DNA from: Candidatus Saccharimonadota bacterium
Lineage (GTDB): Bacteria; Patescibacteriota; Saccharimonadia; Saccharimonadales; Saccharimonadaceae
Assembly (NCBI GenBank): GCA_017514025.1
Contig: JAFWLB010000003.1
Coordinates: forward strand, 62,001 to 126,000
Reading direction: 5' to 3'
DNA length: 64,000 nucleotides
The translations under genes and the position numbers were made by a program. Within the stretch, counting starts at the first letter, position 1. Every line of letters begins with the position of its first letter. Shown in pieces: positions 1 to 64,000 of this stretch. Below the pieces are notes generated by a model. The model searched no databases, was not told the origin of the DNA, and worked only from the letters and a program-made list of their open reading frames with translations.

Positions 1-749
1 GTGTTTTCGATCTTTTTCTGTTCCAGATAAAACTTGCCCTCTTTAGCGTCTTCACTGCTCAAAGAATCTACAAAGGTAATCCCTTCTGAAAAATTCTTCG
101 AGTCAGTCTTAATCGCCACCGTGATATCCGCTGCCGGCGCAAACCCGAACGCCCAGATCAAGAACCCAATAATCCCTACTGCACAAATTGCGCCCGCGAT
201 GGTTAGTTTTTTGTGCGCTTTTATCCAATTCAATAGTTTATTGCCACCTGACTTTGCTGGCTTTTTCTCCTTTTTGGCAGGCTTTTCGTCTTCCTCGTCA
301 TCCTCTTCCTCTTCATCTTCCGGCTCTTCTTCCTCCTCGGCCTCGTGCGACTTGGATTTACTCTCTGTTTTACTATCGTCTGCGGAACTTTCCGACGCGC
401 TTGCTTTCTCGTTCTCCTCTGGCTCCTCTACGTCTTCAATAGTCTGCTCCCCAGCCGCCTCTGCAGTCTCTGCCTCTGGTATCACCGGCGCCGACTGCAA
501 ATTTTTGGACACCGGCAGTTTAGTTGCCGCGGCCAATTTTACAATTGACGGATCCGTCGTCACCAGTACTACGCTCTTTTCGGCGCCCGCCCCGGCCTTG
601 CTGATGAGTTTGATATTTACCAAACTCCTAAAAACACCGGCCTTCTTTGGCGGTACCAGTGCGACGATTTTTTCTTTGCTTTTTTCGATTTTAGCAATGA
701 TATCTGTGATATCATCTTCGGGTTCGATATAAATCACGTCTTTATTCAT
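1..749 (-). CDS. Large single-pass membrane protein, N-terminal part (runs off window)
   Basis: Reading frame open from an ATG at 749 to the window edge (249 codons seen). The first ~85 residues form a compact, non-secreted domain (begins MNKDVIYIEPEDDITDII), followed by a very acidic Glu/Asp/Ser-rich linker (about residues 100-165), a Lys-rich patch and one hydrophobic segment near residues 180-205, after which the chain continues outside the cell. I recall this layout from a protein conserved across Saccharibacteria and other CPR, sometimes annotated as a baseplate J/gp47-like membrane protein, but that homology lies in the unseen C-terminal part and is unverified. A -10 box (756-761) ends 6 nt before the ATG, so the mRNA is probably leaderless. 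It is divergent from the histidine kinase. The serine-rich frame on the + strand is the antisense of the acidic linker. Confidence 0.75.
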   Translation of the reverse strand, partial: MNKDVIYIEPEDDITDIIAKIEKSKEKIVALVPPKKAGVFRSLVNIKLISKAGAGAEKSVVLVTTDPSIVKLAAATKLPVSKNLQSAPVIPEAETAEAAGEQTIEDVEEPEENEKASASESSADDSKTESKSKSHEAEEEEEPEDEEEEDDEEDEKPAKKEKKPAKSGGNKLLNWIKAHKKLTIAGAICAVGIIGFLIWAFGFAPAADITVAIKTDSKNFSEGITFVDSLSSEDAKEGKFYLEQKKIEN

Positions 750-797
750 ATATAAATTTTAACACATTTTTATACGCTTGTGTTAAAATATATATAG

Positions 798-2228
798 ATG
801 AAATTATTCAAACGTAAAACCATTTCGGCTGATCCGGCTAATCCAACTGCTGCCGCTAAAACCGGCAACCAGGCTGCTATGTCCGAAATGGCTTTGAAAG
901 TCATCCACGATGGCGTGGTGATTACGGATAAAAACGGCGTAGTCGAATTCATCAACCCTGCCGCCGTTATCATGACTGGCTGTGGCGCCCCCGACAAAGC
1001 CGTGGGCTTAGACTACGGCCTCATAATTCGCCTCGAGTCTAAAGAAGGGCGTGAGCTTTCTGATGCCGAAAACCCCCTTATCCAAGCTATGAGCACTGGC
1101 CAACCGTTGGAGACTTTTCAAGGCAATCTCATTGTCGGCCAATCCGACAAACGCATCCCTGTCGCTATCGCTGTGCTCCCGGGTGAAGGGCTAAACGGTG
1201 ACCGCGTAATCACTTTGCGCGATATCGCCAAAGAGCTCGAAGAAGAAGGCGAGCAAACCGAATTCATCTCCACCGCTTCACACGAAATGCGCACCCCCGT
1301 GGCCACCATCGACGGCTACCTTTCTCTCGCTCTTAACCCCCAAACCGCCTCGATCGACGAGCGCGCTCGCGGCTATTTAACTGCCGCTCAGGCCGCTTCT
1401 AAGCATCTCGGCAAGCTTTTCCAAGATCTGCTCGACGTCACCAAACTCGACGACGGACATATTCGCCCGCGCTTTGTGCCGGCAGAAATGGTTGGTTTCG
1501 TAGCTAAAATCGTGGGCGACTACGCCGAGCGTGCTAAAACCGCAAAAATCAACCTCAGTTTTGGCTCGTCCGAGCCTCAAGTTTTGGGCGACACTCGTCG
1601 TATTGAGCAAGTGGCCTACAGCTATATCGACGTCAATTTCATGCGCGAAATTTTAGACAATTTGATTGACAACGCCCTCAAATACACTCCCGCCGGCGGT
1701 TCTGTCTATATCAACGTTCGAGGCGACGGCGACCGGGTACTTATCAATGTTACCGACACCGGTATGGGTATTTCTTCGGACGACCTCGCCCACATTTTTC
1801 AAAAGTTTTACCGTGCTGACAATTCCGACACCCGCACTATCGGCGGCACTGGACTAGGCCTCTATCTAGTCAAACAACGCGCCGAAGCCATGGGGGGTCG
1901 CGTTTGGGCTGAGTCGGCCTTTGGCGAAGGCTCGACCTTTTATGTTTCTCTGCCTCGCCTCACTCAAGATGAATATGAAAAACGCATGATCGCTGTTCGC
2001 AACCAGCAAATGCAAGCTGCAGCTACGCAACCTGCTCCTGTCCCACAACAGCGGCCTATTCCTACTCCACGGCCCCAGCCGGCTCCTGCCCCTCAGCCAC
2101 AGCCTCAACCCGTTCTTCAGCCACAGCCAGTCGCTCCGCCTGCTCCACCCACCCCACCTGCTCCGCCGATGCAACCCATTCAACAACCTATTCAATCAAA
2201 TATCAATCTAAACGGAGAAGCAAAATGA
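798..2228 (+). CDS. PAS-domain sensor histidine kinase, cytoplasmic, with Pro/Gln-rich tail
   Basis: 476 aa. No membrane segment or signal peptide, so it is a soluble kinase. A PAS-like domain spans about 30-145; the HisKA dimerisation helix carries the phospho-accepting His162 in TASHEMRTP; the HATPase_c domain (about 280-388) shows the N box (NLIDNALKYTP), G1 box (DTGMGIS), F box (FQKFYRAD) and G2 box (TGLGLYLVKQ). From about residue 405 the chain is a low-complexity Pro/Gln/Ala tail, unusual for this family. It overlaps the receiver gene by 4 nt (ATGA), so the two are translationally coupled and form a two-component pair. A TAAAAT box (784-789) ends 8 nt before the ATG and no Shine-Dalgarno site is present. 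The signal sensed cannot be read from the sequence. Confidence 0.93.
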   Translation: MKLFKRKTISADPANPTAAAKTGNQAAMSEMALKVIHDGVVITDKNGVVEFINPAAVIMTGCGAPDKAVGLDYGLIIRLESKEGRELSDAENPLIQAMSTGQPLETFQGNLIVGQSDKRIPVAIAVLPGEGLNGDRVITLRDIAKELEEEGEQTEFISTASHEMRTPVATIDGYLSLALNPQTASIDERARGYLTAAQAASKHLGKLFQDLLDVTKLDDGHIRPRFVPAEMVGFVAKIVGDYAERAKTAKINLSFGSSEPQVLGDTRRIEQVAYSYIDVNFMREILDNLIDNALKYTPAGGSVYINVRGDGDRVLINVTDTGMGISSDDLAHIFQKFYRADNSDTRTIGGTGLGLYLVKQRAEAMGGRVWAESAFGEGSTFYVSLPRLTQDEYEKRMIAVRNQQMQAAATQPAPVPQQRPIPTPRPQPAPAPQPQPQPVLQPQPVAPPAPPTPPAPPMQPIQQPIQSNINLNGEAK

Positions 2229-2743
2229 GTAAAATAATGGTAGTAGAAGACGACGCGAGCTTGCGCGAGATTTACAGTATTCGCATCACCGCCGAAGGCT
2301 ACGAGGTGGTCTCCGCCGGCGATGGAGAAGAGGCTTTAGCCATGGCCGTCCGCGAAAAACCCGATTTGATCCTGAGTGACGTGATGATGCCCAAAATTTC
2401 CGGTTTTGATATGCTAGACATTCTTCGCTCTACTCCGGAAACAGCCGGCATTAAAGTCATCATGATGACCGCCCTTTCGGCTGACGACCAACGCGCCCGC
2501 GGCGAACGCCTTGGCGCCGAACGTTATCTCGTCAAATCCCAAGTCGGCATTGAAGATGTTGTCAACGCCATTCACGAAGTCCTAGGTGACAAACCTGTTC
2601 CAGCCCCGGCTCCCGCCGCTCCTGTCCCCACCGCGGCACCAGCTAACCCTGCGCCAGCTCCTGCCGCTCCCGCTCAAGCCGCCCCGCAACCAGCTCCTCA
2701 ATCACAGGTAGACCATGCCCAACCCACCAATTCGGCTCAATAA
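2225..2743 (+). CDS. Stand-alone response regulator receiver with Pro/Ala-rich tail
   Basis: 172 aa. A single CheY-like receiver (1-120) with the acidic triad E8-D9-D10, phosphorylatable Asp52 (ILSDVMMPK), switch Thr82 and Lys104. There is no DNA-binding or enzymatic output domain; residues from about 122 to the end are a Pro/Ala-rich tail resembling the tail of the partner kinase. It is therefore likely to act by protein-protein contact rather than directly as a transcription factor (inference). It overlaps the kinase stop by 4 nt and the next gene by 29 nt, consistent with one transcript. Confidence 0.92.
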   Translation: MSKIMVVEDDASLREIYSIRITAEGYEVVSAGDGEEALAMAVREKPDLILSDVMMPKISGFDMLDILRSTPETAGIKVIMMTALSADDQRARGERLGAERYLVKSQVGIEDVVNAIHEVLGDKPVPAPAPAAPVPTAAPANPAPAPAAPAQAAPQPAPQSQVDHAQPTNSAQ

Positions 2744-3389
2744 ATTTCTCGCCGAACGCCTTGGCGTTTCTCGCCGTGATGCCGATGACTTAATCGCCGC
2801 TGGTAAAGTCACTGTGAATGGCCAGGAAGCATCTTTAGGAAATAAAGTAGACAGAACGTCAAAGATATGTTATAATAACAGAACTATCCCCTTTGACACA
2901 GAGTATATTTACTTGGCTTTCAACAAACCGATCGGCTACGTTTGCTCCCGTAGGTCTCAAGGCAGTGCGCCCACTCTCTATGAGCTCCTTCCTCCCAGAT
3001 ACCAAAAACTCAAAACCGTCGGTCGTCTCGACAAAGATTCTTCTGGTTTAATTCTCCTCACTAATGACGGTGATTTTGCTTTTCAGCAAACTCACCCTAA
3101 ATTTAAAAAAGAAAAAGTTTACGAAGTCGAACTCGACAAACCCCTGCAGCCCCTTCACCAACAAATGATTTCCGATTTTGGCGTCATACTTGACGACGGC
3201 CCCAGTAAATTCACCGTAATTCGTGACAAAAATCATTACGTTGTGATCTTGCAAGAAGGACGCAACCGCCAAATCCGTCGCACTTTTGCCGCGCTAGGCT
3301 ACACGGTTGCCAAACTCCACCGCACTCAGTTCGGCAAATACCAACTTAATGACTTAAAGCCAGGAAAATATGCTATAATTAAGACATGA
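2715..3389 (+). CDS. Pseudouridine synthase, RsuA/RluB family
   Basis: 224 aa. An N-terminal S4 RNA-binding domain (about 5-55) is followed by the RsuA-type catalytic core with the signature VGRLDKDSSGL, catalytic Asp106, and the C-terminal EGRNRQIRR motif. It converts uridine to pseudouridine in rRNA; whether 16S (RsuA-like) or 23S (RluB/E/F-like) cannot be decided here. The start lies 29 nt inside the receiver gene; the S4 domain begins immediately after it, so no upstream start is needed. Its stop overlaps the next ATG (ATGA). Confidence 0.9.
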   Translation: MPNPPIRLNKFLAERLGVSRRDADDLIAAGKVTVNGQEASLGNKVDRTSKICYNNRTIPFDTEYIYLAFNKPIGYVCSRRSQGSAPTLYELLPPRYQKLKTVGRLDKDSSGLILLTNDGDFAFQQTHPKFKKEKVYEVELDKPLQPLHQQMISDFGVILDDGPSKFTVIRDKNHYVVILQEGRNRQIRRTFAALGYTVAKLHRTQFGKYQLNDLKPGKYAIIKT

Positions 3390-4609
3390 GCACTATTTTG
3401 GCGCTAGATATTGGCACGGAATTTGTCAAAGCGGTATTAGCTAAACCCGCCAAAAAAGGCGACCTCGAAATTTTGGGCGTAGGTAAAGCTAGGCAAGTGG
3501 AAGGCAATATGCACGCCGGGGCGGTGGCGGATATTCCTGCTGTAGTTTCCGTGTGCGAAGACGCACTAGTCCAAGTAGAGGAGCAAGCTGGTGAACGCGC
3601 TAACTTGACCGTTGTCGGTATTGCTGGTGAGCTGATTAAGGGTAATACCACTACTGTAAATTACTCTCGTAAAAACCCCAACAAGCCAATCACTGATGCC
3701 GAAATGGAGCAAATTATCCGTAAAGTCCAGCAAAAATCTGGCGAAGTCGCCAAAAAAACCGTAGCACTAGAGACCGGCAACGACAATGTAGAGGTGAGAC
3801 TGATCAACTCAGCGATTGTCTCTCTAACAATTGATGGATACAAAATCTCTAATCCAATCGGTTTTAAAGGTTCAGATATTGTAATCCAATTCTACACGGC
3901 TTTTGCCCCACTTATTCACGTTGCCGCGATCGAAAAAGTCTGCGCAGAATTAAATTTGGACCTTTTGACAGTAGCAGTAGAGCCATTTGCGGTTTGCCGC
4001 GCCTGCCTGGGAGATGATATCGAGTCTAGTTTTTCCGGCATTGTCATGGATATCGGCGGTGGCACGACGGACATCGCCGTGGTAGAAGACGGCGGCGTAG
4101 AAGGCACCAAAATGTTTGGCATCGGCGGGCGTAGTTTTACCCACCAAATCGCCGAATCTCTGGGAGTAGATTTTGAAACGGCGGAAAACTACAAACTAGA
4201 CTACGACACCGGCAAGCTAGACGACAGAATCAAGTCAAAAATTGAGACGGCCCTGTCGCGAAACATTTCAGTATGGCTAACCGGTGTAGAAGTAGCTTTG
4301 GAAGAATTCGAAAACATCGGCAGTCTGCCACGCAACATCTTACTCTGTGGAGGTGGCGCAGGGCTATCACTTTTACAAGAAACTTTGGCGATTTCCGACT
4401 GGTATGAAAGTTTGCCGTTTTCGCGCCGACCTTTGATCCATCTAATTGATGTGGCGGATTTACCAAACTTGATAGCTAAAAAAGATTTCGGTCTAGATCA
4501 CTCTTTTGCCACAGCTCTCGGTTTACTCCGAGTAGGGGTAGACACTCTTGCGGGCGCCCCCTCCGAAAACAAGCTCCGCGCCAAGATTGCTAAGTTGCTT
4601 CAGAACTAG
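3386..4609 (+). CDS. FtsA/PilM-family actin-like ATPase
   Basis: 407 aa. Actin/HSP70-like fold: phosphate-1 motif ILALDIGTEFVKAV at the N-terminus, an SHS2-like insertion (about 75-170), phosphate-2 motif VMDIGGGTTDIAVVE and adenosine motif LLCGGGAGL. These features fit FtsA (membrane tether of FtsZ) or PilM (cytoplasmic type IV pilus platform). The C-terminus ends in a basic helix (NKLRAKIAKLLQN) that could be an FtsA-like membrane-targeting amphipathic helix. No pil or fts neighbours are present to decide. Although it overlaps the preceding gene by 4 nt it also has a perfect TATAAT (3374-3379) exactly 6 nt before its ATG, so it may also be made from its own leaderless transcript. Confidence 0.8.
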   Translation: MSTILALDIGTEFVKAVLAKPAKKGDLEILGVGKARQVEGNMHAGAVADIPAVVSVCEDALVQVEEQAGERANLTVVGIAGELIKGNTTTVNYSRKNPNKPITDAEMEQIIRKVQQKSGEVAKKTVALETGNDNVEVRLINSAIVSLTIDGYKISNPIGFKGSDIVIQFYTAFAPLIHVAAIEKVCAELNLDLLTVAVEPFAVCRACLGDDIESSFSGIVMDIGGGTTDIAVVEDGGVEGTKMFGIGGRSFTHQIAESLGVDFETAENYKLDYDTGKLDDRIKSKIETALSRNISVWLTGVEVALEEFENIGSLPRNILLCGGGAGLSLLQETLAISDWYESLPFSRRPLIHLIDVADLPNLIAKKDFGLDHSFATALGLLRVGVDTLAGAPSENKLRAKIAKLLQN

Positions 4610-4610
4610 T

Positions 4611-6485
4611 CTATTCAATCACCGCTTTAATCCGCCGTACCCCAGCTGAGGACGATTCTTCTTTCTTGATCTTAAACTTACCAATTAGCCCCGTATGTTC
4701 CACATGCGGACCGCCGCAGACTTCACGCGAGACAGGTTTTTCAAAGTCCCCGATTGTGTAGACGGTCAATTTCTCTGGATATTTCTCCCAGAACTGTCCG
4801 TGCGCGTGTAGCTCATTCCGTGCGTATTCTTTATCATATTCGTCATGCACCACCGGCAAATCCGCCTCAATCCACTCATTTACTTGTGCCTCTATCGCCG
4901 CCTTCTCCTCTGGCGTCATCTTATGGTCTAGGTTGAAGTCAAAACGCACTCTTTCCGCAGTGATATTAGAGCCTTTTTGGCAAATCGAAGGATCCACTAG
5001 TTTCTGCAAAGCCGCCAGTAGCAAATGCGTAGCAGTGTGGTACTTCACCGTCTGCTCGCCGTGGTCCTCCAGACCACCTTTAAACATCCCCTTCGAAGCC
5101 GTCTGTGACCGCTCTCGCTGCTCACTCAAGGCTGCCTCAAATTCCTTCAAATAGTTCGGCGTTAGCTCAATTCCTTCCCGGTAGCATTCTTCCACGGATA
5201 GCTCCAACGGAAAACCATAAGTATCTTGCAGTTTAAACAAGTCATACCCGGACAACTGTTTTTGTGAAATTTTCTTTAGTTCCCTTAGCCCCCTGTTCAA
5301 AGTTTTTCTGAAAACTTTTTCTTCCGTTAGCAACACGTCCAAGGCCGATTCTCGATGTGTCAAAATCGAATCTGGCAACTCTTCGTAATTAGAAGCTACA
5401 ATCGGCACAATCTCCGATAGAAAGTTGGCCGAAATTCCTAGATCTAACGCCCTAAGAATTGCTCGACGTAGTAGCCGCCTAAGACAATACCCCTGAGTTT
5501 TGTTAGACGGCACTAAGCCTTGTGCGGCCAAAAGATACGCGCCCCGAATATGATCGGCAATTACTCGCATCTCGTCGGTGTTATTCTCATAAGATTTGCC
5601 GGACATTTCCTCTAGCTTTTTCACGATCGGTTTCATCAGTGAGATCTTAAACACGTCAAACGAGCCAATCGCCGCCGCCGCAATCCTTTCCAATCCCCCG
5701 CCAAAGTCCACATTTTTCTTTTCCAATTCAGAAAAGCTCCCGTCTTCATTTCGCTTATATTGCATAAATACCTGATTGCCGATTTCCATAAATCTAGCCC
5801 CATCTGACGCCGGATGAGCTTTTCCGTACTTAGCCTCATCTTGCAAATCTGCGCCAAAGTCGTAGAATACTTCACTATCTGGCCCGCACGGGTCGCCAAT
5901 CGGCGTGGTTTCGCATCCCCCACCCCGACTCCACCAGTTTTCGTGGTCATCGTAAAAGAAAATCCTCTCCCCAGGCTTAATTCCTCGTTTGTCGCCCTCG
6001 GCCGCTGTGCCAATTTCTGCAATTTTCGCCTCTAGTCCGGCCTCACGAAACACTTTTTGCCAAATTTTTGCCGCTTCTTCATCTTTCGGGATGCCGTATT
6101 TTTTATTCCCAATAAAACACGTCACATAGATTTTTTCCGGATCTAGCCCCACCACTTTAGTCAAAAACTCAAAGAAATTCCGGATCTGTTCTTCCTTAAA
6201 ATAATCGCCCAAGGACCAGTTCCCCAGCATCTCAAACACTGTGGTATGGCGTGGATCACCCACGTCATCAATATCCTGCATCCGCATCGATGGCTGCGAA
6301 TCGCATAACCTTTTCCCGTCCTTATGTGGCTCCCCCAACAAATACGGCAAAAGCGGCTGCATCCCCGATCCGGTAAATAAGGTCGTCGGGTCACCCTCCA
6401 GCACCAGCGGCGCCGGCTGAATTACCTTGTGCCCATGGGCTTTTTGAAACTCTAAAAATTTTTGTCTAATCTCATTTGCATCCAT
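4611..6485 (-). CDS. alaS: Alanyl-tRNA synthetase lacking the C-Ala domain
   Basis: 624 aa, against roughly 875 aa for typical bacterial AlaRS. The class II aminoacylation domain (from residue 1, with motif-2-type residues in RHTTVFEMLGNWSLGDYF) and the tRNA-recognition domain are present. The editing domain keeps both zinc/editing motifs: HTATH at 483-487 and CGGPH at 590-594. The protein stops about 30 residues later, so the coiled coil and DHHA1-type C-Ala domain are absent. There is no orphan C-Ala gene in the window. TATAAT (6492-6497 on this strand) lies 6 nt before the ATG and there is no Shine-Dalgarno site. It is convergent with the FtsA/PilM-like gene with a 1-nt gap. Confidence 0.96.
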   Translation of the reverse strand: MDANEIRQKFLEFQKAHGHKVIQPAPLVLEGDPTTLFTGSGMQPLLPYLLGEPHKDGKRLCDSQPSMRMQDIDDVGDPRHTTVFEMLGNWSLGDYFKEEQIRNFFEFLTKVVGLDPEKIYVTCFIGNKKYGIPKDEEAAKIWQKVFREAGLEAKIAEIGTAAEGDKRGIKPGERIFFYDDHENWWSRGGGCETTPIGDPCGPDSEVFYDFGADLQDEAKYGKAHPASDGARFMEIGNQVFMQYKRNEDGSFSELEKKNVDFGGGLERIAAAAIGSFDVFKISLMKPIVKKLEEMSGKSYENNTDEMRVIADHIRGAYLLAAQGLVPSNKTQGYCLRRLLRRAILRALDLGISANFLSEIVPIVASNYEELPDSILTHRESALDVLLTEEKVFRKTLNRGLRELKKISQKQLSGYDLFKLQDTYGFPLELSVEECYREGIELTPNYLKEFEAALSEQRERSQTASKGMFKGGLEDHGEQTVKYHTATHLLLAALQKLVDPSICQKGSNITAERVRFDFNLDHKMTPEEKAAIEAQVNEWIEADLPVVHDEYDKEYARNELHAHGQFWEKYPEKLTVYTIGDFEKPVSREVCGGPHVEHTGLIGKFKIKKEESSSAGVRRIKAVIE

Positions 6486-6508
6486 ACGGCAATTATATCA
6501 GATTTTAC

Positions 6509-6536
6509 TTGCATTTTTCAAAAATCGTGCTAAAAT
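6509..6536 (+). promoter_or_regulatory. Sigma70-type promoter of the 64-aa small protein gene
   Basis: TTGCAT (6509-6514), 16-nt spacer, TAAAAT (6531-6536). It is followed by an AAAAGGA ribosome binding site and the ATG at 6566, so this unit has a conventional short leader. Confidence 0.65.
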
Positions 6537-6565
6537 AAGCTTAAGAATAACTAAAAGGAATTATT

Positions 6566-6760
6566 ATGGCACAAGCAAAAAGAAAAACTACTACCAAAAC
6601 TGCTAAAAAATCTGGTGCAAGGCGCCAAACTGGCAGCCGCGCCAACACTCGCACCTGCAAAAAGCAGCAACAACAAGGCTCCAATATGTTCTTTGTAATT
6701 TCTATGAGCATGCTTGCTGCGACTTTGCTCTTTGCCAACCTTTTGATGATGATTTCTTAG
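6566..6760 (+). CDS. Small basic single-pass membrane protein, unknown function
   Basis: 64 aa. Residues 1-38 are extremely Lys/Arg/Thr/Gln-rich, and 41-62 form one hydrophobic helix rich in Met and Leu that ends the protein (a tail anchor or a C-terminal membrane segment with the basic part in the cytoplasm). It has a promoter and an AAAAGGA ribosome binding site, which support this frame over the antisense frames covering the same stretch. The basic region may bind nucleic acid or lipid head groups (inference). It is convergent with mnmA, overlapping its end by 4 nt. I do not recognise a family. Confidence 0.65.
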   Translation: MAQAKRKTTTKTAKKSGARRQTGSRANTRTCKKQQQQGSNMFFVISMSMLAATLLFANLLMMIS

Positions 6761-7797
6761 GCGATTATTCCGCCACCTAGACAAATCTCTCCATCGTACA
6801 ACACGGCACTCTGCCCCGAGGCCGGGCGCTTAACTTTTTGTGCAAATTTCAAAACCTCACCATCAAACGTCGCCGGAATTAGCGGCGCCCGATGCCTAAG
6901 ACGAACTGACATCTCTTTTTTCATTTGACTTCTAATAAAAACATCTCTCAACTTCAGTTCGTCAGTCCATAGCTCATCGCTATTCAAATTTTTCGACACA
7001 TACACAATATTATTTTTTACATCTTTCTTGACCACATAATACGGCAACCCGTCATTCACTTCTCCTTCTACGCCATTCAAATACAGCCCATGCCGCTGCC
7101 CGATCGTATAAAAAATCACGCCTTCATGGTAACCCAGCACCTTCTCGCTCTCAATTTCTCGTATCTCCCCCGGCTCCATATCGATATATTCCTTCAAAAA
7201 ATCTTTCATCCCTACTTCTCCCACAAAACACACTCCCATGGATTCTTTTTTATAAGCATTATGCAAACCATGTTTTTCGGCCAACTTCTTCACTTCCGGT
7301 TTGGTCATTTCGCCAGTCGGGAAAATCGTATGAGCAAGAGCCTCCTCCGATATGCGATAAAGAAAATAAGTCTGGTCTTTATTCTCGTCCACCGCCCTAG
7401 CAAGATCGCCATTTATGGTCCTTGCATAGTGACCTGTGGCAATAAAATCAGCTCCTCGCTCCATCGCCTTTTCATAAAACAGCTTAAACTTGATCTCTTG
7501 GTTGCACATGATATCCGGATTTGGCGTATTGCCCGCCCGAAATTCATTTAGCATGTATTCTACTACTTTTTCTCGGTACTCTTTTTCAAAATCCCACACC
7601 TCAAAATCAATCCCCAGCTTCACCGCCACTCGCTTCGCGTCCGCCAGATCCTCCGCCCATGGGCACTTCATGCCCGGCAAATCCTGCGACCAGTTTTTCA
7701 TATATACCCCCACAACCTTATAACCCTGTTGCAGCAAAAGTAGCGCCGCTACCGACGAATCCACCCCCCCACTCATTCCTACATACACCGTCTGCAT
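6757..7797 (-). CDS. mnmA: tRNA-uridine 2-sulfurtransferase MnmA
   Basis: 346 aa. It thiolates U34 of tRNA-Lys, -Glu and -Gln (s2U34) using ATP and a sulfur donor. PP-loop SGGVDSS near the N-terminus; first catalytic Cys in NPDIMCNQEIKF; second in SMGVCFVGE (the usual family motif is STGICFIGE); C-terminal RPASGQSAVLYDG barrel motif. The start is set at the ATG beginning MQTVYVGMSGG: an ATG 15 nt upstream also exists but lies within the -10 box (TATAAT, 7804-7809 on this strand), which ends 6 nt before the chosen ATG. A NifS/IscS-type desulfurase, the likely sulfur source, lies two genes away. Confidence 0.96.
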   Translation of the reverse strand: MQTVYVGMSGGVDSSVAALLLLQQGYKVVGVYMKNWSQDLPGMKCPWAEDLADAKRVAVKLGIDFEVWDFEKEYREKVVEYMLNEFRAGNTPNPDIMCNQEIKFKLFYEKAMERGADFIATGHYARTINGDLARAVDENKDQTYFLYRISEEALAHTIFPTGEMTKPEVKKLAEKHGLHNAYKKESMGVCFVGEVGMKDFLKEYIDMEPGEIREIESEKVLGYHEGVIFYTIGQRHGLYLNGVEGEVNDGLPYYVVKKDVKNNIVYVSKNLNSDELWTDELKLRDVFIRSQMKKEMSVRLRHRAPLIPATFDGEVLKFAQKVKRPASGQSAVLYDGEICLGGGIIA

Positions 7798-7803
7798 AAC
7801 TAT

Positions 7804-7809
7804 ATTATA
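7804..7809 (-). promoter_or_regulatory. -10 box of mnmA, defines leaderless start
   Basis: TATAAT on the minus strand ending 6 nt before the mnmA ATG at 7797. The expected transcription start coincides with the start codon, which excludes the longer ATG at 7812 as the start on this transcript. Confidence 0.65.
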
Positions 7810-7830
7810 CAATATTTTGACACATAAACA

Positions 7831-7856
7831 AAGGGCAGACTATGGTCTGCTCTTTT
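7831..7856 (-). terminator. Intrinsic terminator downstream of clpP-like gene
   Basis: GGGCAGAC (7833-7840), TATG loop, GTCTGCTC (7845-7852). Read on the minus strand the stem is followed by TTTGTTTAT. It lies just after the clpP-like stop and before the mnmA promoter, separating the two units. A run of T after the stem on the + strand means it could also work in that direction. Confidence 0.7.
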
Positions 7857-7874
7857 GGGGGTGGAGCGCCACGC

Positions 7875-8528
7875 CTACAAGATGTCGTCGATATCCGTCA
7901 CGATTTCGTCGATGAACCCGCGCGCCAATGCATCCTCGGGGAGCATGTAAAGCTCCACGCGTTCCAATGCATCGTAATCCACGCCGTTCATATCGCTATG
8001 CTTCAAAACGTGAGCTTTTATTACCTCATGTTTGAAGCGCTCGTTGAACTTAGCGCGGTCCTGCATTTTGCCGGCCGAGCCACCAGCGAAAGAGCTACCC
8101 TCGTGCATCAAGAATGTCGTGTAGGGCATAGCGAACCGTTTATGGCCGGCGATCCCAATCAGAAACGCCATCGAGCACCATTCTCCCACGTTGATGGTGT
8201 AAATCGGAGTTTTCGACGTCTCAATCGCCGATAAAAGTGAAAAGCCCTCCGTAATTTCACCACCTGGAGAATTGATGTAGAGCCGAATTGGCTCGCGCTC
8301 GTTGATCGGCAGTCCTTTATCGGCTCGGTTGAAGTCAAAAATCTGCTCGACCAGCTTCCCCGTCATCGACACGCTTACATAGATGCACTTACTCTCGAAA
8401 TCGAGCGACTCAATCTCCCCGTTGAGATACAGCCTCCTATCTTCCAGCTCCCTCGTTCTAAGAAATTCTTCCAAACTACATTCCACGTTCACGCCAAGCT
8501 TAGCCGGCAAAGGCTCCATAGTAGACAT
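7875..8528 (-). CDS. ClpP-family serine protease, divergent
   Basis: 217 aa. ClpP/crotonase fold. The oxyanion region SPGGEITEG, the nucleophile Ser in GEWCSMAFLIGIAG (family: GMAASMGAFLLAAG) and the His in FLMHEGSSFAGG are present. The stretch that should carry the catalytic Asp (family ERDTDRD) reads VDYDALERVELYM and cannot be aligned without a gap, so the third triad member is uncertain. The sequence is far from canonical ClpP; it may be a ClpR-like or alternative ClpP subunit. It has a strong AGGAGGTGG site just upstream of the ATG, unlike the leaderless neighbours, and its own terminator. Confidence 0.85.
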   Translation of the reverse strand: MSTMEPLPAKLGVNVECSLEEFLRTRELEDRRLYLNGEIESLDFESKCIYVSVSMTGKLVEQIFDFNRADKGLPINEREPIRLYINSPGGEITEGFSLLSAIETSKTPIYTINVGEWCSMAFLIGIAGHKRFAMPYTTFLMHEGSSFAGGSAGKMQDRAKFNERFKHEVIKAHVLKHSDMNGVDYDALERVELYMLPEDALARGFIDEIVTDIDDIL

Positions 8529-8600
8529 AAAACCACCTCCTGATAATTTACTGTTTGCCCACTAAACCTGTTTCTAGTTTACCCCTAAAATCAAAAATCA

Positions 8601-9755
8601 TCAAGCGCTAGGGTTTTCGTCAACCCGCGCACGTTCTTTCGTCACCACCTCATTGATAATCCGAGCAGCTGCATGCATTTGCTCGGCATCACTTAGTTCG
8701 CCCAAAGACAGCCGTAAAGAACCGGCTATTTCAGAGTCAGACAAACCAATTGCCGCCAGTACATGCGAACGCACGCCCTTCGACGCTGCGCACGCTGCCC
8801 CCGTCGCTACGTATACCCCTCGCTCTTCTAGCAAGAAAACCAACCTCTCCGCATCTAATCCATTATAGCACAAAACAGCAAAATTGTCAAGCGTATGCTT
8901 TTTATTGATCAGCTCATACCCCTGTAAATCATCTAATAAAATTCGCTTTAACTCACGATACTTTAGACGATTGCTTTTGATATGTTTTTTAGCTTCAGTT
9001 GCAGCTGCCGCAAAACCAATCACCCCTGACACATTTTCTGTGCCGGAGCGTAGACCCTGCTCCTGTCCGCCCCCAACTACCAGAGGTCGCAACCTGGCAT
9101 CATGCGAAACGTATAGTGCTCCCACCCCCTTTGGCCCATACACCTTTGCCGAATTCAAAGTTAAAAGATCCACTCCCAATCTTGCTACGCTAATATCCAT
9201 CAAATTCAGCGCCTGCGAAGCATCCGAATGCAGTAGTAGTTGCCGCTTCACCCCTCGCTTCATCCGATCCATCTTCACTTCCCGAATTATCGCTGCCACT
9301 TCCGCTAAGGGCTGGATCGTCCCCAGCTCATTGTTGCAAAGCGACACCGAAATCATTTCAGTCTCATCTGTGATTTTACCCTTGAGATCCGCCAGGTCTA
9401 TCACTCCAGATGACAAGACTTTGACAGCAGCACCACCGAGAGATTCCGCCACGCACCGCACCGAATCATGCTCGGTTTCGAGATATAAGACCGCAGCCTT
9501 ACCATGGTTGCGCCCCACCACCGTAAACGCCAAATTATTCGCTTCAGTCGCCCCAGCGGTAATTACGATATCGGACCCTTTCGCACCGACACAATGCGCA
9601 ATCTCATTTTTTGCTTGCTCATAGTCAGCTGCCACGCTTTTCGCTGGTAAATACGCCGCACTCGGATTAAAAAACTCCTCCGCAAAATACGGCTTCATCG
9701 CCTCCAAAGCTTTCCGGCATACCGGCGTCGCCGCCGCGTGGTCAAGATAAATCAT
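8601..9755 (-). CDS. Cysteine desulfurase, NifS/IscS-like
   Basis: 384 aa, class V PLP aminotransferase fold. It removes sulfur from cysteine as an enzyme-bound persulfide. N-terminal YLDHAAATP; PLP Lys in LNSAKVYGPKGVGALYV, where the family His before Lys is replaced by Ala; PLP-phosphate region RSGTENVSGVIG; active-site Cys in ATGAACAASKG followed by RSHVLAAIGL. It is likely the sulfur donor for MnmA two genes downstream, since no Isc scaffold genes accompany it. TATAAT (9762-9767) ends 6 nt before the ATG, implying a leaderless transcript. Confidence 0.92.
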   Translation of the reverse strand: MIYLDHAAATPVCRKALEAMKPYFAEEFFNPSAAYLPAKSVAADYEQAKNEIAHCVGAKGSDIVITAGATEANNLAFTVVGRNHGKAAVLYLETEHDSVRCVAESLGGAAVKVLSSGVIDLADLKGKITDETEMISVSLCNNELGTIQPLAEVAAIIREVKMDRMKRGVKRQLLLHSDASQALNLMDISVARLGVDLLTLNSAKVYGPKGVGALYVSHDARLRPLVVGGGQEQGLRSGTENVSGVIGFAAAATEAKKHIKSNRLKYRELKRILLDDLQGYELINKKHTLDNFAVLCYNGLDAERLVFLLEERGVYVATGAACAASKGVRSHVLAAIGLSDSEIAGSLRLSLGELSDAEQMHAAARIINEVVTKERARVDENPSA

Positions 9756-9779
9756 AAAAATATTATAACAGAATTACGC

Positions 9780-10262
9780 CTATTCTGCAACAAACTTATA
9801 CTCTGCTCCGTCTTCCGTTGTCAAAGTCAAAACCTTCCCACCCTGATCCAAATTATAAGTATATTCATCCTCCAGGTCATACAGCCAATCCGTCTCAACC
9901 AGCAATTTATCGTCCTTGATCGCCCACTTAAAATCATAATCATTAGTATGGTTATTCGTGGTCAAAGTCCCTTTGCCAATCTCAGTAAAATCCCACACTA
10001 CGCCAGGCTCGTTCTCCAAAGTCCAATTCCCCGCCGTCACCAAAAAGTCTCCGTCTGCGGCCTTGTTCGCCTGCATGATATTCAAAACCAAAAAAACCAC
10101 GCCCACCACTAGCGTGATCAAACCAATCACCAGCACGCTTATTGAAATAATTTTTCTCTTTTTATCAGGCCCTTTAGATTCAATTTGGGTTTTCTTTGCG
10201 GCCTTTTTTGTTGGCTCGCCTTCAAACGCCGCCGCGAGCTCCGCGTTAGTGATCTTGCTCAT
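9780..10262 (-). CDS. Single-pass membrane protein with extracytoplasmic beta domain, unknown
   Basis: 160 aa. A Lys-rich cytoplasmic N-terminus (1-36), one membrane helix (about 37-65) and a ~90-residue outer domain rich in Trp, Asp and Thr with alternating polar/hydrophobic strands (GNWTLENEPG, KWAIKDDKLLVETDW). The outer part resembles small lipocalin-like or DUF5640-like barrels, but I cannot assign a family. TAAAAT (10269-10274) ends 6 nt before the ATG. It lies downstream of the tatD operon and has its own start signal. Confidence 0.75.
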   Translation of the reverse strand: MSKITNAELAAAFEGEPTKKAAKKTQIESKGPDKKRKIISISVLVIGLITLVVGVVFLVLNIMQANKAADGDFLVTAGNWTLENEPGVVWDFTEIGKGTLTTNNHTNDYDFKWAIKDDKLLVETDWLYDLEDEYTYNLDQGGKVLTLTTEDGAEYKFVAE

Positions 10263-10271
10263 AACTCTATT

Positions 10272-10634
10272 TTAGCAATAGAGTTTTGTTTTGACAAGGT
10301 TTAGATAAGAATGCGCCGCTTTCCGAAAGTTGTTTAGTTCCTCGCCCTCAATTTTCTCGTAGTTGCCTTTATTCGCTCGCTTAAACACCCCTGTCGGGCG
10401 TACTTCGTATCGCACTGTCAATTCTTGCCAGGCCCCAAAATTATCTACCCAACTCTCGTGCCAAATCCATACATTTTTGCGTGCTGCAAAAAACTCTCGC
10501 TGGTGACCCACCGGGATTGGACCAAACAATGTCCGTCCCAGCGCCGATTCGGCATTTATCAAATCATCATAACTCAGCCGATTAGTATAAGTTGATCGAG
10601 CTTTTTTCGGCTTTAAGAATTTTCGGCGCGGCAT
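10272..10634 (-). CDS. Conserved hypothetical protein, 120 aa, tatD operon
   Basis: 120 aa, basic N-terminus (MPRRKFLKPKKARSTY) followed by an aromatic-rich globular part (NVWIWHESWVDNFGAWQELTVRYEV). No signal peptide or membrane helix. It has a GAGGAGA ribosome binding site and starts inside the end of the 49-aa gene, so it is translated from the tatD transcript. I recall similar uncharacterised proteins in Saccharibacteria but know no function. Confidence 0.75.
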   Translation of the reverse strand: MPRRKFLKPKKARSTYTNRLSYDDLINAESALGRTLFGPIPVGHQREFFAARKNVWIWHESWVDNFGAWQELTVRYEVRPTGVFKRANKGNYEKIEGEELNNFRKAAHSYLNLVKTKLYC

Positions 10635-10762
10635 GCTTCAATCTCCTCTGCAATTTGACTAAGTTCCCGGTATATTTCAAAAGTATCTTTAGTAGCTTCA
10701 AAATTATAGGCCTCAGCTCTAGCAAAAGACGGAACTTTAAAACCGGAATAACTTGCTGGCAT
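10613..10762 (-). CDS. Small ORF between tatD and the 120-aa gene, unknown
   Basis: 49 aa (begins MPASYSGFKVPSFARAEAYN). Mostly helical and acidic (EIYRELSQIAEEIEACRA). It is too short for a usual ORF cut-off but has a good AAGGAGA ribosome binding site 8 nt before its ATG. It overlaps the last 26 nt of tatD and the first 22 nt of the 120-aa gene, and the latter's GAGGAGA site lies inside it. The double overlap is typical of a coupled operon. No family recognised. Confidence 0.6.
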   Translation of the reverse strand: MPASYSGFKVPSFARAEAYNFEATKDTFEIYRELSQIAEEIEACRAENS

Positions 10763-11471
10763 TTTTCGTAGTCTCCTTCTCTATAATCTCGAAGTCTAGC
10801 TCTAATTTTTCGCTTAGCCATTCGGCTATATTGCGAATATAGGCTGACTCGTTAATTATACCACGGAACGGCTTTGGTGTCAAGAAAGGAGCATCCGTTT
10901 CCAAGAGTATTCGCTCTAGCGGCGGCGTCGGCAAAGTTGAATATGTCGCCAAACCGTTTACTCCCACATAAAAATCTGTCTCTGTCAAAATCCGTTTCAG
11001 TACTTTTTTATTGTCCGTGAACGAATGCACTACTCCGCGCACCTCCGGAAAATTCGCTACTACCGGAAAAAAGTCGTCAAATGCCTCGCGCACATGAAAA
11101 GACACCGGCAGGTCATTATCTACCGCAAGCTGCAGCATCTCCTCAAACAACCGTATCTGCGCCTCTCGATCATACCCCTCGTAGTGGTAATCCAACCCCA
11201 CCTCGCCAACGGCGACCGGGGGGTTGACAAGTCCCGCTGAAGAAAAAGTAGATTCAAACCCATTAGCGTTTTCGGGATGTATGCCGTAAGTCCAATACAC
11301 TCCGTCATGCCGAGAAGCAAACTCACGCGCCGCCAAAGAATCCTCATCCGACGTCCCAATGCAAATAATTTTTTCTACCCCATTTTGCCGCGCCCGCCCC
11401 AACATCTCGCAGGCCTGCTCTTCGGAAAAAAATTCTCGGTCGTGCAAATGACAATGTGTGTCTATCAACAT
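10737..11471 (-). CDS. tatD: TatD-family metal-dependent hydrolase/DNase
   Basis: 244 aa, TIM-barrel amidohydrolase fold. Metal ligands are visible: HCHLHD near the N-terminus, GEVGLDYHYE (Glu), SFHVRE (His), VVHSFT (His) and LLETDAPFL (Asp). It probably acts as a Mg-dependent 3'-5' exonuclease on DNA/RNA ends; substrates vary in the family. First gene of a three-gene operon. TAAAAT (11478-11483) ends 6 nt before the ATG. Confidence 0.93.
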   Translation of the reverse strand: MLIDTHCHLHDREFFSEEQACEMLGRARQNGVEKIICIGTSDEDSLAAREFASRHDGVYWTYGIHPENANGFESTFSSAGLVNPPVAVGEVGLDYHYEGYDREAQIRLFEEMLQLAVDNDLPVSFHVREAFDDFFPVVANFPEVRGVVHSFTDNKKVLKRILTETDFYVGVNGLATYSTLPTPPLERILLETDAPFLTPKPFRGIINESAYIRNIAEWLSEKLELDFEIIEKETTKNASKLFRF

Positions 11472-11496
11472 ATCTTTATTTTATCACAAAAAATTT

Positions 11497-11522
11497 AAAG
11501 CCCCCGCAAAGGCAGGGGCTTA
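11497..11522 (-). terminator. Intrinsic terminator after the 206-aa membrane protein gene
   Basis: AAGCCCC (11499-11505) pairs with GGGGCTT (11515-11521) around CGCAAAGGCA-type loop sequence; on the minus strand the stem is followed by TAAATTTTTTG. It separates the 206-aa gene from tatD. Confidence 0.75.
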
Positions 11523-11574
11523 CTAGAATAAGGCGGCTTACCAGGGTCGCGCGAGAGTTTCACATCGGCAGAGT

Positions 11575-12195
11575 TTATGCAACTAAAGCTTTTACCAGTT
11601 GCTCTGTTTTAAACTCGAACTCCGCGAAGTCCATTTCTCTGTAACGAGAATCTGGCGCTAGCTTTGAACGTTCCGGATCGGTGCAGTTCTCAGCCAGATG
11701 GCGTTCCCGTCTGGACAAGTCCCAATAGTCATAAATGGCGAAATCCGAACTCATCGAATCTTTATAACGCTTAAAACTATACTCGTCCAATCCGTGTCCG
11801 CGCAGATCCAGCATCCATTGCCAACCGCAGTAGTCAAAAACCACGTATGCGGAGTAATAGCACTGCCCTACTCCTCGGTCATAACGTTCCGCCCAATGTA
11901 TTTGGGCATTTCCGCTCCCTTTTGCTCCGAGGGCATAAAGTACCAAGTACCCCATCGGTCGCGTAAAGTCACCGAGTCCGTCCCACGCCAGTTCCCATAC
12001 TATGCCTTTTTCCAGACATTTTGACACCGGTCGTTCGTAAAAATACACCGGCTCAGTCGCTTTCAAAAGGTATTCTAATGCCGCTCGCCGTTTTCTCCTT
12101 GCTATGCTTAAACGTACTTCGTGTATCACCAACGCTATGACTACGACAGCAAAAACCGTTATCGCCGTTGCAGTTGCTAGTACCGTGAAACCCAT
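11575..12195 (-). CDS. Membrane-anchored protein, 206 aa, unknown
   Basis: An N-terminal membrane helix (about 5-30) is followed by a soluble domain of about 170 residues rich in Tyr, Trp and charged residues, with three Cys in the core part (GQCYYSAYVVFDYCGWQW) and one near the end (AENCTDPERS). It sits in a stand-alone unit with its own consensus promoter, an AAAGGTGG ribosome binding site and a terminator. No family recognised. Some overall resemblance to DUF-type surface proteins does not allow a functional call. Confidence 0.75.
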   Translation of the reverse strand: MGFTVLATATAITVFAVVVIALVIHEVRLSIARRKRRAALEYLLKATEPVYFYERPVSKCLEKGIVWELAWDGLGDFTRPMGYLVLYALGAKGSGNAQIHWAERYDRGVGQCYYSAYVVFDYCGWQWMLDLRGHGLDEYSFKRYKDSMSSDFAIYDYWDLSRRERHLAENCTDPERSKLAPDSRYREMDFAEFEFKTEQLVKALVA

Positions 12196-12248
12196 CTTGC
12201 CACCTTTCTATCAATGTACTGTTTCCCCCACCAAAACTAACTCCCCTA

Positions 12249-12277
12249 ATTATACCACACTTAAGCTAAAAAGTCAA
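12249..12277 (-). promoter_or_regulatory. Consensus promoter of the 206-aa membrane protein gene
   Basis: On the minus strand: TTGACT (12272-12277), 17-nt spacer, TGG-TATAAT extended -10 (12249-12254). It lies about 53 nt before the ATG, giving a conventional leader with a Shine-Dalgarno site. The -35 is close to the typA stop. Confidence 0.8.
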
Positions 12278-14092
12278 TTATCGCCGGTTTTCCCGTTTTC
12301 GTTTTACTGGGTCTAATTGCCGTTTGCGGAGCCTCAAAGATTGCGGTGTCACTTCCAAAAGTTCATCATCTAGCAAAAAGTCCAAACACTGTTCCAAAGA
12401 CAGTTGCGTATGTGGCGTTAGCTGAATCGCTCCGTCTGAAGCGTGAGTTCGCATATTCGTCAGTTGTTTTTCTCGGCACACATTGATATCCAAATCATCT
12501 TTTTTGTTGGACAGACCAACAATCATTCCTTGATACACATCCACTCCGGGCGGAATATATAAAATTCCTCGTGCCTGTGCCGAATCCAGCGCGTAGGCTG
12601 TAGACTTCCCGGCTTCCGCAGCGATCAAAGCCCCGTTTCTTTCTGGCTTGTATTTCCCTTCCACCGGCCGATACCCCGAAGGGATAGAAGACATCAGCAC
12701 CGTCCCCTTAGTTGCCGTCAGCAAATTATTACGTAGCCCAATCAACGCCGCCGTTGAAATCTCATATACAAACCTAGTTGAGCCACTTGTCGTCAAATCT
12801 TGCGATCTTAGCTCGGCTTTACGCACCCCTAACTCTTGCGACACTGCTCCCACGAACTCCGGCGCCACCTCGATTGTCAAACTCTCAATCGGTTCGCACT
12901 TCTGTCCGTCAATCTCCTTGTAGACTACTTCTGGCCTCCCCGCTTCTAGTTCGTAGCCCTCCCGCCGCATCGTCTCAATCAAAACCGACAGATGTAGCTC
13001 CCCCCGCCCTGAAACCTTGTAGCCCAGGCCATCTGGCTGAATTTTTAAAGCGATGTTGGTCTCCAACTCTTTTTCCAGTCGCTCTGCAATTTGCCTAGAA
13101 GTTGTAAATTCCCCCTCACGCCCTTTAAGCGGCGAAGTATTTGGTCCGATATAAATAGACAAAGTTGGCGCTTCTAACTCTATTGTCGGCAAAGCTTCCG
13201 GGTTTTCGCCGGTAGCGATTGTATCGCCAATATTGGCTTCCGATACTCCCGTAATTGCCACAATGTCCCCCGCTATCGCCTCCGGTACCTCTTCCTTCCC
13301 CAATCCTTTGTAAACAAACAAGTTATCAATCTTGCTGTTTTTTGTTTCTCCCCCGTGCATAATTTTTACATTCTGCCCTTTTTTCAACTTGCCACGAAAG
13401 ATCTTGCCAATGCAATATTTTCCTAGATAATTATCTGCCGCTAGTGCCGCCACCAACAGCTGCGCTGACTCCGCATCAGAATCCACCGAAGGCGCCGGAA
13501 TATCATTTATGATTGACTCAAAAATTACTTTGAGGTCATCGTCTAGATCGGTCGTACGGCCAGCCCTGCCTTCGCGCGCTACCGCATAATACACCGGATA
13601 GAATAACTGTGATTCGTCCGTCGCTAGCTCCAAAAACAAACTTTCAATCTCGGACAAAACTTCCTCAATCCGTGCCGCCGGTTTGTCGATTTTATTGATA
13701 ATTACTACCGGCCTTAAATTCAGCTCCAAAGCTTTTTGCAGTACAAACTTTGTCTGCGGCATTGGCCCCTCTTGTGCGTCTACAATCAAAAACACTCCAT
13801 CCGCCATGTTCAGGGTTCGTTCCACTTCACCCGAAAAATCCGCATGCCCCGGCGTGTCAATAATGTTAATTTTATATCCATCATAATGTACACAAGTCTG
13901 CTTAGCGGTAATTGTGATTCCTCGCTCGTGTTCCTGATCCATCGAATCCATGATCAACGTCTGTTGCATTTCTGCCTGGTTATCGCGAAAAGTATTAGAT
14001 TGCTTTAAAAGCCCATCCACCAGCGTTGTCTTACCGTGGTCTACATGAGCAATAATCGCTACGTTGCGTATCAAGTCCTTATTCAAAGTCAT
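12278..14092 (-). CDS. typA: Translational GTPase TypA/BipA
   Basis: 604 aa. Ribosome-associated GTPase of the EF-G class. G1 [11 protein letters not shown]2 region [10 protein letters not shown]3 DTPGHADF, G4 NKIDK, then domain II, the EF-G-like domains III/V and the family-specific C-terminal domain ending with a basic tail. It is involved in ribosome assembly and stress adaptation. The start is taken at the ATG at 14092; a TTG two codons upstream is possible, but TAAAAT (14100-14105) ends 7 nt before the ATG and favours it. Confidence 0.97.
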
Positions 14093-14099
14093 AGACAAT

Positions 14100-14105
14100 A
14101 TTTTA
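14100..14105 (-). promoter_or_regulatory. -10 box of typA, defines leaderless ATG
   Basis: TAAAAT on the minus strand ending 7 nt before the ATG at 14092. The alternative TTG at 14098 would lie between the box and the expected transcript start. Confidence 0.55.
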
Positions 14106-14129
14106 CCATAAACTTATCAAAAGAGCAAC

Positions 14130-15788
14130 CTATAGCCTCCCTGTATTTGGAGCTTTGGGCGGCGAAACAAAAACGTGTGTCAGCTCTACCGGCTCGCCTC
14201 GCATATCATCACCTAGCGGGGTCAAAGTTATCACATTATCCGCCGGAGCCTTTAGTCCTGAAATCACCACCGCATTCCCCTCTGCTATCCCCAAAATTTT
14301 CCCATTTAGCGCCACTAAAGTTCGCGTCCCCGTAGTCGCAAAATCCACTCTTACCGCCTCTTCGCTTACCGACTCCGCATCAAAGACCTCTAGCGTCGGC
14401 AAAACTGTAGGCGCTGCCGTTTCTTCTACTCGCGGCAAACTGTCATATCTCGCCATGATATAATCCGTCAACAGCGACAGCTCGTCCAGATTTGTCACCA
14501 CTTTACCATCTGTCTGCTTCGCCATTTCAGTATAATATTCCGCCGTATATTCATTAGTGATTATATAAAAATTCACCGGGTCAATGCGTTTGCTTAAGTT
14601 TATCACCTCATCGAAAGTTATTCCGTCTCGGTCTGGTGCCAAAAAGTTCGCGTCCGTCAGAATCACCAAAGATTTAGTCGAGCCTTGCTTCCAATTCAAA
14701 GCCTTCATCGTATGAAATGCTGCCGACAATAACGATTCGTCAAAATCATCTCCGCCTTCCGTCAAAATCGTCTCTAGTTCATTTTGGAACACTTCCAATG
14801 TACACGTCTCAAAATCACAGTGTTTGTGCAAGTCATACGGGTCGTCCAAATCCCGATAATCAAACAAAGCCACTCGTCCGCCAGATTCTAAAGTCTCTGT
14901 CGCCAGTCTCAAAGCTTCAGCTTTGTACTTATCAATCATGCCAGACATTGAGCCAGTCGAATCTAACAAAATCGCCGTATCATGTGGCGACGCCACTCGA
15001 TTTGGTAGTTTGAAATACTGCGTTATCTTGCTAAAAATCACTCGCGAAGCGTCTTCATACAAGTTTTCTCCTACATAGCCCGTGTGGTCGCTGATACTCA
15101 AATGCGAACTACAAAAAATATCGCGTCTGTTACACCAAGTCCCCACTTTGCCCGCCAAAGCCTCCGGCTCATACGGAATATACGCACCAAGTAGTCCCTT
15201 GTAGGCCTGACAATCCGGCACGTACATCCGGTAATCCGACAAATTTTCGCCCCGACACGCCGCCGGCAACAATCCCTTTCCTTCTGGCAAATACAGTTTT
15301 GGGTCACCAAAAGTCGCCGCATAAATCAATTTGTCTGAGCGCAAACTCCCCAGCGCCTTAGATATCACCATCGCCCCTTGTGAATAACCACCAATTACAT
15401 ATCTGGTGTAAGGGCAAGTCGTGGAATTCACCATTTTAGCAAGATTTTTTACACCCGTGTTCACACTATCGCCAAACTCATAAGCGTCCCCCGCCCCAAA
15501 GAACGCTCCCGCCGTCACGCTGAGATTATCCAGCCCCACTCCTACCGCCGGATAGTCTAGGTCTATAAACTCATAGCTCAAACTCGTAGTCGCTAGTTTT
15601 GCCCGCAAAGCCTCCTTAAATGCTAAATAATTTTTGTCCGTCCACCTTTCCCCACCCGACCCTCGCGCAAATACCACACGCAGATCTGGACAACTCTCAG
15701 CCTGCACGCTTTGAACCGCCGGTATGGTCAATATTTCGAACATCACTGCCGCTATTACGTAACGAATTTTAATTTTTTTGCCTCGCAT
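14130..15788 (-). CDS. Secreted cutinase-like esterase fused to a von Willebrand A domain
   Basis: 552 aa. A signal peptide (basic start, hydrophobic core, AxA-type site after VQSVQA near residue 30). Residues about 33-285 are a cutinase/PE-PPE-like alpha/beta hydrolase: FARGSGG, nucleophile Ser in IGGYSQGAMV, then Asp- and His-containing loops (CNRRDIFC, SISDHTGY), with several Cys suited to disulfides outside the cell. Residues about 290-470 are a vWA domain with a MIDAS (DSTGS) and ILTDANF. A final Ig-like stretch ends in PPKAPNTGRL, a PNTG sequence without the following hydrophobic tail. Start taken at the ATG preceded by GGAG 5 nt upstream; another ATG 12 nt upstream is possible. It may act on host lipids and adhere (inference). 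Confidence 0.85.
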   Translation of the reverse strand: MRGKKIKIRYVIAAVMFEILTIPAVQSVQAESCPDLRVVFARGSGGERWTDKNYLAFKEALRAKLATTSLSYEFIDLDYPAVGVGLDNLSVTAGAFFGAGDAYEFGDSVNTGVKNLAKMVNSTTCPYTRYVIGGYSQGAMVISKALGSLRSDKLIYAATFGDPKLYLPEGKGLLPAACRGENLSDYRMYVPDCQAYKGLLGAYIPYEPEALAGKVGTWCNRRDIFCSSHLSISDHTGYVGENLYEDASRVIFSKITQYFKLPNRVASPHDTAILLDSTGSMSGMIDKYKAEALRLATETLESGGRVALFDYRDLDDPYDLHKHCDFETCTLEVFQNELETILTEGGDDFDESLLSAAFHTMKALNWKQGSTKSLVILTDANFLAPDRDGITFDEVINLSKRIDPVNFYIITNEYTAEYYTEMAKQTDGKVVTNLDELSLLTDYIMARYDSLPRVEETAAPTVLPTLEVFDAESVSEEAVRVDFATTGTRTLVALNGKILGIAEGNAVVISGLKAPADNVITLTPLGDDMRGEPVELTHVFVSPPKAPNTGRL

Positions 15789-15866
15789 TTTTACTCCCAT
15801 TTTAAGTTTGGGAGAATTATATGCACATTCGTTCCAAAAGTTCAACCCCCCACCCCCCAAACGTGC

Positions 15867-15872
15867 TATAAT
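15867..15872 (+). promoter_or_regulatory. -10 box of the dCMP deaminase gene, defines leaderless start
   Basis: TATAAT ending exactly 6 nt before the ATG at 15879. It excludes the longer in-frame start at 15711, which would also run through the divergent cutinase gene. Confidence 0.65.
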
Positions 15873-15878
15873 AAAGAT

Positions 15879-16433
15879 ATGAGCAAGCAAAAAGAGTGGG
15901 ATGAATACTTCATGCAAATTGCTGAGGCGGCAGCCAGCAAAAGCAAAGACCCCTCTTCTAAAATGGGCTGCGTCATCGTGGATCCCAAGAAGCGTGTAGT
16001 TTCGCTCGGCTATAATGGCATGCTCCAGGGCGCCGACGAGTCTAAAATGACCTTAACCGAGCGTCCGATGAAATACTACTTTGCCATTCATTCCGAGATG
16101 AACGCCATCCTTTTTGCCCACCAAGACCTCACCGGCTGCACCATTTATAATCGTGTTGCTACTTGCGAAAATTGTCTCAAATACTGTCTTCAGGCCGGCA
16201 TCAAACGTTTTGTTTATAAAGAACTCCGCGTTAAGTCTCATTCCACTGACCCTACAAAATCCATGACCACCGTTGAGACCGACGAAGCCGTTATCCGCCT
16301 TCTCACTTCTATGCCCGAAGTCGAAACCCTGAATCTCGTCAGCGGCAAAACTTACATTGAAGACATCCTCGATTCCTATTCCAAAGATTCCGCCGAATAC
16401 CGCCGTCTCGCCGCTTGGGTTACTACCAAATAA
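15879..16433 (+). CDS. Deoxycytidylate (dCMP) deaminase-type zinc enzyme
   Basis: 184 aa, cytidine deaminase fold. Zn ligand His71 with catalytic Glu73 in AIHSEMNAILFA, and Cys96/Cys99 in ATCENCLKYC (family: PCxxC, here Thr replaces Pro). The N-terminal helix and the GYNGML region fit dCMP deaminases (ComEB-like). It converts dCMP to dUMP. Neighbours fit nucleotide salvage: thymidine kinase and thymidylate kinase follow, with uracil-DNA glycosylase between them on the other strand. The last 11 nt overlap ung convergently. Confidence 0.88.
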   Translation: MSKQKEWDEYFMQIAEAAASKSKDPSSKMGCVIVDPKKRVVSLGYNGMLQGADESKMTLTERPMKYYFAIHSEMNAILFAHQDLTGCTIYNRVATCENCLKYCLQAGIKRFVYKELRVKSHSTDPTKSMTTVETDEAVIRLLTSMPEVETLNLVSGKTYIEDILDSYSKDSAEYRRLAAWVTTK

Positions 16434-17070
16434 TTTCTTCCAGACCGTTCTCTCGCAAAAAGTTATTACATTTGCTAAAATGATGATTGCCGAAAAACCC
16501 GTAGTGCGCCGACAGTGGCGATGGATGCGGCGACTCCAGAATCAGATGCTTTGAAGTGTCAATTAGCTCCGCTTTGTTTCGCGCATCCCGCCCCCAGAGC
16601 ATAAATACTAGATGTGGCCGCTCCTCATCCAAATATTTTATCACTTCCGTAGTAAAAATTTCCCAACCTTTACCACTATGTGATTTTGGCCGGTGCGCCT
16701 CCACCGTCAAAACGGTGTTTAAGAGCAATACGCCTTGTTTTTGCCAATTCCGGAGGCTTCCACTCGGATTTGCGTGTCGCCCAATGTCACTGTCAATTTC
16801 TTTATAAATATTCACTAGCGACGGCGGCACCGGCTGTGACGCAGGCACTGAAAACGCCAACCCTTCCGCCGCTCCTGGCGTATGATAGGGGTCTTGCCCC
16901 AGTATCACCACTTTCACTTCGTTCAAATCCGTTGTAAACGCCGAAAACACCAACTGTTTTGGCGGAAAAATGGTCTTTGTCTCATATGCCTCGTGCAAAA
17001 ACTCCGCCAACTCCTTAAAATATGGTTTGTCAAATTCTGATTTCAAAAATGGTTTCCAACTCTCGTGCAT
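16423..17070 (-). CDS. ung: Uracil-DNA glycosylase, family 1
   Basis: 215 aa. It removes uracil from DNA. Motif A VVILGQDPYHTPG with catalytic Asp60, the PPSLVNIYKEI loop, the LLNTVLTV core, and motif B with catalytic His in ESPHPSPLSAHYG. The start is placed at the ATG beginning MHESWKPF because the promoter shared with tdk lies directly upstream. Its placement beside a dCMP deaminase, a source of dUMP, makes functional sense. Confidence 0.96.
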   Translation of the reverse strand: MHESWKPFLKSEFDKPYFKELAEFLHEAYETKTIFPPKQLVFSAFTTDLNEVKVVILGQDPYHTPGAAEGLAFSVPASQPVPPSLVNIYKEIDSDIGRHANPSGSLRNWQKQGVLLLNTVLTVEAHRPKSHSGKGWEIFTTEVIKYLDEERPHLVFMLWGRDARNKAELIDTSKHLILESPHPSPLSAHYGFFGNHHFSKCNNFLRENGLEEIIW

Positions 17071-17071
17071 G

Positions 17072-17087
17072 TTATAATTATTATAAC
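17072..17087. promoter_or_regulatory. Near-palindromic divergent promoter of ung and tdk
   Basis: The 17 bp between the two start codons read GTTATAATTATTATAAC. A TATAAT occurs on the + strand (17073-17078, 9 nt before tdk) and on the - strand (17080-17085, 9 nt before ung). The two -10 boxes face each other in one short element, so both transcripts would be almost leaderless and the polymerases would compete for the same DNA. Confidence 0.6.
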
Positions 17088-17684
17088 ATGGCAAAGTTAT
17101 ATTTTCGATATGGCGCAATGGGCTGCGGCAAAACCATGCAACTTTTACAAGTAGCCTTCAACTACGAAGAACGTGGTCATCAAGTTTGCGTTATCAAACC
17201 AGCCACCGATACTAAGAATGGCACCAAAATTCTCACTCGTATCGGCCCCGAACGTGAGACTGACTTTTGTTTCGATAAATCCACCGATTTATTTCAAAAA
17301 ATTTCACAAGAATATCCCGATATTCGCTGCGTACTAGTTGACGAAGCCCAATTTCTGACCCCCGCTCAAGTCGACCAACTCATGCAAATCACCATTGACC
17401 TAGACATTCCGGTAATGGCTTATGGATTACGACTCAATTTTCGCCGTGAAGACGGCGGTTTTGAGGGCGCCACTCGCCTGCTTCAAATTGCCCATGATAT
17501 CGAAGAGCTTAAAACCATTTGCGAATGCGGTCGTAAGGCTACCTATAACGCTAGATTTTTAGATGGCAAGCTCGTCGCTGATGGCCCCGACATTTTGATT
17601 GACGACGGCAAGTCCAAGATCGAATACCGCGCTATCTGCCCCGCTTGCTATGAAAGGTATCTCAAAAATGTACATCGTAATTGA
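17088..17684 (+). CDS. tdk: Thymidine kinase, type II
   Basis: 198 aa. It phosphorylates thymidine to dTMP. P-loop GAMGCGKT (9-16), Walker-B-like LVDEAQFL, the lasso region with GYGLRLNFR-like AYGLRLNFRREDGG, and a zinc site from CECG and CPAC pairs. The start is the ATG directly after the divergent promoter. It is followed by tmk with a 17-nt overlap, so dTMP formed here can pass directly to the next enzyme. Confidence 0.96.
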   Translation: MAKLYFRYGAMGCGKTMQLLQVAFNYEERGHQVCVIKPATDTKNGTKILTRIGPERETDFCFDKSTDLFQKISQEYPDIRCVLVDEAQFLTPAQVDQLMQITIDLDIPVMAYGLRLNFRREDGGFEGATRLLQIAHDIEELKTICECGRKATYNARFLDGKLVADGPDILIDDGKSKIEYRAICPACYERYLKNVHRN

Positions 17685-18276
17685 AGGCCAAGACGGCACC
17701 GGTAAATCCACTCAGGCAAAAATGTTAGCCGAGTATTTTGCAAAACAAAATCGCGAAGTTGTGATTTTGGAAGAACCAGATGGCGACCTTCCTCAAGCCC
17801 ACGACCTCCACGACATGATCCTAACTCGTGGCTATAATCTAGAGCCCATGACCAACGTCCTATTATTCACTGCTGCTCGCGTTGAACTTTGGAAAAAAAT
17901 CGCCGAACCAGTTTTAAAACGCGGCGGCATTGTCATTTCTGCCCGTAATTACTGGTCTACCCTCGCCTATCAAGGCTACGGCGAAGGTGTCTCTCGCAGC
18001 AAGATTATTAAAATCACCAAAGAGACTTTACCTGATAAATATTTCACTCCTGACTATGGCTTCATTCTTACCGTTTCAGACACTGTGCGCCTAGAACGGC
18101 AAAAATCTCGCGGTAAAGCCACTGAAACTTTTGAAGCTAAACCTGACGATTTTCAACAAAAAGTCAATGCTGCCTATCCACGAATAGCTCAAGATTTTAA
18201 CCTAAACCTCATCGACGCCTCCGGCACCATTCCCGAAATTTTCGACCTAATCCTCCACAAACTGGGAATTATATAG
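17668..18276 (+). CDS. tmk: Thymidylate kinase, variant DRX motif
   Basis: 202 aa. It phosphorylates dTMP to dTDP. P-loop EGQDGTGKST at the N-terminus, EEPDGD loop, and the AYQGYGEG segment typical of bacterial Tmk. The DR(Y/H) motif that normally places Asp-Arg near the acceptor reads SARNYWST, so Asp is replaced by Ala92 while Arg93 stays. The start is taken at the ATG giving MYIVIEGQDG; an upstream in-frame ATG (MKGISKM) is possible. It overlaps tdk by 17 nt and the convergent ABC gene by 30 nt. Confidence 0.88.
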   Translation: MYIVIEGQDGTGKSTQAKMLAEYFAKQNREVVILEEPDGDLPQAHDLHDMILTRGYNLEPMTNVLLFTAARVELWKKIAEPVLKRGGIVISARNYWSTLAYQGYGEGVSRSKIIKITKETLPDKYFTPDYGFILTVSDTVRLERQKSRGKATETFEAKPDDFQQKVNAAYPRIAQDFNLNLIDASGTIPEIFDLILHKLGII

Positions 18277-19989
18277 CTCCGCATAAAACCCATCAGCCTT
18301 CAGGAGCTGGTCATGCGTTCCTTGTTCTACGATATTGCCGTCGCGCATCACCAAAATCAAATCCGAATTCCGAATAGTAGACAGCCGATGCGCAATCACG
18401 AACGACGTCCTACCTGAAGTTAGTCTCTCAAACGAATCCTGGATCAATTGTTCCGTTCGCGTGTCTACATTCGATGTCGCTTCGTCCAAAATCATCATCG
18501 GTGGGTTTGCCACCATCGCTCGCGCGATCGTAATCAACTGTTTCTCGCCTGCCGAAATATTATCCGAGTCTTCACTAATCTGCGAATGATAAGTCCGTGG
18601 CAACGCCTCAATCACATGATGCACATTGCTAGCCCGTGCCGCCTTTTTTACTTCTGCCAAGCTTGCCGATTGACAACCATAACGCAAATTGTCCTCCACC
18701 GTACCAGAAAATAGCCACGTATCTTGCAGCACCATCCCAAACATTTTTCGTACATCCGACCGCTTCATTTCTATTGTCGGCACTCCATCAATCGTGATAT
18801 AGCCGGATGTCGGGTCGTAAAAACGCATCAAAAGATTAATCAGAGTCGTTTTGCCTGCCCCAGTCGGACCCACTATCGCCACTTTCATGCCCGGCTCCAC
18901 CTTCACGGAGAAATTTTGGATGACCGGCTTATCTTCAAAATAGCCAAAATTCACATCATGGAATTCCACCGCCCCGCGCACATGCGGGATAGTCTGCGCC
19001 GGCTCAAAATCTGGCTCCTCCTCCGGCTCATTGAGGAAATTAAAAATCCTCTCCGACGAAGCCAGTAAACCTTGAATCGTCGCCGTAGTCGAAGCAATTT
19101 CCGTAATCGGTCGGTTAAACCGCGACACATATTGGATAAACGCCTGCAACGCTCCAATGGTCAATTGTCCACCGATCGTAAACACCCCGCCTAGTACCGC
19201 AATCGCTACGTATCCTAAGTTGGTAAAAATATGCGTCACCGGTATTGATAGTTGTGATAAGAACTGAGCTTTGCGCGTAATCGTTGTCAGTTTTTGGTTA
19301 GTTTTATCAAAATCTTCAAACGACACTCCTTCGTGTGAATTTGACTTAATTATTAACTGTCCCGCGTAATCCTCCTCAATGCTATTGTTTAATAACCCCA
19401 GCGTATTTTGTCGTTCCAAAAAGAATTTCTGTGCGTGGCTCATAATTTTTCCTACTACCAATACCGACAGCGGAATTACTACAAACGCCACCAGCGATAA
19501 TGGCACAGAAATCGTCAGCATAATTATCATTGTCCCCACCAGCGTAGATAAACTCAGTGAAATATCTGTCACTTCTTGCGACAAAGTCGTCGTGATTATA
19601 TCTACATCATTCGTCATCAGCGACAAAGTATCACCATACTGATGCCGATCAAAATACTTTATCGGCAGACGCGAAATTTTATCAATAATCTTTTCCCGCA
19701 TGTCCCGCGTATATTTAGCGGCCACAATTGTCAAAATATAACCTTGCGCATAATTCAGAATCGCCGACCCTAGGAGTAGTCCTAACACTAGCCACACCAG
19801 TCCCAAAATTGCTCCGAAATCAATGTTCGGATAAGTATCCACCGCAATATTAGTCATATCCCCCAAAATCTTCGGGATAAACAACGCTAATGTCGCCGAC
19901 CCTACCGCTAGCAAGATTGAGAAAATAATCCAACCCCGATATTTCTTGATCGATCGCAAAAATTCTTTAAACGCTTTCATTTTACGCAT
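18247..19989 (-). CDS. ABC exporter half-transporter, catalytically competent partner
   Basis: 580 aa. Six-helix exporter domain (about 15-310) plus ATPase domain: Walker A GPTGAGKTT, signature NISAGEKQLITIARAM, Walker B MMILDEATSNVD with the catalytic Glu, switch His in VIAHRLSTI. The variant signature and ATSNVD ending resemble the TM288-type half of heterodimeric exporters such as TM287/288. Its start overlaps the other half gene by 8 nt (an internal ATG 9 nt later is an alternative), so the two subunits are made together. Substrate unknown, probably lipid, peptide or drug. Confidence 0.93.
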   Translation of the reverse strand: MRKMKAFKEFLRSIKKYRGWIIFSILLAVGSATLALFIPKILGDMTNIAVDTYPNIDFGAILGLVWLVLGLLLGSAILNYAQGYILTIVAAKYTRDMREKIIDKISRLPIKYFDRHQYGDTLSLMTNDVDIITTTLSQEVTDISLSLSTLVGTMIIMLTISVPLSLVAFVVIPLSVLVVGKIMSHAQKFFLERQNTLGLLNNSIEEDYAGQLIIKSNSHEGVSFEDFDKTNQKLTTITRKAQFLSQLSIPVTHIFTNLGYVAIAVLGGVFTIGGQLTIGALQAFIQYVSRFNRPITEIASTTATIQGLLASSERIFNFLNEPEEEPDFEPAQTIPHVRGAVEFHDVNFGYFEDKPVIQNFSVKVEPGMKVAIVGPTGAGKTTLINLLMRFYDPTSGYITIDGVPTIEMKRSDVRKMFGMVLQDTWLFSGTVEDNLRYGCQSASLAEVKKAARASNVHHVIEALPRTYHSQISEDSDNISAGEKQLITIARAMVANPPMMILDEATSNVDTRTEQLIQDSFERLTSGRTSFVIAHRLSTIRNSDLILVMRDGNIVEQGTHDQLLKADGFYAELYNSQFVED

Positions 19990-21733
19990 CCGCCAACCTC
20001 ATTTCTTTGGCAAATTCCTTATCGGAAAGTTGTGATTTTACAATCGCTCGGTAAACTTCACATTTTTTCAAAAGCTCTAGATGCTTACCCTTCCCCACCA
20101 TTTTACCATTGTCTAAAACTACAATTTGATCAGCATTTTTAATTGTACTTACCCGCTGCGCTACTATCATCACTACCGTGTCTGTTATAATCGGCTTTAG
20201 CGCCACTCGAAGTTTTGCATCAGTTTTCATATCCAGCGCCGAAAAAGAATCATCAAAAATGAAGATATCCGGATTCTTACAAATCGCCCGCGCGATAGAC
20301 AACCTTTGCTTCTGGCCGCCCGAAACATTTGCCCCACCTTGTGCAATATGGGCATTGTATTCGCCTGGCAATTTTTTAATAAAATCTGCTGCTTGCGCTA
20401 TTTGGGCAGCTTGTTTTACATCTGCATCTGTTGCATTCGGCGCCCCGAATTTGATGTTCGCCTTTACTGTTCCCGCAAACAACACGCCCTTCTGCGGCAC
20501 CAGTCCTATTCGCTTCATCAGGTCGTCTTTATTATAATTTTTGATATTTATTCCATTTACTAAAATTTCTCCGCTCGTTGCTTCGTAAAATCTCGGCACC
20601 AAATTAATCAACGTTGACTTGCCCGAACCCGTTGAGCCAATAAACGCCACCGATTCGCCCGCCTGAGCCGTGAACGAAATGTTGTCTAGTACCTTTTCTT
20701 CCGCTCCGGGATAGCGAAAATCCACATCGCGAAATTCGATCGACGCCATCTTTGCCGGCACACCCTTCGTTTCGGCTGGCCAACAAATTTTCGATTTGAT
20801 ATTCAAAACTTCATTGATTCGTCCCGCGCAAACATTTGCCCGCGGCAACATCACAAACAACATCGACATCATCAAAAATGACATCATCACAAAACTTACG
20901 TATTGCGCAAACGCCGACATATCACCAAGGTATGCAAAATCTTTAGTCAGGAGCGAAATTCCCACCCACGAACAAAGTAATGTCGTCCCGTTAAAGATAA
21001 TATTCACTAGCGGCCCCATCAGTTTCAAGATCTTATCTAAGAAAACATTTAGCCGCGTCAGCTCATCATTGGTCTTAGAAAACTTATTTTTTTCTAGTTT
21101 TTCGTTGTCAAAAGCGCGGATCACTCTAAGACCTGTCAAATTTTCCCGCGTCAAAAGTGTCACTTTATCAATCAATTTTTGAAAAATTTTGAACTTCGGC
21201 ATGGTGAAACCCAAAATCAACGTCGCCGACAGCACAATCGCCGCAATCCCCACCGCAATAATCCAGCTCATATCCGGTGCCGTCTGAATCGCCATGACTA
21301 GCGCAAAAATGCAAAACATCGGCGAAAGTAGCATCACTGACAGCATCATCATGATAGCTTGTTGCACCTGATTCACATCATCAGTAGTACGATTAATCAG
21401 TGACGCTGTACTGTATTCCTTGGTGTCCGCCAAATTCAGGCTCAGCACTTTTTGGTAAATATCCGCTCGAATATCTCGCGAAAAGTTCGCCCCCACTCGC
21501 GCCGAAAAATAACTAGACATCAGCGCGCATCCTGCAGCCAATACTGCTACGCCTAGCATTATTGCGCCCTGTTGCCAAATATATCCCACATCTTCTTTTA
21601 CGATGCCGTTATTGATAATATCGGCCATCAACGCCGGAATTTGTAAAGTCGCAAAAACTTGTCCGCCCGTTGCCACGAGCAGTAGCGCCACTTGCCACCA
21701 GTACGGTTTTAAATATCGGAAAATCCTAAACAT
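19982..21733 (-). CDS. ABC exporter half-transporter with degenerate ATP site
   Basis: 583 aa. Exporter membrane domain (about 10-310) and ATPase domain with Walker A GSTGSGKST and canonical signature NVSGGQKQRLSIARAI. Walker B reads IFIFDDSFSALD: the catalytic Glu is replaced by Asp, and the switch His by Gln (VAQRVSTI), the hallmark of the TM287-like partner of heterodimeric exporters. Together with the downstream gene it should form one transporter with one full and one degenerate site. TATAAT (21744-21749) lies 10 nt before the ATG. Confidence 0.93.
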   Translation of the reverse strand: MFRIFRYLKPYWWQVALLLVATGGQVFATLQIPALMADIINNGIVKEDVGYIWQQGAIMLGVAVLAAGCALMSSYFSARVGANFSRDIRADIYQKVLSLNLADTKEYSTASLINRTTDDVNQVQQAIMMMLSVMLLSPMFCIFALVMAIQTAPDMSWIIAVGIAAIVLSATLILGFTMPKFKIFQKLIDKVTLLTRENLTGLRVIRAFDNEKLEKNKFSKTNDELTRLNVFLDKILKLMGPLVNIIFNGTTLLCSWVGISLLTKDFAYLGDMSAFAQYVSFVMMSFLMMSMLFVMLPRANVCAGRINEVLNIKSKICWPAETKGVPAKMASIEFRDVDFRYPGAEEKVLDNISFTAQAGESVAFIGSTGSGKSTLINLVPRFYEATSGEILVNGINIKNYNKDDLMKRIGLVPQKGVLFAGTVKANIKFGAPNATDADVKQAAQIAQAADFIKKLPGEYNAHIAQGGANVSGGQKQRLSIARAICKNPDIFIFDDSFSALDMKTDAKLRVALKPIITDTVVMIVAQRVSTIKNADQIVVLDNGKMVGKGKHLELLKKCEVYRAIVKSQLSDKEFAKEMRLADA

Positions 21734-21758
21734 ATACTATATTATTATACTCCCAATT

Positions 21759-23735
21759 TTAGTCACAAAGCCCAACTTTCAAATTTGTTACCATGCCACG
21801 CGCTTTCAAATAATGCTCTAAAGAGTCATAAGCCCCGTTGTTATATTTGCCAGTAGCAATCTCTGTAGCCGCCGCCACTCCTACATAACGATAATGCCAA
21901 GTTTCAAACAGGCCGGTTGAGCCATTTTCATCCACATTCAAAGGTTCGTCCATTGAGCCACCCGCCCAAGCTTCCGGGAATCGGTCTATAAACCCGTATT
22001 TGTAAGAATTGGCGCGCAGCCATTGCCAGTCAGGATGCGCACCGTAAGTACTGGTGTCCAACGAAACCCCATAAGCCGGGTCTACCAAATCACAAGTCAA
22101 CCCAGTATGGTGATCGCTCGCGCCAGTTGCCGCACACAATCTCCCACATGCAGTCCCCGTCGTCCTAAAGCAAGACAAGGTTTCCATCGTATGACCCGGA
22201 TTTTCCGCTTCATAAGCTTTGACCATTTCGCTAATATGGGCCGCCGCTTCTGCGTCTAATAGATTGTCGCCGTTGCCAGCATTTCCTTCAGCAATGCCAT
22301 AATTTGCCGCTAGACTAATCAGCTCTCCTCGCCTTGCCGCGATAAACTCATTTTCTACGGTAAAATTCGGGTTAATCAACATCAGCGCCCCGTATTTGAT
22401 CGTGCAGTTGCTAGATGGCGCATTGGTAAAGACGCTGGTGTCAGCCACTGGTGCAGCTACTTCTGCGCTTTCCTCTGTAGTTAGAGTCTCCGTAGACGCT
22501 TCATTTACCTCTTCTACTATTCCCCCTTCTTTTTGCCAACCAAACAAATGTCCCAGTCTATTGCCAAAGCTCGGTTCTGGTGTATATTCTTCTGCTGTTA
22601 CTGTTACTTGGTATTCGCTAGCACCAATCTTGATTTTCAAAACACCAGTCCTGCCATTCATGTCTAAATTCGTGTTCATTTCCGCCCCATTCCAACCAAT
22701 ACCAGACAAATCCGCATCGGCAGTAATTCTAACTGGGCCTGTCCACCAGCTATTGTAATAGCCCACTACGTCACCAGCTTTTACTAGCGTTCGTTCGTTT
22801 ACCAAATCTTGCGTTTTTGTCACTATCTCTAAACTATCGCTGAATGAGAGTTCTCGGCTCACTGACCCCATTAGCGCAGTAGTGATTACGTGTTCTCCCG
22901 TAAGATATCCTGTCACTAGACAATACCCCGATGCAGCGCCAATATAGCCAGTTTTTATACCTACGATGCCACTCTGTCCGAGCAGTTTGTTAGTGTTTTC
23001 CAGCGTTTCCGCTACTGGCACTTCGTAAGATTTTGTTCTCACGATTTCCGCCAGCACTGGATTTTCCAGGACTTTCTGTCCAATTCGCGCTAAATCTGCT
23101 GCCGTACTGGTGGTGCTAGCATCAAACCCGCTTGCGTCTATGCCAATCGTAGTATTATTGATTCCCCATTCGGCCAACATTTGTTTTGCGTAGTTGTGAT
23201 AATTTTCCAAAGACCCAAACGCCCATATCGCCAAAGTATCCGCCATATTATTAGAAGATGCTAAAAATACCGACATCAGCGCATCGTATTCACTGATCTC
23301 TTCACCTACTATTACTTCAGTACTTGATCCACCATTATTTACATACCAAATATATCTATCATAATCCTCTTGGCTGATAGCCAATGTTTCTCCCTTCTCT
23401 TCCACGGCAAAAGGTTTTGCCTGCATTATCGCTAATCCTAAAATCATCTTTGCCGTACTGGCCATTGGTCGTATTTCAAACTCATCGTCCTTTCCGTTCC
23501 ATGTCGCCACTACACCGTCTATCGCTATCGCAAACTCTCCACTATCCACATTATATTTATCATTCAAGTTACTAAATTCTGGCAACCTATAACTTTGCAC
23601 CAATTCCAGTTCCGCCTTTTGTGTGGCCAACGCAATTGTTAGCCAAGTTAAAAAACCTACTAAAATCACCCCACTTGCTACGAAAATGCCTATCGCCACC
23701 TTTCGCCTTCGTTTACACTTTAACTGCACTTCCAT
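21759..23735 (-). CDS. Fusion of two D-Ala-D-Ala carboxypeptidases (PBP5-like serine + VanY metallo)
   Basis: 658 aa. Lys/Arg-rich start and one membrane helix (13-38) anchor it outside. Residues about 60-320 are a PBP5/DacA-type domain with all three motifs: S93-TA-K96, S161-N-N163 and K261-T-G263. A beta-rich domain (about 320-385) fits PBP5_C. After an acidic Thr/Ala linker (405-435), residues about 440-640 are a VanY-type LAS peptidase with zinc ligands His542 and Asp549 in SDHHTGLTCD and Glu611/His614 in ETWHYRYVG. Both halves look active. It should trim terminal D-Ala from peptidoglycan stems by two mechanisms. The start lies 23 nt inside the upstream gene. Confidence 0.92.
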   Translation of the reverse strand: MEVQLKCKRRRKVAIGIFVASGVILVGFLTWLTIALATQKAELELVQSYRLPEFSNLNDKYNVDSGEFAIAIDGVVATWNGKDDEFEIRPMASTAKMILGLAIMQAKPFAVEEKGETLAISQEDYDRYIWYVNNGGSSTEVIVGEEISEYDALMSVFLASSNNMADTLAIWAFGSLENYHNYAKQMLAEWGINNTTIGIDASGFDASTTSTAADLARIGQKVLENPVLAEIVRTKSYEVPVAETLENTNKLLGQSGIVGIKTGYIGAASGYCLVTGYLTGEHVITTALMGSVSRELSFSDSLEIVTKTQDLVNERTLVKAGDVVGYYNSWWTGPVRITADADLSGIGWNGAEMNTNLDMNGRTGVLKIKIGASEYQVTVTAEEYTPEPSFGNRLGHLFGWQKEGGIVEEVNEASTETLTTEESAEVAAPVADTSVFTNAPSSNCTIKYGALMLINPNFTVENEFIAARRGELISLAANYGIAEGNAGNGDNLLDAEAAAHISEMVKAYEAENPGHTMETLSCFRTTGTACGRLCAATGASDHHTGLTCDLVDPAYGVSLDTSTYGAHPDWQWLRANSYKYGFIDRFPEAWAGGSMDEPLNVDENGSTGLFETWHYRYVGVAAATEIATGKYNNGAYDSLEHYLKARGMVTNLKVGLCD

Positions 23736-24834
23736 GCCGGCCTTTGCCTTTCCGTCGATTTTCCAAATGCATTTTTAGATAGATAATCGGCCCCATCATA
23801 ATATATATATAATAGGAGAAAAATCGCCACAGCAGCATCGCCCAAAACACATAACCTTGCGATAAAGCTGAGAATACTACAAAGAATGTACCTTCTGCTG
23901 CTCCAGCGTTACCGGGCGTCGGCACGAAATAGACGGCTGCAGTCACCGCTACTGTCGTCACAAAGCACGGCAAAAAGTCCATCTCTCCACCAAACGCCGT
24001 CAACACGAAAAATGGGATCATTGCAATCAATCCATTAAATGCTACCGACAATCCAATAGCTCGCAGAAACAGCCCCTTTGTTTTTAAAATTTTCCGCACA
24101 TTCTTAGCATATTCGTCCACTTCATATTCAATTTTTTCAATTGCTTTCTTTTTGTTTTTAACTAAATGAATTTTTGCTAGTCCCTTTACTATCAAGGCAA
24201 TTAACTCTTTTGCGCCTTTTGGCAAAAATGTCGCTATCATAATCAAAACCGGCCAAAATGCATAAAACAACAAACCAAAGCATGCCGTCGCAATCAACGC
24301 CGCATTATCTATTGTCAAACTACCGAACAAGAAACAAACTACTGCAATAATCAAAAACCCAATTTGCCCCGACACCATCCCGACAATCGGGATAGTCGTC
24401 GCTAACCCACTTGGCATTCGCCCGTTCTTGTGCATGTAATAAATTTGAAACGGCTGTCCACCAATCGCCGCCGGCGTGATATTATCGTAATACTTACCGA
24501 GTAGCACTGTTCGCCGCGCCACTTTTCGGGCATATTTTTGGTCAAAATTATCTTGATGCGACATATCTCGCATCATAATCACATATTTATGAATCTCTGC
24601 CGTAATCGCCACCACAAAGCACAGCACCGCCGGGATTAGTAGCCACCAGTTGATTTTTACTTCCGAAAACTCTGCGGCATTTTCCGAATTACCAAACTCT
24701 GCCGTTGCTGTCAACGCAATCACCACGACATTGATCAAAATGAACAAAATCACCAACACCGGCTTCGCCGCAATTTTGCGAACAAGCGGAGCCTTTACCC
24801 CACCTTCCTTTATGGTTTTTGTTTTTTCTGCCAT
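23713..24834 (-). CDS. Polytopic membrane protein, LPG-synthase transmembrane (UPF0104) family
   Basis: 373 aa, about eight membrane helices. The signature PTPGNAGAAEGTFF near residue 310 and NITPAAIGGQPFQIYYM near 115 match the flippase-like transmembrane domain of lysylphosphatidylglycerol synthase (MprF N-terminal part). There is no C-terminal aminoacyl-transfer domain, so it probably moves or senses lipids rather than modifying them. The stop of the upstream gene and this ATG overlap (TAATG), so it belongs to a three-gene envelope operon with the AI-2E-type permease and the PBP5-VanY fusion. Confidence 0.85.
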   Translation of the reverse strand: MAEKTKTIKEGGVKAPLVRKIAAKPVLVILFILINVVVIALTATAEFGNSENAAEFSEVKINWWLLIPAVLCFVVAITAEIHKYVIMMRDMSHQDNFDQKYARKVARRTVLLGKYYDNITPAAIGGQPFQIYYMHKNGRMPSGLATTIPIVGMVSGQIGFLIIAVVCFLFGSLTIDNAALIATACFGLLFYAFWPVLIMIATFLPKGAKELIALIVKGLAKIHLVKNKKKAIEKIEYEVDEYAKNVRKILKTKGLFLRAIGLSVAFNGLIAMIPFFVLTAFGGEMDFLPCFVTTVAVTAAVYFVPTPGNAGAAEGTFFVVFSALSQGYVFWAMLLWRFFSYYIYIMMGPIIYLKMHLENRRKGKGRHGSAVKV

Positions 24835-25940
24835 TATTCTCGTGCTTTTTTAATATTCGGATATTCTTCAACTAGGACTTTGATGCATCCCGCAATCGGA
24901 ATTGCAATGATTGCTCCTAGCAAACCGAACATGTACATCCCCACCGTAATCGCACAAAGAATGATCAACGGTTGCAAATTCAAAGCATCGCCTTGAATCT
25001 TTGGGGCGATCAAATTATTCTCAATTTGAGCATAGGTAATATAAATCACCGCAAATATCAGTGCCGCAAAAGGATTAGAGAAGAATAACAGTACCGTCAC
25101 TAAGGTCCCGCCGATAAACTGCCCGAACATCGGGATCATGTAAAACACCATCGTGATCATCCCCATCGGCACAGCCAAACTTGGTGAGAGACCCAGCACT
25201 AGCGACAGAATGAACACAATAATCATCGTAGCCAAACCATCAAGCACCGCTACTAGCATTTGATGCGATACATAGGTCGAAACTACATTCGCCATTCGCG
25301 AGATTATTCGCTTTGCTACGTCCACTGACTTGCGCGATTCTTGCCGCGCCCCTAAATTTTTCCAAGCTTTATCTAGCATATTCGGCCCTTCCATCAAGAA
25401 TAGCAGCGTCAGCACTAAGACCAGTACCACTTTCATCACGATGTCCGCCACGCTACTCACACTAGACACCAAATTGTTCCCCAGAATACCTAGCAAACTC
25501 TTGGAAAGCCCCTCAATACTATTATTTATTTCCACTTGCAGGTTATCAACTCCTATCGATCTGCCAAAACTATTGATCCCTTCCCATCCCCCAAAGGTAG
25601 TCTCAAAAGTCTCCGGGAAATGCTGAACGAATTTAGCCGTTTCGTTAACCACCACCGGCCCCACAATGGCCAGAATCCCCCCGATCACCACCACTACAAT
25701 CAAATACGCAAAAATCGCAGAAATATTCTGGTGCTTTTTATCTTTGCCAAACAACTTAGTAAACAAATTATTCACTCTGCGCACCAATGGCTTCAAAGCC
25801 AAAGCGAGGAAAATTGACACCCCAATTATTATTAACCCCACCAAAGCTTTGTTGATCAGAAAAATTGCGACCAAAATCGCCAGCGGCACCAACCAAAATT
25901 TGATAAATGTAGATAAATCAGTTTCGATTCTTTTGGACAT
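24834..25940 (-). CDS. AI-2E family (UPF0118/PerM-like) membrane permease
   Basis: 368 aa. Family layout: two N-terminal helices, a long amphipathic soluble loop (about 60-190) and a C-terminal bundle with the typical PMGMITMVFYMIPMFGQFIGG segment. The family includes transporters and Na+/H+ antiporters, so the substrate is open. The start is placed at the ATG beginning MSKRIETD because AGGAGG lies 5 nt upstream; the longer ATG (18 nt upstream) would hide that site. -10 TATAAT at 25960-25965. It is divergent from queH. Confidence 0.85.
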   Translation of the reverse strand: MSKRIETDLSTFIKFWLVPLAILVAIFLINKALVGLIIIGVSIFLALALKPLVRRVNNLFTKLFGKDKKHQNISAIFAYLIVVVVIGGILAIVGPVVVNETAKFVQHFPETFETTFGGWEGINSFGRSIGVDNLQVEINNSIEGLSKSLLGILGNNLVSSVSSVADIVMKVVLVLVLTLLFLMEGPNMLDKAWKNLGARQESRKSVDVAKRIISRMANVVSTYVSHQMLVAVLDGLATMIIVFILSLVLGLSPSLAVPMGMITMVFYMIPMFGQFIGGTLVTVLLFFSNPFAALIFAVIYITYAQIENNLIAPKIQGDALNLQPLIILCAITVGMYMFGLLGAIIAIPIAGCIKVLVEEYPNIKKARE

Positions 25941-25988
25941 AGGCCTCCTATCTGGCATTATTATATCATAAATGTTATAATTGTGTAA

Positions 25989-26544
25989 ATGAAAAACCGA
26001 ATTTTAATGCATACTTGTTGTGCACCATGCAGTGTTTATTGTATTGATAGTTTACGTGAAGAGGGGTTAGAGCCTACACTTTTTTGGTATAATCCCAACA
26101 TCCATCCTTTTACGGAATACAAGGCCCGTCGCGATTGTTTAAAAGATTATGCTGCGCAGGTCAACGCTAAATTGATTGTCAAAGAAGAATATGGTTTAGA
26201 CGATTTTTGCCGCAATGTCGCCAGCGATATCAAAAATCGTTGCGCAAATTATTGCTACCCCAAGCGTCTCGGCGAAACGGTACGTTATGCCGCCGAACAC
26301 GGCTACGAGGCTTTTACTACTACTTTGTTGGTTTCTCCCTATCAGAAACATGATGCTATTAAAGAATTATGCGAAAAGTTAGCCGCCGATGCCGGCCTAA
26401 AATTTGTTTACCGTGATTTTCGCGTCGGCTTTCGCGAAGGTCAAAAGAAAGCCCGCGAACTAGGATTATACATGCAGAAATATTGCGGCTGCATTTTTTC
26501 CGAAGAAGACCGCTACAAAAAGCAGATTGAAAAGGATTTACAAA

Positions 26545-26558
<14 letters not shown>
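25989..26558 (+). CDS. queH: Epoxyqueuosine reductase QueH
   Basis: 189 aa, DUF208/QueH family. It reduces epoxyqueuosine to queuosine in tRNA, the final step of the pathway, and replaces the cobalamin enzyme QueG. N-terminal HTCCAPC with Cys10, Cys11 and Cys14, a Cys pair in the middle (KNRCANYC) and the C-terminal YCGC (Cys166, Cys168); family knowledge places iron-sulfur and disulfide chemistry at these residues. TATAAT (25976-25981) ends 7 nt before the ATG. First gene of the queH-queA-tgt operon. Confidence 0.93.
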
Positions 26559-29972
<3,414 letters not shown>

Positions 29973-29980
<8 letters not shown>

Positions 29981-30689
29981 GCAAAATTCCCTCCAAAACT
30001 TTTGCCAGCTCCGTGTATTTATCTCTTGCGACTCCGTGTCGCCCCACTGTTTTAATTGCCGTCACCCGCGGATTTTCTCTCAAAAGCCCCGGCACATTAT
30101 ACGACGCAATCAGCTGGTCTTCATCGCCATAAATCAAAACCGCCGGCACATCTATATTCGCTAGTACCGCATAATTGTTTTTGTCCATCACGATTTCATC
30201 CATAGAATTCCGGAAAGCCTTTGTCTCCAAAATCCCAGGTTTGCCAGTCCCCACCAGTTTTTCGAACATTTTCACGCCCTCCGCAAACTCCGGATGAGCA
30301 AAATCTCCCGGCGTATAAATAGGCGGCGAAATCAAAATCAGCTCCGCCACCGCATCTTTATAAGTATCAGCATAGCGCGTTACAATAAAAGTCCCCAGCG
30401 AATGCCCCACTAGCACCAGCGGCGTGCTGAGCCGTAGCTCCTCGATCGAATTATGCAAAGCCTCAAGCTGGTCATTATAATCATAATTCAATTCATCTCC
30501 CGCATACGACTCCCCAGACCCCAAAAGATCAAAAGTCACCAACCGCACATCTTTCAAAGTATCTTGCTCTTCCAAAAACTTCAAAGCATGGTCATAAGTT
30601 CGCGAGTCGGACGCTATCCCATGAATCATCGCCACAGTTAGTTTTGGTTTTTTACTAGCACAGTAGTCATGCGTTTTCGCTAGCTTCAT
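29973..30689 (-). CDS. Alpha/beta hydrolase
   Basis: 238 aa. Classical fold: oxyanion region MIHGIASDSRTY, nucleophile Ser in LVGHSLGTF, acid in IYGDEDQLI and His in VGRHGVARDKY. No signal peptide, so cytoplasmic. Substrate unknown; esterase or lipase-like activity is plausible. It overlaps the upstream phosphoesterase by 23 nt. Confidence 0.9.
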
Positions 30690-31659
30690 TTAGCACCTCC
30701 GGCATTATTTTGATAATTTCACTTACCACCTCCATATAATCCGTATCATAAGTTCGAAATCCGGCCGCATAGGGGTGTCCGCCCCCGCCAAAATATCCCG
30801 CGATTTTGTCTGCTACCGCTGCATCGGACGAGCAGCGAATTTTGCCAGTTACCTTCCCATCCGGATAGGTTTTAACTGCCACCGCCACTTTCACTCCCTC
30901 CACCAGCCGCATTTCTTCCAAAATCAAGACATTCGGATTATATTCATCGGAGTATTCCCGAATATCTTCCCATGGGATATGCACTGTCGCTAATTCCCCG
31001 TCCAAAGAATATTCTACTCGCTTAATCAAGTCCGCTTTATAATCCAAAATCCGTGGGGATTTTTTCATAAATTCTCGTCGCCGATCTTCCAAAATTGCCA
31101 CCGAAGCCCCGAGCCTTGTTAAATCTGCCGCTACTTCAAAAGTCTCTGCCGTCACGCTAGCACTAGTCAGTCCTAAAGTGTCGGACAACAAACCCTGAAA
31201 AATCGCTTCCGCCGCCGGCTGGTTGATTTCTATGTTTTGCTCTTTCGCAATTCGATAAATTACTTCCGTGCAGGACGGCCGTATTTCAATGATTGCTTCA
31301 TGCGGAAAATCAAGGTCATCTTCTGTTTCGTGATGATCGATCACTAGCACTGGCGCTCCATATAGGCGGTTTTTAATCGCCGCATCATCCAATAATTTAG
31401 ACAGCAATACTTTTGCCGCCGTATCTACAATAATATATCCATCTGCTAAGTAGTCAAACTCATTAGTCACTCGCGACCAGTCTTCAAAATAATGCAAATA
31501 CCGTGGGATATCTACTGGGCAATACAACGAAATCTCTTTGCCGTTCAACAAATAATCTAGCGCGATCGCACTGCCTAGAGAATCCCCATCCGGATTTTCC
31601 GCCTGAATCACACAAATCCGCTGCTTATCTTTCAAAAACTCCGTAAAAACATTATACAT
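30667..31659 (-). CDS. DHH-family phosphoesterase, NrnA-like
   Basis: 330 aa. DHH domain with NPDGDSLGSAIAL, DTA and VIDHHE; DHHA1 domain ending in FGGGGHPYAAGF. This is the arrangement of NrnA/RecJ-like nano-RNases that also act on pAp or cyclic dinucleotide products. TATAAT (31666-31671) ends 6 nt before the ATG. Divergent from the yqeG-like gene, separated by only 30 bp containing both -10 boxes. Confidence 0.9.
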   Translation of the reverse strand: MYNVFTEFLKDKQRICVIQAENPDGDSLGSAIALDYLLNGKEISLYCPVDIPRYLHYFEDWSRVTNEFDYLADGYIIVDTAAKVLLSKLLDDAAIKNRLYGAPVLVIDHHETEDDLDFPHEAIIEIRPSCTEVIYRIAKEQNIEINQPAAEAIFQGLLSDTLGLTSASVTAETFEVAADLTRLGASVAILEDRRREFMKKSPRILDYKADLIKRVEYSLDGELATVHIPWEDIREYSDEYNPNVLILEEMRLVEGVKVAVAVKTYPDGKVTGKIRCSSDAAVADKIAGYFGGGGHPYAAGFRTYDTDYMEVVSEIIKIMPEVLNEASENA

Positions 31660-31689
31660 ATAATAATTATATCATGATAAAATAGTTAC

Positions 31690-32121
31690 ATGAGTGTTTT
31701 TCGCGCAGACAGAAAATTTGAAAGATTCGAAGACGTCACTCCGGAATTACTAAAAAAAGAAGGCGTCAAACTTTTGTTGTGCGATTTAGACAATACCTTG
31801 AGATTACATTCCGAAAAAGAACCCGCCGACGAACTTTACGACTGGGTTGAAGATTGTCGCAAGGCCGGCGTTAAGATTGTAGTCATCTCCAACAACGGTC
31901 GCAAAAAAATGATGCAAAAATTTTGCGAACCCTTAAAAATCGATTGCGTTTGGTGGGCTAAAAAACCCGTCAGCGCCAAACTAACCGAAACCATGCAAAC
32001 TCATAATTTCCAACCTAGCGAAACCGTCATGCTCGGCGACAAATGGTCTACCGACGTTCTCGCTGCCAGATTCGCCAAAGTCCGCGCCTGGCAAGTAGAA
32101 CACAGAAAGAAGGTGGTATGA
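31690..32121 (+). CDS. YqeG-family HAD phosphatase
   Basis: 143 aa. HAD motif I LLCDLDNTL, motif II VVISNN and motif III/IV MLGDKWSTD. The family (YqeG, HAD-IIIA, related to phosphatidylglycerophosphate phosphatase Gep4) acts on small phosphates; its 4-nt overlap with pgsA, which makes phosphatidylglycerophosphate, suggests that it is the missing PGP phosphatase (inference from context and family). TAAAAT (31678-31683) ends 6 nt before the ATG. Confidence 0.88.
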   Translation: MSVFRADRKFERFEDVTPELLKKEGVKLLLCDLDNTLRLHSEKEPADELYDWVEDCRKAGVKIVVISNNGRKKMMQKFCEPLKIDCVWWAKKPVSAKLTETMQTHNFQPSETVMLGDKWSTDVLAARFAKVRAWQVEHRKKVV

Positions 32122-32690
32122 GCAGCAAAAAACAGACGGCAGGATCCGCCCAGCTCACTGGCCCCACGATCCTAACGATCTTGCGCATGCTTTTGTCGAT
32201 CATTTTTGTAATTTTTGCCCTTTTGCCCGACACTTGGGCCAAAATCACTGCGCTCGTCATTTTTGTTATTGCCTCCCTGACCGACCTCATCGACGGCAAA
32301 TGGGCTCGCAAACAAAAAATCGTCACCGATCTCGGCGCCTTCCTCGACCCTCTGGCCGACAAAATGCTTGTCAACCTCGCCTTTCTCGTTCTTGTCTATC
32401 TGGGCGTCGTCCCGCTTTGGGTTTTTGCCGTTATTTTGATCCGTGATTTTGCCGTGGATGGCCTCCGTATGATGGCGGCGCGCACTGGCATTACTATTGC
32501 TGCCAGCAAATATGGCAAATGGAAAACCACCTTCCAAATGACCGCGCTCATCATCATTTTACTCAATTTGATCGTCAATCTCGAAGCATTCGCCATCCTC
32601 GGCAACATTGCCCTCTATCTCGCCCTCGCCCTCACTATCTTCTCCGGCGGCGACTACCTCCTCAAAGGTTACAAAAAACTTATCAAATAA
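32118..32690 (+). CDS. pgsA: CDP-diacylglycerol-glycerol-3-phosphate phosphatidyltransferase
   Basis: 190 aa, about five membrane helices. CDP-alcohol phosphatidyltransferase motif: DLIDGKWAR followed by GAFLDPLADK (DGxxAR-x8-GxxxDxxxD). It makes phosphatidylglycerophosphate from CDP-diacylglycerol. The start is the ATG at 32118 with an AAGGTGG ribosome binding site, overlapping the phosphatase gene by 4 nt. It is convergent with cdsA, which supplies its substrate. Confidence 0.93.
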   Translation: MSSKKQTAGSAQLTGPTILTILRMLLSIIFVIFALLPDTWAKITALVIFVIASLTDLIDGKWARKQKIVTDLGAFLDPLADKMLVNLAFLVLVYLGVVPLWVFAVILIRDFAVDGLRMMAARTGITIAASKYGKWKTTFQMTALIIILLNLIVNLEAFAILGNIALYLALALTIFSGGDYLLKGYKKLIK

Positions 32691-32693
32691 TTT

Positions 32694-33380
32694 TTATACC
32701 AACAACGAAATCAAAAGCAGCACGCTACACGCAAAAGCCGTTGAGTCGATCCGATCCAAAAACCCCCCGTGCCCTTCCGAGCCACCTACCACCATTTCTA
32801 ATTTTGCAAACAGCGGGTTCTTTATTAAAATCTCATTCGAATCTTTCACTTTAAATCTGCGCTTCAGGTAGCTCTCAAACAAATCCCCTATTAGCGCCAA
32901 CGGCCCACACAGCAAATACATCCAATCTGTTGCAAAGTTCCCCGTCGTCGCCATCAAGATGGCCACCATCCCCACCGCCATCGAAATCCCCAAAATCGTC
33001 CCCTCCCAAGTCTTATTTTTTGAAATGTGCGGAAACGGTCGTGATTTCTTAAACACCTTCCCGCCAAACAATTTGCCAAACAAATATGCAAAAATATCAT
33101 ACCCCGGCACCCCCAAAATAATATACCAAAAATGATTTACGTCAATCCGGGCTATGAAAATCACGCTACAAACCAAAAATAGCAACTCCACGATTGCTAA
33201 AATTACGTTTTCGGCCTTGTGCCGTCTCTTAAAGAAACTCAGGAGCTCCACTGCTGCCACTAGGGCAAAAAGTCCAAACAAAATTCTAAACGGAACTGCG
33301 TCAAAGGTATAAAGCGCAATCAGTGCTACCGCGAACATTGACAACCCCACTGTCACCCTCACCTTGAAGTTCTTATCCAT
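32694..33380 (-). CDS. cdsA: Phosphatidate cytidylyltransferase
   Basis: 228 aa, about seven membrane helices. C-terminal signature GDLFESYLKRRFKVKDSN, then a ~14-residue insertion relative to the usual form, then GHGGFLDRIDS. It makes CDP-diacylglycerol from phosphatidate and CTP. The start is taken at the ATG at 33380; a GTG two codons upstream overlaps the promoter. It is divergent from the acyl-AMP ligase gene. Confidence 0.95.
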   Translation of the reverse strand: MDKNFKVRVTVGLSMFAVALIALYTFDAVPFRILFGLFALVAAVELLSFFKRRHKAENVILAIVELLFLVCSVIFIARIDVNHFWYIILGVPGYDIFAYLFGKLFGGKVFKKSRPFPHISKNKTWEGTILGISMAVGMVAILMATTGNFATDWMYLLCGPLALIGDLFESYLKRRFKVKDSNEILIKNPLFAKLEMVVGGSEGHGGFLDRIDSTAFACSVLLLISLLV

Positions 33381-33386
33381 ATCCAC

Positions 33387-33392
33387 ATTATA
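33387..33392 (-). promoter_or_regulatory. -10 box of cdsA, defines leaderless ATG
   Basis: TGA-TATAAT on the minus strand, ending 6 nt before the ATG at 33380. A second TATAAT on the + strand (33414-33419) serves the acyl-AMP ligase 6 nt before its ATG, making this a back-to-back leaderless promoter pair within 45 bp. Confidence 0.65.
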
Positions 33393-33425
33393 TCACAATT
33401 TTTTCTGCCATGATATAATTGTTGT

Positions 33426-35159
33426 ATGCCTCTAGAAATTATTTATCGCAAACTCAAAAACACTTTACGCAAGCTCGACATGAAGCTCGAAAGTGCCAAA
33501 TATAAATATATCGATCAACTCCCGGAAAATATCGAATATTTTGACGGTGGGCTATATGACGCCATCTACGAAGCTAGCTGCAAATACCCCCACAACGTCG
33601 CTCTCGAATATTTCGATACCCAGATCACTTACAAGGAAATGATCAAAAAAATCAACCGCGTCGCCGCCGCTCTAAAAGCCATCGGCGCCGAAAAGGGCGA
33701 AAACATCAGCATCTGCATGCCCAATACCCCAGAAGCCGTCTACATGATTTACGCCGTTAACGAGATTGGCGCCGTCGCCAACATGATTCATCCCCTTTCC
33801 TCTGAAAAAGAAATCGAAGATTATCTAAATCAAGCTCATTCCAAAATCATGCTCTGCATCGATGTTTCTTATCCTCGAGCCGAAAACATCATTAAAAACA
33901 CCGACGTCGAACAATTAATCGTAGTTTCGCCTTCTCGTTCCATGGCTCGCTTGGTGCGTATTATTTACAAACTTACCAAAGGCCGCAAAAATCACGTCAA
34001 AACATCCCAGCACGTCATTACTTGGGATCGTTTTCTCGTGAAGGCCAATCGTTTCGTCGGTAACCCCCACGCCAGAGTCAATCCAAACGACAGTGCCATC
34101 ATCATGTATTCTGGCGGCACCACCGGCAAACCCAAAGGCATCGTTCTTTCTAACCTCAATTTCAACGCCCAGGCCCTCGGCGCCAAATACCTCGTCCCAG
34201 AACTGTTTAAGCCCAACTACTCCTTCATGGCCTTTTTGCCCAATTTTCACGCTTTTGGCTTTGGTTGCTGCATCCACATGCCACTATACTTCGGCGCCCG
34301 TGCTTTCCTTATCCCCCAGTTTAACCCTAAAAAGTTCAAAAGCTATATCACTAAATACAAAGTAGATATTTTGGTCGGCGTTCCCACCGTTTTTGAATAT
34401 CTCACCAAAATCAAATTCAAAAAAGACGGCCTCAAAAATGTCAAATACGTCGTTTCTGGCGGCGACGTAGTCAGCATGTCATCTAAAGAAATCATCAATG
34501 ATTTTCTTAAAGAACATGGCTCCAAAGCCATCATGGAAAACGGCTACGGCCTCACCGAGGCTTCTGGTGGTTTTATTTTCTCGCCTCGCAGCGTCGCTAG
34601 AGACCCAGACGGCATCGGCTTCCCCATCCCCGATAATGAAGTCATCATTGTGAACCCCAAAACCGGCAAAGAAGTCCCCATCGGCGAGGACGGTGAAATC
34701 GTTGTTCGCGGCCTTTCCGTGATGAAGGGATATTTGGGCAAACCCAAAGAGACTGCCGAGGCTTTCATCAAAGTGGGCAACAAAAAATATCTTCGCACCG
34801 GTGATATCGGCTATGTCGACGAAAATGGCCTTTTCCATTTCCGCTCTCGACTCAAACGCATGATTGTTTCCAACGGTTACAATATCTATCCCGCCAATAT
34901 CGAAGACGTCACTTTAAAATGTAAATCTGTTACCAGTTGCGCTGTCGTCGGCAAAGAAGACAAGCTTCGTGGTGAAAAGGTAGCAGTTTTCGCCGTCCTC
35001 GCTCCAGATGTCTCCGAACGCGCTGTTCGCAAAGAACTAAACACTATCTACAAAAAACACCTTGCTAAATATGAAATCCCCCGCGAGATTCGTTTCATCG
35101 ACGAGCTCCCCAAGACCAAACTCGCCAAAGTAGACTTCCGAGCCTTAGAGCAATTATAA
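33426..35159 (+). CDS. AMP-forming acyl-CoA synthetase/acyl-AMP ligase
   Basis: 577 aa, ANL superfamily. A3 phosphate loop MYSGGTTGKPKG, A5 ENGYGLTEASGG, A7/A8 YLRTGDIGYVDENGLFHFRSRLKRMI and A10 Lys in PKTKLAKVDF. The length and motifs fit long-chain acyl-CoA synthetases. It would activate free fatty acids; with the PlsC-like protein, CdsA and PgsA in the same window it suggests use of acquired fatty acids for phospholipids (inference). TATAAT ends 6 nt before the ATG. It overlaps recR by 6 nt convergently. Confidence 0.93.
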   Translation: MPLEIIYRKLKNTLRKLDMKLESAKYKYIDQLPENIEYFDGGLYDAIYEASCKYPHNVALEYFDTQITYKEMIKKINRVAAALKAIGAEKGENISICMPNTPEAVYMIYAVNEIGAVANMIHPLSSEKEIEDYLNQAHSKIMLCIDVSYPRAENIIKNTDVEQLIVVSPSRSMARLVRIIYKLTKGRKNHVKTSQHVITWDRFLVKANRFVGNPHARVNPNDSAIIMYSGGTTGKPKGIVLSNLNFNAQALGAKYLVPELFKPNYSFMAFLPNFHAFGFGCCIHMPLYFGARAFLIPQFNPKKFKSYITKYKVDILVGVPTVFEYLTKIKFKKDGLKNVKYVVSGGDVVSMSSKEIINDFLKEHGSKAIMENGYGLTEASGGFIFSPRSVARDPDGIGFPIPDNEVIIVNPKTGKEVPIGEDGEIVVRGLSVMKGYLGKPKETAEAFIKVGNKKYLRTGDIGYVDENGLFHFRSRLKRMIVSNGYNIYPANIEDVTLKCKSVTSCAVVGKEDKLRGEKVAVFAVLAPDVSERAVRKELNTIYKKHLAKYEIPREIRFIDELPKTKLAKVDFRALEQL

Positions 35160-35759
35160 TTGCGTCCTATTCTCAAGTGCTGCACTTAGCGTAATCTGAT
35201 CTGCGTAAGATAAGTCCACGCCAAGCGGCAATCCGCGCGCAAGCCTTGTCAATTTCAGCGTCGGATTTTGTTCATGTAGCAGTTTCTCGAGCAATAGCGC
35301 CGTCGATTCCCCTTCCACCGATGGATTAGTCGCAATAATCACTTCTTTTACGTTATCATCATTTACGCGCTTGATTAACTCTCCGATGTGCAGCTGCTCC
35401 GGCGTAATTCCGTCAATCGGCGAAATCGCCCCACCCAGCACATGATAGGTGCCTTTATAACCATGTGTTTGTTCGATAGCATAAATATCCAGCGGCTCTT
35501 CCACTACCAGCACAGTAGATTTATCCCGCGTCGGGTCAGAATAAAACGACGAAACTTCCTCATCTGCGTCAATCAAAGCGAAGGTTATCGGGCAAGACTT
35601 TACGCCTGTATGTAATTCCGCCAAAGTCTCCGCAATATTTTCAGAAACTTTAGGATTTGACCGAAACAAATAATAAGCATACCGTTCCGCCGTGCGCGGC
35701 CCCACACCCGGCAAACGTCCCAAAGCTTCAATTACATTATTCAATGCCGCTGGCAGCAT
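35154..35759 (-). CDS. recR: Recombination mediator RecR without its Cys4 zinc finger
   Basis: 201 aa, normal length. N-terminal helix-hairpin-helix (ALGRLPGVGPRTAERYAYYL) and Toprim domain (VVEEPLDIYAIE, GGAISPIDGI) with the Walker-like C-terminal part are intact. The zinc finger (about 54-76) that usually has CxxC...CxxC keeps only one Cys (KSCPITFALIDADEE). It loads RecA in gap repair with RecF/RecO. It lies immediately after ybaB, the conserved ybaB-recR pair. Confidence 0.95.
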   Translation of the reverse strand: MLPAALNNVIEALGRLPGVGPRTAERYAYYLFRSNPKVSENIAETLAELHTGVKSCPITFALIDADEEVSSFYSDPTRDKSTVLVVEEPLDIYAIEQTHGYKGTYHVLGGAISPIDGITPEQLHIGELIKRVNDDNVKEVIIATNPSVEGESTALLLEKLLHEQNPTLKLTRLARGLPLGVDLSYADQITLSAALENRTQL

Positions 35760-35761
35760 TT

Positions 35762-36067
35762 TTACATCCCGCCGATACCGAGGTTACCTAGTCCGCCCAT
35801 CAGTGGCTTCATTTTATCTGTGGCAATTTCCTGTGCCTTAGCAAAACCATCTCGCATGCAGTTTTCGATCCAGCGCTCCAACTCGCGGATATCGTTCAAA
35901 TCAACTTTTTCCGGGTCAATCTTTACTTTTTTGACTTTTAACTCCCCGCTAATTTGCACCACCACCGCCCCGTCGCCGGCTTCTACTTCTACAATTTCAT
36001 TTTTCAACTCTTTTTGCGCTTTACGCAATTGATTGATCATTTTCATTTGGTCCATCGTTTGGCCCAT
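35762..36067 (-). CDS. ybaB: YbaB/EbfC nucleoid-associated protein
   Basis: 101 aa. Small DNA-binding dimer: central GDGAVVVQISGELKVKKVKIDPE, a Met/Gly-rich tail (MGGLGNLGIGGM) typical of the family. AAGGAG ribosome binding site just before the ATG. In most bacteria the order is dnaX-ybaB-recR; here dnaB and a membrane glycosyltransferase-like gene sit between dnaX and ybaB. Confidence 0.94.
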   Translation of the reverse strand: MGQTMDQMKMINQLRKAQKELKNEIVEVEAGDGAVVVQISGELKVKKVKIDPEKVDLNDIRELERWIENCMRDGFAKAQEIATDKMKPLMGGLGNLGIGGM

Positions 36068-36068
36068 A

Positions 36069-37511
36069 TTATTCTCCTTCTTTTTCCTCTACGTGTTGAT
36101 ATACATATATTATATCAGAATTTTCTCGCATCGACGAGGTGATAATTCTGTCCAACTTATAATCTTTCGGCGCTTTCTCCGGCTCGCCCAAAAACGCTAG
36201 CCGCTCGCCCTCTACCTCATCCGTCACCTTTATATCGGTAGACTCTTCCAAAATCTTGTAAAAATCATAATCTTCGTTTACCAAGAAATATTCATCTGTC
36301 AAATTTTCTCGTGTCACTTCCAGAGTGTAGCTAAATTCATTGGCGATATTAGGATTATACCGATAGCCATAAATATATTGCAAAAGCCCCGGGATAATCA
36401 TAAGTCCAAACAAAATCGATAGCGGCAAAATCGCCGAAATTCGCGCGTAGGGATTTTCCGGGAACAACCCGTACCATTTTTCCAACAAGTATTTCAACCC
36501 ATGCGCTACCAAAATCGAAAATGGTAAGATGAAGAAAATCACTGCTTGTGGGTTAAACCCAGTGATGATCAGACAAAATACCAACAAAATCGTCGCAATC
36601 GAATTTCTAGAAGCAAAGAACCCTTTGGTGGTCGAAAACAATCCGATCAAAGCCAACGCGAACAGCGGCAAACTAATCAGAGGCGAGAGAAACACGCTCT
36701 CTACCGTATTGTGCCAAGAAAATACTGGCGCTAACCCTGTAGCGATGTTACCAAAGAAATCGCCAGGCTGGAAATCTTTAGTAAATAATAATTCGGAAAT
36801 CGTTTCCGGATGATGATAAATACTTATTCCCAGCACCGTAAATCCAGCAATCAAAATCAGGCACACCACTATTAATGGCAATTTTGGCAATTTTTTCAAA
36901 ATAAATCTTAGATGTGGCTGGAACAATACGAACAACACGCAAAATACCGCAAAATATATCATATAGGGCGTAAAAATCGACAGTAGCATCGCAATCGCAA
37001 ACATGAAGCTATATAACGGCTTCGGCCGCTTTTCGCCTTGAATTTTCGACCCCAACCACAATAGCAATGTTGGCCAAAACACCAGCATAATCAACGGCGT
37101 GCCCGAGCCTGCTAAAAACAAGAATGGCGTCGATAGCACAATTAAACATGATGCTAACAGTGAGACATTATTTTTGAACCAACGGTTTAACAACAATATC
37201 AGTAGAAACCCGAGTAATAATCCAACCAAAATGCTCGGTAATTTAATTGCGTAAGGTGTCAGTCCAAAAATCATAATCGAAAACTTTTGTACCAACCGAT
37301 ACGGCAAGTCTACCAAATCGCCGTTCAAGATTCCCTCTTTGCCCAGATAGTACGAACTAGTTGCTGATTCAATTTCCGCCTCAGACAACCCCGCCTGCGC
37401 CACCACCGGCATCATAAATAACATTATCACAAATGCTAAGCCTAGCACAATGTAACCGATCACGAACCGATGTCGATACAAAAAAAGTTTAGAAATGATA
37501 ATTTTCTTCAC
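36069..37511 (-). CDS. Polytopic membrane protein, GT39/ArnT-like glycosyltransferase
   Basis: 480 aa, about ten membrane helices. The first outer loop carries GLSEAEIESATSSYYLG, the position where GT39/GT83 (PMT, ArnT) enzymes have their catalytic acidic residues, and the C-terminal ~90 residues form a soluble outer domain. It probably transfers a sugar from a lipid carrier to an envelope acceptor. The start is GTG with TATAAT (37519-37524) 7 nt before it. Assignment is by topology and loop 1 only. Confidence 0.7.
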   Translation of the reverse strand: MKKIIISKLFLYRHRFVIGYIVLGLAFVIMLFMMPVVAQAGLSEAEIESATSSYYLGKEGILNGDLVDLPYRLVQKFSIMIFGLTPYAIKLPSILVGLLLGFLLILLLNRWFKNNVSLLASCLIVLSTPFLFLAGSGTPLIMLVFWPTLLLWLGSKIQGEKRPKPLYSFMFAIAMLLSIFTPYMIYFAVFCVLFVLFQPHLRFILKKLPKLPLIVVCLILIAGFTVLGISIYHHPETISELLFTKDFQPGDFFGNIATGLAPVFSWHNTVESVFLSPLISLPLFALALIGLFSTTKGFFASRNSIATILLVFCLIITGFNPQAVIFFILPFSILVAHGLKYLLEKWYGLFPENPYARISAILPLSILFGLMIIPGLLQYIYGYRYNPNIANEFSYTLEVTRENLTDEYFLVNEDYDFYKILEESTDIKVTDEVEGERLAFLGEPEKAPKDYKLDRIITSSMRENSDIIYVYQHVEEKEGE

Positions 37512-37526
37512 AATAATAATTATACA

Positions 37527-38885
37527 TTATTCATGAGTTTTATCAAGCGACATAAACCTTGACTTTTCCCCGTCGAAATAAAGCTCAATCACTCCAATCG
37601 CCCCGTGCCGATGTTTACGAATTAAAAGTTCCGTAATATTAGTATCTTCCTCTTCCGGTTTTTTGTAATAGTCTATTCGGTGTAAAAACATTACAAGGTC
37701 GGCGTCCTGCTCAATCGACCCCGACTCCCGAAGATCTGACAAAACTGGTCGCGGATCGTCTCGCCCAGTTACATTACGCGATAGCTGCGCCAAAGCCACC
37801 ACCGGTATTTCCAGCTCTCGCGCTAGAATTTTTAGCCCGCGCGAAATCTCCGTCACTTCCTGCACTCGGTTCCCGGCGTAACGATCCGAGCCAGCCATCA
37901 ACTGCAAATAGTCCACGATCACCACGCCAATACCGTGGTCGTGCATTGCCCGCCGCGCCTTATTGCGCAGTTCCGCAATTGTCATTGCGCTCGTATCATC
38001 AATATAGATTGGCAGTTCGTCAATTTCTCCCAGCGCGTCTCCAATTCGCGAAAACTCCTCGTCTGATAAATTCCCTGTCCGCATCCGCCAGTTATCTACG
38101 TCGGCAATGTCCGAAATCATCCGATCCACAATTTCATTTGCCGCCATCTCCATCGAAAAGAACAGCACGCCTTTTTTGTTGATGTTCGCAATATTATAAG
38201 CCAAATTTTGCGCAAAAGTCGTTTTACCCATCGCCGGCCGCGCTCCGATAATCACCAAATCTCCCTTTTGCAGACCCGCAGTCTTTTTATCCAAATCCGC
38301 AAAACCAGTCTTTAGACCCCTCAGAGCTCCTTTATTTTTTTGTAATTCCGCAATGCGTTCCAAAGCGTCCGCCAGCAACTGATCCATCGCCACGTAATCG
38401 CTTCTCACAATTTTATCCGATACCTCAAACAGCTCTCGCTCGGCCTCACCCACTAGATCGTCCACATTCGCATCTTCTGCATAAGCCTTGTCCGCAATAT
38501 TATTTCCAGCTTTGATTAGTTTCCGCCGTGTAGATGCTTTTTCCACAATCTCAGCGTAAGCCTTAGCATGCGCTGCCGCCGGCACAAAGTTCGATAGTTC
38601 CGTCAAATACGGCGCTCCTCCGATTTCTTTCAGCTTTTTCTGTGATTTCAATTTCGCCGTCAAAGTTAAAAGGTCAATCGGCTTATGTTGGTCATACAGT
38701 TCCGCCATTGCCGCAAAAATCGTCTGGTGGCGATTTTCGTAAAAATCATCTGGTCTAATAATCGTCAAAATCTCCGCCATAGCTTCGTCCGACAGCATCA
38801 TTGCACCAAGTAGCGATTTTTCAGCCTCGACATCCTGTGGCGGTATCCTGCCACCATTACTGGAACGGGTCGTATCCTCCATCAT
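37527..38885 (-). CDS. dnaB: Replicative DNA helicase DnaB
   Basis: 452 aa. N-terminal primase-interacting domain (PPQDVEAEKSLLGAMM), linker, RecA-like C-terminal motor with Walker A GARPAMGKTTFA, Walker B VVIVDYLQLM and DLRESGSIEQDADLVMFLHR. It unwinds DNA at the fork. AGGAGAGG ribosome binding site; the start (two adjacent ATGs) lies 29 nt inside dnaX, coupling helicase and clamp loader synthesis. Confidence 0.97.
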   Translation of the reverse strand: MMEDTTRSSNGGRIPPQDVEAEKSLLGAMMLSDEAMAEILTIIRPDDFYENRHQTIFAAMAELYDQHKPIDLLTLTAKLKSQKKLKEIGGAPYLTELSNFVPAAAHAKAYAEIVEKASTRRKLIKAGNNIADKAYAEDANVDDLVGEAERELFEVSDKIVRSDYVAMDQLLADALERIAELQKNKGALRGLKTGFADLDKKTAGLQKGDLVIIGARPAMGKTTFAQNLAYNIANINKKGVLFFSMEMAANEIVDRMISDIADVDNWRMRTGNLSDEEFSRIGDALGEIDELPIYIDDTSAMTIAELRNKARRAMHDHGIGVVIVDYLQLMAGSDRYAGNRVQEVTEISRGLKILARELEIPVVALAQLSRNVTGRDDPRPVLSDLRESGSIEQDADLVMFLHRIDYYKKPEEEDTNITELLIRKHRHGAIGVIELYFDGEKSRFMSLDKTHE

Positions 38886-40173
38886 TTTTTACCTCTCCTC
38901 CCATTATATCAGAAATTTTGCTCAAAGTTTCGTCTTTTGCTGCCAATTCTGGGTGCTCCCCCGCTTCGTGTATCTCAATTTGTATGTTTTCTGCTACATT
39001 TAGCAAAATCCGTTTGTTATTTTTGCTCTCTAAAATATTTTTGATGATTTTCGTACGTGGATAAAGATGCAAAACCCCACCCCGCACTTCTCTCTCGCAT
39101 TTTTCTAGCTGTTTGTAAATTACCTCACTCACCCCTTTTATTTTTTCTAATAATTCTTCCCAGTTAAAAGCAGTCTTTTTATTTGTGGCCACTTTTTTCG
39201 TTTCATTGCTTCTTATGACTTCTTTTTCTATGATTGTAGTTTTTACTTTTATTTCTCCACATAGTGCTACTAAAAGTTTCGCTTCGCCAAACGGTTCTCT
39301 CACTTCTGGCAATTTCGCCAACAAAGGCATCGACTCCGGTTTCGGATTTTCGATAATCGTTGCTACCATTTCCTCCGCCAGAGTTTCCGGTTTTATCCCG
39401 GCCGCCAGCAGATCTTTCAAAACTGTTGTAATTTTTACAACATCTCCACTAGCATACTCACCTAAAAGCTCGGCAATTTTTTCGTCCTCCGGCAGGCCCA
39501 TTGCTGCCACTACCATCTCTTTCGTGATCTCATCGTCGCTCAGTGTCGAAAGCTGATCTAGAAGTGACAAAGAGTCCCGAAATGACCCCCCACCTCTTTT
39601 AACAATAATTTCCAAAGCCTCATCGCTGATTTTGATTTTTTCTTTCTTTGCTACCGACCGCAAAAAATCTAGCATCACGTCAGCCTCGGCTAGTTTAAAA
39701 GTATAAGTTTGTGCCCGAGAAGTAATCGTCACTGGCACCTTATAGGCATCCGTCGTCGCCATAATAAAAATCACATGTGCCGGCGGCTCTTCTAGCGTCT
39801 TCAGGAGCGCATTAAACGCCTCTTTGGTCAACATGTGTACTTCGTCGATAATATAGATTTTATATTTACCACTAGTCGGAGCAATTAACGCTTTTTCTCT
39901 TAGCTCTCGGATGTTATCGATTCCGCGGTTACTCGCTCCATCGATTTCTACAATATCAACATAATCATCCTCTAGCTCATATTTAAAGCCGTTTACTTCG
40001 TGTGCAAAAATCCTAGCTACCGACGTCTTGCCCGTCCCTCTCGGCCCAATAAATAAATACGCATGCCCCACCTTCCCCGCTTTAAGGGATTTTTCCAACG
40101 AACTAGTCACTTGTTCTTGCCCGACGACGTCGCCTAATTCTAGTGGCCTATACCGTCTATACAGGTTCTTCAT
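38857..40173 (-). CDS. dnaX: DNA polymerase III clamp loader subunit DnaX, no zinc module
   Basis: 438 aa. P-loop GPRGTGKT (43-50), sensor/DEAH-type IIDEVHML and ATTDAYKVP. Between the P-loop helix and the VEIDGASNRGID motif bacterial DnaX normally has four Cys binding zinc; here the segment reads FAHEVNGFKYELEDDYVDI with none. The short length suggests a gamma-like product without a long tau tail. It starts directly after the 173-aa gene. Confidence 0.95.
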   Translation of the reverse strand: MKNLYRRYRPLELGDVVGQEQVTSSLEKSLKAGKVGHAYLFIGPRGTGKTSVARIFAHEVNGFKYELEDDYVDIVEIDGASNRGIDNIRELREKALIAPTSGKYKIYIIDEVHMLTKEAFNALLKTLEEPPAHVIFIMATTDAYKVPVTITSRAQTYTFKLAEADVMLDFLRSVAKKEKIKISDEALEIIVKRGGGSFRDSLSLLDQLSTLSDDEITKEMVVAAMGLPEDEKIAELLGEYASGDVVKITTVLKDLLAAGIKPETLAEEMVATIIENPKPESMPLLAKLPEVREPFGEAKLLVALCGEIKVKTTIIEKEVIRSNETKKVATNKKTAFNWEELLEKIKGVSEVIYKQLEKCEREVRGGVLHLYPRTKIIKNILESKNNKRILLNVAENIQIEIHEAGEHPELAAKDETLSKISDIMGGEVKNDGGYDPFQ

Positions 40174-40692
40174 CTAAAGCGCTGCCTCAACGGCCGCCCA
40201 TGTCGCATCTTCGTTCTTTGCCGGAATCGTCACCGACACTTGTGAACCCTCTCGCAAGTGGAAATACGTCACCGAGGCATACAAAATTTGGTATTCTTTA
40301 CCTGCCACCTCTACAAAATACTTATCATCATGATGGGTCAAAGTCCCGATCACATTTTTGCGCTCTACCGGCCCAATCTGCTTATATAGAAATTTCCCAT
40401 CTTCCGTGATGGTCAGCTTCATGATGTCGCCCTCCACTAATTTCGACTTCGAAGCATAGTTAGCTGGCACTGGGTAATTCTTGCCATCGGGCCCAATCAT
40501 AATTTGACCATCGAAAATCCCTTCAATAATCTTTCCGTCCGGGCTAGAAACTACCGTATCGCGTGGCGCCGAAATCGCTTCGCCATCACCCAAAATCGAA
40601 ATCAACAATTCCTTTGCTGCCGAAACGCTAGTCTCAGCCTCGCTTAGCAAGCTACGTAATCTTTTTATTTGTTTTTCTGGTATTTCAGACAT
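40174..40692 (-). CDS. Conserved hypothetical protein upstream of dnaX
   Basis: 172 aa. A short helical N-terminus (SEIPEKQIKRLRSLLSEAETSVSAAKELL) is followed by two beta-rich segments (about 45-115 and 117-165) with repeated Gly turns, resembling small barrel modules. No signal peptide. It ends at the dnaX start, so it is co-transcribed with dnaX-dnaB. The ATG at 40692 is chosen over a GTG one codon upstream; TATAATATAAT lies about 35 nt upstream. I recall similar CPR proteins without a known function. Confidence 0.7.
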   Translation of the reverse strand: MSEIPEKQIKRLRSLLSEAETSVSAAKELLISILGDGEAISAPRDTVVSSPDGKIIEGIFDGQIMIGPDGKNYPVPANYASKSKLVEGDIMKLTITEDGKFLYKQIGPVERKNVIGTLTHHDDKYFVEVAGKEYQILYASVTYFHLREGSQVSVTIPAKNEDATWAAVEAAL

Positions 40693-40829
40693 CACCTCGC
40701 ATCCTGTCTAATATATAGTATTAATATTATATTATACCTTTTGCCTATCAAAGTCAAGAATCGTTCGGCAAAGTTTTCCACCATCAAAACACCGGTCGCG
40801 TGCAAAATGTTGTAAATTTTACATAAATA

Positions 40830-41879
40830 CTATTCTGCTTTCCACAGTCCCGTATGCTTCCGCCCATCGTAAATCATCGTTGGGATACCGCGTACATTTA
40901 TCTGGTTTTCGATAATCTCTCGGTTTTCTTGCATTTTTGTCGTGGTTTCATCGTAATTCGCAATCTTGCGAATTTCCGCTACGCCCTCATCGTTTACTCC
41001 GGCATCCTTCAGCCACGCCTCTAGTTTTGCCGTCGCTTCCTCGCGCGAATAATCTTCATTGAACACATTTTGGTAACTAATCCCGTCCTGGTTTTTATCA
41101 GTAAAGATATGGTCAATCAAACTAAGTGCCAATCCAGCTTTGACCTGCTCGGCTGCCAGCATATACCGTACCACCACTTCTGAATTTTTAAATTTGTAAG
41201 TATTATCCGCGTCTTGAATCGCAAATGGCACCATTCTTACGTTATAGTTATCAAAGAACCCTGCTGCTTTTTGGTTGCGATACGACTGCATGCACGCTGA
41301 ACAACCTGGATCGAAAATATCCACCGCTACTGGCTTATCAGCCGCATCACTGTTCACTGTAATGTAATTAAAATCATAATCCTCCGCGTTGTAAGTCTGG
41401 AATTTATCCGGAATTGCCGCAAAAATCTCACCCCACTCTGTAAACCATCGCCCTGTAGCCTCCAGCGCGTTTGTCGGTTCGCTTTCGTCGATCGAGCAAA
41501 CTTCTGCTCCCAGCGAACAGGCCGACGGCTTCGTCACGTTGCAGGACCCCAGCACCCAGAGCGCCAGCAACGATTTGACCGCCGTCAAAATCGCCCATAC
41601 CGCCACAATCACGATTACTACCGCCAGTATTTCAATAATTATAGAAAGCGGCTTCATCCATTTAGGGTGTTTAATCACTACTCGGCTAAGCAAAGTATTT
41701 TTTACGTCTTCCTTAAAACCGGTTTCGCATTTCTGTAAACGCACCTTTTTCCACAAGCATCCCCAAGATTTTTTAAACATTTTCCAGTAGCTCTTGCCAA
41801 TTTTTGGCCAAAAAATCGACAAAATCGCTACAAATACACCAATCACGGCCAAAATAATAAACGCTGCAATACACACCAT
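40830..41879 (-). CDS. Membrane-anchored thioredoxin-fold protein (DsbA-like)
   Basis: 349 aa. Hydrophobic segments at about 2-25 and 77-112, then an outer thioredoxin-like domain with redox motif Cys193-Ser-Ala-Cys196 (DPGCSACMQSY) and cis-Pro motif RGIPTMIYDG. Three more Cys (113, 121, 128) lie just after the second helix. It should form or shuffle disulfides outside the cell, for example in the Cys-rich cutinase. No clear -10 box or Shine-Dalgarno site. The 137-bp gap downstream of the 173-aa gene holds that gene's promoter and nothing else that I see. Confidence 0.85.
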   Translation of the reverse strand: MVCIAAFIILAVIGVFVAILSIFWPKIGKSYWKMFKKSWGCLWKKVRLQKCETGFKEDVKNTLLSRVVIKHPKWMKPLSIIIEILAVVIVIVAVWAILTAVKSLLALWVLGSCNVTKPSACSLGAEVCSIDESEPTNALEATGRWFTEWGEIFAAIPDKFQTYNAEDYDFNYITVNSDAADKPVAVDIFDPGCSACMQSYRNQKAAGFFDNYNVRMVPFAIQDADNTYKFKNSEVVVRYMLAAEQVKAGLALSLIDHIFTDKNQDGISYQNVFNEDYSREEATAKLEAWLKDAGVNDEGVAEIRKIANYDETTTKMQENREIIENQINVRGIPTMIYDGRKHTGLWKAE

Positions 41880-41905
41880 AATATACTTATGTTATCACAA
41901 AATGA

Positions 41906-43069
41906 TTATTTGAGCAATTTTCCGAGTGAATTTTTGACTTTTTCAATATCTTTGGGTCTATTGTGCAGACCGAGCGAAAATCTCACTAACGGCGGCAGCC
42001 CCAGTACATGATCCAAATAATAATGCACGCAAAAATATCCTGTCCGCGCCATGATATTTTCACGCGACAAAGCTGAACCTAGTAGATGTGAATCCACCCC
42101 CTCTACATAAAACGACATGGTCGGGTTTGCCATCGTATTCACCAGATGGACTTTTTCCGAACTCCGCAAAAAATCAAATAATTCCGTGTAGTTATTTTCA
42201 AAATCTCGCCAAGTCGATTTTGGCACCTTTTCTAGCCATTTTAACGCCGCGCCAAACCCTACGATTTCACCCCACGCCTGCAGACCAGACTCAAACCTAG
42301 TATAACGGTGTTCCTTCCCCTCCGCTGACAGCAAATACTCGTCTTTCTTCACGTCGTCCACCATCCCCCCGCCTAGCCACAATGGCTCCAATTTTTCCAT
42401 CAAATCATCTCGCCAGACGATCACCCCGAGCGACGGCCCGTACATTTTATGCGCCGAAGTCACAATCGCATCCGCCTCTACTCCACGCACCACATCTACC
42501 GCATGCGCCAAAGTCTGCGCCGCGTCAATAATTACAATTCCGCCGGCCTTATGAACCACCTTAACCAGCTCCTTGATATTCGACAGCTTTCGTCCGTCAA
42601 AATTAGACGCACTATTCACCACCACTACCGCTCGATCAAAATCATAATCATCCAGCGGGATCGAGCCATCTTTATTTCGCTTCATCACTTCGCGCGGCAC
42701 TCCCGTCCTCTGGGCAAAAGCTATCGACGCCAAAAACGGCGAGTTGTGCTCAATCTCACTAGTCATGATTTTGGCAAATGCACCTTTACGAATTTGCGAC
42801 AAAATCAAATTTATCCCATAAGTCGTATTCAGGGCAAAAGAAGTATTATATTTTCGTTTCGGCAACTTCAGATACTTCAACATCGCATCTCGTGCCGCCT
42901 CAACTTTTTCGTCCGTTTTTACGCCCCATTTGTATTTCACCCGTTCACCGCAAGAATTATGCTTCGTGTAATAATCATTCACCGCCTCAATCACCGCCCG
43001 CGGCCTCAGACTTTGGCAAGCACTATCCAAATAAACTTCCCCCGCTCCCAAATAATCAAAATCTTCCAT
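41906..43069 (-). CDS. Class V aminotransferase, SufS-like cysteine desulfurase
   Basis: 387 aa. YLDSACQSLRP at the N-terminus, Asp in IIDAAQTLAH, PLP Lys in TSAHKMYGPSLGV and the SufS-type Cys in ARTGYFCVHYYL. It resembles group II desulfurases, but no sufBCDU genes are nearby and the substrate could be another amino acid. It is the second class V enzyme in the window, beside the NifS-like one. TATAAT (43077-43082) ends 7 nt before the ATG. Confidence 0.87.
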   Translation of the reverse strand: MEDFDYLGAGEVYLDSACQSLRPRAVIEAVNDYYTKHNSCGERVKYKWGVKTDEKVEAARDAMLKYLKLPKRKYNTSFALNTTYGINLILSQIRKGAFAKIMTSEIEHNSPFLASIAFAQRTGVPREVMKRNKDGSIPLDDYDFDRAVVVVNSASNFDGRKLSNIKELVKVVHKAGGIVIIDAAQTLAHAVDVVRGVEADAIVTSAHKMYGPSLGVIVWRDDLMEKLEPLWLGGGMVDDVKKDEYLLSAEGKEHRYTRFESGLQAWGEIVGFGAALKWLEKVPKSTWRDFENNYTELFDFLRSSEKVHLVNTMANPTMSFYVEGVDSHLLGSALSRENIMARTGYFCVHYYLDHVLGLPPLVRFSLGLHNRPKDIEKVKNSLGKLLK

Positions 43070-43086
43070 ATATATTATTATACACC

Positions 43087-43117
43087 AAAAAACTGCCTTT
43101 AAACGGGCAGTTTTTTG
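43087..43117 (-). terminator. Bidirectional-looking terminator after rplL
   Basis: AAAACTGCC (to 43097), TTTAAAC loop, GGGCAGTTTTTTG (43105-43117). On the minus strand it lies 37 nt after the rplL stop and ends with T6, closing the rplJL operon before the SufS-like promoter. Confidence 0.85.
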
Positions 43118-43153
43118 TAACTAGCTAACCTCGCAGGGAATCCCGCAGTATAT

Positions 43154-43537
43154 TTACGCGAGCTCCACGGTCGCACCAGCTTCTTCCAAAGCTTTCTTCA
43201 TCGCTTCGGCGTCATCCTTAGCGACTTTCTCTTTCACGGTCGCCGGGGCGCCGTCCACGATAGCTTTAGCCTCACCGAGGCCAAGCCCAGTAGCTTCCTT
43301 CACGGCCTTGATCACGGCAATCTTCTGAGAACCAGCGTCCTTCAAAACGACGTCGTACTCAGATTTGCCTTCGTCGGCAGCAGCTTCACCACCAGCAGCC
43401 GGACCAGCTGCCACAGCCACAGCGGCCGCAGCCGGCTCAATGCCGTATTCGTCCTTCAGGACGTTTTTAAGTTCATTTACTTCGAGAACGGTGAGTTTCA
43501 CCAATTCCTCAGCCAATTTTTTGATATCAGTTGCCAT
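43154..43537 (-). CDS. rplL: 50S ribosomal protein L7/L12
   Basis: 127 aa. N-terminal dimerisation helices, Ala/Gly-rich hinge ([18 protein letters not shown]) and C-terminal factor-binding domain with [20 protein letters not shown]. It recruits translation GTPases. AAAGGA ribosome binding site. It follows rplJ in the usual order. Confidence 0.98.
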
Positions 43538-43568
43538 AATATTTCCTTTCTAATTATCTATGGTTGCT

Positions 43569-44090
43569 TTATTTTGCATGAGCTTCGAGACCCGACACAA
43601 TTCCGGACAGACCGCCAGACAAGCCAGAAATGCTGTCTGTCGCCGGCGAAAGTAGCTGCGCCACCACCTGCGCAATAAGCTCGTTTTTGCTCGGCATCGC
43701 CGCCAGCTCTTTAACTTCATCCTCGGATAAATTTTTGCCCAAATCCGAAAATCCCCCCACTAAACTCAACGCATCGTGTTTTTTGGCAAACTCCGCCAAA
43801 ACTTTTGCTGGCGCCACCTCGTCTTCATCGGACACCGCGTAAAGCAATTGCCCGGTTAAACCAGTAGTGTCAGTATCTTTATAAACAGCAATCTGCCCCA
43901 TCGCTACGCGTACCAAGCGGTTTTTTACCACTTTGATTTTTACGCCCGCCTCACGAGCGTTTTTGCGAAGCTCTTGCAATTCTGCCACCGTCAATCCCTG
44001 ATATTTGGCATAAACGGTAGTTTTTGCATTTGAGAGCAACTCTGTCAAATCAGCAACCAATGTGTTCTTTTTATTCTTTGAAATTGCCAT
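43569..44090 (-). CDS. rplJ: 50S ribosomal protein L10
   Basis: 173 aa. N-terminal rRNA-binding domain (VVKNRLVRVAM) and C-terminal helix for L7/L12 dimers. AAAGGA site 6-9 nt before the ATG. It is preceded by a ~130-nt leader carrying an L10-leader-like motif, so expression is probably autoregulated by the L10-L12 complex. Confidence 0.97.
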   Translation of the reverse strand: MAISKNKKNTLVADLTELLSNAKTTVYAKYQGLTVAELQELRKNAREAGVKIKVVKNRLVRVAMGQIAVYKDTDTTGLTGQLLYAVSDEDEVAPAKVLAEFAKKHDALSLVGGFSDLGKNLSEDEVKELAAMPSKNELIAQVVAQLLSPATDSISGLSGGLSGIVSGLEAHAK

Positions 44091-44173
44091 AAAAAGTTCC
44101 TTTGGTTATTTTTTTGATAAAATTCAGTTAGCTAGTTGTTAAATAGCGTCACCAAATAACTTGTAAGAAATTT

Positions 44174-44221
44174 TCCTCGGTGGCATGATTAAGAGTAAAC
44201 TCCGCCACTGTCTTTGGTAAC
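44174..44221 (-). ncRNA. Ribosomal protein L10 leader (autoregulatory 5' UTR element)
   Basis: On the minus strand between the promoter and rplJ the RNA contains ACCAAAGACAGUGGCGG, then CUUAAUC, then GCCACCGAGG. GUGGC pairs with GCCAC. The conserved blocks (AAGACAG, CUUAAUC, CCGAGG) and their order match what I remember of the bacterial L10 leader family, which folds with a kink-turn and binds the L10(L12) complex to repress rplJL. Confidence 0.8.
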
Positions 44222-44228
44222 TACCCCC

Positions 44229-44257
44229 ATTATATCACACTTCAGCGAAAAAATCAA
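44229..44257 (-). promoter_or_regulatory. rplJL promoter
   Basis: TTGATT (44252-44257), 17-nt spacer, TGA-TATAAT extended -10 (44229-44234). The -35 overlaps the stop codon of the upstream membrane protein gene. The transcript should start near 44222, giving a leader of about 130 nt, by far the longest 5' UTR inferred in the window. Confidence 0.85.
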
Positions 44258-44817
44258 CTGACGTTCTTGGTGGTAAAGAACTGAAATACCGAGCCCAATA
44301 CGCCCAAACCACCGATCAGCGGCCAATAATAAGTTTCTTGGCTGATATCTGGCGCTAAGGCCAAAATCGCTATCGTTATCGCGTATGCCCCCACTACCGC
44401 CGTCGCAATAATCGTCGCCGGCTTCATCAACATCACCGCCGCCCCCGCCGCAATTATCCCCACTACCGCCGCAATTGCCAACGTTTGCATCTCTGTACCA
44501 AAATACTGCACCGCTGCCAGCATCACCACCGCAAAACAAATCCCACCCACGCACAATTTTTCAATCGAAAACCCTAGCAGTGCCAACAGTAACCCGCCTG
44601 CAATCGGAATTAAATTCTTATATAGCTCTGTTGTCACCACTTCTGGCCACATCTGCTCAATCGTCGGCATCAAATACATCACTCCACAAAAACCCAACAA
44701 AAACCAAATCGCAAAAAAAGCTATTTTTTTCAGTCGGTAGCCAAATAACAACACCGCCAGCCCCAATCCAAGCATAATAATAAGCTCAGGGACTTGAAAA
44801 TTTTCAATTATATCCAT
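44254..44817 (-). CDS. DUF4203/TMEM198-like polytopic membrane protein
   Basis: 187 aa, about seven hydrophobic segments with short loops and many Gly/Ala. The pattern LLFGYRLKKIAFFAIWFLLG and the glycine-rich repeats fit DUF4203. Function unknown. TATAAT (44824-44829) ends 6 nt before the ATG. It lies between rplA and rplJ, breaking the usual L11-L1-L10-L12 order. Confidence 0.75.
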   Translation of the reverse strand: MDIIENFQVPELIIMLGLGLAVLLFGYRLKKIAFFAIWFLLGFCGVMYLMPTIEQMWPEVVTTELYKNLIPIAGGLLLALLGFSIEKLCVGGICFAVVMLAAVQYFGTEMQTLAIAAVVGIIAAGAAVMLMKPATIIATAVVGAYAITIAILALAPDISQETYYWPLIGGLGVLGSVFQFFTTKNVS

Positions 44818-44834
44818 GAGCTTATTATATCACA

Positions 44835-45767
44835 CTAGTTGTAGAGATTTTCGATTTGAATCGACGGACCCATCGAAGTCGTGACATAAACCGACTTCAC
44901 ATAAGTACCTTTCAAAGACGTCGGCTTCTGCGCCTTCAAAGAGTCAAAGAAGGCATTTGCATTCTCGGCCAGCTTATCTGCCCCAAACGACACCTTACCT
45001 ACGCCAATATGCACGATCGCCTGTTTGTCCACTCGGTATTCTACCTTACCGGCCTTGGCTTCCTTCACGGCTTTTTCAATATCAGTTGTCACCGTGCCAG
45101 CCTTCGGGTTTGGCATCAAACCTTTCGGCCCTAAGAGACGCGCAAACTTACCAAGTTTCGGCATATATTGCGGCATCGAAATTAACACGTCAAAGTCAAT
45201 TGTACCTTTCTCTAGTCGTTTCAAAAATTCCTCGTCTTCAGCAATATCTGCTCCAGCCGCCTTAGCTGCCTTGCAAACGTCCAAGGGCGCAAATACCGCT
45301 ACCCGCACCTCTTTACCATTGCCGTTTGGCAATACTAAAGTCGTACGAATATTTTGGTCGGCTTGTCGCGGATCCACCCCAAGTCGTGCGTGGATTTCCA
45401 CTGAAGCGTCAAATTTCACCGGGCTAGTCTTGATCGCTAGCTCCAAAGCATCCTTCAAATTATAGGCCTTGCCCTTCTCGACTAATTTCGCCACTTCTTG
45501 GTATTTCTTACCTCGGCGCTCTAATTTCGGACGAGTTACCGGCGCTACGCCTTTTGGCTTTGCAGCTGCTTCTGTCTCTGCTATCTTGCGTTCGGCTTTG
45601 CGCGCCTGACGCTCTTCCTCCGCCTTTACTTCCTCAACATGTTTCTTAGATTTTTTACCAGACTTCGCAAAAGTCTCCGGCTCTTTGACCTTTGTTTCCT
45701 CGGTCGTGACCTCCTCAACTACGACCTCTTCTTTAATTTCTTCTTTTTTCGCCTCTTTATCGGCCAT
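44835..45767 (-). CDS. rplA: 50S ribosomal protein L1 with long charged N-terminal extension
   Basis: 310 aa, against about 230 for ordinary L1. The canonical domain starts near residue 85 (RRGKKYQEVAKLVEKGKAY) and has the signature LMPNPKAGTVT. Residues 1-80 alternate Glu- and Lys-rich blocks and look disordered. The start is the ATG at 45767 with an AAAGGA site; longer frames run past it without a site. L1 forms the stalk at the E site and may repress its own operon. Confidence 0.96.
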   Translation of the reverse strand: MADKEAKKEEIKEEVVVEEVTTEETKVKEPETFAKSGKKSKKHVEEVKAEEERQARKAERKIAETEAAAKPKGVAPVTRPKLERRGKKYQEVAKLVEKGKAYNLKDALELAIKTSPVKFDASVEIHARLGVDPRQADQNIRTTLVLPNGNGKEVRVAVFAPLDVCKAAKAAGADIAEDEEFLKRLEKGTIDFDVLISMPQYMPKLGKFARLLGPKGLMPNPKAGTVTTDIEKAVKEAKAGKVEYRVDKQAIVHIGVGKVSFGADKLAENANAFFDSLKAQKPTSLKGTYVKSVYVTTSMGPSIQIENLYN

Positions 45768-45819
45768 ATTTTTCCTTTCTGTGGTGCAAACAGACTTTCG
45801 TCCTCCCACAATTATTTAA

Positions 45820-46248
45820 TTATTCTTCGACAGCCACGCCCATCGAACGTGCTGTCCCGGCCACGATTTTAATCGCGCCTTCCATATCAATTGCGTTTAA
45901 TTGATCCATTTTCTTCTCGGCAATTTCCTGAAGCTGTGCCTTAGTGATAGTGCCAACTTTATCAGTGTTTGGCTTGCCGGAGCCTTTTTGAATTTTGATC
46001 GCTTCTCGAATCAAATCATCCACTGGCTGGCCTAGACATTTCCAGTCAAAAGTCCGATCTTCAAATACTCGAATGTGCACAATCACATTCTTACCCATCA
46101 AATCTTTGGTCGCTTCGTTAAATGGATTGATAAAATCCATCATGTTTAATCCCCACTGACCAAGCGTCGAACCTACTGGAGGCCCAGCCGTCGCCTTACC
46201 CCCCGGAATCCGGAGCTTCAAATTACCAATAACTTTCTTTTCTGCCAT
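45820..46248 (-). CDS. rplK: 50S ribosomal protein L11
   Basis: 142 aa. KLRIPGGKATAGPPVGSTLGQWGLNMMDF at the N-terminus and C-terminal rRNA-binding domain with GTARSMGV. Part of the GTPase-associated centre. AAAGG site before the ATG. The gap to nusG contains two overlapping TATAAT boxes, so it may also have its own promoter. Confidence 0.98.
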   Translation of the reverse strand: MAEKKVIGNLKLRIPGGKATAGPPVGSTLGQWGLNMMDFINPFNEATKDLMGKNVIVHIRVFEDRTFDWKCLGQPVDDLIREAIKIQKGSGKPNTDKVGTITKAQLQEIAEKKMDQLNAIDMEGAIKIVAGTARSMGVAVEE

Positions 46249-46271
46249 AAAAACCTTTCTAGTGCGTAACT

Positions 46272-46282
46272 ATTATATTATA
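46272..46282 (-). promoter_or_regulatory. Possible internal promoter (-10) of rplK-rplA
   Basis: TATAATATAAT on the minus strand (two overlapping -10 boxes, 46272-46277 and 46277-46282) between the nusG stop and rplK. It is followed by a ~20-nt leader with a Shine-Dalgarno site. No convincing -35, but a TG extended element precedes the first box. Confidence 0.45.
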
Positions 46283-46828
46283 TCACAATTGCTTAACTTG
46301 TAAAGCATCGAGCTCCACCGGAGTTTCCCGTCCAAACATCGATACCATCACCTTTATCTTACCCTTTGCGGCATCAATTTCTGAAATCGACCCATCAAAA
46401 CCTTTAAACGGCCCATCCGTGATCGACACTACTTCGCCTACTTCATACTTCACCGAGAATTTCGGATCTTCTACGCCCATCCGCTTTTTAATTTTCGTGA
46501 TTTCCTTTTCCGATACTGGCGTCGGCTGCGTCCCCGTCCCCACAAAACCAGTCACCCCCGGAGTATTGCGGATAATATACCACGTTTCGTCCGATAATTT
46601 CATATCTACCAACACATAATTTTGCAAAATTTTCCGGTCTACAATTTTACGTTTGCCATTTTTGATTTCGATTTGTTTTTCTTTTGGCACGATTGCTTCA
46701 AAAATTTTCCCAGACATTTCTACTGAACCAGTCCGCTGGTTGATCGAATCCGCTACCTTATCTTCGTAGCCACTATAGGTGGAAATCGCGTACCACGCTC
46801 TAGTGCCGTCATATCTGTTTACTGCCAT
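46283..46828 (-). CDS. nusG: Transcription termination/antitermination factor NusG
   Basis: 181 aa. NGN domain with WYAISTYSGYEDKVADSI and NTPGVTGFVG, C-terminal KOW domain with GEVVSITDGPFKGFDGSI. It couples RNA polymerase to ribosome or Rho. Shine-Dalgarno AAAGGA is rather far (about 11 nt) from the ATG. Standard secE-nusG-rplK-rplA order. Confidence 0.97.
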   Translation of the reverse strand: MAVNRYDGTRAWYAISTYSGYEDKVADSINQRTGSVEMSGKIFEAIVPKEKQIEIKNGKRKIVDRKILQNYVLVDMKLSDETWYIIRNTPGVTGFVGTGTQPTPVSEKEITKIKKRMGVEDPKFSVKYEVGEVVSITDGPFKGFDGSISEIDAAKGKIKVMVSMFGRETPVELDALQVKQL

Positions 46829-46845
46829 AGCTTATCAAATCCTTT

Positions 46846-47238
46846 CTATTTATTACCTAATATTAATCCAAACAACCACGAGAAGAATAGGTCAAGCAAA
46901 GAAATAATCACCATGAATAGCGCTGAATACACAATCACGGCTAATACCATCTTCCACGTAGTCTTACGATTCGGCCAACGCACCTGGCGAAGCTCCATCC
47001 ACGAATCGCGGATGTATCGCCAAAGATACACAAACGGCGCCACCAAGAAAAACGGCTTTTTCTCGTTCTTCTTGGGCTCGACCGAAACTTTTTTCTCAGC
47101 CGACTTCGCTTTTTCGCGCTTTGCTTTTTCGGTTTTTTTGTCTTTTACGACAACTTTTTTACGAGTAATTGTCGGCTCGTCAGATTTCTCCTCCTTACGA
47201 GGACCATCCGATGCTTTTATTCTTGTTACTTTCGCCAT
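46846..47238 (-). CDS. secE: Preprotein translocase subunit SecE with basic N-terminal extension
   Basis: 130 aa, twice the usual length of single-helix SecE. The C-terminal part has the SecE signature (WRYIRDSWMELRQVRWPNRK) followed by one membrane helix; the first ~65 residues are a Lys/Glu-rich extension. The start is placed at the ATG preceded by AAAAGGAG; a longer frame begins 21 nt upstream before that site. Confidence 0.94.
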   Translation of the reverse strand: MAKVTRIKASDGPRKEEKSDEPTITRKKVVVKDKKTEKAKREKAKSAEKKVSVEPKKNEKKPFFLVAPFVYLWRYIRDSWMELRQVRWPNRKTTWKMVLAVIVYSALFMVIISLLDLFFSWLFGLILGNK

Positions 47239-47257
47239 CTTACTCCTTTTTAGTATC

Positions 47258-47279
47258 AAAAAAGTCTGATACCAGACTT
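47258..47279 (-). terminator. Hairpin after glgP-like gene, also at the 5' end of the secE mRNA
   Basis: On the minus strand AAGTCTG-GTAT-CAGACTT followed by six T, 13 nt after the phosphorylase stop: a typical intrinsic terminator. It also lies right at the predicted start of the secE transcript from the promoter at 47286-47314, where it would form a 5' hairpin. Confidence 0.75.
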
Positions 47280-47285
47280 GTCAAT

Positions 47286-47314
47286 AGTATACTACTTCGG
47301 GAACAAATAGTCAA
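47286..47314 (-). promoter_or_regulatory. Promoter of the secE-nusG-rplK-rplA operon inside glgP-like gene
   Basis: TTGACT (47309-47314), 17-nt spacer, TATACT (47286-47291) on the minus strand. The -35 and spacer are in the last codons of the phosphorylase gene and the -10 directly follows its stop. The start site would be near 47279, about 40 nt before the secE ATG. Confidence 0.65.
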
Positions 47315-49040
47315 GATAATCTTGCATCATTCTTGCGCCCGAAATCACCGGCAAGAATTCCATTAGTTGCAACTTCATACTATATTCCAAATCAAAATCG
47401 TTTTCCCAAATCTCTGCCGCTTCCTCCATTCGCTGATAGAGCATATCTAGCTCTTCGGCTTCGTCTTTGCCAGACACATTTAGATACGATTTCATCGAAC
47501 CATCCGCCACGCCACCATCGTGTGTCGAAACTAGCAAATTCATATTCGCCACGTCTTTCATCCACGACGTCCCGCAGGCTTCTAATCCTACAATCGGTAC
47601 ATTCACCGCCACATTGCTCCCACAGGATAACCCTAGCGCTAAAGCCTCGTCGTAATCCGGCAAGTAATGCACATGGGTTCTTAGATAGTCGTCTTTTGCC
47701 ACGACTTCCAATAAATTCTTTAGCTTCTCAGACATCACATTGTCCCCCGCGTGTACTCGTCCCGCCAAAATATAATGCGCCCCGTGGTTTTCCAAAATAT
47801 TTCTCAGCCGCACTGGGTCACGGAAGGCCAAATCTGGTCTTTTATAGTCCACAAATCGGCGCCGGTAATCAAAGATAAAATCATCTTCATTAAATCTCAA
47901 AATCTGACCATTTTGGTCCGGCCGAGCCGCCAGTACTTTATTCAAAACTCGCCGCCCCGCTCGTTTAAACTCCCGAATTTTATCTGCCGTCAGGGTATCT
48001 AGCTGTTCTCGATAATTCGATGTGGGATAATCCACCGCGTCCACGATTTCCGCTTCACGCATAAACTGCATAATTTCCGGTTGCACCCAATATTCCATGT
48101 CGATTCCGTTCGTCACTGCCTTGAACTTAACTTTATTCCCCGCAATATCTCGATAGTTTGCCACTCTCGCGTGCAATTTTGACACCCCGCTCCTCAGCTC
48201 CGCGATTTCAATCGTCACACTGGAAAGTTTAATATGCTCGCCGTCAAACTTATCTCTCAACCATTTTTTGACCGCTGGTGATTTCAAATTCGGAAAAACA
48301 AAACGTTCAAACTGTTCCAAGGCAAATTCTGCTTCTGCTGCTTGCACCAAAGTATGATTAGTATATAAAGTATGTTTACGCGTATAAACCACTGCTTCGT
48401 AAAAATCCATCCCGTTGCTGGCCAGCTCATCTAACCGCGCCAATGCCGCGAAGAAAGTCGCCACCTCGTTTAGCTGCATGATCGCCGGCTTTAGCCCCAG
48501 CAGCTTCAAAGCCGCATAGCCGCCAAACCCTAGCGCCACTTCCTGATACAGACGGTGATCACCCCCACTCATACCAGAATATAATTCACCAAAATTCGGC
48601 TCAGTTATCGAAATAATCCGTGTACTCTTAAACTTTTTTTCAATCACATCCAAACTACAAAGTCCGCCATTGCACTTAATATTGACCTTATCTACAAACC
48701 GAAAACCGAATTTCTTATAATCTACTGGTTTGTGCTCGTCAATTACCGCGCCGTTTTCTAGCTTTTGTTGCACTTCCGACGGATAAAACGGCGTAATCAG
48801 AGCAAACGGTACCCCCATTTGTTCTGCTACTCGCCTCGTGTCGGCCGCTAAAATCCCTAGTCCCCCGCCCCCACGGATGCCATTTTGTTGATCATATAGT
48901 TCAATCGTCCAATAAGTATAGGGCCGCTCTTCTGAAACCGCTTTCGTCAAATGCCCCCGTTCCACCGCCTCGTAAAAAATATCTACATCCTCAATATTCT
49001 CTAACGGGTGATAAAAATACTGCCCATCTTCATCCTTCAT
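47292..49040 (-). CDS. Alpha-glucan phosphorylase-like protein (GT35)
   Basis: 582 aa, shorter than classic phosphorylases (~800). Conserved: GGGGLGILAADTRR near the start, YTNHTLVQA, RRFVDYKRPDLAF, VHAGDN and the PLP-type loop GTSWMKDVANMN with the Lys. The motif usually seen as LNEGH reads LNEVATFF. It probably releases glucose-1-phosphate from alpha-glucans, linking to the GH97, GT4 and GH57 genes, but the altered active site leaves activity open. TATAAT (49048-49053) ends 7 nt before the ATG. Confidence 0.82.
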   Translation of the reverse strand: MKDEDGQYFYHPLENIEDVDIFYEAVERGHLTKAVSEERPYTYWTIELYDQQNGIRGGGGLGILAADTRRVAEQMGVPFALITPFYPSEVQQKLENGAVIDEHKPVDYKKFGFRFVDKVNIKCNGGLCSLDVIEKKFKSTRIISITEPNFGELYSGMSGGDHRLYQEVALGFGGYAALKLLGLKPAIMQLNEVATFFAALARLDELASNGMDFYEAVVYTRKHTLYTNHTLVQAAEAEFALEQFERFVFPNLKSPAVKKWLRDKFDGEHIKLSSVTIEIAELRSGVSKLHARVANYRDIAGNKVKFKAVTNGIDMEYWVQPEIMQFMREAEIVDAVDYPTSNYREQLDTLTADKIREFKRAGRRVLNKVLAARPDQNGQILRFNEDDFIFDYRRRFVDYKRPDLAFRDPVRLRNILENHGAHYILAGRVHAGDNVMSEKLKNLLEVVAKDDYLRTHVHYLPDYDEALALGLSCGSNVAVNVPIVGLEACGTSWMKDVANMNLLVSTHDGGVADGSMKSYLNVSGKDEAEELDMLYQRMEEAAEIWENDFDLEYSMKLQLMEFLPVISGARMMQDYLDYLFPK

Positions 49041-49058
49041 GCTTATGATTATACCACA

Positions 49059-50018
49059 CTAATACCAAAAATCTTTGGGTAATTTATCGGCAATCCGCTG
49101 GTGGAAATCATAGTCAAATCCTTCTAGCCGCCTTGGATTTTTCGTCTTAAAATAATTTTTACGAATATAATCCGCCGTCATCACTTCGCCCGGTATCAAA
49201 CGGTATTTTTTCCGAAAGTTCAACCCCCGCTTGTAATTTTTTGGTGGCAATACCGCCATCGGCAAAAAATCGCACTTCACTTCTGGATCGGCGTATAATT
49301 TTATTGCTAATACCGCCATGGTCGGGATAATATCTTCCTTCTTACTATAAACATCTTCGTTTTTAAACACCGTTGCCTGCCGCGTCGCCGATGGTGCCAC
49401 AAAAATCACTCCACCGTTTTTAACAGCCTCATGTGACAAATCAGTATAGATATTCCGAAAATCCCGTTTCAAACGATTAGCCACCTCGTATTTTTTAGTC
49501 CCCTCTTTCAACTTCATCTTACGCCAAGTCGATGGCGTGATGGTCGGCGTAATAATAATCCCTAGCCGCCGGATCCGTTCAAAATTTGGGGCCAAAGCTT
49601 CATACCACGGCAGATTTACCGGGAAATACATCGGTTTGTCACCCATGATGTCAATCTTCATCGTCAAGATCCGTGCAATTTCACCTAAGCTGGGATGATT
49701 GTAGCCAATCACCAAGCCATTTTTAGAATCTTTTGGCATCCCTCGGTATGAACCAGGCGTAATCTTCGACAAAACCTTCACCAGTTTTTTTCGTGCCGCC
49801 TGATTATGCTTTTCTGGATCATCTTTTGGTCCGGTTGTGCCAAAAAAATAGTTGATTGCCGCGTTACAGGCCTTTCCTACCGGCACCATTTCCTTCCTTA
49901 GGTCATCCGACCCCAAAGTCGTCAGTAATGAATAATTTTCGTGCTGGATTTTATCGATCACTTCCTCCGCGCTCAAGCTTTCCAGCTCTTTCAAAGTAAA
50001 CGTTTTCTTTTTCGCCAT
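49059..50018 (-). CDS. PlsC-like acyltransferase
   Basis: 319 aa, no clear membrane helix. Acyltransferase motif I appears as GYNHPSLGEIA (His108, with Glu in place of Asp), motif II-like FERIRRLGI and motif III-like VIFVAPSATRQATVF (family FPEGTRS). It may esterify lysophosphatidate or another acceptor. This is a distant match; its place in a phospholipid route is inference. TATAAT (50025-50030) ends 6 nt before the ATG. Confidence 0.65.
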   Translation of the reverse strand: MAKKKTFTLKELESLSAEEVIDKIQHENYSLLTTLGSDDLRKEMVPVGKACNAAINYFFGTTGPKDDPEKHNQAARKKLVKVLSKITPGSYRGMPKDSKNGLVIGYNHPSLGEIARILTMKIDIMGDKPMYFPVNLPWYEALAPNFERIRRLGIIITPTITPSTWRKMKLKEGTKKYEVANRLKRDFRNIYTDLSHEAVKNGGVIFVAPSATRQATVFKNEDVYSKKEDIIPTMAVLAIKLYADPEVKCDFLPMAVLPPKNYKRGLNFRKKYRLIPGEVMTADYIRKNYFKTKNPRRLEGFDYDFHQRIADKLPKDFWY

Positions 50019-50067
50019 AAGTGTATTATAGCATTATTTGGCAAAATATGATACAATACATCAAGAA

Positions 50068-50142
50068 TGGGATGTCGCCAAGTGGTAAGGCAGCGGGTTC
50101 TGGTCCCGCCATTCGGGGGTTCGAATCCCTCCATCCCAGCCA
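50068..50142 (+). tRNA. tRNA-Gln (CTG)
   Basis: 75 nt including encoded CCA. Acceptor TGGGATG pairs with CATCCCA; D arm GCCAAGTGGTAAGGC; anticodon stem GCGGG/CCCGC around loop TTCTGGT, anticodon CUG; T arm GGGGGTTCGAATCCC type. U1-A72 is typical of bacterial tRNA-Gln. A TACAAT box lies 10 nt upstream. Confidence 0.95.
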
Positions 50143-50146
50143 AGAA

Positions 50147-50180
50147 AATAAAATAGAGAGCTTACTCTCTTATTTTTATT
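50147..50180. terminator. Shared terminator between tRNA-Gln and the MacB-like gene
   Basis: AGAGAG-CTTA-CTCTCT stem flanked by A-rich sequence on the left and T-rich on the right (TATTTTTATT), so it can end both the tRNA transcript (+) and the exporter gene (-), whose stop overlaps it. Confidence 0.75.
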
Positions 50181-52788
50181 CGCTCCTGAGAGCCTCTACC
50201 GGATCACGCAAAGACGCCTTTTTCGCCGGAATCAATCCCCCTAGCAAAGTCAATACCACTGACAGCGCAATCAGGAACAGCGCCATTCTTGGATCGAGTG
50301 CTGCATTCAAAGGCACATCGCCGATAAAGTGATGCAGTACCAAGTTTATCAGCGGAATCATCAGATAAGAAATTCCCACTCCAAACACGCCCGACAAAAA
50401 TCCGATGATAAACGTTTCCGCATTAAAGATCGACGAAATATTATGTTTTGAGGCTCCCATCGCCCGCAAAATCCCAATTTCCTTCGTCCGCTCGTATACC
50501 GAAATATAGGTAATCACCCCAATCATAATACTCGATACAACAAGAGAAATTGACACAAAAGCGATCAACACATACGATACCGCGTCCACGATTGTTTTTA
50601 CCGAGGACATTAGTACTCCAGTCGTATCAGTGTATTCAATCACCTTATCATTCTCACCGGCCGCCCGCATCTTTTCGTTATAATTCTCCAAAAATTCAAT
50701 AAACCGTGTTTTACCGTCGAAACTCGAGAAATAAAACGCCATTTCGGTCGGGTCATCTGGATTTTGGTAGCCCAATTTGGTCAAATTAGTAACCAGGGTA
50801 GATTCTTGCTTTGAAGACATCGCTGTCACTACGCGCGAGAGCTCATCTTCCGTCAGATTTAATCGCATAGCTCCGATCATGGCGTTTTGATCCCCTGCAG
50901 CTAACCCTTGAGCCAGAGCCGCCTGATCTATGGTGATCAGTTCCGACAAATCAAAGTTAAAGCTATTTTCCTTCTGGCCAAACTTAGTATTAGAAAAGAT
51001 ATTAAGATCAGGATGAGCCAACTGCTTCTTAACGATTTCGGTCTGACTAGATTTATCCACAATATGCGTAATCAGTGACGGCAGATAAGCCACTCCGCTG
51101 CCTTGCGATATGATGCCCGCATCGTCAGACACAGCTACGCCGACAATTTTTAGCTTTTCGGAACGATCGTAAAGCTCGCGCATATAAGCATCATCGCTAC
51201 TCATGTCTTCATAGATATTATATTTAGTATTGTATTTATATGTGTCCGTCGCTGGCACTAATCTAAGATCAACATTCATCAAATCGTCATAGGTTAGCTC
51301 CAGTGGCACATTCTCAACGTCGGCTTTTTCGCCACTCATAATTTTAGCCAAAATCCCGTTCAGCTCATCCGAATCATGAAACCCCAGCGAATAAGTGAGC
51401 AATTCGGAAATCTCATTTTCATTGCTCAAAATAACCAACATTTCATTATAATTCTCTGGATAGCGACCAGTCAAAAGCTCTGTGTCATTCGTCAAATTCT
51501 CTGGTTCATACTGACGAAAAACCGAAGTCATAGTGGAATAATTGCGAAGTAGGGACGTTTCCCCCACCAAAGACGAAAACATATTGCTAGGATTCATTTT
51601 AGCGATCTTATTAGTAGCATCCACGGTATAAATCAGCGGATCCACATTGTATTCGTATTCCAGCAAACGAATATCATCCCAAATTTCCGATTTATGCTCC
51701 TCTAGATATTCGGCAAAACTCGGCAAATCATTGTTCGATACACTACCCAGGGTAGAAGTAAGTATCTGATTTTCGTGAATTTTGCCATCTGCGGCCGAAG
51801 AAGAGCCATTGCCGGTAAGATTAAGCAAAATGCCCGTAAGATCCGCCGACTCCTTTTGCAGAGCCAAAGGATAAGAAGTCAGAGTATCTTCCTCAATTTT
51901 ATCAATATAGTTCTGAAAACCTGTCGAGACCGCGCTAATCAAGGCAATCCCAATAATTCCGATCGACCCCGCGAGTGCCACCAAAATCGTCCGCGCCTTT
52001 TTTGTCATCAAATTGTTCAAAGACAAAGAAAAAGCCGTAAAAAACGACATCCGGGTCTTTTTGCTTCGGCGTTCCGACTCAATCAAATCCAAATCAGTTC
52101 GCTCCGAACCGTCATACGGATTTGAATCCGAAGTAATTTTGCCGTCTTTCAAAGTGATGATCCGTGTCGCATATTCCTCCGCCAATTCTGGATTATGCGT
52201 CACCATAATCACCAGCTTCTTGTCTGCAATTTTCTTTAACAAATTCATAATTTGCAGGCTAGTTTCCGAGTCCAAAGCCCCCGTCGGTTCATCGGCTAAT
52301 AAAATATCCGGATCATTCACCAGCGCCCGCGCAATCGCCACTCTCTGCATCTGTCCGCCCGAAAGTTGCGCTGGTTTTTTGTCCATATGCTCTTTCAAAC
52401 CTACTTCTTTTAGGACTTTCTTAGCTCGTCGCACTGATTCCCGCTTAGAGATCCCCGAAAGTGTCAACGCCAGCCGCACATTATTCAGGACCGTCTGATG
52501 CGGGATTAAATTATACGACTGGAACACAAACCCTACTCGGTGGTTTCGGTAGGCATCCCAGTTTTTATCTCGAAACTTTTTAGTCGAAGTTTCATTAATT
52601 ATCAAATCGCCACTATCATAATGGTCTAACCCGCCGATTACGTTTAGAAGCGTAGTTTTACCCGACCCTGAAGGCCCCAAAATCGCCGCAAACTCACTCT
52701 CACGAAAATTCACGCTGACTTTGTCTAACGCCTTGCATTTCAATCCACCCGTTTGGTAGACCTTCGTCACACTCCGAATTTCTAACAT
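50176..52788 (-). CDS. MacB-like ABC transporter (ATPase fused to FtsX permease)
   Basis: 870 aa. ATPase domain (1-225): Walker A GPSGSGKTT, signature QLSGGQMQRVAIARAL, Walker B LLADEPTGALD. A membrane helix near 265 is followed by a ~400-residue outer domain and three C-terminal helices with the FtsX signature (YERTKEIGILRAMGAS). Type VII transporters do not pump across the membrane but transmit force to outer partners or move lipoproteins. TATAAT (52799-52804) is 10 nt before the ATG. It directly follows the VTC-DUF4956-Cthe_2159 genes. Confidence 0.94.
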   Translation of the reverse strand: MLEIRSVTKVYQTGGLKCKALDKVSVNFRESEFAAILGPSGSGKTTLLNVIGGLDHYDSGDLIINETSTKKFRDKNWDAYRNHRVGFVFQSYNLIPHQTVLNNVRLALTLSGISKRESVRRAKKVLKEVGLKEHMDKKPAQLSGGQMQRVAIARALVNDPDILLADEPTGALDSETSLQIMNLLKKIADKKLVIMVTHNPELAEEYATRIITLKDGKITSDSNPYDGSERTDLDLIESERRSKKTRMSFFTAFSLSLNNLMTKKARTILVALAGSIGIIGIALISAVSTGFQNYIDKIEEDTLTSYPLALQKESADLTGILLNLTGNGSSSAADGKIHENQILTSTLGSVSNNDLPSFAEYLEEHKSEIWDDIRLLEYEYNVDPLIYTVDATNKIAKMNPSNMFSSLVGETSLLRNYSTMTSVFRQYEPENLTNDTELLTGRYPENYNEMLVILSNENEISELLTYSLGFHDSDELNGILAKIMSGEKADVENVPLELTYDDLMNVDLRLVPATDTYKYNTKYNIYEDMSSDDAYMRELYDRSEKLKIVGVAVSDDAGIISQGSGVAYLPSLITHIVDKSSQTEIVKKQLAHPDLNIFSNTKFGQKENSFNFDLSELITIDQAALAQGLAAGDQNAMIGAMRLNLTEDELSRVVTAMSSKQESTLVTNLTKLGYQNPDDPTEMAFYFSSFDGKTRFIEFLENYNEKMRAAGENDKVIEYTDTTGVLMSSVKTIVDAVSYVLIAFVSISLVVSSIMIGVITYISVYERTKEIGILRAMGASKHNISSIFNAETFIIGFLSGVFGVGISYLMIPLINLVLHHFIGDVPLNAALDPRMALFLIALSVVLTLLGGLIPAKKASLRDPVEALRSE

Positions 52789-52811
52789 ATCCGCTTTAAT
52801 TATATCACACT

Positions 52812-54368
52812 TTATCTTCGTCCACCACCCGGCATCATATTTTGGTTAGTATTCGCATTTCCTAGCGTCGTCATTACGTTCGAAATCGTAAAAGTTTGAT
52901 ATTCTGCTCCGTCCAAATATAATGTGTAAGTCTCACCCGGCGTCAAAGTTTCCGACCCTGCCGCCATGTGGTTGAAGGTCTTTGCCGAAGTATGCGACAA
53001 AACTACTTCCCCCGCCGAGTCCTTTACTTCAACCAATGTCCCCGCAGCCTGAGTAGTTCCAAAATAAACATTCAAATTACATACACCCGAATTCGCGCCT
53101 AAATTTTCTGCCATGCCCGAAGCTCCTACTGCGATCACTGTTCCTCCTCGCATCGAAATTTCTATTCCGGCGTCTAGCGCTCCGTTGCCATTGTTGGTCG
53201 GCCCGTCCACCACCACGTTGCCTCCAGCAAAAATCAGATACCCGTTTGAATCAATTCCGTCCCCCGCAGCATTAACATAGATATTGCCGCCATTTATCGT
53301 CAAACTACAATCTTCATCCGCATTAAAAGGATTTGCGCCAACTCGATTTTGCGATGAATTATCCGCCCCACCCCCCGCATTAATCCCATCATCCGAAGTA
53401 GTCAAGCTAATCTCGCCGGCATTTATTGTCACCGCCTGTGCTTCTAGCCCCTCGTAACTTCTTGTAATTTCTATCGTGCCTCCATCCACGATCAATTCTC
53501 GATCTGCGTGAATTCCGTCATCACCCGCATTTATCAAAATATCTCCGCCCACAATCCCCACGTAATTATTTGAATGTATCGCGTCGTCATAGGTGCGCAA
53601 ATTATAATTCCCACCATATATTATTATATTATTTACAGTTTTGATGCCTTTGCCTGTCGCCATCACGTCAAATTCGCCTTTTTCGATCATCACGAAACCT
53701 TTACCACGATCAGTGTCATTAGTAGATTTTATCGCGTCTCCCGCCGCGCTAATCACAAACTCCCCGTCAGTAATGTAAACCGAATCCTTCCCCCGAATCC
53801 CGTCATCCTTCGCCGCTATCACATATTTTCCGCCCCGAATCACCACATCGTCTTTGCCGACAATCCCGTCCGACAAGCTCGCCACCATTTGCAAACTCCC
53901 TTCTCCCGTCAAAGCCAAATCCGCCTTCGAATAAATCACCCCTTCCACATCTTCATCGTAGCTAGAATCATAACTCGCTCCGTCCTCCAAAACATTATTC
54001 CCTTTGAGCTCGATCACTAAATTCTCTGCGTTATAACACAAAATCGCCGGCCCATCCGCATTTCGGATTGTCACATTATCCAAAATCAGCCGCACTTCAC
54101 TCACCCCCGCATCCACCACAATCTGTCCGTTATCCAGCGAACCGGTCAAATGATAAGTCCCCGACTCTGTAATATTCAAACTCTCCGTCAGCGCCACATC
54201 TACTGTCTGATAGCGCCCCCAATTCACTTTCAGATCACTATTGTCTACCGCTACCGTGCTTGCTACGCTTTCCACCGAATGTTTCGGTACATTCAAATTC
54301 AACGCCACCGCCGCAATCAAAGCTACCACACCTAGCCCCCCCACGATTAGCCAATGCTTCCAAGTCAT
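52812..54368 (-). CDS. Secreted beta-helix protein, Cthe_2159-like carbohydrate-binding
   Basis: 518 aa. One N-terminal membrane helix or signal anchor (about 5-27), then a long series of imperfect repeats of the form GGxxxIxAxDDGIxxxD (for example AKDDGIRGKDSVYITDGEF), each a right-handed beta-helix turn. This matches the Cthe_2159 family (carbohydrate-binding domain, known for cellulose/polygalacturonate binding with calcium). The acidic DDGI turns could bind Ca2+. It ends in an Asn/Gly/Met-rich tail (MMPGGGRR). It begins directly after the DUF4956 stop. Confidence 0.87.
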   Translation of the reverse strand: MTWKHWLIVGGLGVVALIAAVALNLNVPKHSVESVASTVAVDNSDLKVNWGRYQTVDVALTESLNITESGTYHLTGSLDNGQIVVDAGVSEVRLILDNVTIRNADGPAILCYNAENLVIELKGNNVLEDGASYDSSYDEDVEGVIYSKADLALTGEGSLQMVASLSDGIVGKDDVVIRGGKYVIAAKDDGIRGKDSVYITDGEFVISAAGDAIKSTNDTDRGKGFVMIEKGEFDVMATGKGIKTVNNIIIYGGNYNLRTYDDAIHSNNYVGIVGGDILINAGDDGIHADRELIVDGGTIEITRSYEGLEAQAVTINAGEISLTTSDDGINAGGGADNSSQNRVGANPFNADEDCSLTINGGNIYVNAAGDGIDSNGYLIFAGGNVVVDGPTNNGNGALDAGIEISMRGGTVIAVGASGMAENLGANSGVCNLNVYFGTTQAAGTLVEVKDSAGEVVLSHTSAKTFNHMAAGSETLTPGETYTLYLDGAEYQTFTISNVMTTLGNANTNQNMMPGGGRR

Positions 54369-55040
54369 CTACATCTCCTTTTCGGTTTCTGGCTGATTTA
54401 GCATCACTTTCAAATTACAATTTTTCACCCGAATCTCATCTAAAAACTCTTTTTCTTTAATCCCCCGTTTCAAAGTTACATCGTAAGTCAACTTATACAA
54501 ACTCCCCATGTTCATGGTTTTAGTTTTGGTTAGTTCAGACTTCTTGCAATATTTTTTAAAAATCTCGTCAAAAGCTCCCGAATAGTCCAAATCTTCCGGC
54601 ACCACAATTTTCAAAGTCCGATTGAGAGCATTTGGTTCCAAAAAATGCGTAAAGGAAAAAATCAAAATCGCCGCTACCGCAATCGCCGTGATCACTACGG
54701 CAAACAGTACATGCCCCATCCCTAACGCCAGGCCAATCATCATTACGAAGAACACACTTAGCAGTTCTTTTGCGTCTCCCTGGATCGACCGGAACCGAAT
54801 TAGCGAAAATGCTCCCAAAATCGCAATCGATGTCCCGAGATTACCGTTGATCATAATCATCACTGCCATCACCAGGAGTGGCAAAGTCGCCAGGGTAATC
54901 GCAAAACTTTTTGTCGTTCGCGACGTCTTCATGTGAGTTATTGCCACCACGACCCCTAGCACTAACGCCACCGCCGCCGAAATCAGCACCGTCGTGATAT
55001 CTAACCCCGTCGCCGTACTGTCAAATATTGTGTTAAACAT
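54369..55040 (-). CDS. DUF4956 membrane protein
   Basis: 223 aa. Four membrane helices (about 15-125), with the family segment GNLGTSIAILGAFSLIRFRS between them, then a soluble ferredoxin-like C-terminal domain (140-220). The function is unknown; in other Gram-positive genomes the family sits beside VTC-domain genes. It overlaps the VTC gene by 8 nt. Confidence 0.88.
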   Translation of the reverse strand: MFNTIFDSTATGLDITTVLISAAVALVLGVVVAITHMKTSRTTKSFAITLATLPLLVMAVMIMINGNLGTSIAILGAFSLIRFRSIQGDAKELLSVFFVMMIGLALGMGHVLFAVVITAIAVAAILIFSFTHFLEPNALNRTLKIVVPEDLDYSGAFDEIFKKYCKKSELTKTKTMNMGSLYKLTYDVTLKRGIKEKEFLDEIRVKNCNLKVMLNQPETEKEM

Positions 55041-55764
55041 TTTGTAATTCCTTTCCTATTTTTTGATAAATTTTACCTACCTTACTAAATTGTTGCGGGA
55101 AAATCCGCTCCTCAGACATCTTTCGTACTAGCCACAGCGGCCACGCTCCGTGCGCCTTAATCTCCATAATGATGTTCCTCTCATCTTCAAAATAATTTCG
55201 GTCAGCTTTTTTCTTGCTAAAATTCACTTCGCTCAGCCGATATTTCAAATTTTCATCAAAAGTAATTCGGAGTCCCCCTTCGCCCCGGTAGCTCTCGCGC
55301 ACGTAAAACACCAAAACTTTTGGTTTCAAATCAAATACATCAATCAAATAATCCACCTCACGGGCTATCCGATAATCATTCGGCCCGTCAGCATTTTTCT
55401 CCATAAAATCTAGCACGTGCGATTTTTCCTTTACCATTTTGTTGTAATCTTTTTTGGTAATTCGCACTCGCCGCTTATACCCCACATTATTATCTTTGCC
55501 GCAGAGTTTCGTTTTGATTTCAAAAAACACCTTATCAAACCCCCCGTATGAGCGCGCTCGCAATTTTTCCTTGAACATCGGCTGCTCAATCGACTGAATT
55601 ATCAAATCATAATTATCCGTATCAAAATAAATGTTAAACACCTCGGACTTATAATAATCGTCCTTCTCCATATTTTGCTTGATTCCCATGAGCATCTGCT
55701 CCTTTTGCTTCGCCGTAATCAAACACTTCTTCTCGACCCTATCAAACGTCTTTTGATCTTGCAT
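55033..55764 (-). CDS. VTC-domain protein, predicted polyphosphate polymerase-like
   Basis: 243 aa, the VTC tunnel domain alone (CYTH/TTM superfamily) without SPX domain or membrane part. The charged tunnel residues are present in order: EKKCLI, KLRARSYG, FFEIKTK, KRRVRI, IAREVDY, LRITFDE and IMEIKAHG. In yeast Vtc4 this fold makes polyphosphate from ATP. All the visible basic and acidic positions suggest an active enzyme. TAAAAT (55771-55776) ends 6 nt before the ATG; first gene of the operon with DUF4956 and the beta-helix protein. Confidence 0.88.
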   Translation of the reverse strand: MQDQKTFDRVEKKCLITAKQKEQMLMGIKQNMEKDDYYKSEVFNIYFDTDNYDLIIQSIEQPMFKEKLRARSYGGFDKVFFEIKTKLCGKDNNVGYKRRVRITKKDYNKMVKEKSHVLDFMEKNADGPNDYRIAREVDYLIDVFDLKPKVLVFYVRESYRGEGGLRITFDENLKYRLSEVNFSKKKADRNYFEDERNIIMEIKAHGAWPLWLVRKMSEERIFPQQFSKVGKIYQKIGKELQNV

Positions 55765-55804
55765 ATCCTTATTTTACACCACAAACCTTAAATTTTCTTA
55801 AAAA

Positions 55805-57247
55805 TTATTGTGCCGGTCGCTCACTCGCCAACCGATTTAAAAACCACTCACTCGTTTCCGCATCCAGTAGCCGCGTTTGATAATTTTCGTCATAAGCCGT
55901 TGGTGAAATTTTCGTCTGCAAAAGTTTCCCATCATAGAAATAATGGCCCAAAATCAAACTTCGTGTCGTTCCTGGCCACCAAGCCTGGTCGAAGAACAAA
56001 TTTCCCAGCCCATAATAAATCACTCCGTCTCCGTATAATTCATAAGTTTGGGGTTGATGCGCACTTGTCCCTACCACAATGTCCGCGCCCAGCTCAATCA
56101 AATGCCGAAAGAACCCAACCTGATCTCCCGCCGCTGAATTCGCGTAGTCGCAAGTATTATCTTCATATTCCGACACATAAGCACTACACTCGTAATATTG
56201 AATATCTACTATCACCTTATCACCTCGCTCTTTTGCCGCTGCAATTTCACTCGCCGCATTTTCTTCATCGTAACGATTTGCCCCGGGTGTCTCATCGTCC
56301 GTCGCCCCACCGGTTGACAAATTATATGCCAAGAACGTAATCCCCGTATTTTTTTCTTTTAATTCTAACGGCTGGGCGGCCTCTTCCGCCGTCTTTCCGC
56401 CACCTACGATTTTGATATTGTTCTCGTTATAAATATCAATCGTATTTCGCGCTGCCTCGTCACCGCAATCTTGGTTGTGATTGCCAGTCAGCTCCACTAT
56501 ATCTAGCCCAATATCCGTCAAAGTATTGATAAACCGCGGATCCGAGCAGATATTTTCGCTGGTCGCATAATCCGAAAATGAAGCTTCGTTCGAAGTATGC
56601 GTCAGATCAAAATTCTTTAGAAAATCCGCCACCTCTTTGCTAAAATACGTCGCATCTCCTACCTCATCCAATTTTTGGTTCATTCCACGGCTCAAAGCCG
56701 TCACGCCCGTCTGCGCCAAAGTCAACACATTAGATTTTTCCGGCCACTTTTTGTTATATGTCGCATCCACCAACGGCTTAATCTCTTCGGCAAATTTTTC
56801 CGAATCAAATTTGATCACTTTATAATACGCTCCTTTATCAAAAGTATCCAAATAATACTCGCCGTCGATCGCCAATAACTTTTTTGTAAAATCTAGCTCA
56901 GAAAGTGGTATGATTTCCGCTTCTTCAAATTCATTTCTGTCCGTCCGCGCATCATAAAAATCCGTTATCGGCACATTGATTTCGTAAATATATTCTCCTT
57001 CCGTCAGCTCTGGTCGCGCTGAACTATTCGTGATCGAAATATGCACATCTTTGTCTAGCTCTACTTCGTCCGTAAAAATTCCTTTTAGCACTGCCAAATC
57101 TTCGTCAGCAAAATCTCCATCATAGTAGACCACTCCTGGTACATGGAAAACACCCGTTTTTGTCACAAATTGCACCCCAAAGAATCCCGCCACAAATACC
57201 ACCGCAAGTATCACAAACACCATCAGCGGCGACCGTCTTCGTCTCAT
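55805..57247 (-). CDS. CapA-family (PGA_cap) surface protein
   Basis: 480 aa. Arg-rich start and one membrane helix (about 8-30), a ~170-residue N-terminal outer domain, then the CapA metallophosphatase-like domain (LTHTSNEASF, VELTGNHNQDCG, VVGTSAHQPQ, YYGLGNLFFDQ). CapA proteins are linked to poly-gamma-glutamate or other capsule polymers. The start at 57247 follows TATAAT by 7 nt; the longer frame runs into the divergent GH97 gene. Confidence 0.9.
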   Translation of the reverse strand: MRRRRSPLMVFVILAVVFVAGFFGVQFVTKTGVFHVPGVVYYDGDFADEDLAVLKGIFTDEVELDKDVHISITNSSARPELTEGEYIYEINVPITDFYDARTDRNEFEEAEIIPLSELDFTKKLLAIDGEYYLDTFDKGAYYKVIKFDSEKFAEEIKPLVDATYNKKWPEKSNVLTLAQTGVTALSRGMNQKLDEVGDATYFSKEVADFLKNFDLTHTSNEASFSDYATSENICSDPRFINTLTDIGLDIVELTGNHNQDCGDEAARNTIDIYNENNIKIVGGGKTAEEAAQPLELKEKNTGITFLAYNLSTGGATDDETPGANRYDEENAASEIAAAKERGDKVIVDIQYYECSAYVSEYEDNTCDYANSAAGDQVGFFRHLIELGADIVVGTSAHQPQTYELYGDGVIYYGLGNLFFDQAWWPGTTRSLILGHYFYDGKLLQTKISPTAYDENYQTRLLDAETSEWFLNRLASERPAQ

Positions 57248-57254
57248 ACTATAT

Positions 57255-57260
57255 ATTATA
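57255..57260 (-). promoter_or_regulatory. -10 box of capA-like gene, defines leaderless start
   Basis: TATAAT on the minus strand ending 7 nt before the ATG at 57247. A partner TATAAT on the + strand (57264-57269) ends 6 nt before the GH97 ATG, so the 28-bp gap contains both promoters. Confidence 0.65.
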
Positions 57261-57275
57261 TGGTATAATTGAAGC

Positions 57276-59240
57276 ATGTTCAAGTGGGCAAATCTTTTTA
57301 GCCGTAATGAAATCGAGCGAGATATTTTTTCACCAAATGGCCGCATCCGTTGCCATTTTAGTCTAAACAATGGCAATATCAGTTATAGCGTCTACCGCGG
57401 CGACCAAACTCTCATCCGCCCTTCTCGGCTTGGATTTCTCATTTGCGGCGAAGACCCTCTTGGTCAAAATCTCAAACTCATTCGCGAGCAAAAACATCGC
57501 CACGAAGAAACCATCGAATTGCCTTGGGGCGAAGACCGTTTCATCTCGAACAATTATAACGAAACTGCTTTTTATCTCACCGAGAAAAAACAACCAAGTC
57601 GGATTTTCACCCTCCGTTTTCGGGTTTTTGATAGCGGCGTAGCCTTTCGCTACGAAATTCCACCTCAGCCCAAGTTCAGCCAAATCACCATCCAGGACGA
57701 AATCACCGAGTTCAACGTCGATCTCAACACTGTCGCTTGGCAAATCCCTGCTTATCAACCCGACCGCTACGAATACAACTACGAAAAAACTCCAGTTTAC
57801 GATTTAGAAAAATCCGTCCACACTCCCCTCACCCTTCGCACTCCCAACGGTTTTTATTTATCAATTCACGAAGCCGCTCTGTATAATTATGGTTCCATGA
57901 CCGTAAAACTTAATGAACGTCGCGCTCTCTCGACCGATATTACCCCCCTCTCCGATCATACCAAGGCCCACGTACTTTTGCCTTTCCAAACTCCGTGGCG
58001 ACTGATCATGATTGCCAACTCCGCCATCGAGCTCACCACCAACCGCTTAATTTATGCTCTCAACGATCCACCCGCCGAAGATTTTAGTTGGGTCAAACCT
58101 CTCAAGTTTATCGGCATTTGGTGGGCGATGTATGTCGGCGAGTGGACTTGGGCGCCAGGCGAACGTCATGGTGCTACTACCGGACACGCCCACGAATATA
58201 TCGATGCCGCTATCCGTCTCGGCGTTAGCGGACTTTTGATCGAAGGCTGGAACGAAGGCTGGGAAGGCAACTGGCTCGAAAACGGTATTCACAACAAATT
58301 CACCGTTGCCACTTCAGATTTTGATTTGCCCGCCGTTGCTCGTTATGCCGAGCAAAATGGCATTGAATTAGTCGGCCACCACGAAACCGTCGGCTTTGTC
58401 GACAATTACGAAGAACAGCTAGAAGATGCCTATAATTATTACGCCGCCAATCACGTTCATTATATCAAAACCGGTTACGCCGGCTCCATGATGTTAATTC
58501 ACGGTCGTCGCGAGTATCATCATTCTCAAGTCGGCGTCAATCATTATCAAAAAACCGTCGAACTCGCCGCCAAAAAACATATCTGTCTAGATATTCACGA
58601 ACCTATCAAGGGCACCGGCATTGAACGCACTTGGCCAAATTTATTATCTCGCGAAGGTGCCCGTGGCCAAGAATACGAAGGCGGCGCCCTCAGTCCTTCG
58701 CATGCTTGTTATCTTCCCTACACTAGGTTATTGTCCGGCGGTATGGACTACACCAGTGGTATTTTGGATCTCACTAATAGCGTCAAACGTATATCTACCA
58801 CTCTTGCCCGCCAACTAGCCTACTTTGTTACTATCTATTCTGGCATGCAAATGGCTGCCGATCGCCCGTTTATTTATGAAGAGCGTTTTCCGAAAGAATT
58901 TAACTTTATTCACGATGTCCCAGTCAATTTCGCCAAAACTCTCCCTCTCGCTGGTGAAATCGGTGAATATTACGTTGTTGCGCGTCAAGATCGTGACAGC
59001 GCCGACTGGTTTATTGCTGGCGTCACCGACGAATCCAGTCGCCATGTTCACATTAACCTCGACTTCCTCGACAACGGAGTCTATGCTGCCGATTTATATT
59101 GCGATTCAGACGACGCCCATTACCGCGAAAATCCCTTTGGTACCGATATTTCTCATCGCAAAGTTGGCCGCAGCGATTCGCTTGACATCTACATGGCGCC
59201 CGGCGGCGGTTTCGCTATTCGCTTACAGCGGTTAACATAA
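57276..59240 (+). CDS. Glycoside hydrolase family 97, alpha-glucosidase-like
   Basis: 654 aa. N-terminal beta-sandwich (SPNGRIRCHFSLNNGNISYSV, GVAFRYEI), central TIM barrel and C-terminal beta domain, the GH97 (SusB) architecture. Likely catalytic carboxylates are in GHHETVGF, DIHEPIKGTG and REGARGQEY, the pattern of inverting GH97 alpha-glucosidases. There is no signal peptide, so it is cytoplasmic, unlike most Bacteroidetes members. GH97 is mainly known from Bacteroidetes, so transfer is possible. TATAAT ends 6 nt before the ATG. Confidence 0.9.
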   Translation: MFKWANLFSRNEIERDIFSPNGRIRCHFSLNNGNISYSVYRGDQTLIRPSRLGFLICGEDPLGQNLKLIREQKHRHEETIELPWGEDRFISNNYNETAFYLTEKKQPSRIFTLRFRVFDSGVAFRYEIPPQPKFSQITIQDEITEFNVDLNTVAWQIPAYQPDRYEYNYEKTPVYDLEKSVHTPLTLRTPNGFYLSIHEAALYNYGSMTVKLNERRALSTDITPLSDHTKAHVLLPFQTPWRLIMIANSAIELTTNRLIYALNDPPAEDFSWVKPLKFIGIWWAMYVGEWTWAPGERHGATTGHAHEYIDAAIRLGVSGLLIEGWNEGWEGNWLENGIHNKFTVATSDFDLPAVARYAEQNGIELVGHHETVGFVDNYEEQLEDAYNYYAANHVHYIKTGYAGSMMLIHGRREYHHSQVGVNHYQKTVELAAKKHICLDIHEPIKGTGIERTWPNLLSREGARGQEYEGGALSPSHACYLPYTRLLSGGMDYTSGILDLTNSVKRISTTLARQLAYFVTIYSGMQMAADRPFIYEERFPKEFNFIHDVPVNFAKTLPLAGEIGEYYVVARQDRDSADWFIAGVTDESSRHVHINLDFLDNGVYAADLYCDSDDAHYRENPFGTDISHRKVGRSDSLDIYMAPGGGFAIRLQRLT

Positions 59241-59706
59241 ATCTATGGCTCGCATCGCCATCACTGTATAACTCCCCCGCACAAGTCATAATCACCAAAG
59301 TATCTTTTTCTGCTTTCGCCAAAATCTCGTTCATATTTATCTGCGTTTTTGGCACTAGTTCTCTCGCCACTACATGATAAATCTTGCCACTATATTCAAC
59401 TTCTGCCCCCAACTTCACCGCCGACAAATTTTCAAACACGGTGGTCGCATGCCCGATTAATAATGTTTTGTTCTCAGCTCGCGTATAAGCGCCCACAATC
59501 GCATCGGGCGTATCTAACTTCTGGCCATTGAGAGCTAGCTCCGTCACGTCAGAATCTAGCCCAACGGTTGGGATCGAAAGCTGTGCGGAAATTTCATAAT
59601 TCGCCGCTTCAGCCGGCTGCAAACCCACTATAATATATATAGCAGCCAACAACAAACTCAGCACCAAGAAAACCAATCTCGGATCACCGCGGCGTCTTAG
59701 CTCCAC
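59215..59706 (-). CDS. Sortase family transpeptidase
   Basis: 163 aa. N-terminal membrane anchor (about 10-30) and a compact sortase barrel with His86 (IGHATTVF), Cys142 (VIMTCAGEL) and Arg155 (SHRFMLTA). Short, closest in feel to class D/E sortases. The start codon is GTG with AGGAGGAG directly upstream, so it uses a ribosome binding site rather than leaderless initiation. A PNTG-type end on the cutinase-vWA protein might be related. It overlaps GH97 by 26 nt convergently. Confidence 0.88.
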   Translation of the reverse strand: MELRRRGDPRLVFLVLSLLLAAIYIIVGLQPAEAANYEISAQLSIPTVGLDSDVTELALNGQKLDTPDAIVGAYTRAENKTLLIGHATTVFENLSAVKLGAEVEYSGKIYHVVARELVPKTQINMNEILAKAEKDTLVIMTCAGELYSDGDASHRFMLTAVSE

Positions 59707-59741
59707 ACTCTCCTCCTTCTGCCACTATTATATCACGAAAA

Positions 59742-60287
59742 TTATAATCCCGGCGAAAAAAGTTTTAATTTTTTTTCGTGCATTTTGTATTTTGGATCGT
59801 GTTCGCCCACTTCCGCCCAAAAAGCCTTTGAATGATCCATGTGGTTTAAGTGCGCCAATTCGTGCAAAATCACATAGTCGCGTAATTCTTCTGGCACTTG
59901 CATCAAACCAATGTTTAAAGAAATCGTCCGTCTGCTCGAACACGACCCCCACCTAGTATTCGCATGTGTCAAACGACACTTATCATAACTGTAGCCGTAT
60001 TTTTTTGCCCAAAACTCCAATCGATATGGCAAATATTCCCGCGCTTTTTTGGCCAGTTGTTTTTTCTGATAATCCCGCGCTCGCTGCTCCGCCGGATTTT
60101 TAATTGGCAGTTTTTCTCGAATCACTTTACGATTTGAATTCAAAAACCTTTTTACCAAAAAATCCGAAGTGTATTTTGGCACACTCATGGCTAGTCGCCC
60201 AGAAGTTGAAACCGAAAATTTTATCCCCCTAGCCAGAGGCGATTTGCGTACAATCACCTCCCCAAACTCTACGTCTTTGATGATCAT
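59742..60287 (-). CDS. YgjP/WLM-like zinc metallopeptidase (DUF45)
   Basis: 181 aa. Zinc motif HELAH (142-146) with third ligand His152 in NHMDHSKAFW, preceded by TRWGSCSSRRTISLN, the DUF45 signature. Cytoplasmic. The family is predicted to process proteins; no substrate is known. It overlaps the P-loop kinase gene by 4 nt. Confidence 0.9.
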   Translation of the reverse strand: MIIKDVEFGEVIVRKSPLARGIKFSVSTSGRLAMSVPKYTSDFLVKRFLNSNRKVIREKLPIKNPAEQRARDYQKKQLAKKAREYLPYRLEFWAKKYGYSYDKCRLTHANTRWGSCSSRRTISLNIGLMQVPEELRDYVILHELAHLNHMDHSKAFWAEVGEHDPKYKMHEKKLKLFSPGL

Positions 60288-60787
60288 TTAGTATTAGCTA
60301 GATCCGCCAACCCCGCCACCACGTGTTTGGCCTGCGTTTCAAAAGTATGCTTGCCAGACAAAATAATTGCTCGCTCATTTTCTCCCGGCGCCTCAATCCC
60401 CGCCACCGCTGTATCGTAAAAATCTTTAGCCTTACTCACGGATTTAAATTTCGACTTTAACCTCGTGCGAATTGTCGCCACATCCGTCTGAATCCAAATT
60501 AGTGACGGTTCATAGCCATTTTCTCTTAGCAAATTCCGTATCTCAATCCGCTCTTTCTCGGTGTTTAGCTCCCCCTCCACCAAAATATTCTGCTTGGTCT
60601 TTAAAATTTGTTCCAAAATCACCAAAACCTCTGACCGCGAAAAACCGTGTTCCTTTCTCAGCTCGTCAAAGTCATAAACTGCAATTTTGAATTTTTTCCC
60701 GAACTTTTCCGCAAAAGTCGTTTTCCCACTACAAGGCGCACCAAATACCAAAAGTGCGCGCGGTTTAGATTTATTACCTTCCATCAT
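60284..60787 (-). CDS. P-loop kinase-like ATPase (AAA_33/zeta-toxin fold)
   Basis: 167 aa. Walker A GAPCSGKT (16-23), VYDFDELR, VEGELNTEKER and a lid with RTRLKSKFKS. This is the fold of small polynucleotide/sugar kinases and zeta toxins; no antitoxin is adjacent, so a toxin is not indicated. TATAAT (60794-60799) ends 6 nt before the first of two ATGs. Upstream partner of the YgjP-like gene. Confidence 0.83.
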   Translation of the reverse strand: MMEGNKSKPRALLVFGAPCSGKTTFAEKFGKKFKIAVYDFDELRKEHGFSRSEVLVILEQILKTKQNILVEGELNTEKERIEIRNLLRENGYEPSLIWIQTDVATIRTRLKSKFKSVSKAKDFYDTAVAGIEAPGENERAIILSGKHTFETQAKHVVAGLADLANTK

Positions 60788-60811
60788 GCACCTATTATAT
60801 CATATTATTAA

Positions 60812-60887
60812 TGGCAGGGGTGGCAAGACTTGAACTCACGACACACGGTTTTGGAGACCGCTGCTCTACCAACTGAGCTACACCCCT
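60812..60887 (-). tRNA. tRNA-Trp (CCA)
   Basis: 76 nt including encoded CCA, discriminator G. On the minus strand: acceptor AGGGGTG/CACCCCT, D arm GCTCAGTTGGTAGAGC, anticodon stem GCGGT/ACCGT with loop CTCCAAA (anticodon CCA), T arm TTCAAGTC type. Only a standard Trp tRNA for UGG, in line with UGA being a stop codon here. Confidence 0.95.
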
Positions 60888-60930
60888 TCAATGTGCTATT
60901 TTCATTTTACCACAAATTCTCAAAATATGC

Positions 60931-60936
60931 TAAAAT
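60931..60936 (+). promoter_or_regulatory. -10 box of the GT4 gene
   Basis: TAAAAT ending 8 nt before the ATG at 60945. It favours that ATG over the GTG one codon upstream. Confidence 0.55.
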
Positions 60937-60944
60937 AGTAAGTG

Positions 60945-62168
60945 ATGAAAATACTAATGCTTGGTTGGGAATTGCCGCCACACAACAGCGGCGGGCTCGG
61001 CGTAGCCTGTCTAAACATGGCTCGCGCTCTTGCCAAAGAGGGCATCGATATTGATTTTGTCATCCCCTACTCTGCCGAGCATCCAGGCACAGATTTTATG
61101 CACGTCCTCTCCGCTACCAACCTCGACCCGATTCACCGTTTTGGTGGCGGCAGCTACGCTTCTTCCGTCATCGACCAAAAAATCATCACTAGCTCCACCA
61201 GAAATACCTCTGTCTCCATCCGCGAAATCCAACACGAATATTGCGACTACGTCAAAGATTATCTAAAAAATCACCATCCCGATCTCGTCCACGCCCACGA
61301 TTGGCTAACCTACGAAGCCGGCATTTTTGCCAAAAAACAACACGGTACACCTCTCGTCGCTCACGTCCACGCCACCGAGTTTGACCGCGCCGGCATGCAT
61401 ACCGGCAACCCGCTCATCCACGAAATCGAACACGAAGGCCTCATGCTCGCCGATCGCATTATTGCCGTTTCCGAGTCCACTAAACGTCTCGTCCACGAAA
61501 AATATCATATTCCTTTAAACAAAATCGAGGTCATCTACAATTCTCTCGACCAAAATTATCAAAATGACGATTACACTTTTGATTTTGCCGCATATAATTA
61601 TATTAAGCAGCTCAAAAATACCGGTCACACTATCGTTTCTACTGTTGGTCGTTTCACTATCCAAAAAGGCTTGCCAAATCTTCTAAAAGCCGCTCAGCTC
61701 GCCATCAGCAAAAACCCCAAACTCATCTTTATTCTTGCTGGCGACGGCGAAGAACGTAACGAATTGATCAATTTGTCTGCCGAATACGGCATCGCGAAGA
61801 ACGTCATCTTCACCGGTTTTATCCGCGGACAAAAATTACGCGACATTTATTCTCTGTCCGACATTTTCGTCATGAGCTCCGTCTCCGAGCCCTTTGGCCT
61901 CACCGCTCTCGAGGCCGCCCACCACGGCGACGTTTTGATTCTCACCCACCAATCCGGCGTTTCCGAAATTATCTGGTCTGCCCTCAAATACGATTTCTGG
62001 GATACCAAAAAACTCGCCGACGAAATCCTCGCCGTCGCGGATAATTCTGTCCTCAAGGACACTCTCCGTCACAACGTCAGTCAAGAATATCAAAAAATCT
62101 CGTGGGACAAAGTTGCCAAAAAATGCCTAAACGTTTATAATAATACTGTAAAACATAAGAGGAATTGA
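60945..62168 (+). CDS. GT4-family glycosyltransferase, glycogen-synthase-like
   Basis: 407 aa, GT-B fold. N-terminal LGWELPPHNSGGLGVAC donor loop, VHAHDWLT, and the C-terminal nucleotide-sugar motif SEPFGLTALEA (EX7E). Sequence resembles GT4 starch/glycogen synthases found beside GH57 in Thermotogae and archaea. It is followed by GH57 after only 2 nt, so they form one operon for alpha-glucan synthesis or branching (inference). Confidence 0.88.
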   Translation: MKILMLGWELPPHNSGGLGVACLNMARALAKEGIDIDFVIPYSAEHPGTDFMHVLSATNLDPIHRFGGGSYASSVIDQKIITSSTRNTSVSIREIQHEYCDYVKDYLKNHHPDLVHAHDWLTYEAGIFAKKQHGTPLVAHVHATEFDRAGMHTGNPLIHEIEHEGLMLADRIIAVSESTKRLVHEKYHIPLNKIEVIYNSLDQNYQNDDYTFDFAAYNYIKQLKNTGHTIVSTVGRFTIQKGLPNLLKAAQLAISKNPKLIFILAGDGEERNELINLSAEYGIAKNVIFTGFIRGQKLRDIYSLSDIFVMSSVSEPFGLTALEAAHHGDVLILTHQSGVSEIIWSALKYDFWDTKKLADEILAVADNSVLKDTLRHNVSQEYQKISWDKVAKKCLNVYNNTVKHKRN

Positions 62169-62170
62169 TA

Positions 62171-63367
62171 ATGCGAGCGATTTGCCTTTATTTGCATATC
62201 CACCAGCCCGTCCGCTATCGCGAGTATTCAATTTTTGATGTCGGAAGCGATTCCAACTATTTTAACGACGATTACCACAGTCGTCAATCCAATGAGCGCA
62301 TCTTCAAAAAAGTCGCCACCAAGAGCTATCACCCCACTCTCGACCTCCTCGAACGAAGCCTCAAAAAACATCCTGATTTCAAAGTTTCCTTATCTATTAC
62401 TGGCACCTGGCTCGAACAAGCCGAAAAATGGGACTATGCTCTCATCGAGCAAATTCGCCGCCTCGTCTCCACTGGCCAAGTCGAAATCCTCGGCGAGACT
62501 TATTATCATTCACTCGCCTTTTTCTACAATCTAGACGAATTCAACGAGCAAGTCAACATTCACGCCAACAAAATCCGCAACTTATTCGGCGTCACCCCCA
62601 AAGTTTTCCGCAATACAGAATTAGCTTACAACGACCAGCTTGCCCAGTGGGCAGAGCAAAAAGGTTACAAGGGTATCCTCGCCGAAGGTTGGGACAAAAT
62701 CCTCGCGGGCAGTAGCCCCAATCACGTCTATCGTCCCATCGGCTGTCAAAATCTCAAACTCCTCCTCAAAAACTACCGCCTTTCCGACGACATTGCCTTT
62801 CGTTTTTCTAATCGCGGTTGGAGTGAATGGCCGCTTACCGCGCCCAAATATCAACAGTGGCTAAACGGCGACTGTTTACGCGGCAATCTCATCAATCTTT
62901 TCATGGATTTTGAAACTTTCGGCGAGCACCAATGGGCTGACACCGGGATTTTCAATTTCATGGAACAATTTATCGACTCATGGCTAGCCGAATACGAAAA
63001 CAAATTCATCACCGTCTCCGAAGCTTGCGATTTCGAACCCCCCGTCGACGAAATTTCCATGCCCGAAATCGTCACTTGGGCTGATACCGAGCGTGATCTC
63101 TCTGCCTGGGATTCCAACGCCATGCAAGCTTCCGCCACACACGATCTTTACGCTCTTCGCGATCGCGTCCTCGCCACCAAAGATCTCCAGCTCATTTCTG
63201 ACTGGCGCCATCTCACCACTTCCGATCACCCCTATTTCATGTGTACCAAATACTGGAACGATGGCGACGTCCACGCCTATTTCTCCGCCTACGCCTCCCC
63301 CTATGAAGCTTTTATGTATTTTATGAATGTCCTCCGTGATATCGAATTTAGACTTGATTCTAAATAA
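62171..63367 (+). CDS. Glycoside hydrolase family 57
   Basis: 398 aa. YLHIHQPVRYRE at the N-terminus, nucleophile Glu in FRNTELAYND and acid Asp in LFMDFETFGEHQ, the GH57 pair. Members are alpha-amylases, 4-alpha-glucanotransferases or branching enzymes; the adjacent GT4 gene favours a glucan-building or remodelling role. The start is the ATG at 62171 with GAGGA upstream; the in-frame TTG six nt earlier is less likely. Confidence 0.92.
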   Translation: MRAICLYLHIHQPVRYREYSIFDVGSDSNYFNDDYHSRQSNERIFKKVATKSYHPTLDLLERSLKKHPDFKVSLSITGTWLEQAEKWDYALIEQIRRLVSTGQVEILGETYYHSLAFFYNLDEFNEQVNIHANKIRNLFGVTPKVFRNTELAYNDQLAQWAEQKGYKGILAEGWDKILAGSSPNHVYRPIGCQNLKLLLKNYRLSDDIAFRFSNRGWSEWPLTAPKYQQWLNGDCLRGNLINLFMDFETFGEHQWADTGIFNFMEQFIDSWLAEYENKFITVSEACDFEPPVDEISMPEIVTWADTERDLSAWDSNAMQASATHDLYALRDRVLATKDLQLISDWRHLTTSDHPYFMCTKYWNDGDVHAYFSAYASPYEAFMYFMNVLRDIEFRLDSK

Positions 63368-63393
63368 AATATATGATAAAATAGTCATCAGTT

Positions 63394-63603
63394 ATGGCAA
63401 AGAAGAATAATACTAAAAGAAAATTGGTCGGCTTAGTGTCCGAAGAGTCTGGTGTGCGCGCTTATTATACCAAGAAAAACACCATGAACACCCCAGACAA
63501 GCTCAGCCTCAAGAAATACGACCCAGTGCTCCGCAAGCACGTCCTTTTCGTCGAGACCAAGAAAAACCTCGGTCGCAACGAAGTCAAGGAAAAGAAGCGC
63601 TAA
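63394..63603 (+). CDS. rpmG: 50S ribosomal protein L33, Cys-free
   Basis: 69 aa. Core [26 protein letters not shown] is typical L33, with an added basic C-terminal tail ([12 protein letters not shown]). It has no CxxC zinc pairs, the zinc-independent form. TAAAAT (63377-63382) is 11 nt before the ATG; a terminator follows. Confidence 0.94.
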
Positions 63604-63621
63604 TCTTTAGAGACCAAAAAC

Positions 63622-63653
63622 TCGGCGGGACCATTCAAAGTCCCGCCTTTTTG
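63622..63653 (+). terminator. Intrinsic terminator after rpmG
   Basis: GGCGGGAC (63624-63631), CATTCAAA loop, GTCCCGCC (63640-63647), TTTTT. Strong GC stem 20 nt after the rpmG stop. Confidence 0.9.
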
Positions 63654-63658
63654 ATGAG

Positions 63659-63868
63659 CTAGGCAATGCCACTACCGTTACAATAGCTGCAGGGTATGCC
63701 CCAGACGTCTTTACCACGACCATTGCAGTACCCACATTTGCCCCAGCTAGACGAGGCTCGGTAACCTTGGTTATGTTCGCGCTCAATATGCTGAGCCAAC
63801 ATCTTACCAATTTCCGAACTATCGCCATACGCCACGTATCCGCAATGCGGACAAGTCTCGTGTGCCAC
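63659..63868 (-). CDS. Small zinc-binding protein with DnaJ-type CxxC repeats
   Basis: 69 aa. An N-terminal zinc finger (CPHCGY with two His in QHIEREH) and two CxxCxGxG repeats (CGYCNGRG, CSYCNGSG) as in the DnaJ zinc domain. It probably binds two zinc ions and may act as a small chaperone-like or RNA-binding factor. GTG start directly behind AGGGGGTGAG. Its own promoter lies in the end of the upstream gene. Confidence 0.78.
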   Translation of the reverse strand: MAHETCPHCGYVAYGDSSEIGKMLAQHIEREHNQGYRASSSWGKCGYCNGRGKDVWGIPCSYCNGSGIA

Positions 63869-63917
63869 TCATCTCACCCCCTCTAAAGTTACTACACTCC
63901 CAACCAGTATCCCCGAT

Positions 63918-63946
63918 ATTATATAAACAAATCTAACCTTTTGCAA
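63918..63946 (-). promoter_or_regulatory. Promoter of the zinc-ribbon gene
   Basis: TTGCAA (63941-63946), 17-nt spacer, TATAAT (63918-63923) on the minus strand, overlapping the end of the upstream partial gene. The leader is about 45 nt and carries a Shine-Dalgarno site. Confidence 0.75.
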
Positions 63947-64000
63947 GCAAAAGCTCGATAAATTCCTTAATTTCCTTCAATCCTTTTTTATCGTCCGCCG
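63933..64000 (-). CDS. C-terminal end of an unidentified protein (runs off window)
   Basis: Frame open from the window edge to a TAG at 63933-63935; the visible 22 codons read ADDKKGLKEIKEFIELLLAKG (amphipathic helix, Lys/Glu-rich). The end overlaps the promoter of the zinc-ribbon gene. Too little is visible for a family. Confidence 0.4.
   Translation of the reverse strand, partial: ADDKKGLKEIKEFIELLLAKG

Follow-up and report, generated by a model that had tools for sequence, protein, structure and literature searches.

The question raised by this locus is how to read the C-terminus of a secreted enzyme that carries a sortase-type motif and none of the tail that normally follows one. Among the three parts of a sorting signal, the hydrophobic tail is regarded as indispensable. 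In the window (the whole 64,000-nucleotide stretch of DNA that was analysed) a 552-residue protein is encoded with the order Sec signal, cutinase domain, von Willebrand A (vWA) domain, small beta-sandwich and a ...PPKAPNTGRL end that runs directly into a TAG stop codon (Table 1). Of the canonical LPXTG features, an export signal is present by sequence reading and an APNTG motif lies near the end; the hydrophobic and basic tail is absent, the residues after the motif being just RL. The first-pass annotation had described a secreted cutinase-like domain fused to a vWA domain and ending in APNTGRL without a hydrophobic basic tail, and this description stands, with Pfam matches to both domains, an intact catalytic triad and a Sec signal peptide. 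We find that the conserved tail-less, sorting-like end is the interesting part of this protein, more than the domain fusion, and that it should be read as an alternative sorting signal and not as a defect. Literature searches on cutinases or LPXTG proteins in Saccharibacteria and Patescibacteria found nothing on this protein.

The gene starts with an ATG at 15786-15788 on the minus strand, and its neighbours are typA/BipA, which begins on the same strand about 30 bases past the stop codon, and a divergent dCMP-deaminase-like gene; each of these is present in 49 of 59 long loci of the genus. The genome is a 0.68 Mb assembly in seven contigs. The protein is probably Sec-exported, as judged from the sequence reading of its N-terminus, and residues 8-21 of this segment form a helix in the AlphaFold2 model.

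Table 1. Features of the cutinase-vWA gene and of the sortase gene in the window.
Feature	Position	Strand	Evidence
Cutinase-vWA gene	14130..15788	-	552 aa, translation stop-free; Pfam; in 166/174 genus genomes
Ribosome-binding site GGGAGT (GGAG-type), 5' of ATG	15793..15798	-	sequence reading
Predicted Sec signal peptide, ~residues 1-30, ...SVQA/ES	15699..15788	-	basic n-region, hydrophobic core, cleavage site of AxA type
Cutinase-family alpha/beta-hydrolase domain, residues 32-257	15018..15695	-	PF01083; structural match to cutinases/acetylxylan esterases
Nucleophile Ser136 (GYSQG)	15381..15383	-	invariant in 137/137 aligned sequences
Catalytic Asp223 (CNxxDxxC)	15120..15122	-	invariant in 137/137
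Catalytic His235	15084..15086	-	invariant in 137/137
vWA domain, residues 265-450	14439..14996	-	PF25106; integrin beta I domain match
MIDAS motif 1, D276-S-T-G-S280	14949..14963	-	D276 133/137, T278 118/137 (Ser in 14 more), S280 131/137
MIDAS motif 3, D379	14652..14654	-	127/137
Small beta-sandwich, FN3-like by strand pattern, ~residues 466-538	14175..14393	-	AlphaFold2 strands
C-terminal signal PKAPNTGRL, abutting stop codon TAG at 14130-14132	14133..14159	-	translation; orthologue census
Sortase, 163 aa, H-C-R residues present	59215..59706	-	PF04203 E 2.2e-8; nearest NCBIfam class D, below its cut-off

Assignment to the cutinase family follows from the profile, the Ser-Asp-His triad and the fold together. 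The PF01083 Cutinase profile matches residues 32-251 with an E-value of 2.6e-19 (70.3 bits against a cut-off of 25.9), and the six listed cysteines show little or no variation among the 137 aligned sequences of the genus. In the AlphaFold2 model (mean pLDDT 82), residues 32-257 superimpose on 7cc4 (Z 21.7, rmsd 2.4, 184 residues), 1bs9 (Z 21.2) and M. tuberculosis Rv3802c (5w95; Z 20.4), such that cutinase and acetylxylan esterase structures match at Z of about 21, and the families retrieved when PDB sequences were searched by profile agree with the structural comparison. The protein thus shares with the family (fungal cutinases, acetylxylan esterases and the mycobacterial Culp/Rv3802c proteins) the profile match, the alpha/beta-hydrolase fold, the GYSQG and CNxxDxxC motifs, the histidine and the disulfide cysteines, whereas identity is only about 20%, the region of the C178/C193 cysteine pair is extra and the vWA fusion is a further difference. 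Esterase activity on acyl esters is a prediction from these sequence and model features. An orthologue lacks a recognisable vWA domain (L027), as does a neighbouring genus (L025-L028), so the esterase is the constant part of the protein.

The second domain is matched by VWA_4 (PF25106) above its cut-off (E 1.8e-7, residues 273-416), and residues 265-450 of the model align with integrin beta I-type domains (Z 21.7, rmsd 2.4, 183 residues aligned). Its MIDAS-like site reads DSTGSM...GGDD...TD, and the DxTxS motif and D379 are kept at about 86-97% per position among the 137 genus sequences. The earlier description of the MIDAS as intact therefore holds for D276, T278, S280 and D379; it does not hold for the second motif, where an Asp-containing GGGD loop replaces the usual threonine. 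No Pfam match was found over the small C-terminal beta-sandwich, a part of the protein that is absent from the first-pass annotation.

The tail-less end is a property of the whole genus. The gene is present in nearly all of its 174 genomes (166), and named relatives are Candidatus Saccharibacteria of the ruminant gut including Ca. Nanosyncoccus alces. Among 136 distinct orthologues having a stop codon (114 representatives under 75% identity), 125 have P-x-[TSA]-G near the end followed by a short hydrophilic tail, seven have near-miss ends (e.g. PNTA, PNTS and PDCG) and four have neither; 67 of the 114 representatives end exactly two residues past the glycine. The consensus is (I/V)PK(A/V)P(N/D)TG(R/K)x-COOH behind an otherwise unconserved linker. 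Entropy per position, about 3.8 bits over the linker, drops to 0-1.4 bits between P(-3) and G(+3) of PKAPNTG; the alignment was anchored by pattern, which forces the entropy of the P and G to zero but places no constraint on the P-K-A at positions -3 to -1 or on the residue that follows the anchoring P. In none of the genus orthologues is the motif followed by a hydrophobic segment; the two that were flagged by a hydropathy filter have their hydrophobic stretch upstream of it, with tails of two and five residues.

A frameshift or read-through that hides a normal tail was ruled out. The first-pass annotation had named a full sorting tail in relatives as the observation that would expose one, and no relative within the genus has such a tail; this absence, together with the conservation of the tail-less motif, indicates that the end is not a frameshift product. 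A hydrophobic stretch downstream of the stop codon was seen in just five of 372 frame tests (124 genes in three frames each), and the start of typA about 30 bases away leaves no room for a hydrophobic tail in another frame.

Outside the genus the picture is different. Cutinase-family matches are present in 38 of 151 genomes of the family, and just two genomes from outside the family were above cut-off in a phylum-wide sample of 380. Most of the orthologues in other genera end in a transmembrane segment and basic residues (a few have neither), and one has LPATG in front of its transmembrane tail (L078). Since the genus branches from within these tail-bearing relatives in the cutinase tree, a single loss of the tail at its base is the simplest account, and the tail-less state most likely arose there. 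This invites a reading in which the protein is a soluble, released esterase whose PNTG is the worn remnant of a sorting signal. The tails of the sister genera are as expected from it, as is the behaviour of S. aureus, where proteins that the cell itself exports require a hydrophobic tail and are secreted if they lack one (Schneewind 1993, as discussed in PMC3929722). The motif is also damaged or absent in 11 of the 136 copies, so anchoring is not absolutely required. A remnant should nevertheless decay like the linker around it, and PKAPNTG is the only conserved block there, at a near-fixed distance from the C-terminus in proteins that are mostly 40-65% identical; moreover, the motif with its added P-K recurs in lipases that became tail-less independently (see below). 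We consider a worn remnant unlikely.

In the course of comparing the orthologues we noted in-frame TGA codons in the cutinase genes of another genus of the same family (g11), in L015 (G094), L019 (G136), L029 (G144) and L085 (G120). They fall where relatives have a conserved tryptophan (for example SDE-TGA-RQF versus GEWQAF, and GDP-TGA-TNL versus GDPWTYL), the frames stay open past the TGA to a normal TAA or TAG, and in G094 a TGA aligns to tryptophan in four genes. These alignments suggest that UGA is read as Trp in part of this one genus of Saccharibacteria. A tRNA-Trp(UCA) was not found in the 20-kb stretches of g11 that were read (L357-L360). A UGA-to-Trp case is published for another patescibacterial family, JAKLIH01 (PMC13092985).

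The same end occurs on other secreted proteins of the genus. At the DNA level the pattern PK[AVT]P[ND]TG is found in 96 of the 174 genomes, mostly with one or two matches each, and the reversed control pattern gives a handful of matches. Besides the cutinase gene, the PKxP[ND]TG matches are ordinary tail-bearing surface proteins and further tail-less proteins. Examples of the latter are four secreted or surface proteins (L108, L115, L166 and L111), at least three of them unrelated, with PKAPNTG and two to four residues after it; Pfam scans of L108, L115 and L166 gave no matches above cut-off. Another is a secreted hydrolase of the Lipase_3 family, unrelated to the cutinase protein, which is present in 54 of the 174 genomes. 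Within one orthologous family of this lipase, 22 copies have PxTG followed by a transmembrane segment and basic tail, and 10 are tail-less with the same PxTG core, of which one ends in PMVPNTG and the other nine in PK[AV]P[ND]TG. The motif pattern itself brought in some of the tail-less copies; in a sample collected by homology only, all five tail-less copies keep the motif. A lipase tree computed without the C-terminal columns requires at least five changes between the tail-bearing and tail-less states, at least three of which are forced by well-supported branches. No other tail-less P[ND]TG protein was found in the genome of the window, where surface proteins with P[ND]TG otherwise carry ordinary tails. 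To judge from these alignments, the short-tail end is common to several protein families of the genus, and in the lipase it is interchangeable with a full signal.

These proteins also bear on whether a sortase is involved at all, since the end could be a recognition peptide for some other partner, for example another kind of secretion or processing machinery, or else the ligand of an envelope or host protein. The strongly preferred P-K and the basic residue after the glycine are not general sortase requirements, and P-K-A is conserved as strongly as P-N-T-G, both of which would fit a partner of this kind. However, PKxP[ND]TG lies also within ordinary tail-bearing sorting signals of the genus, the PxTG core is common to tail-bearing and tail-less lipases, and AbpA, a protein of the same design, is a proven sortase substrate (PMC4974636). 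A non-sortase partner is in our estimation a rather doubtful explanation.

A sortase gene had been noted at the far end of the window, about 43 kb from the cutinase gene and the nearest to it there, and its identity is upheld by a PF04203 match (Table 1). It is a candidate processing enzyme, with a presumptive link to the substrate. There are two more sortase genes in the genome, one class-C-like on contig C7 and one class-F-like, the start of which overlaps the end of secY (L043 1456-2154 and 2123-3067, on C6 at about 153 kb). A sortase adjoining secY is present in 29 of 30 loci of the family that were examined (L311-L340), and a genus-specific sortase as the cause of the tail-less end is rejected on this ground. 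Sortases were found in 172 of the 174 genomes of the genus and in all 151 family genomes sampled, and their co-occurrence with the tail-less end is therefore uninformative. In one genome without a sortase match (G261, 95% complete) the cutinase gene leaves the contig end before its C-terminus, and it is unusable for this comparison. The six-frame family search listed two sortases in the genome of the window and missed the one in the window that hmmscan finds (E 2.2e-8), so these counts per genome are lower bounds. As a separate observation, a sortase coupled to a translocon gene might help to catch proteins while they are emerging.

The reading of the end as an alternative, short-tail sortase signal is the best available and probably correct, and is supported by the genus-wide conservation of the tail-less state and by the repeated switching in the lipase. 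It draws on published precedents from AbpA and SrtB and from S. aureus SrtA. AbpA of oral streptococci ends KAGKALPKTSAVK (LPKTSAVK-COOH) and is anchored by SrtB, which cuts between T and S; the end suffices to anchor GFP, and part of the protein is released and found in the supernatant (PMC4974636). Like the protein described here, AbpA is secreted and has PxT[GS] with about three residues after it and no hydrophobic or long charged tail (PMC4974636). AbpA is an amylase-binding helical adhesin with an LPKTS motif and an adjacent sortase gene (PMC4974636), whereas in these Patescibacteria the protein is an esterase-vWA fusion with PKAPNTG(R/K)x, its sortase is not adjacent, and the signal is common to several families. 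Both have the PxT[GS] core and a very short non-hydrophobic tail; sortase cleavage and wall linkage are proven for AbpA and would be expected here by analogy. In both the genus end and the canonical LPXTG signal, a protein exported by bacteria with sortases carries a Pro-x-Thr-Gly core close to its C-terminus; the genus end differs in having no hydrophobic segment, a leaving peptide of two or three residues, Ala, Val or Thr in place of Leu, and Pro-Lys in front. Also against a sortase signal, the gene is not beside a sortase gene, and the motif is xPNTG and not LPXTG. For S. aureus SrtA, tail-less LPETG peptides added from outside are incorporated (PMC3929722), by a route that differs from that of native substrates (PMC9026250).

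In the mechanism that we propose, the protein would be exported by the Sec system and fold outside the cell into a serine esterase of the cutinase family and an adhesion-type vWA domain. A sortase would then recognise the C-terminal octapeptide PKAPNTGR, cut between Thr and Gly and join the Thr to an amine of the envelope. The leaving peptide of two or three residues would stand in for the hydrophobic tail, with looser capture as a consequence, and part of the protein would probably be released. The vWA domain may tether the enzyme to the surface of a partner, be it a host cell or matrix, as the esterase cleaves acyl esters, adhesion and lipid ester cleavage being the roles suggested by what is known of the two families. 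The interpretation in the first-pass annotation is thus supported in part, with attachment to a host and cutting of its envelope lipids as putative functions. AbpA is the single natural exception to the tail requirement shown experimentally in the literature searched, and prediction tools that require a tail will miss the PKxPNTG proteins described here. An exception that spans a genus and several proteins, in a lineage that depends on hosts, allows a test of whether already secreted proteins can be sortase substrates, and it bears on which enzymes Saccharibacteria place at the host interface, a long-standing question for Patescibacteria. On a broader and distinctly speculative view, the whole genus would have adopted dedicated short-tail signals (PKxPNTG-basic-COOH) for its secreted lipolytic enzymes and adhesins, in versions that can be switched; since the protein would exit first and be captured from outside, an epibiont could in principle place enzymes on the wall of its partner via sortase.

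The hosts of Saccharibacteria are Actinobacteria, and many of these possess sortases of their own; the attaching enzyme could conceivably be that of the host bacterium, in a form of cross-species sorting. Living Gram-positive cells take up external tail-less LPETG substrates (PMC3929722, PMC9026250), and an actinobacterial relative of the protein uses an LASTG signal. However, the genus has no known host, sortases are encoded by the epibiont itself, and the motif is APNTG and neither LPXTG nor LAXTG; we regard attachment by a host sortase as very improbable.

The actinobacterial relative is a protein on a plasmid of Arthrobacter sp. zg-Y1110 from marmot gut (NZ_CP104273.1, L345 3959-6313), which matches 99% of the cutinase domain at 33% identity and ranks first among the non-patescibacterial sequences of the plasmid and phage collections searched. 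It is Sec-exported with the same cutinase-vWA-beta domain architecture, and it differs in having a PKD domain and a full sorting tail with LASTG, a transmembrane segment and RRRR. We note that the annotation of this gene covers only the 3' part with the PKD domain, and the open frame extends upstream through the cutinase domain. An affinity of the cutinase domain to Actinobacteria, which the first-pass annotation had anticipated, is borne out in part: the domain is apart from the ordinary mycobacterial and rhodococcal cutinases and from phage lysin B, and the Arthrobacter protein falls within a mostly saccharibacterial group at weak support (82/85), in a tree with long branches whose outside reference set consists of plasmids and phages. 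Exchange of the cutinase with Actinobacteria, in either direction, is plausible from this placement. The fusion itself is not unique to Saccharibacteria, as plasmids of both Arthrobacter and Rhodococcus carry it. In the Rhodococcus 'cutinase family proteins' (L354-L356) the cutinase is likewise followed by vWA, but it is in a separate part of the tree, and the ends are rich in PGTGSA repeats and lack a membrane tail. The R. rhodochrous and R. pyridinivorans cutinase-vWA proteins, which are few and closely related sequences, end in LPGTGSAE(R/S)(V/I)FGR without a membrane tail, and these ends are possibly a parallel tail-less case.
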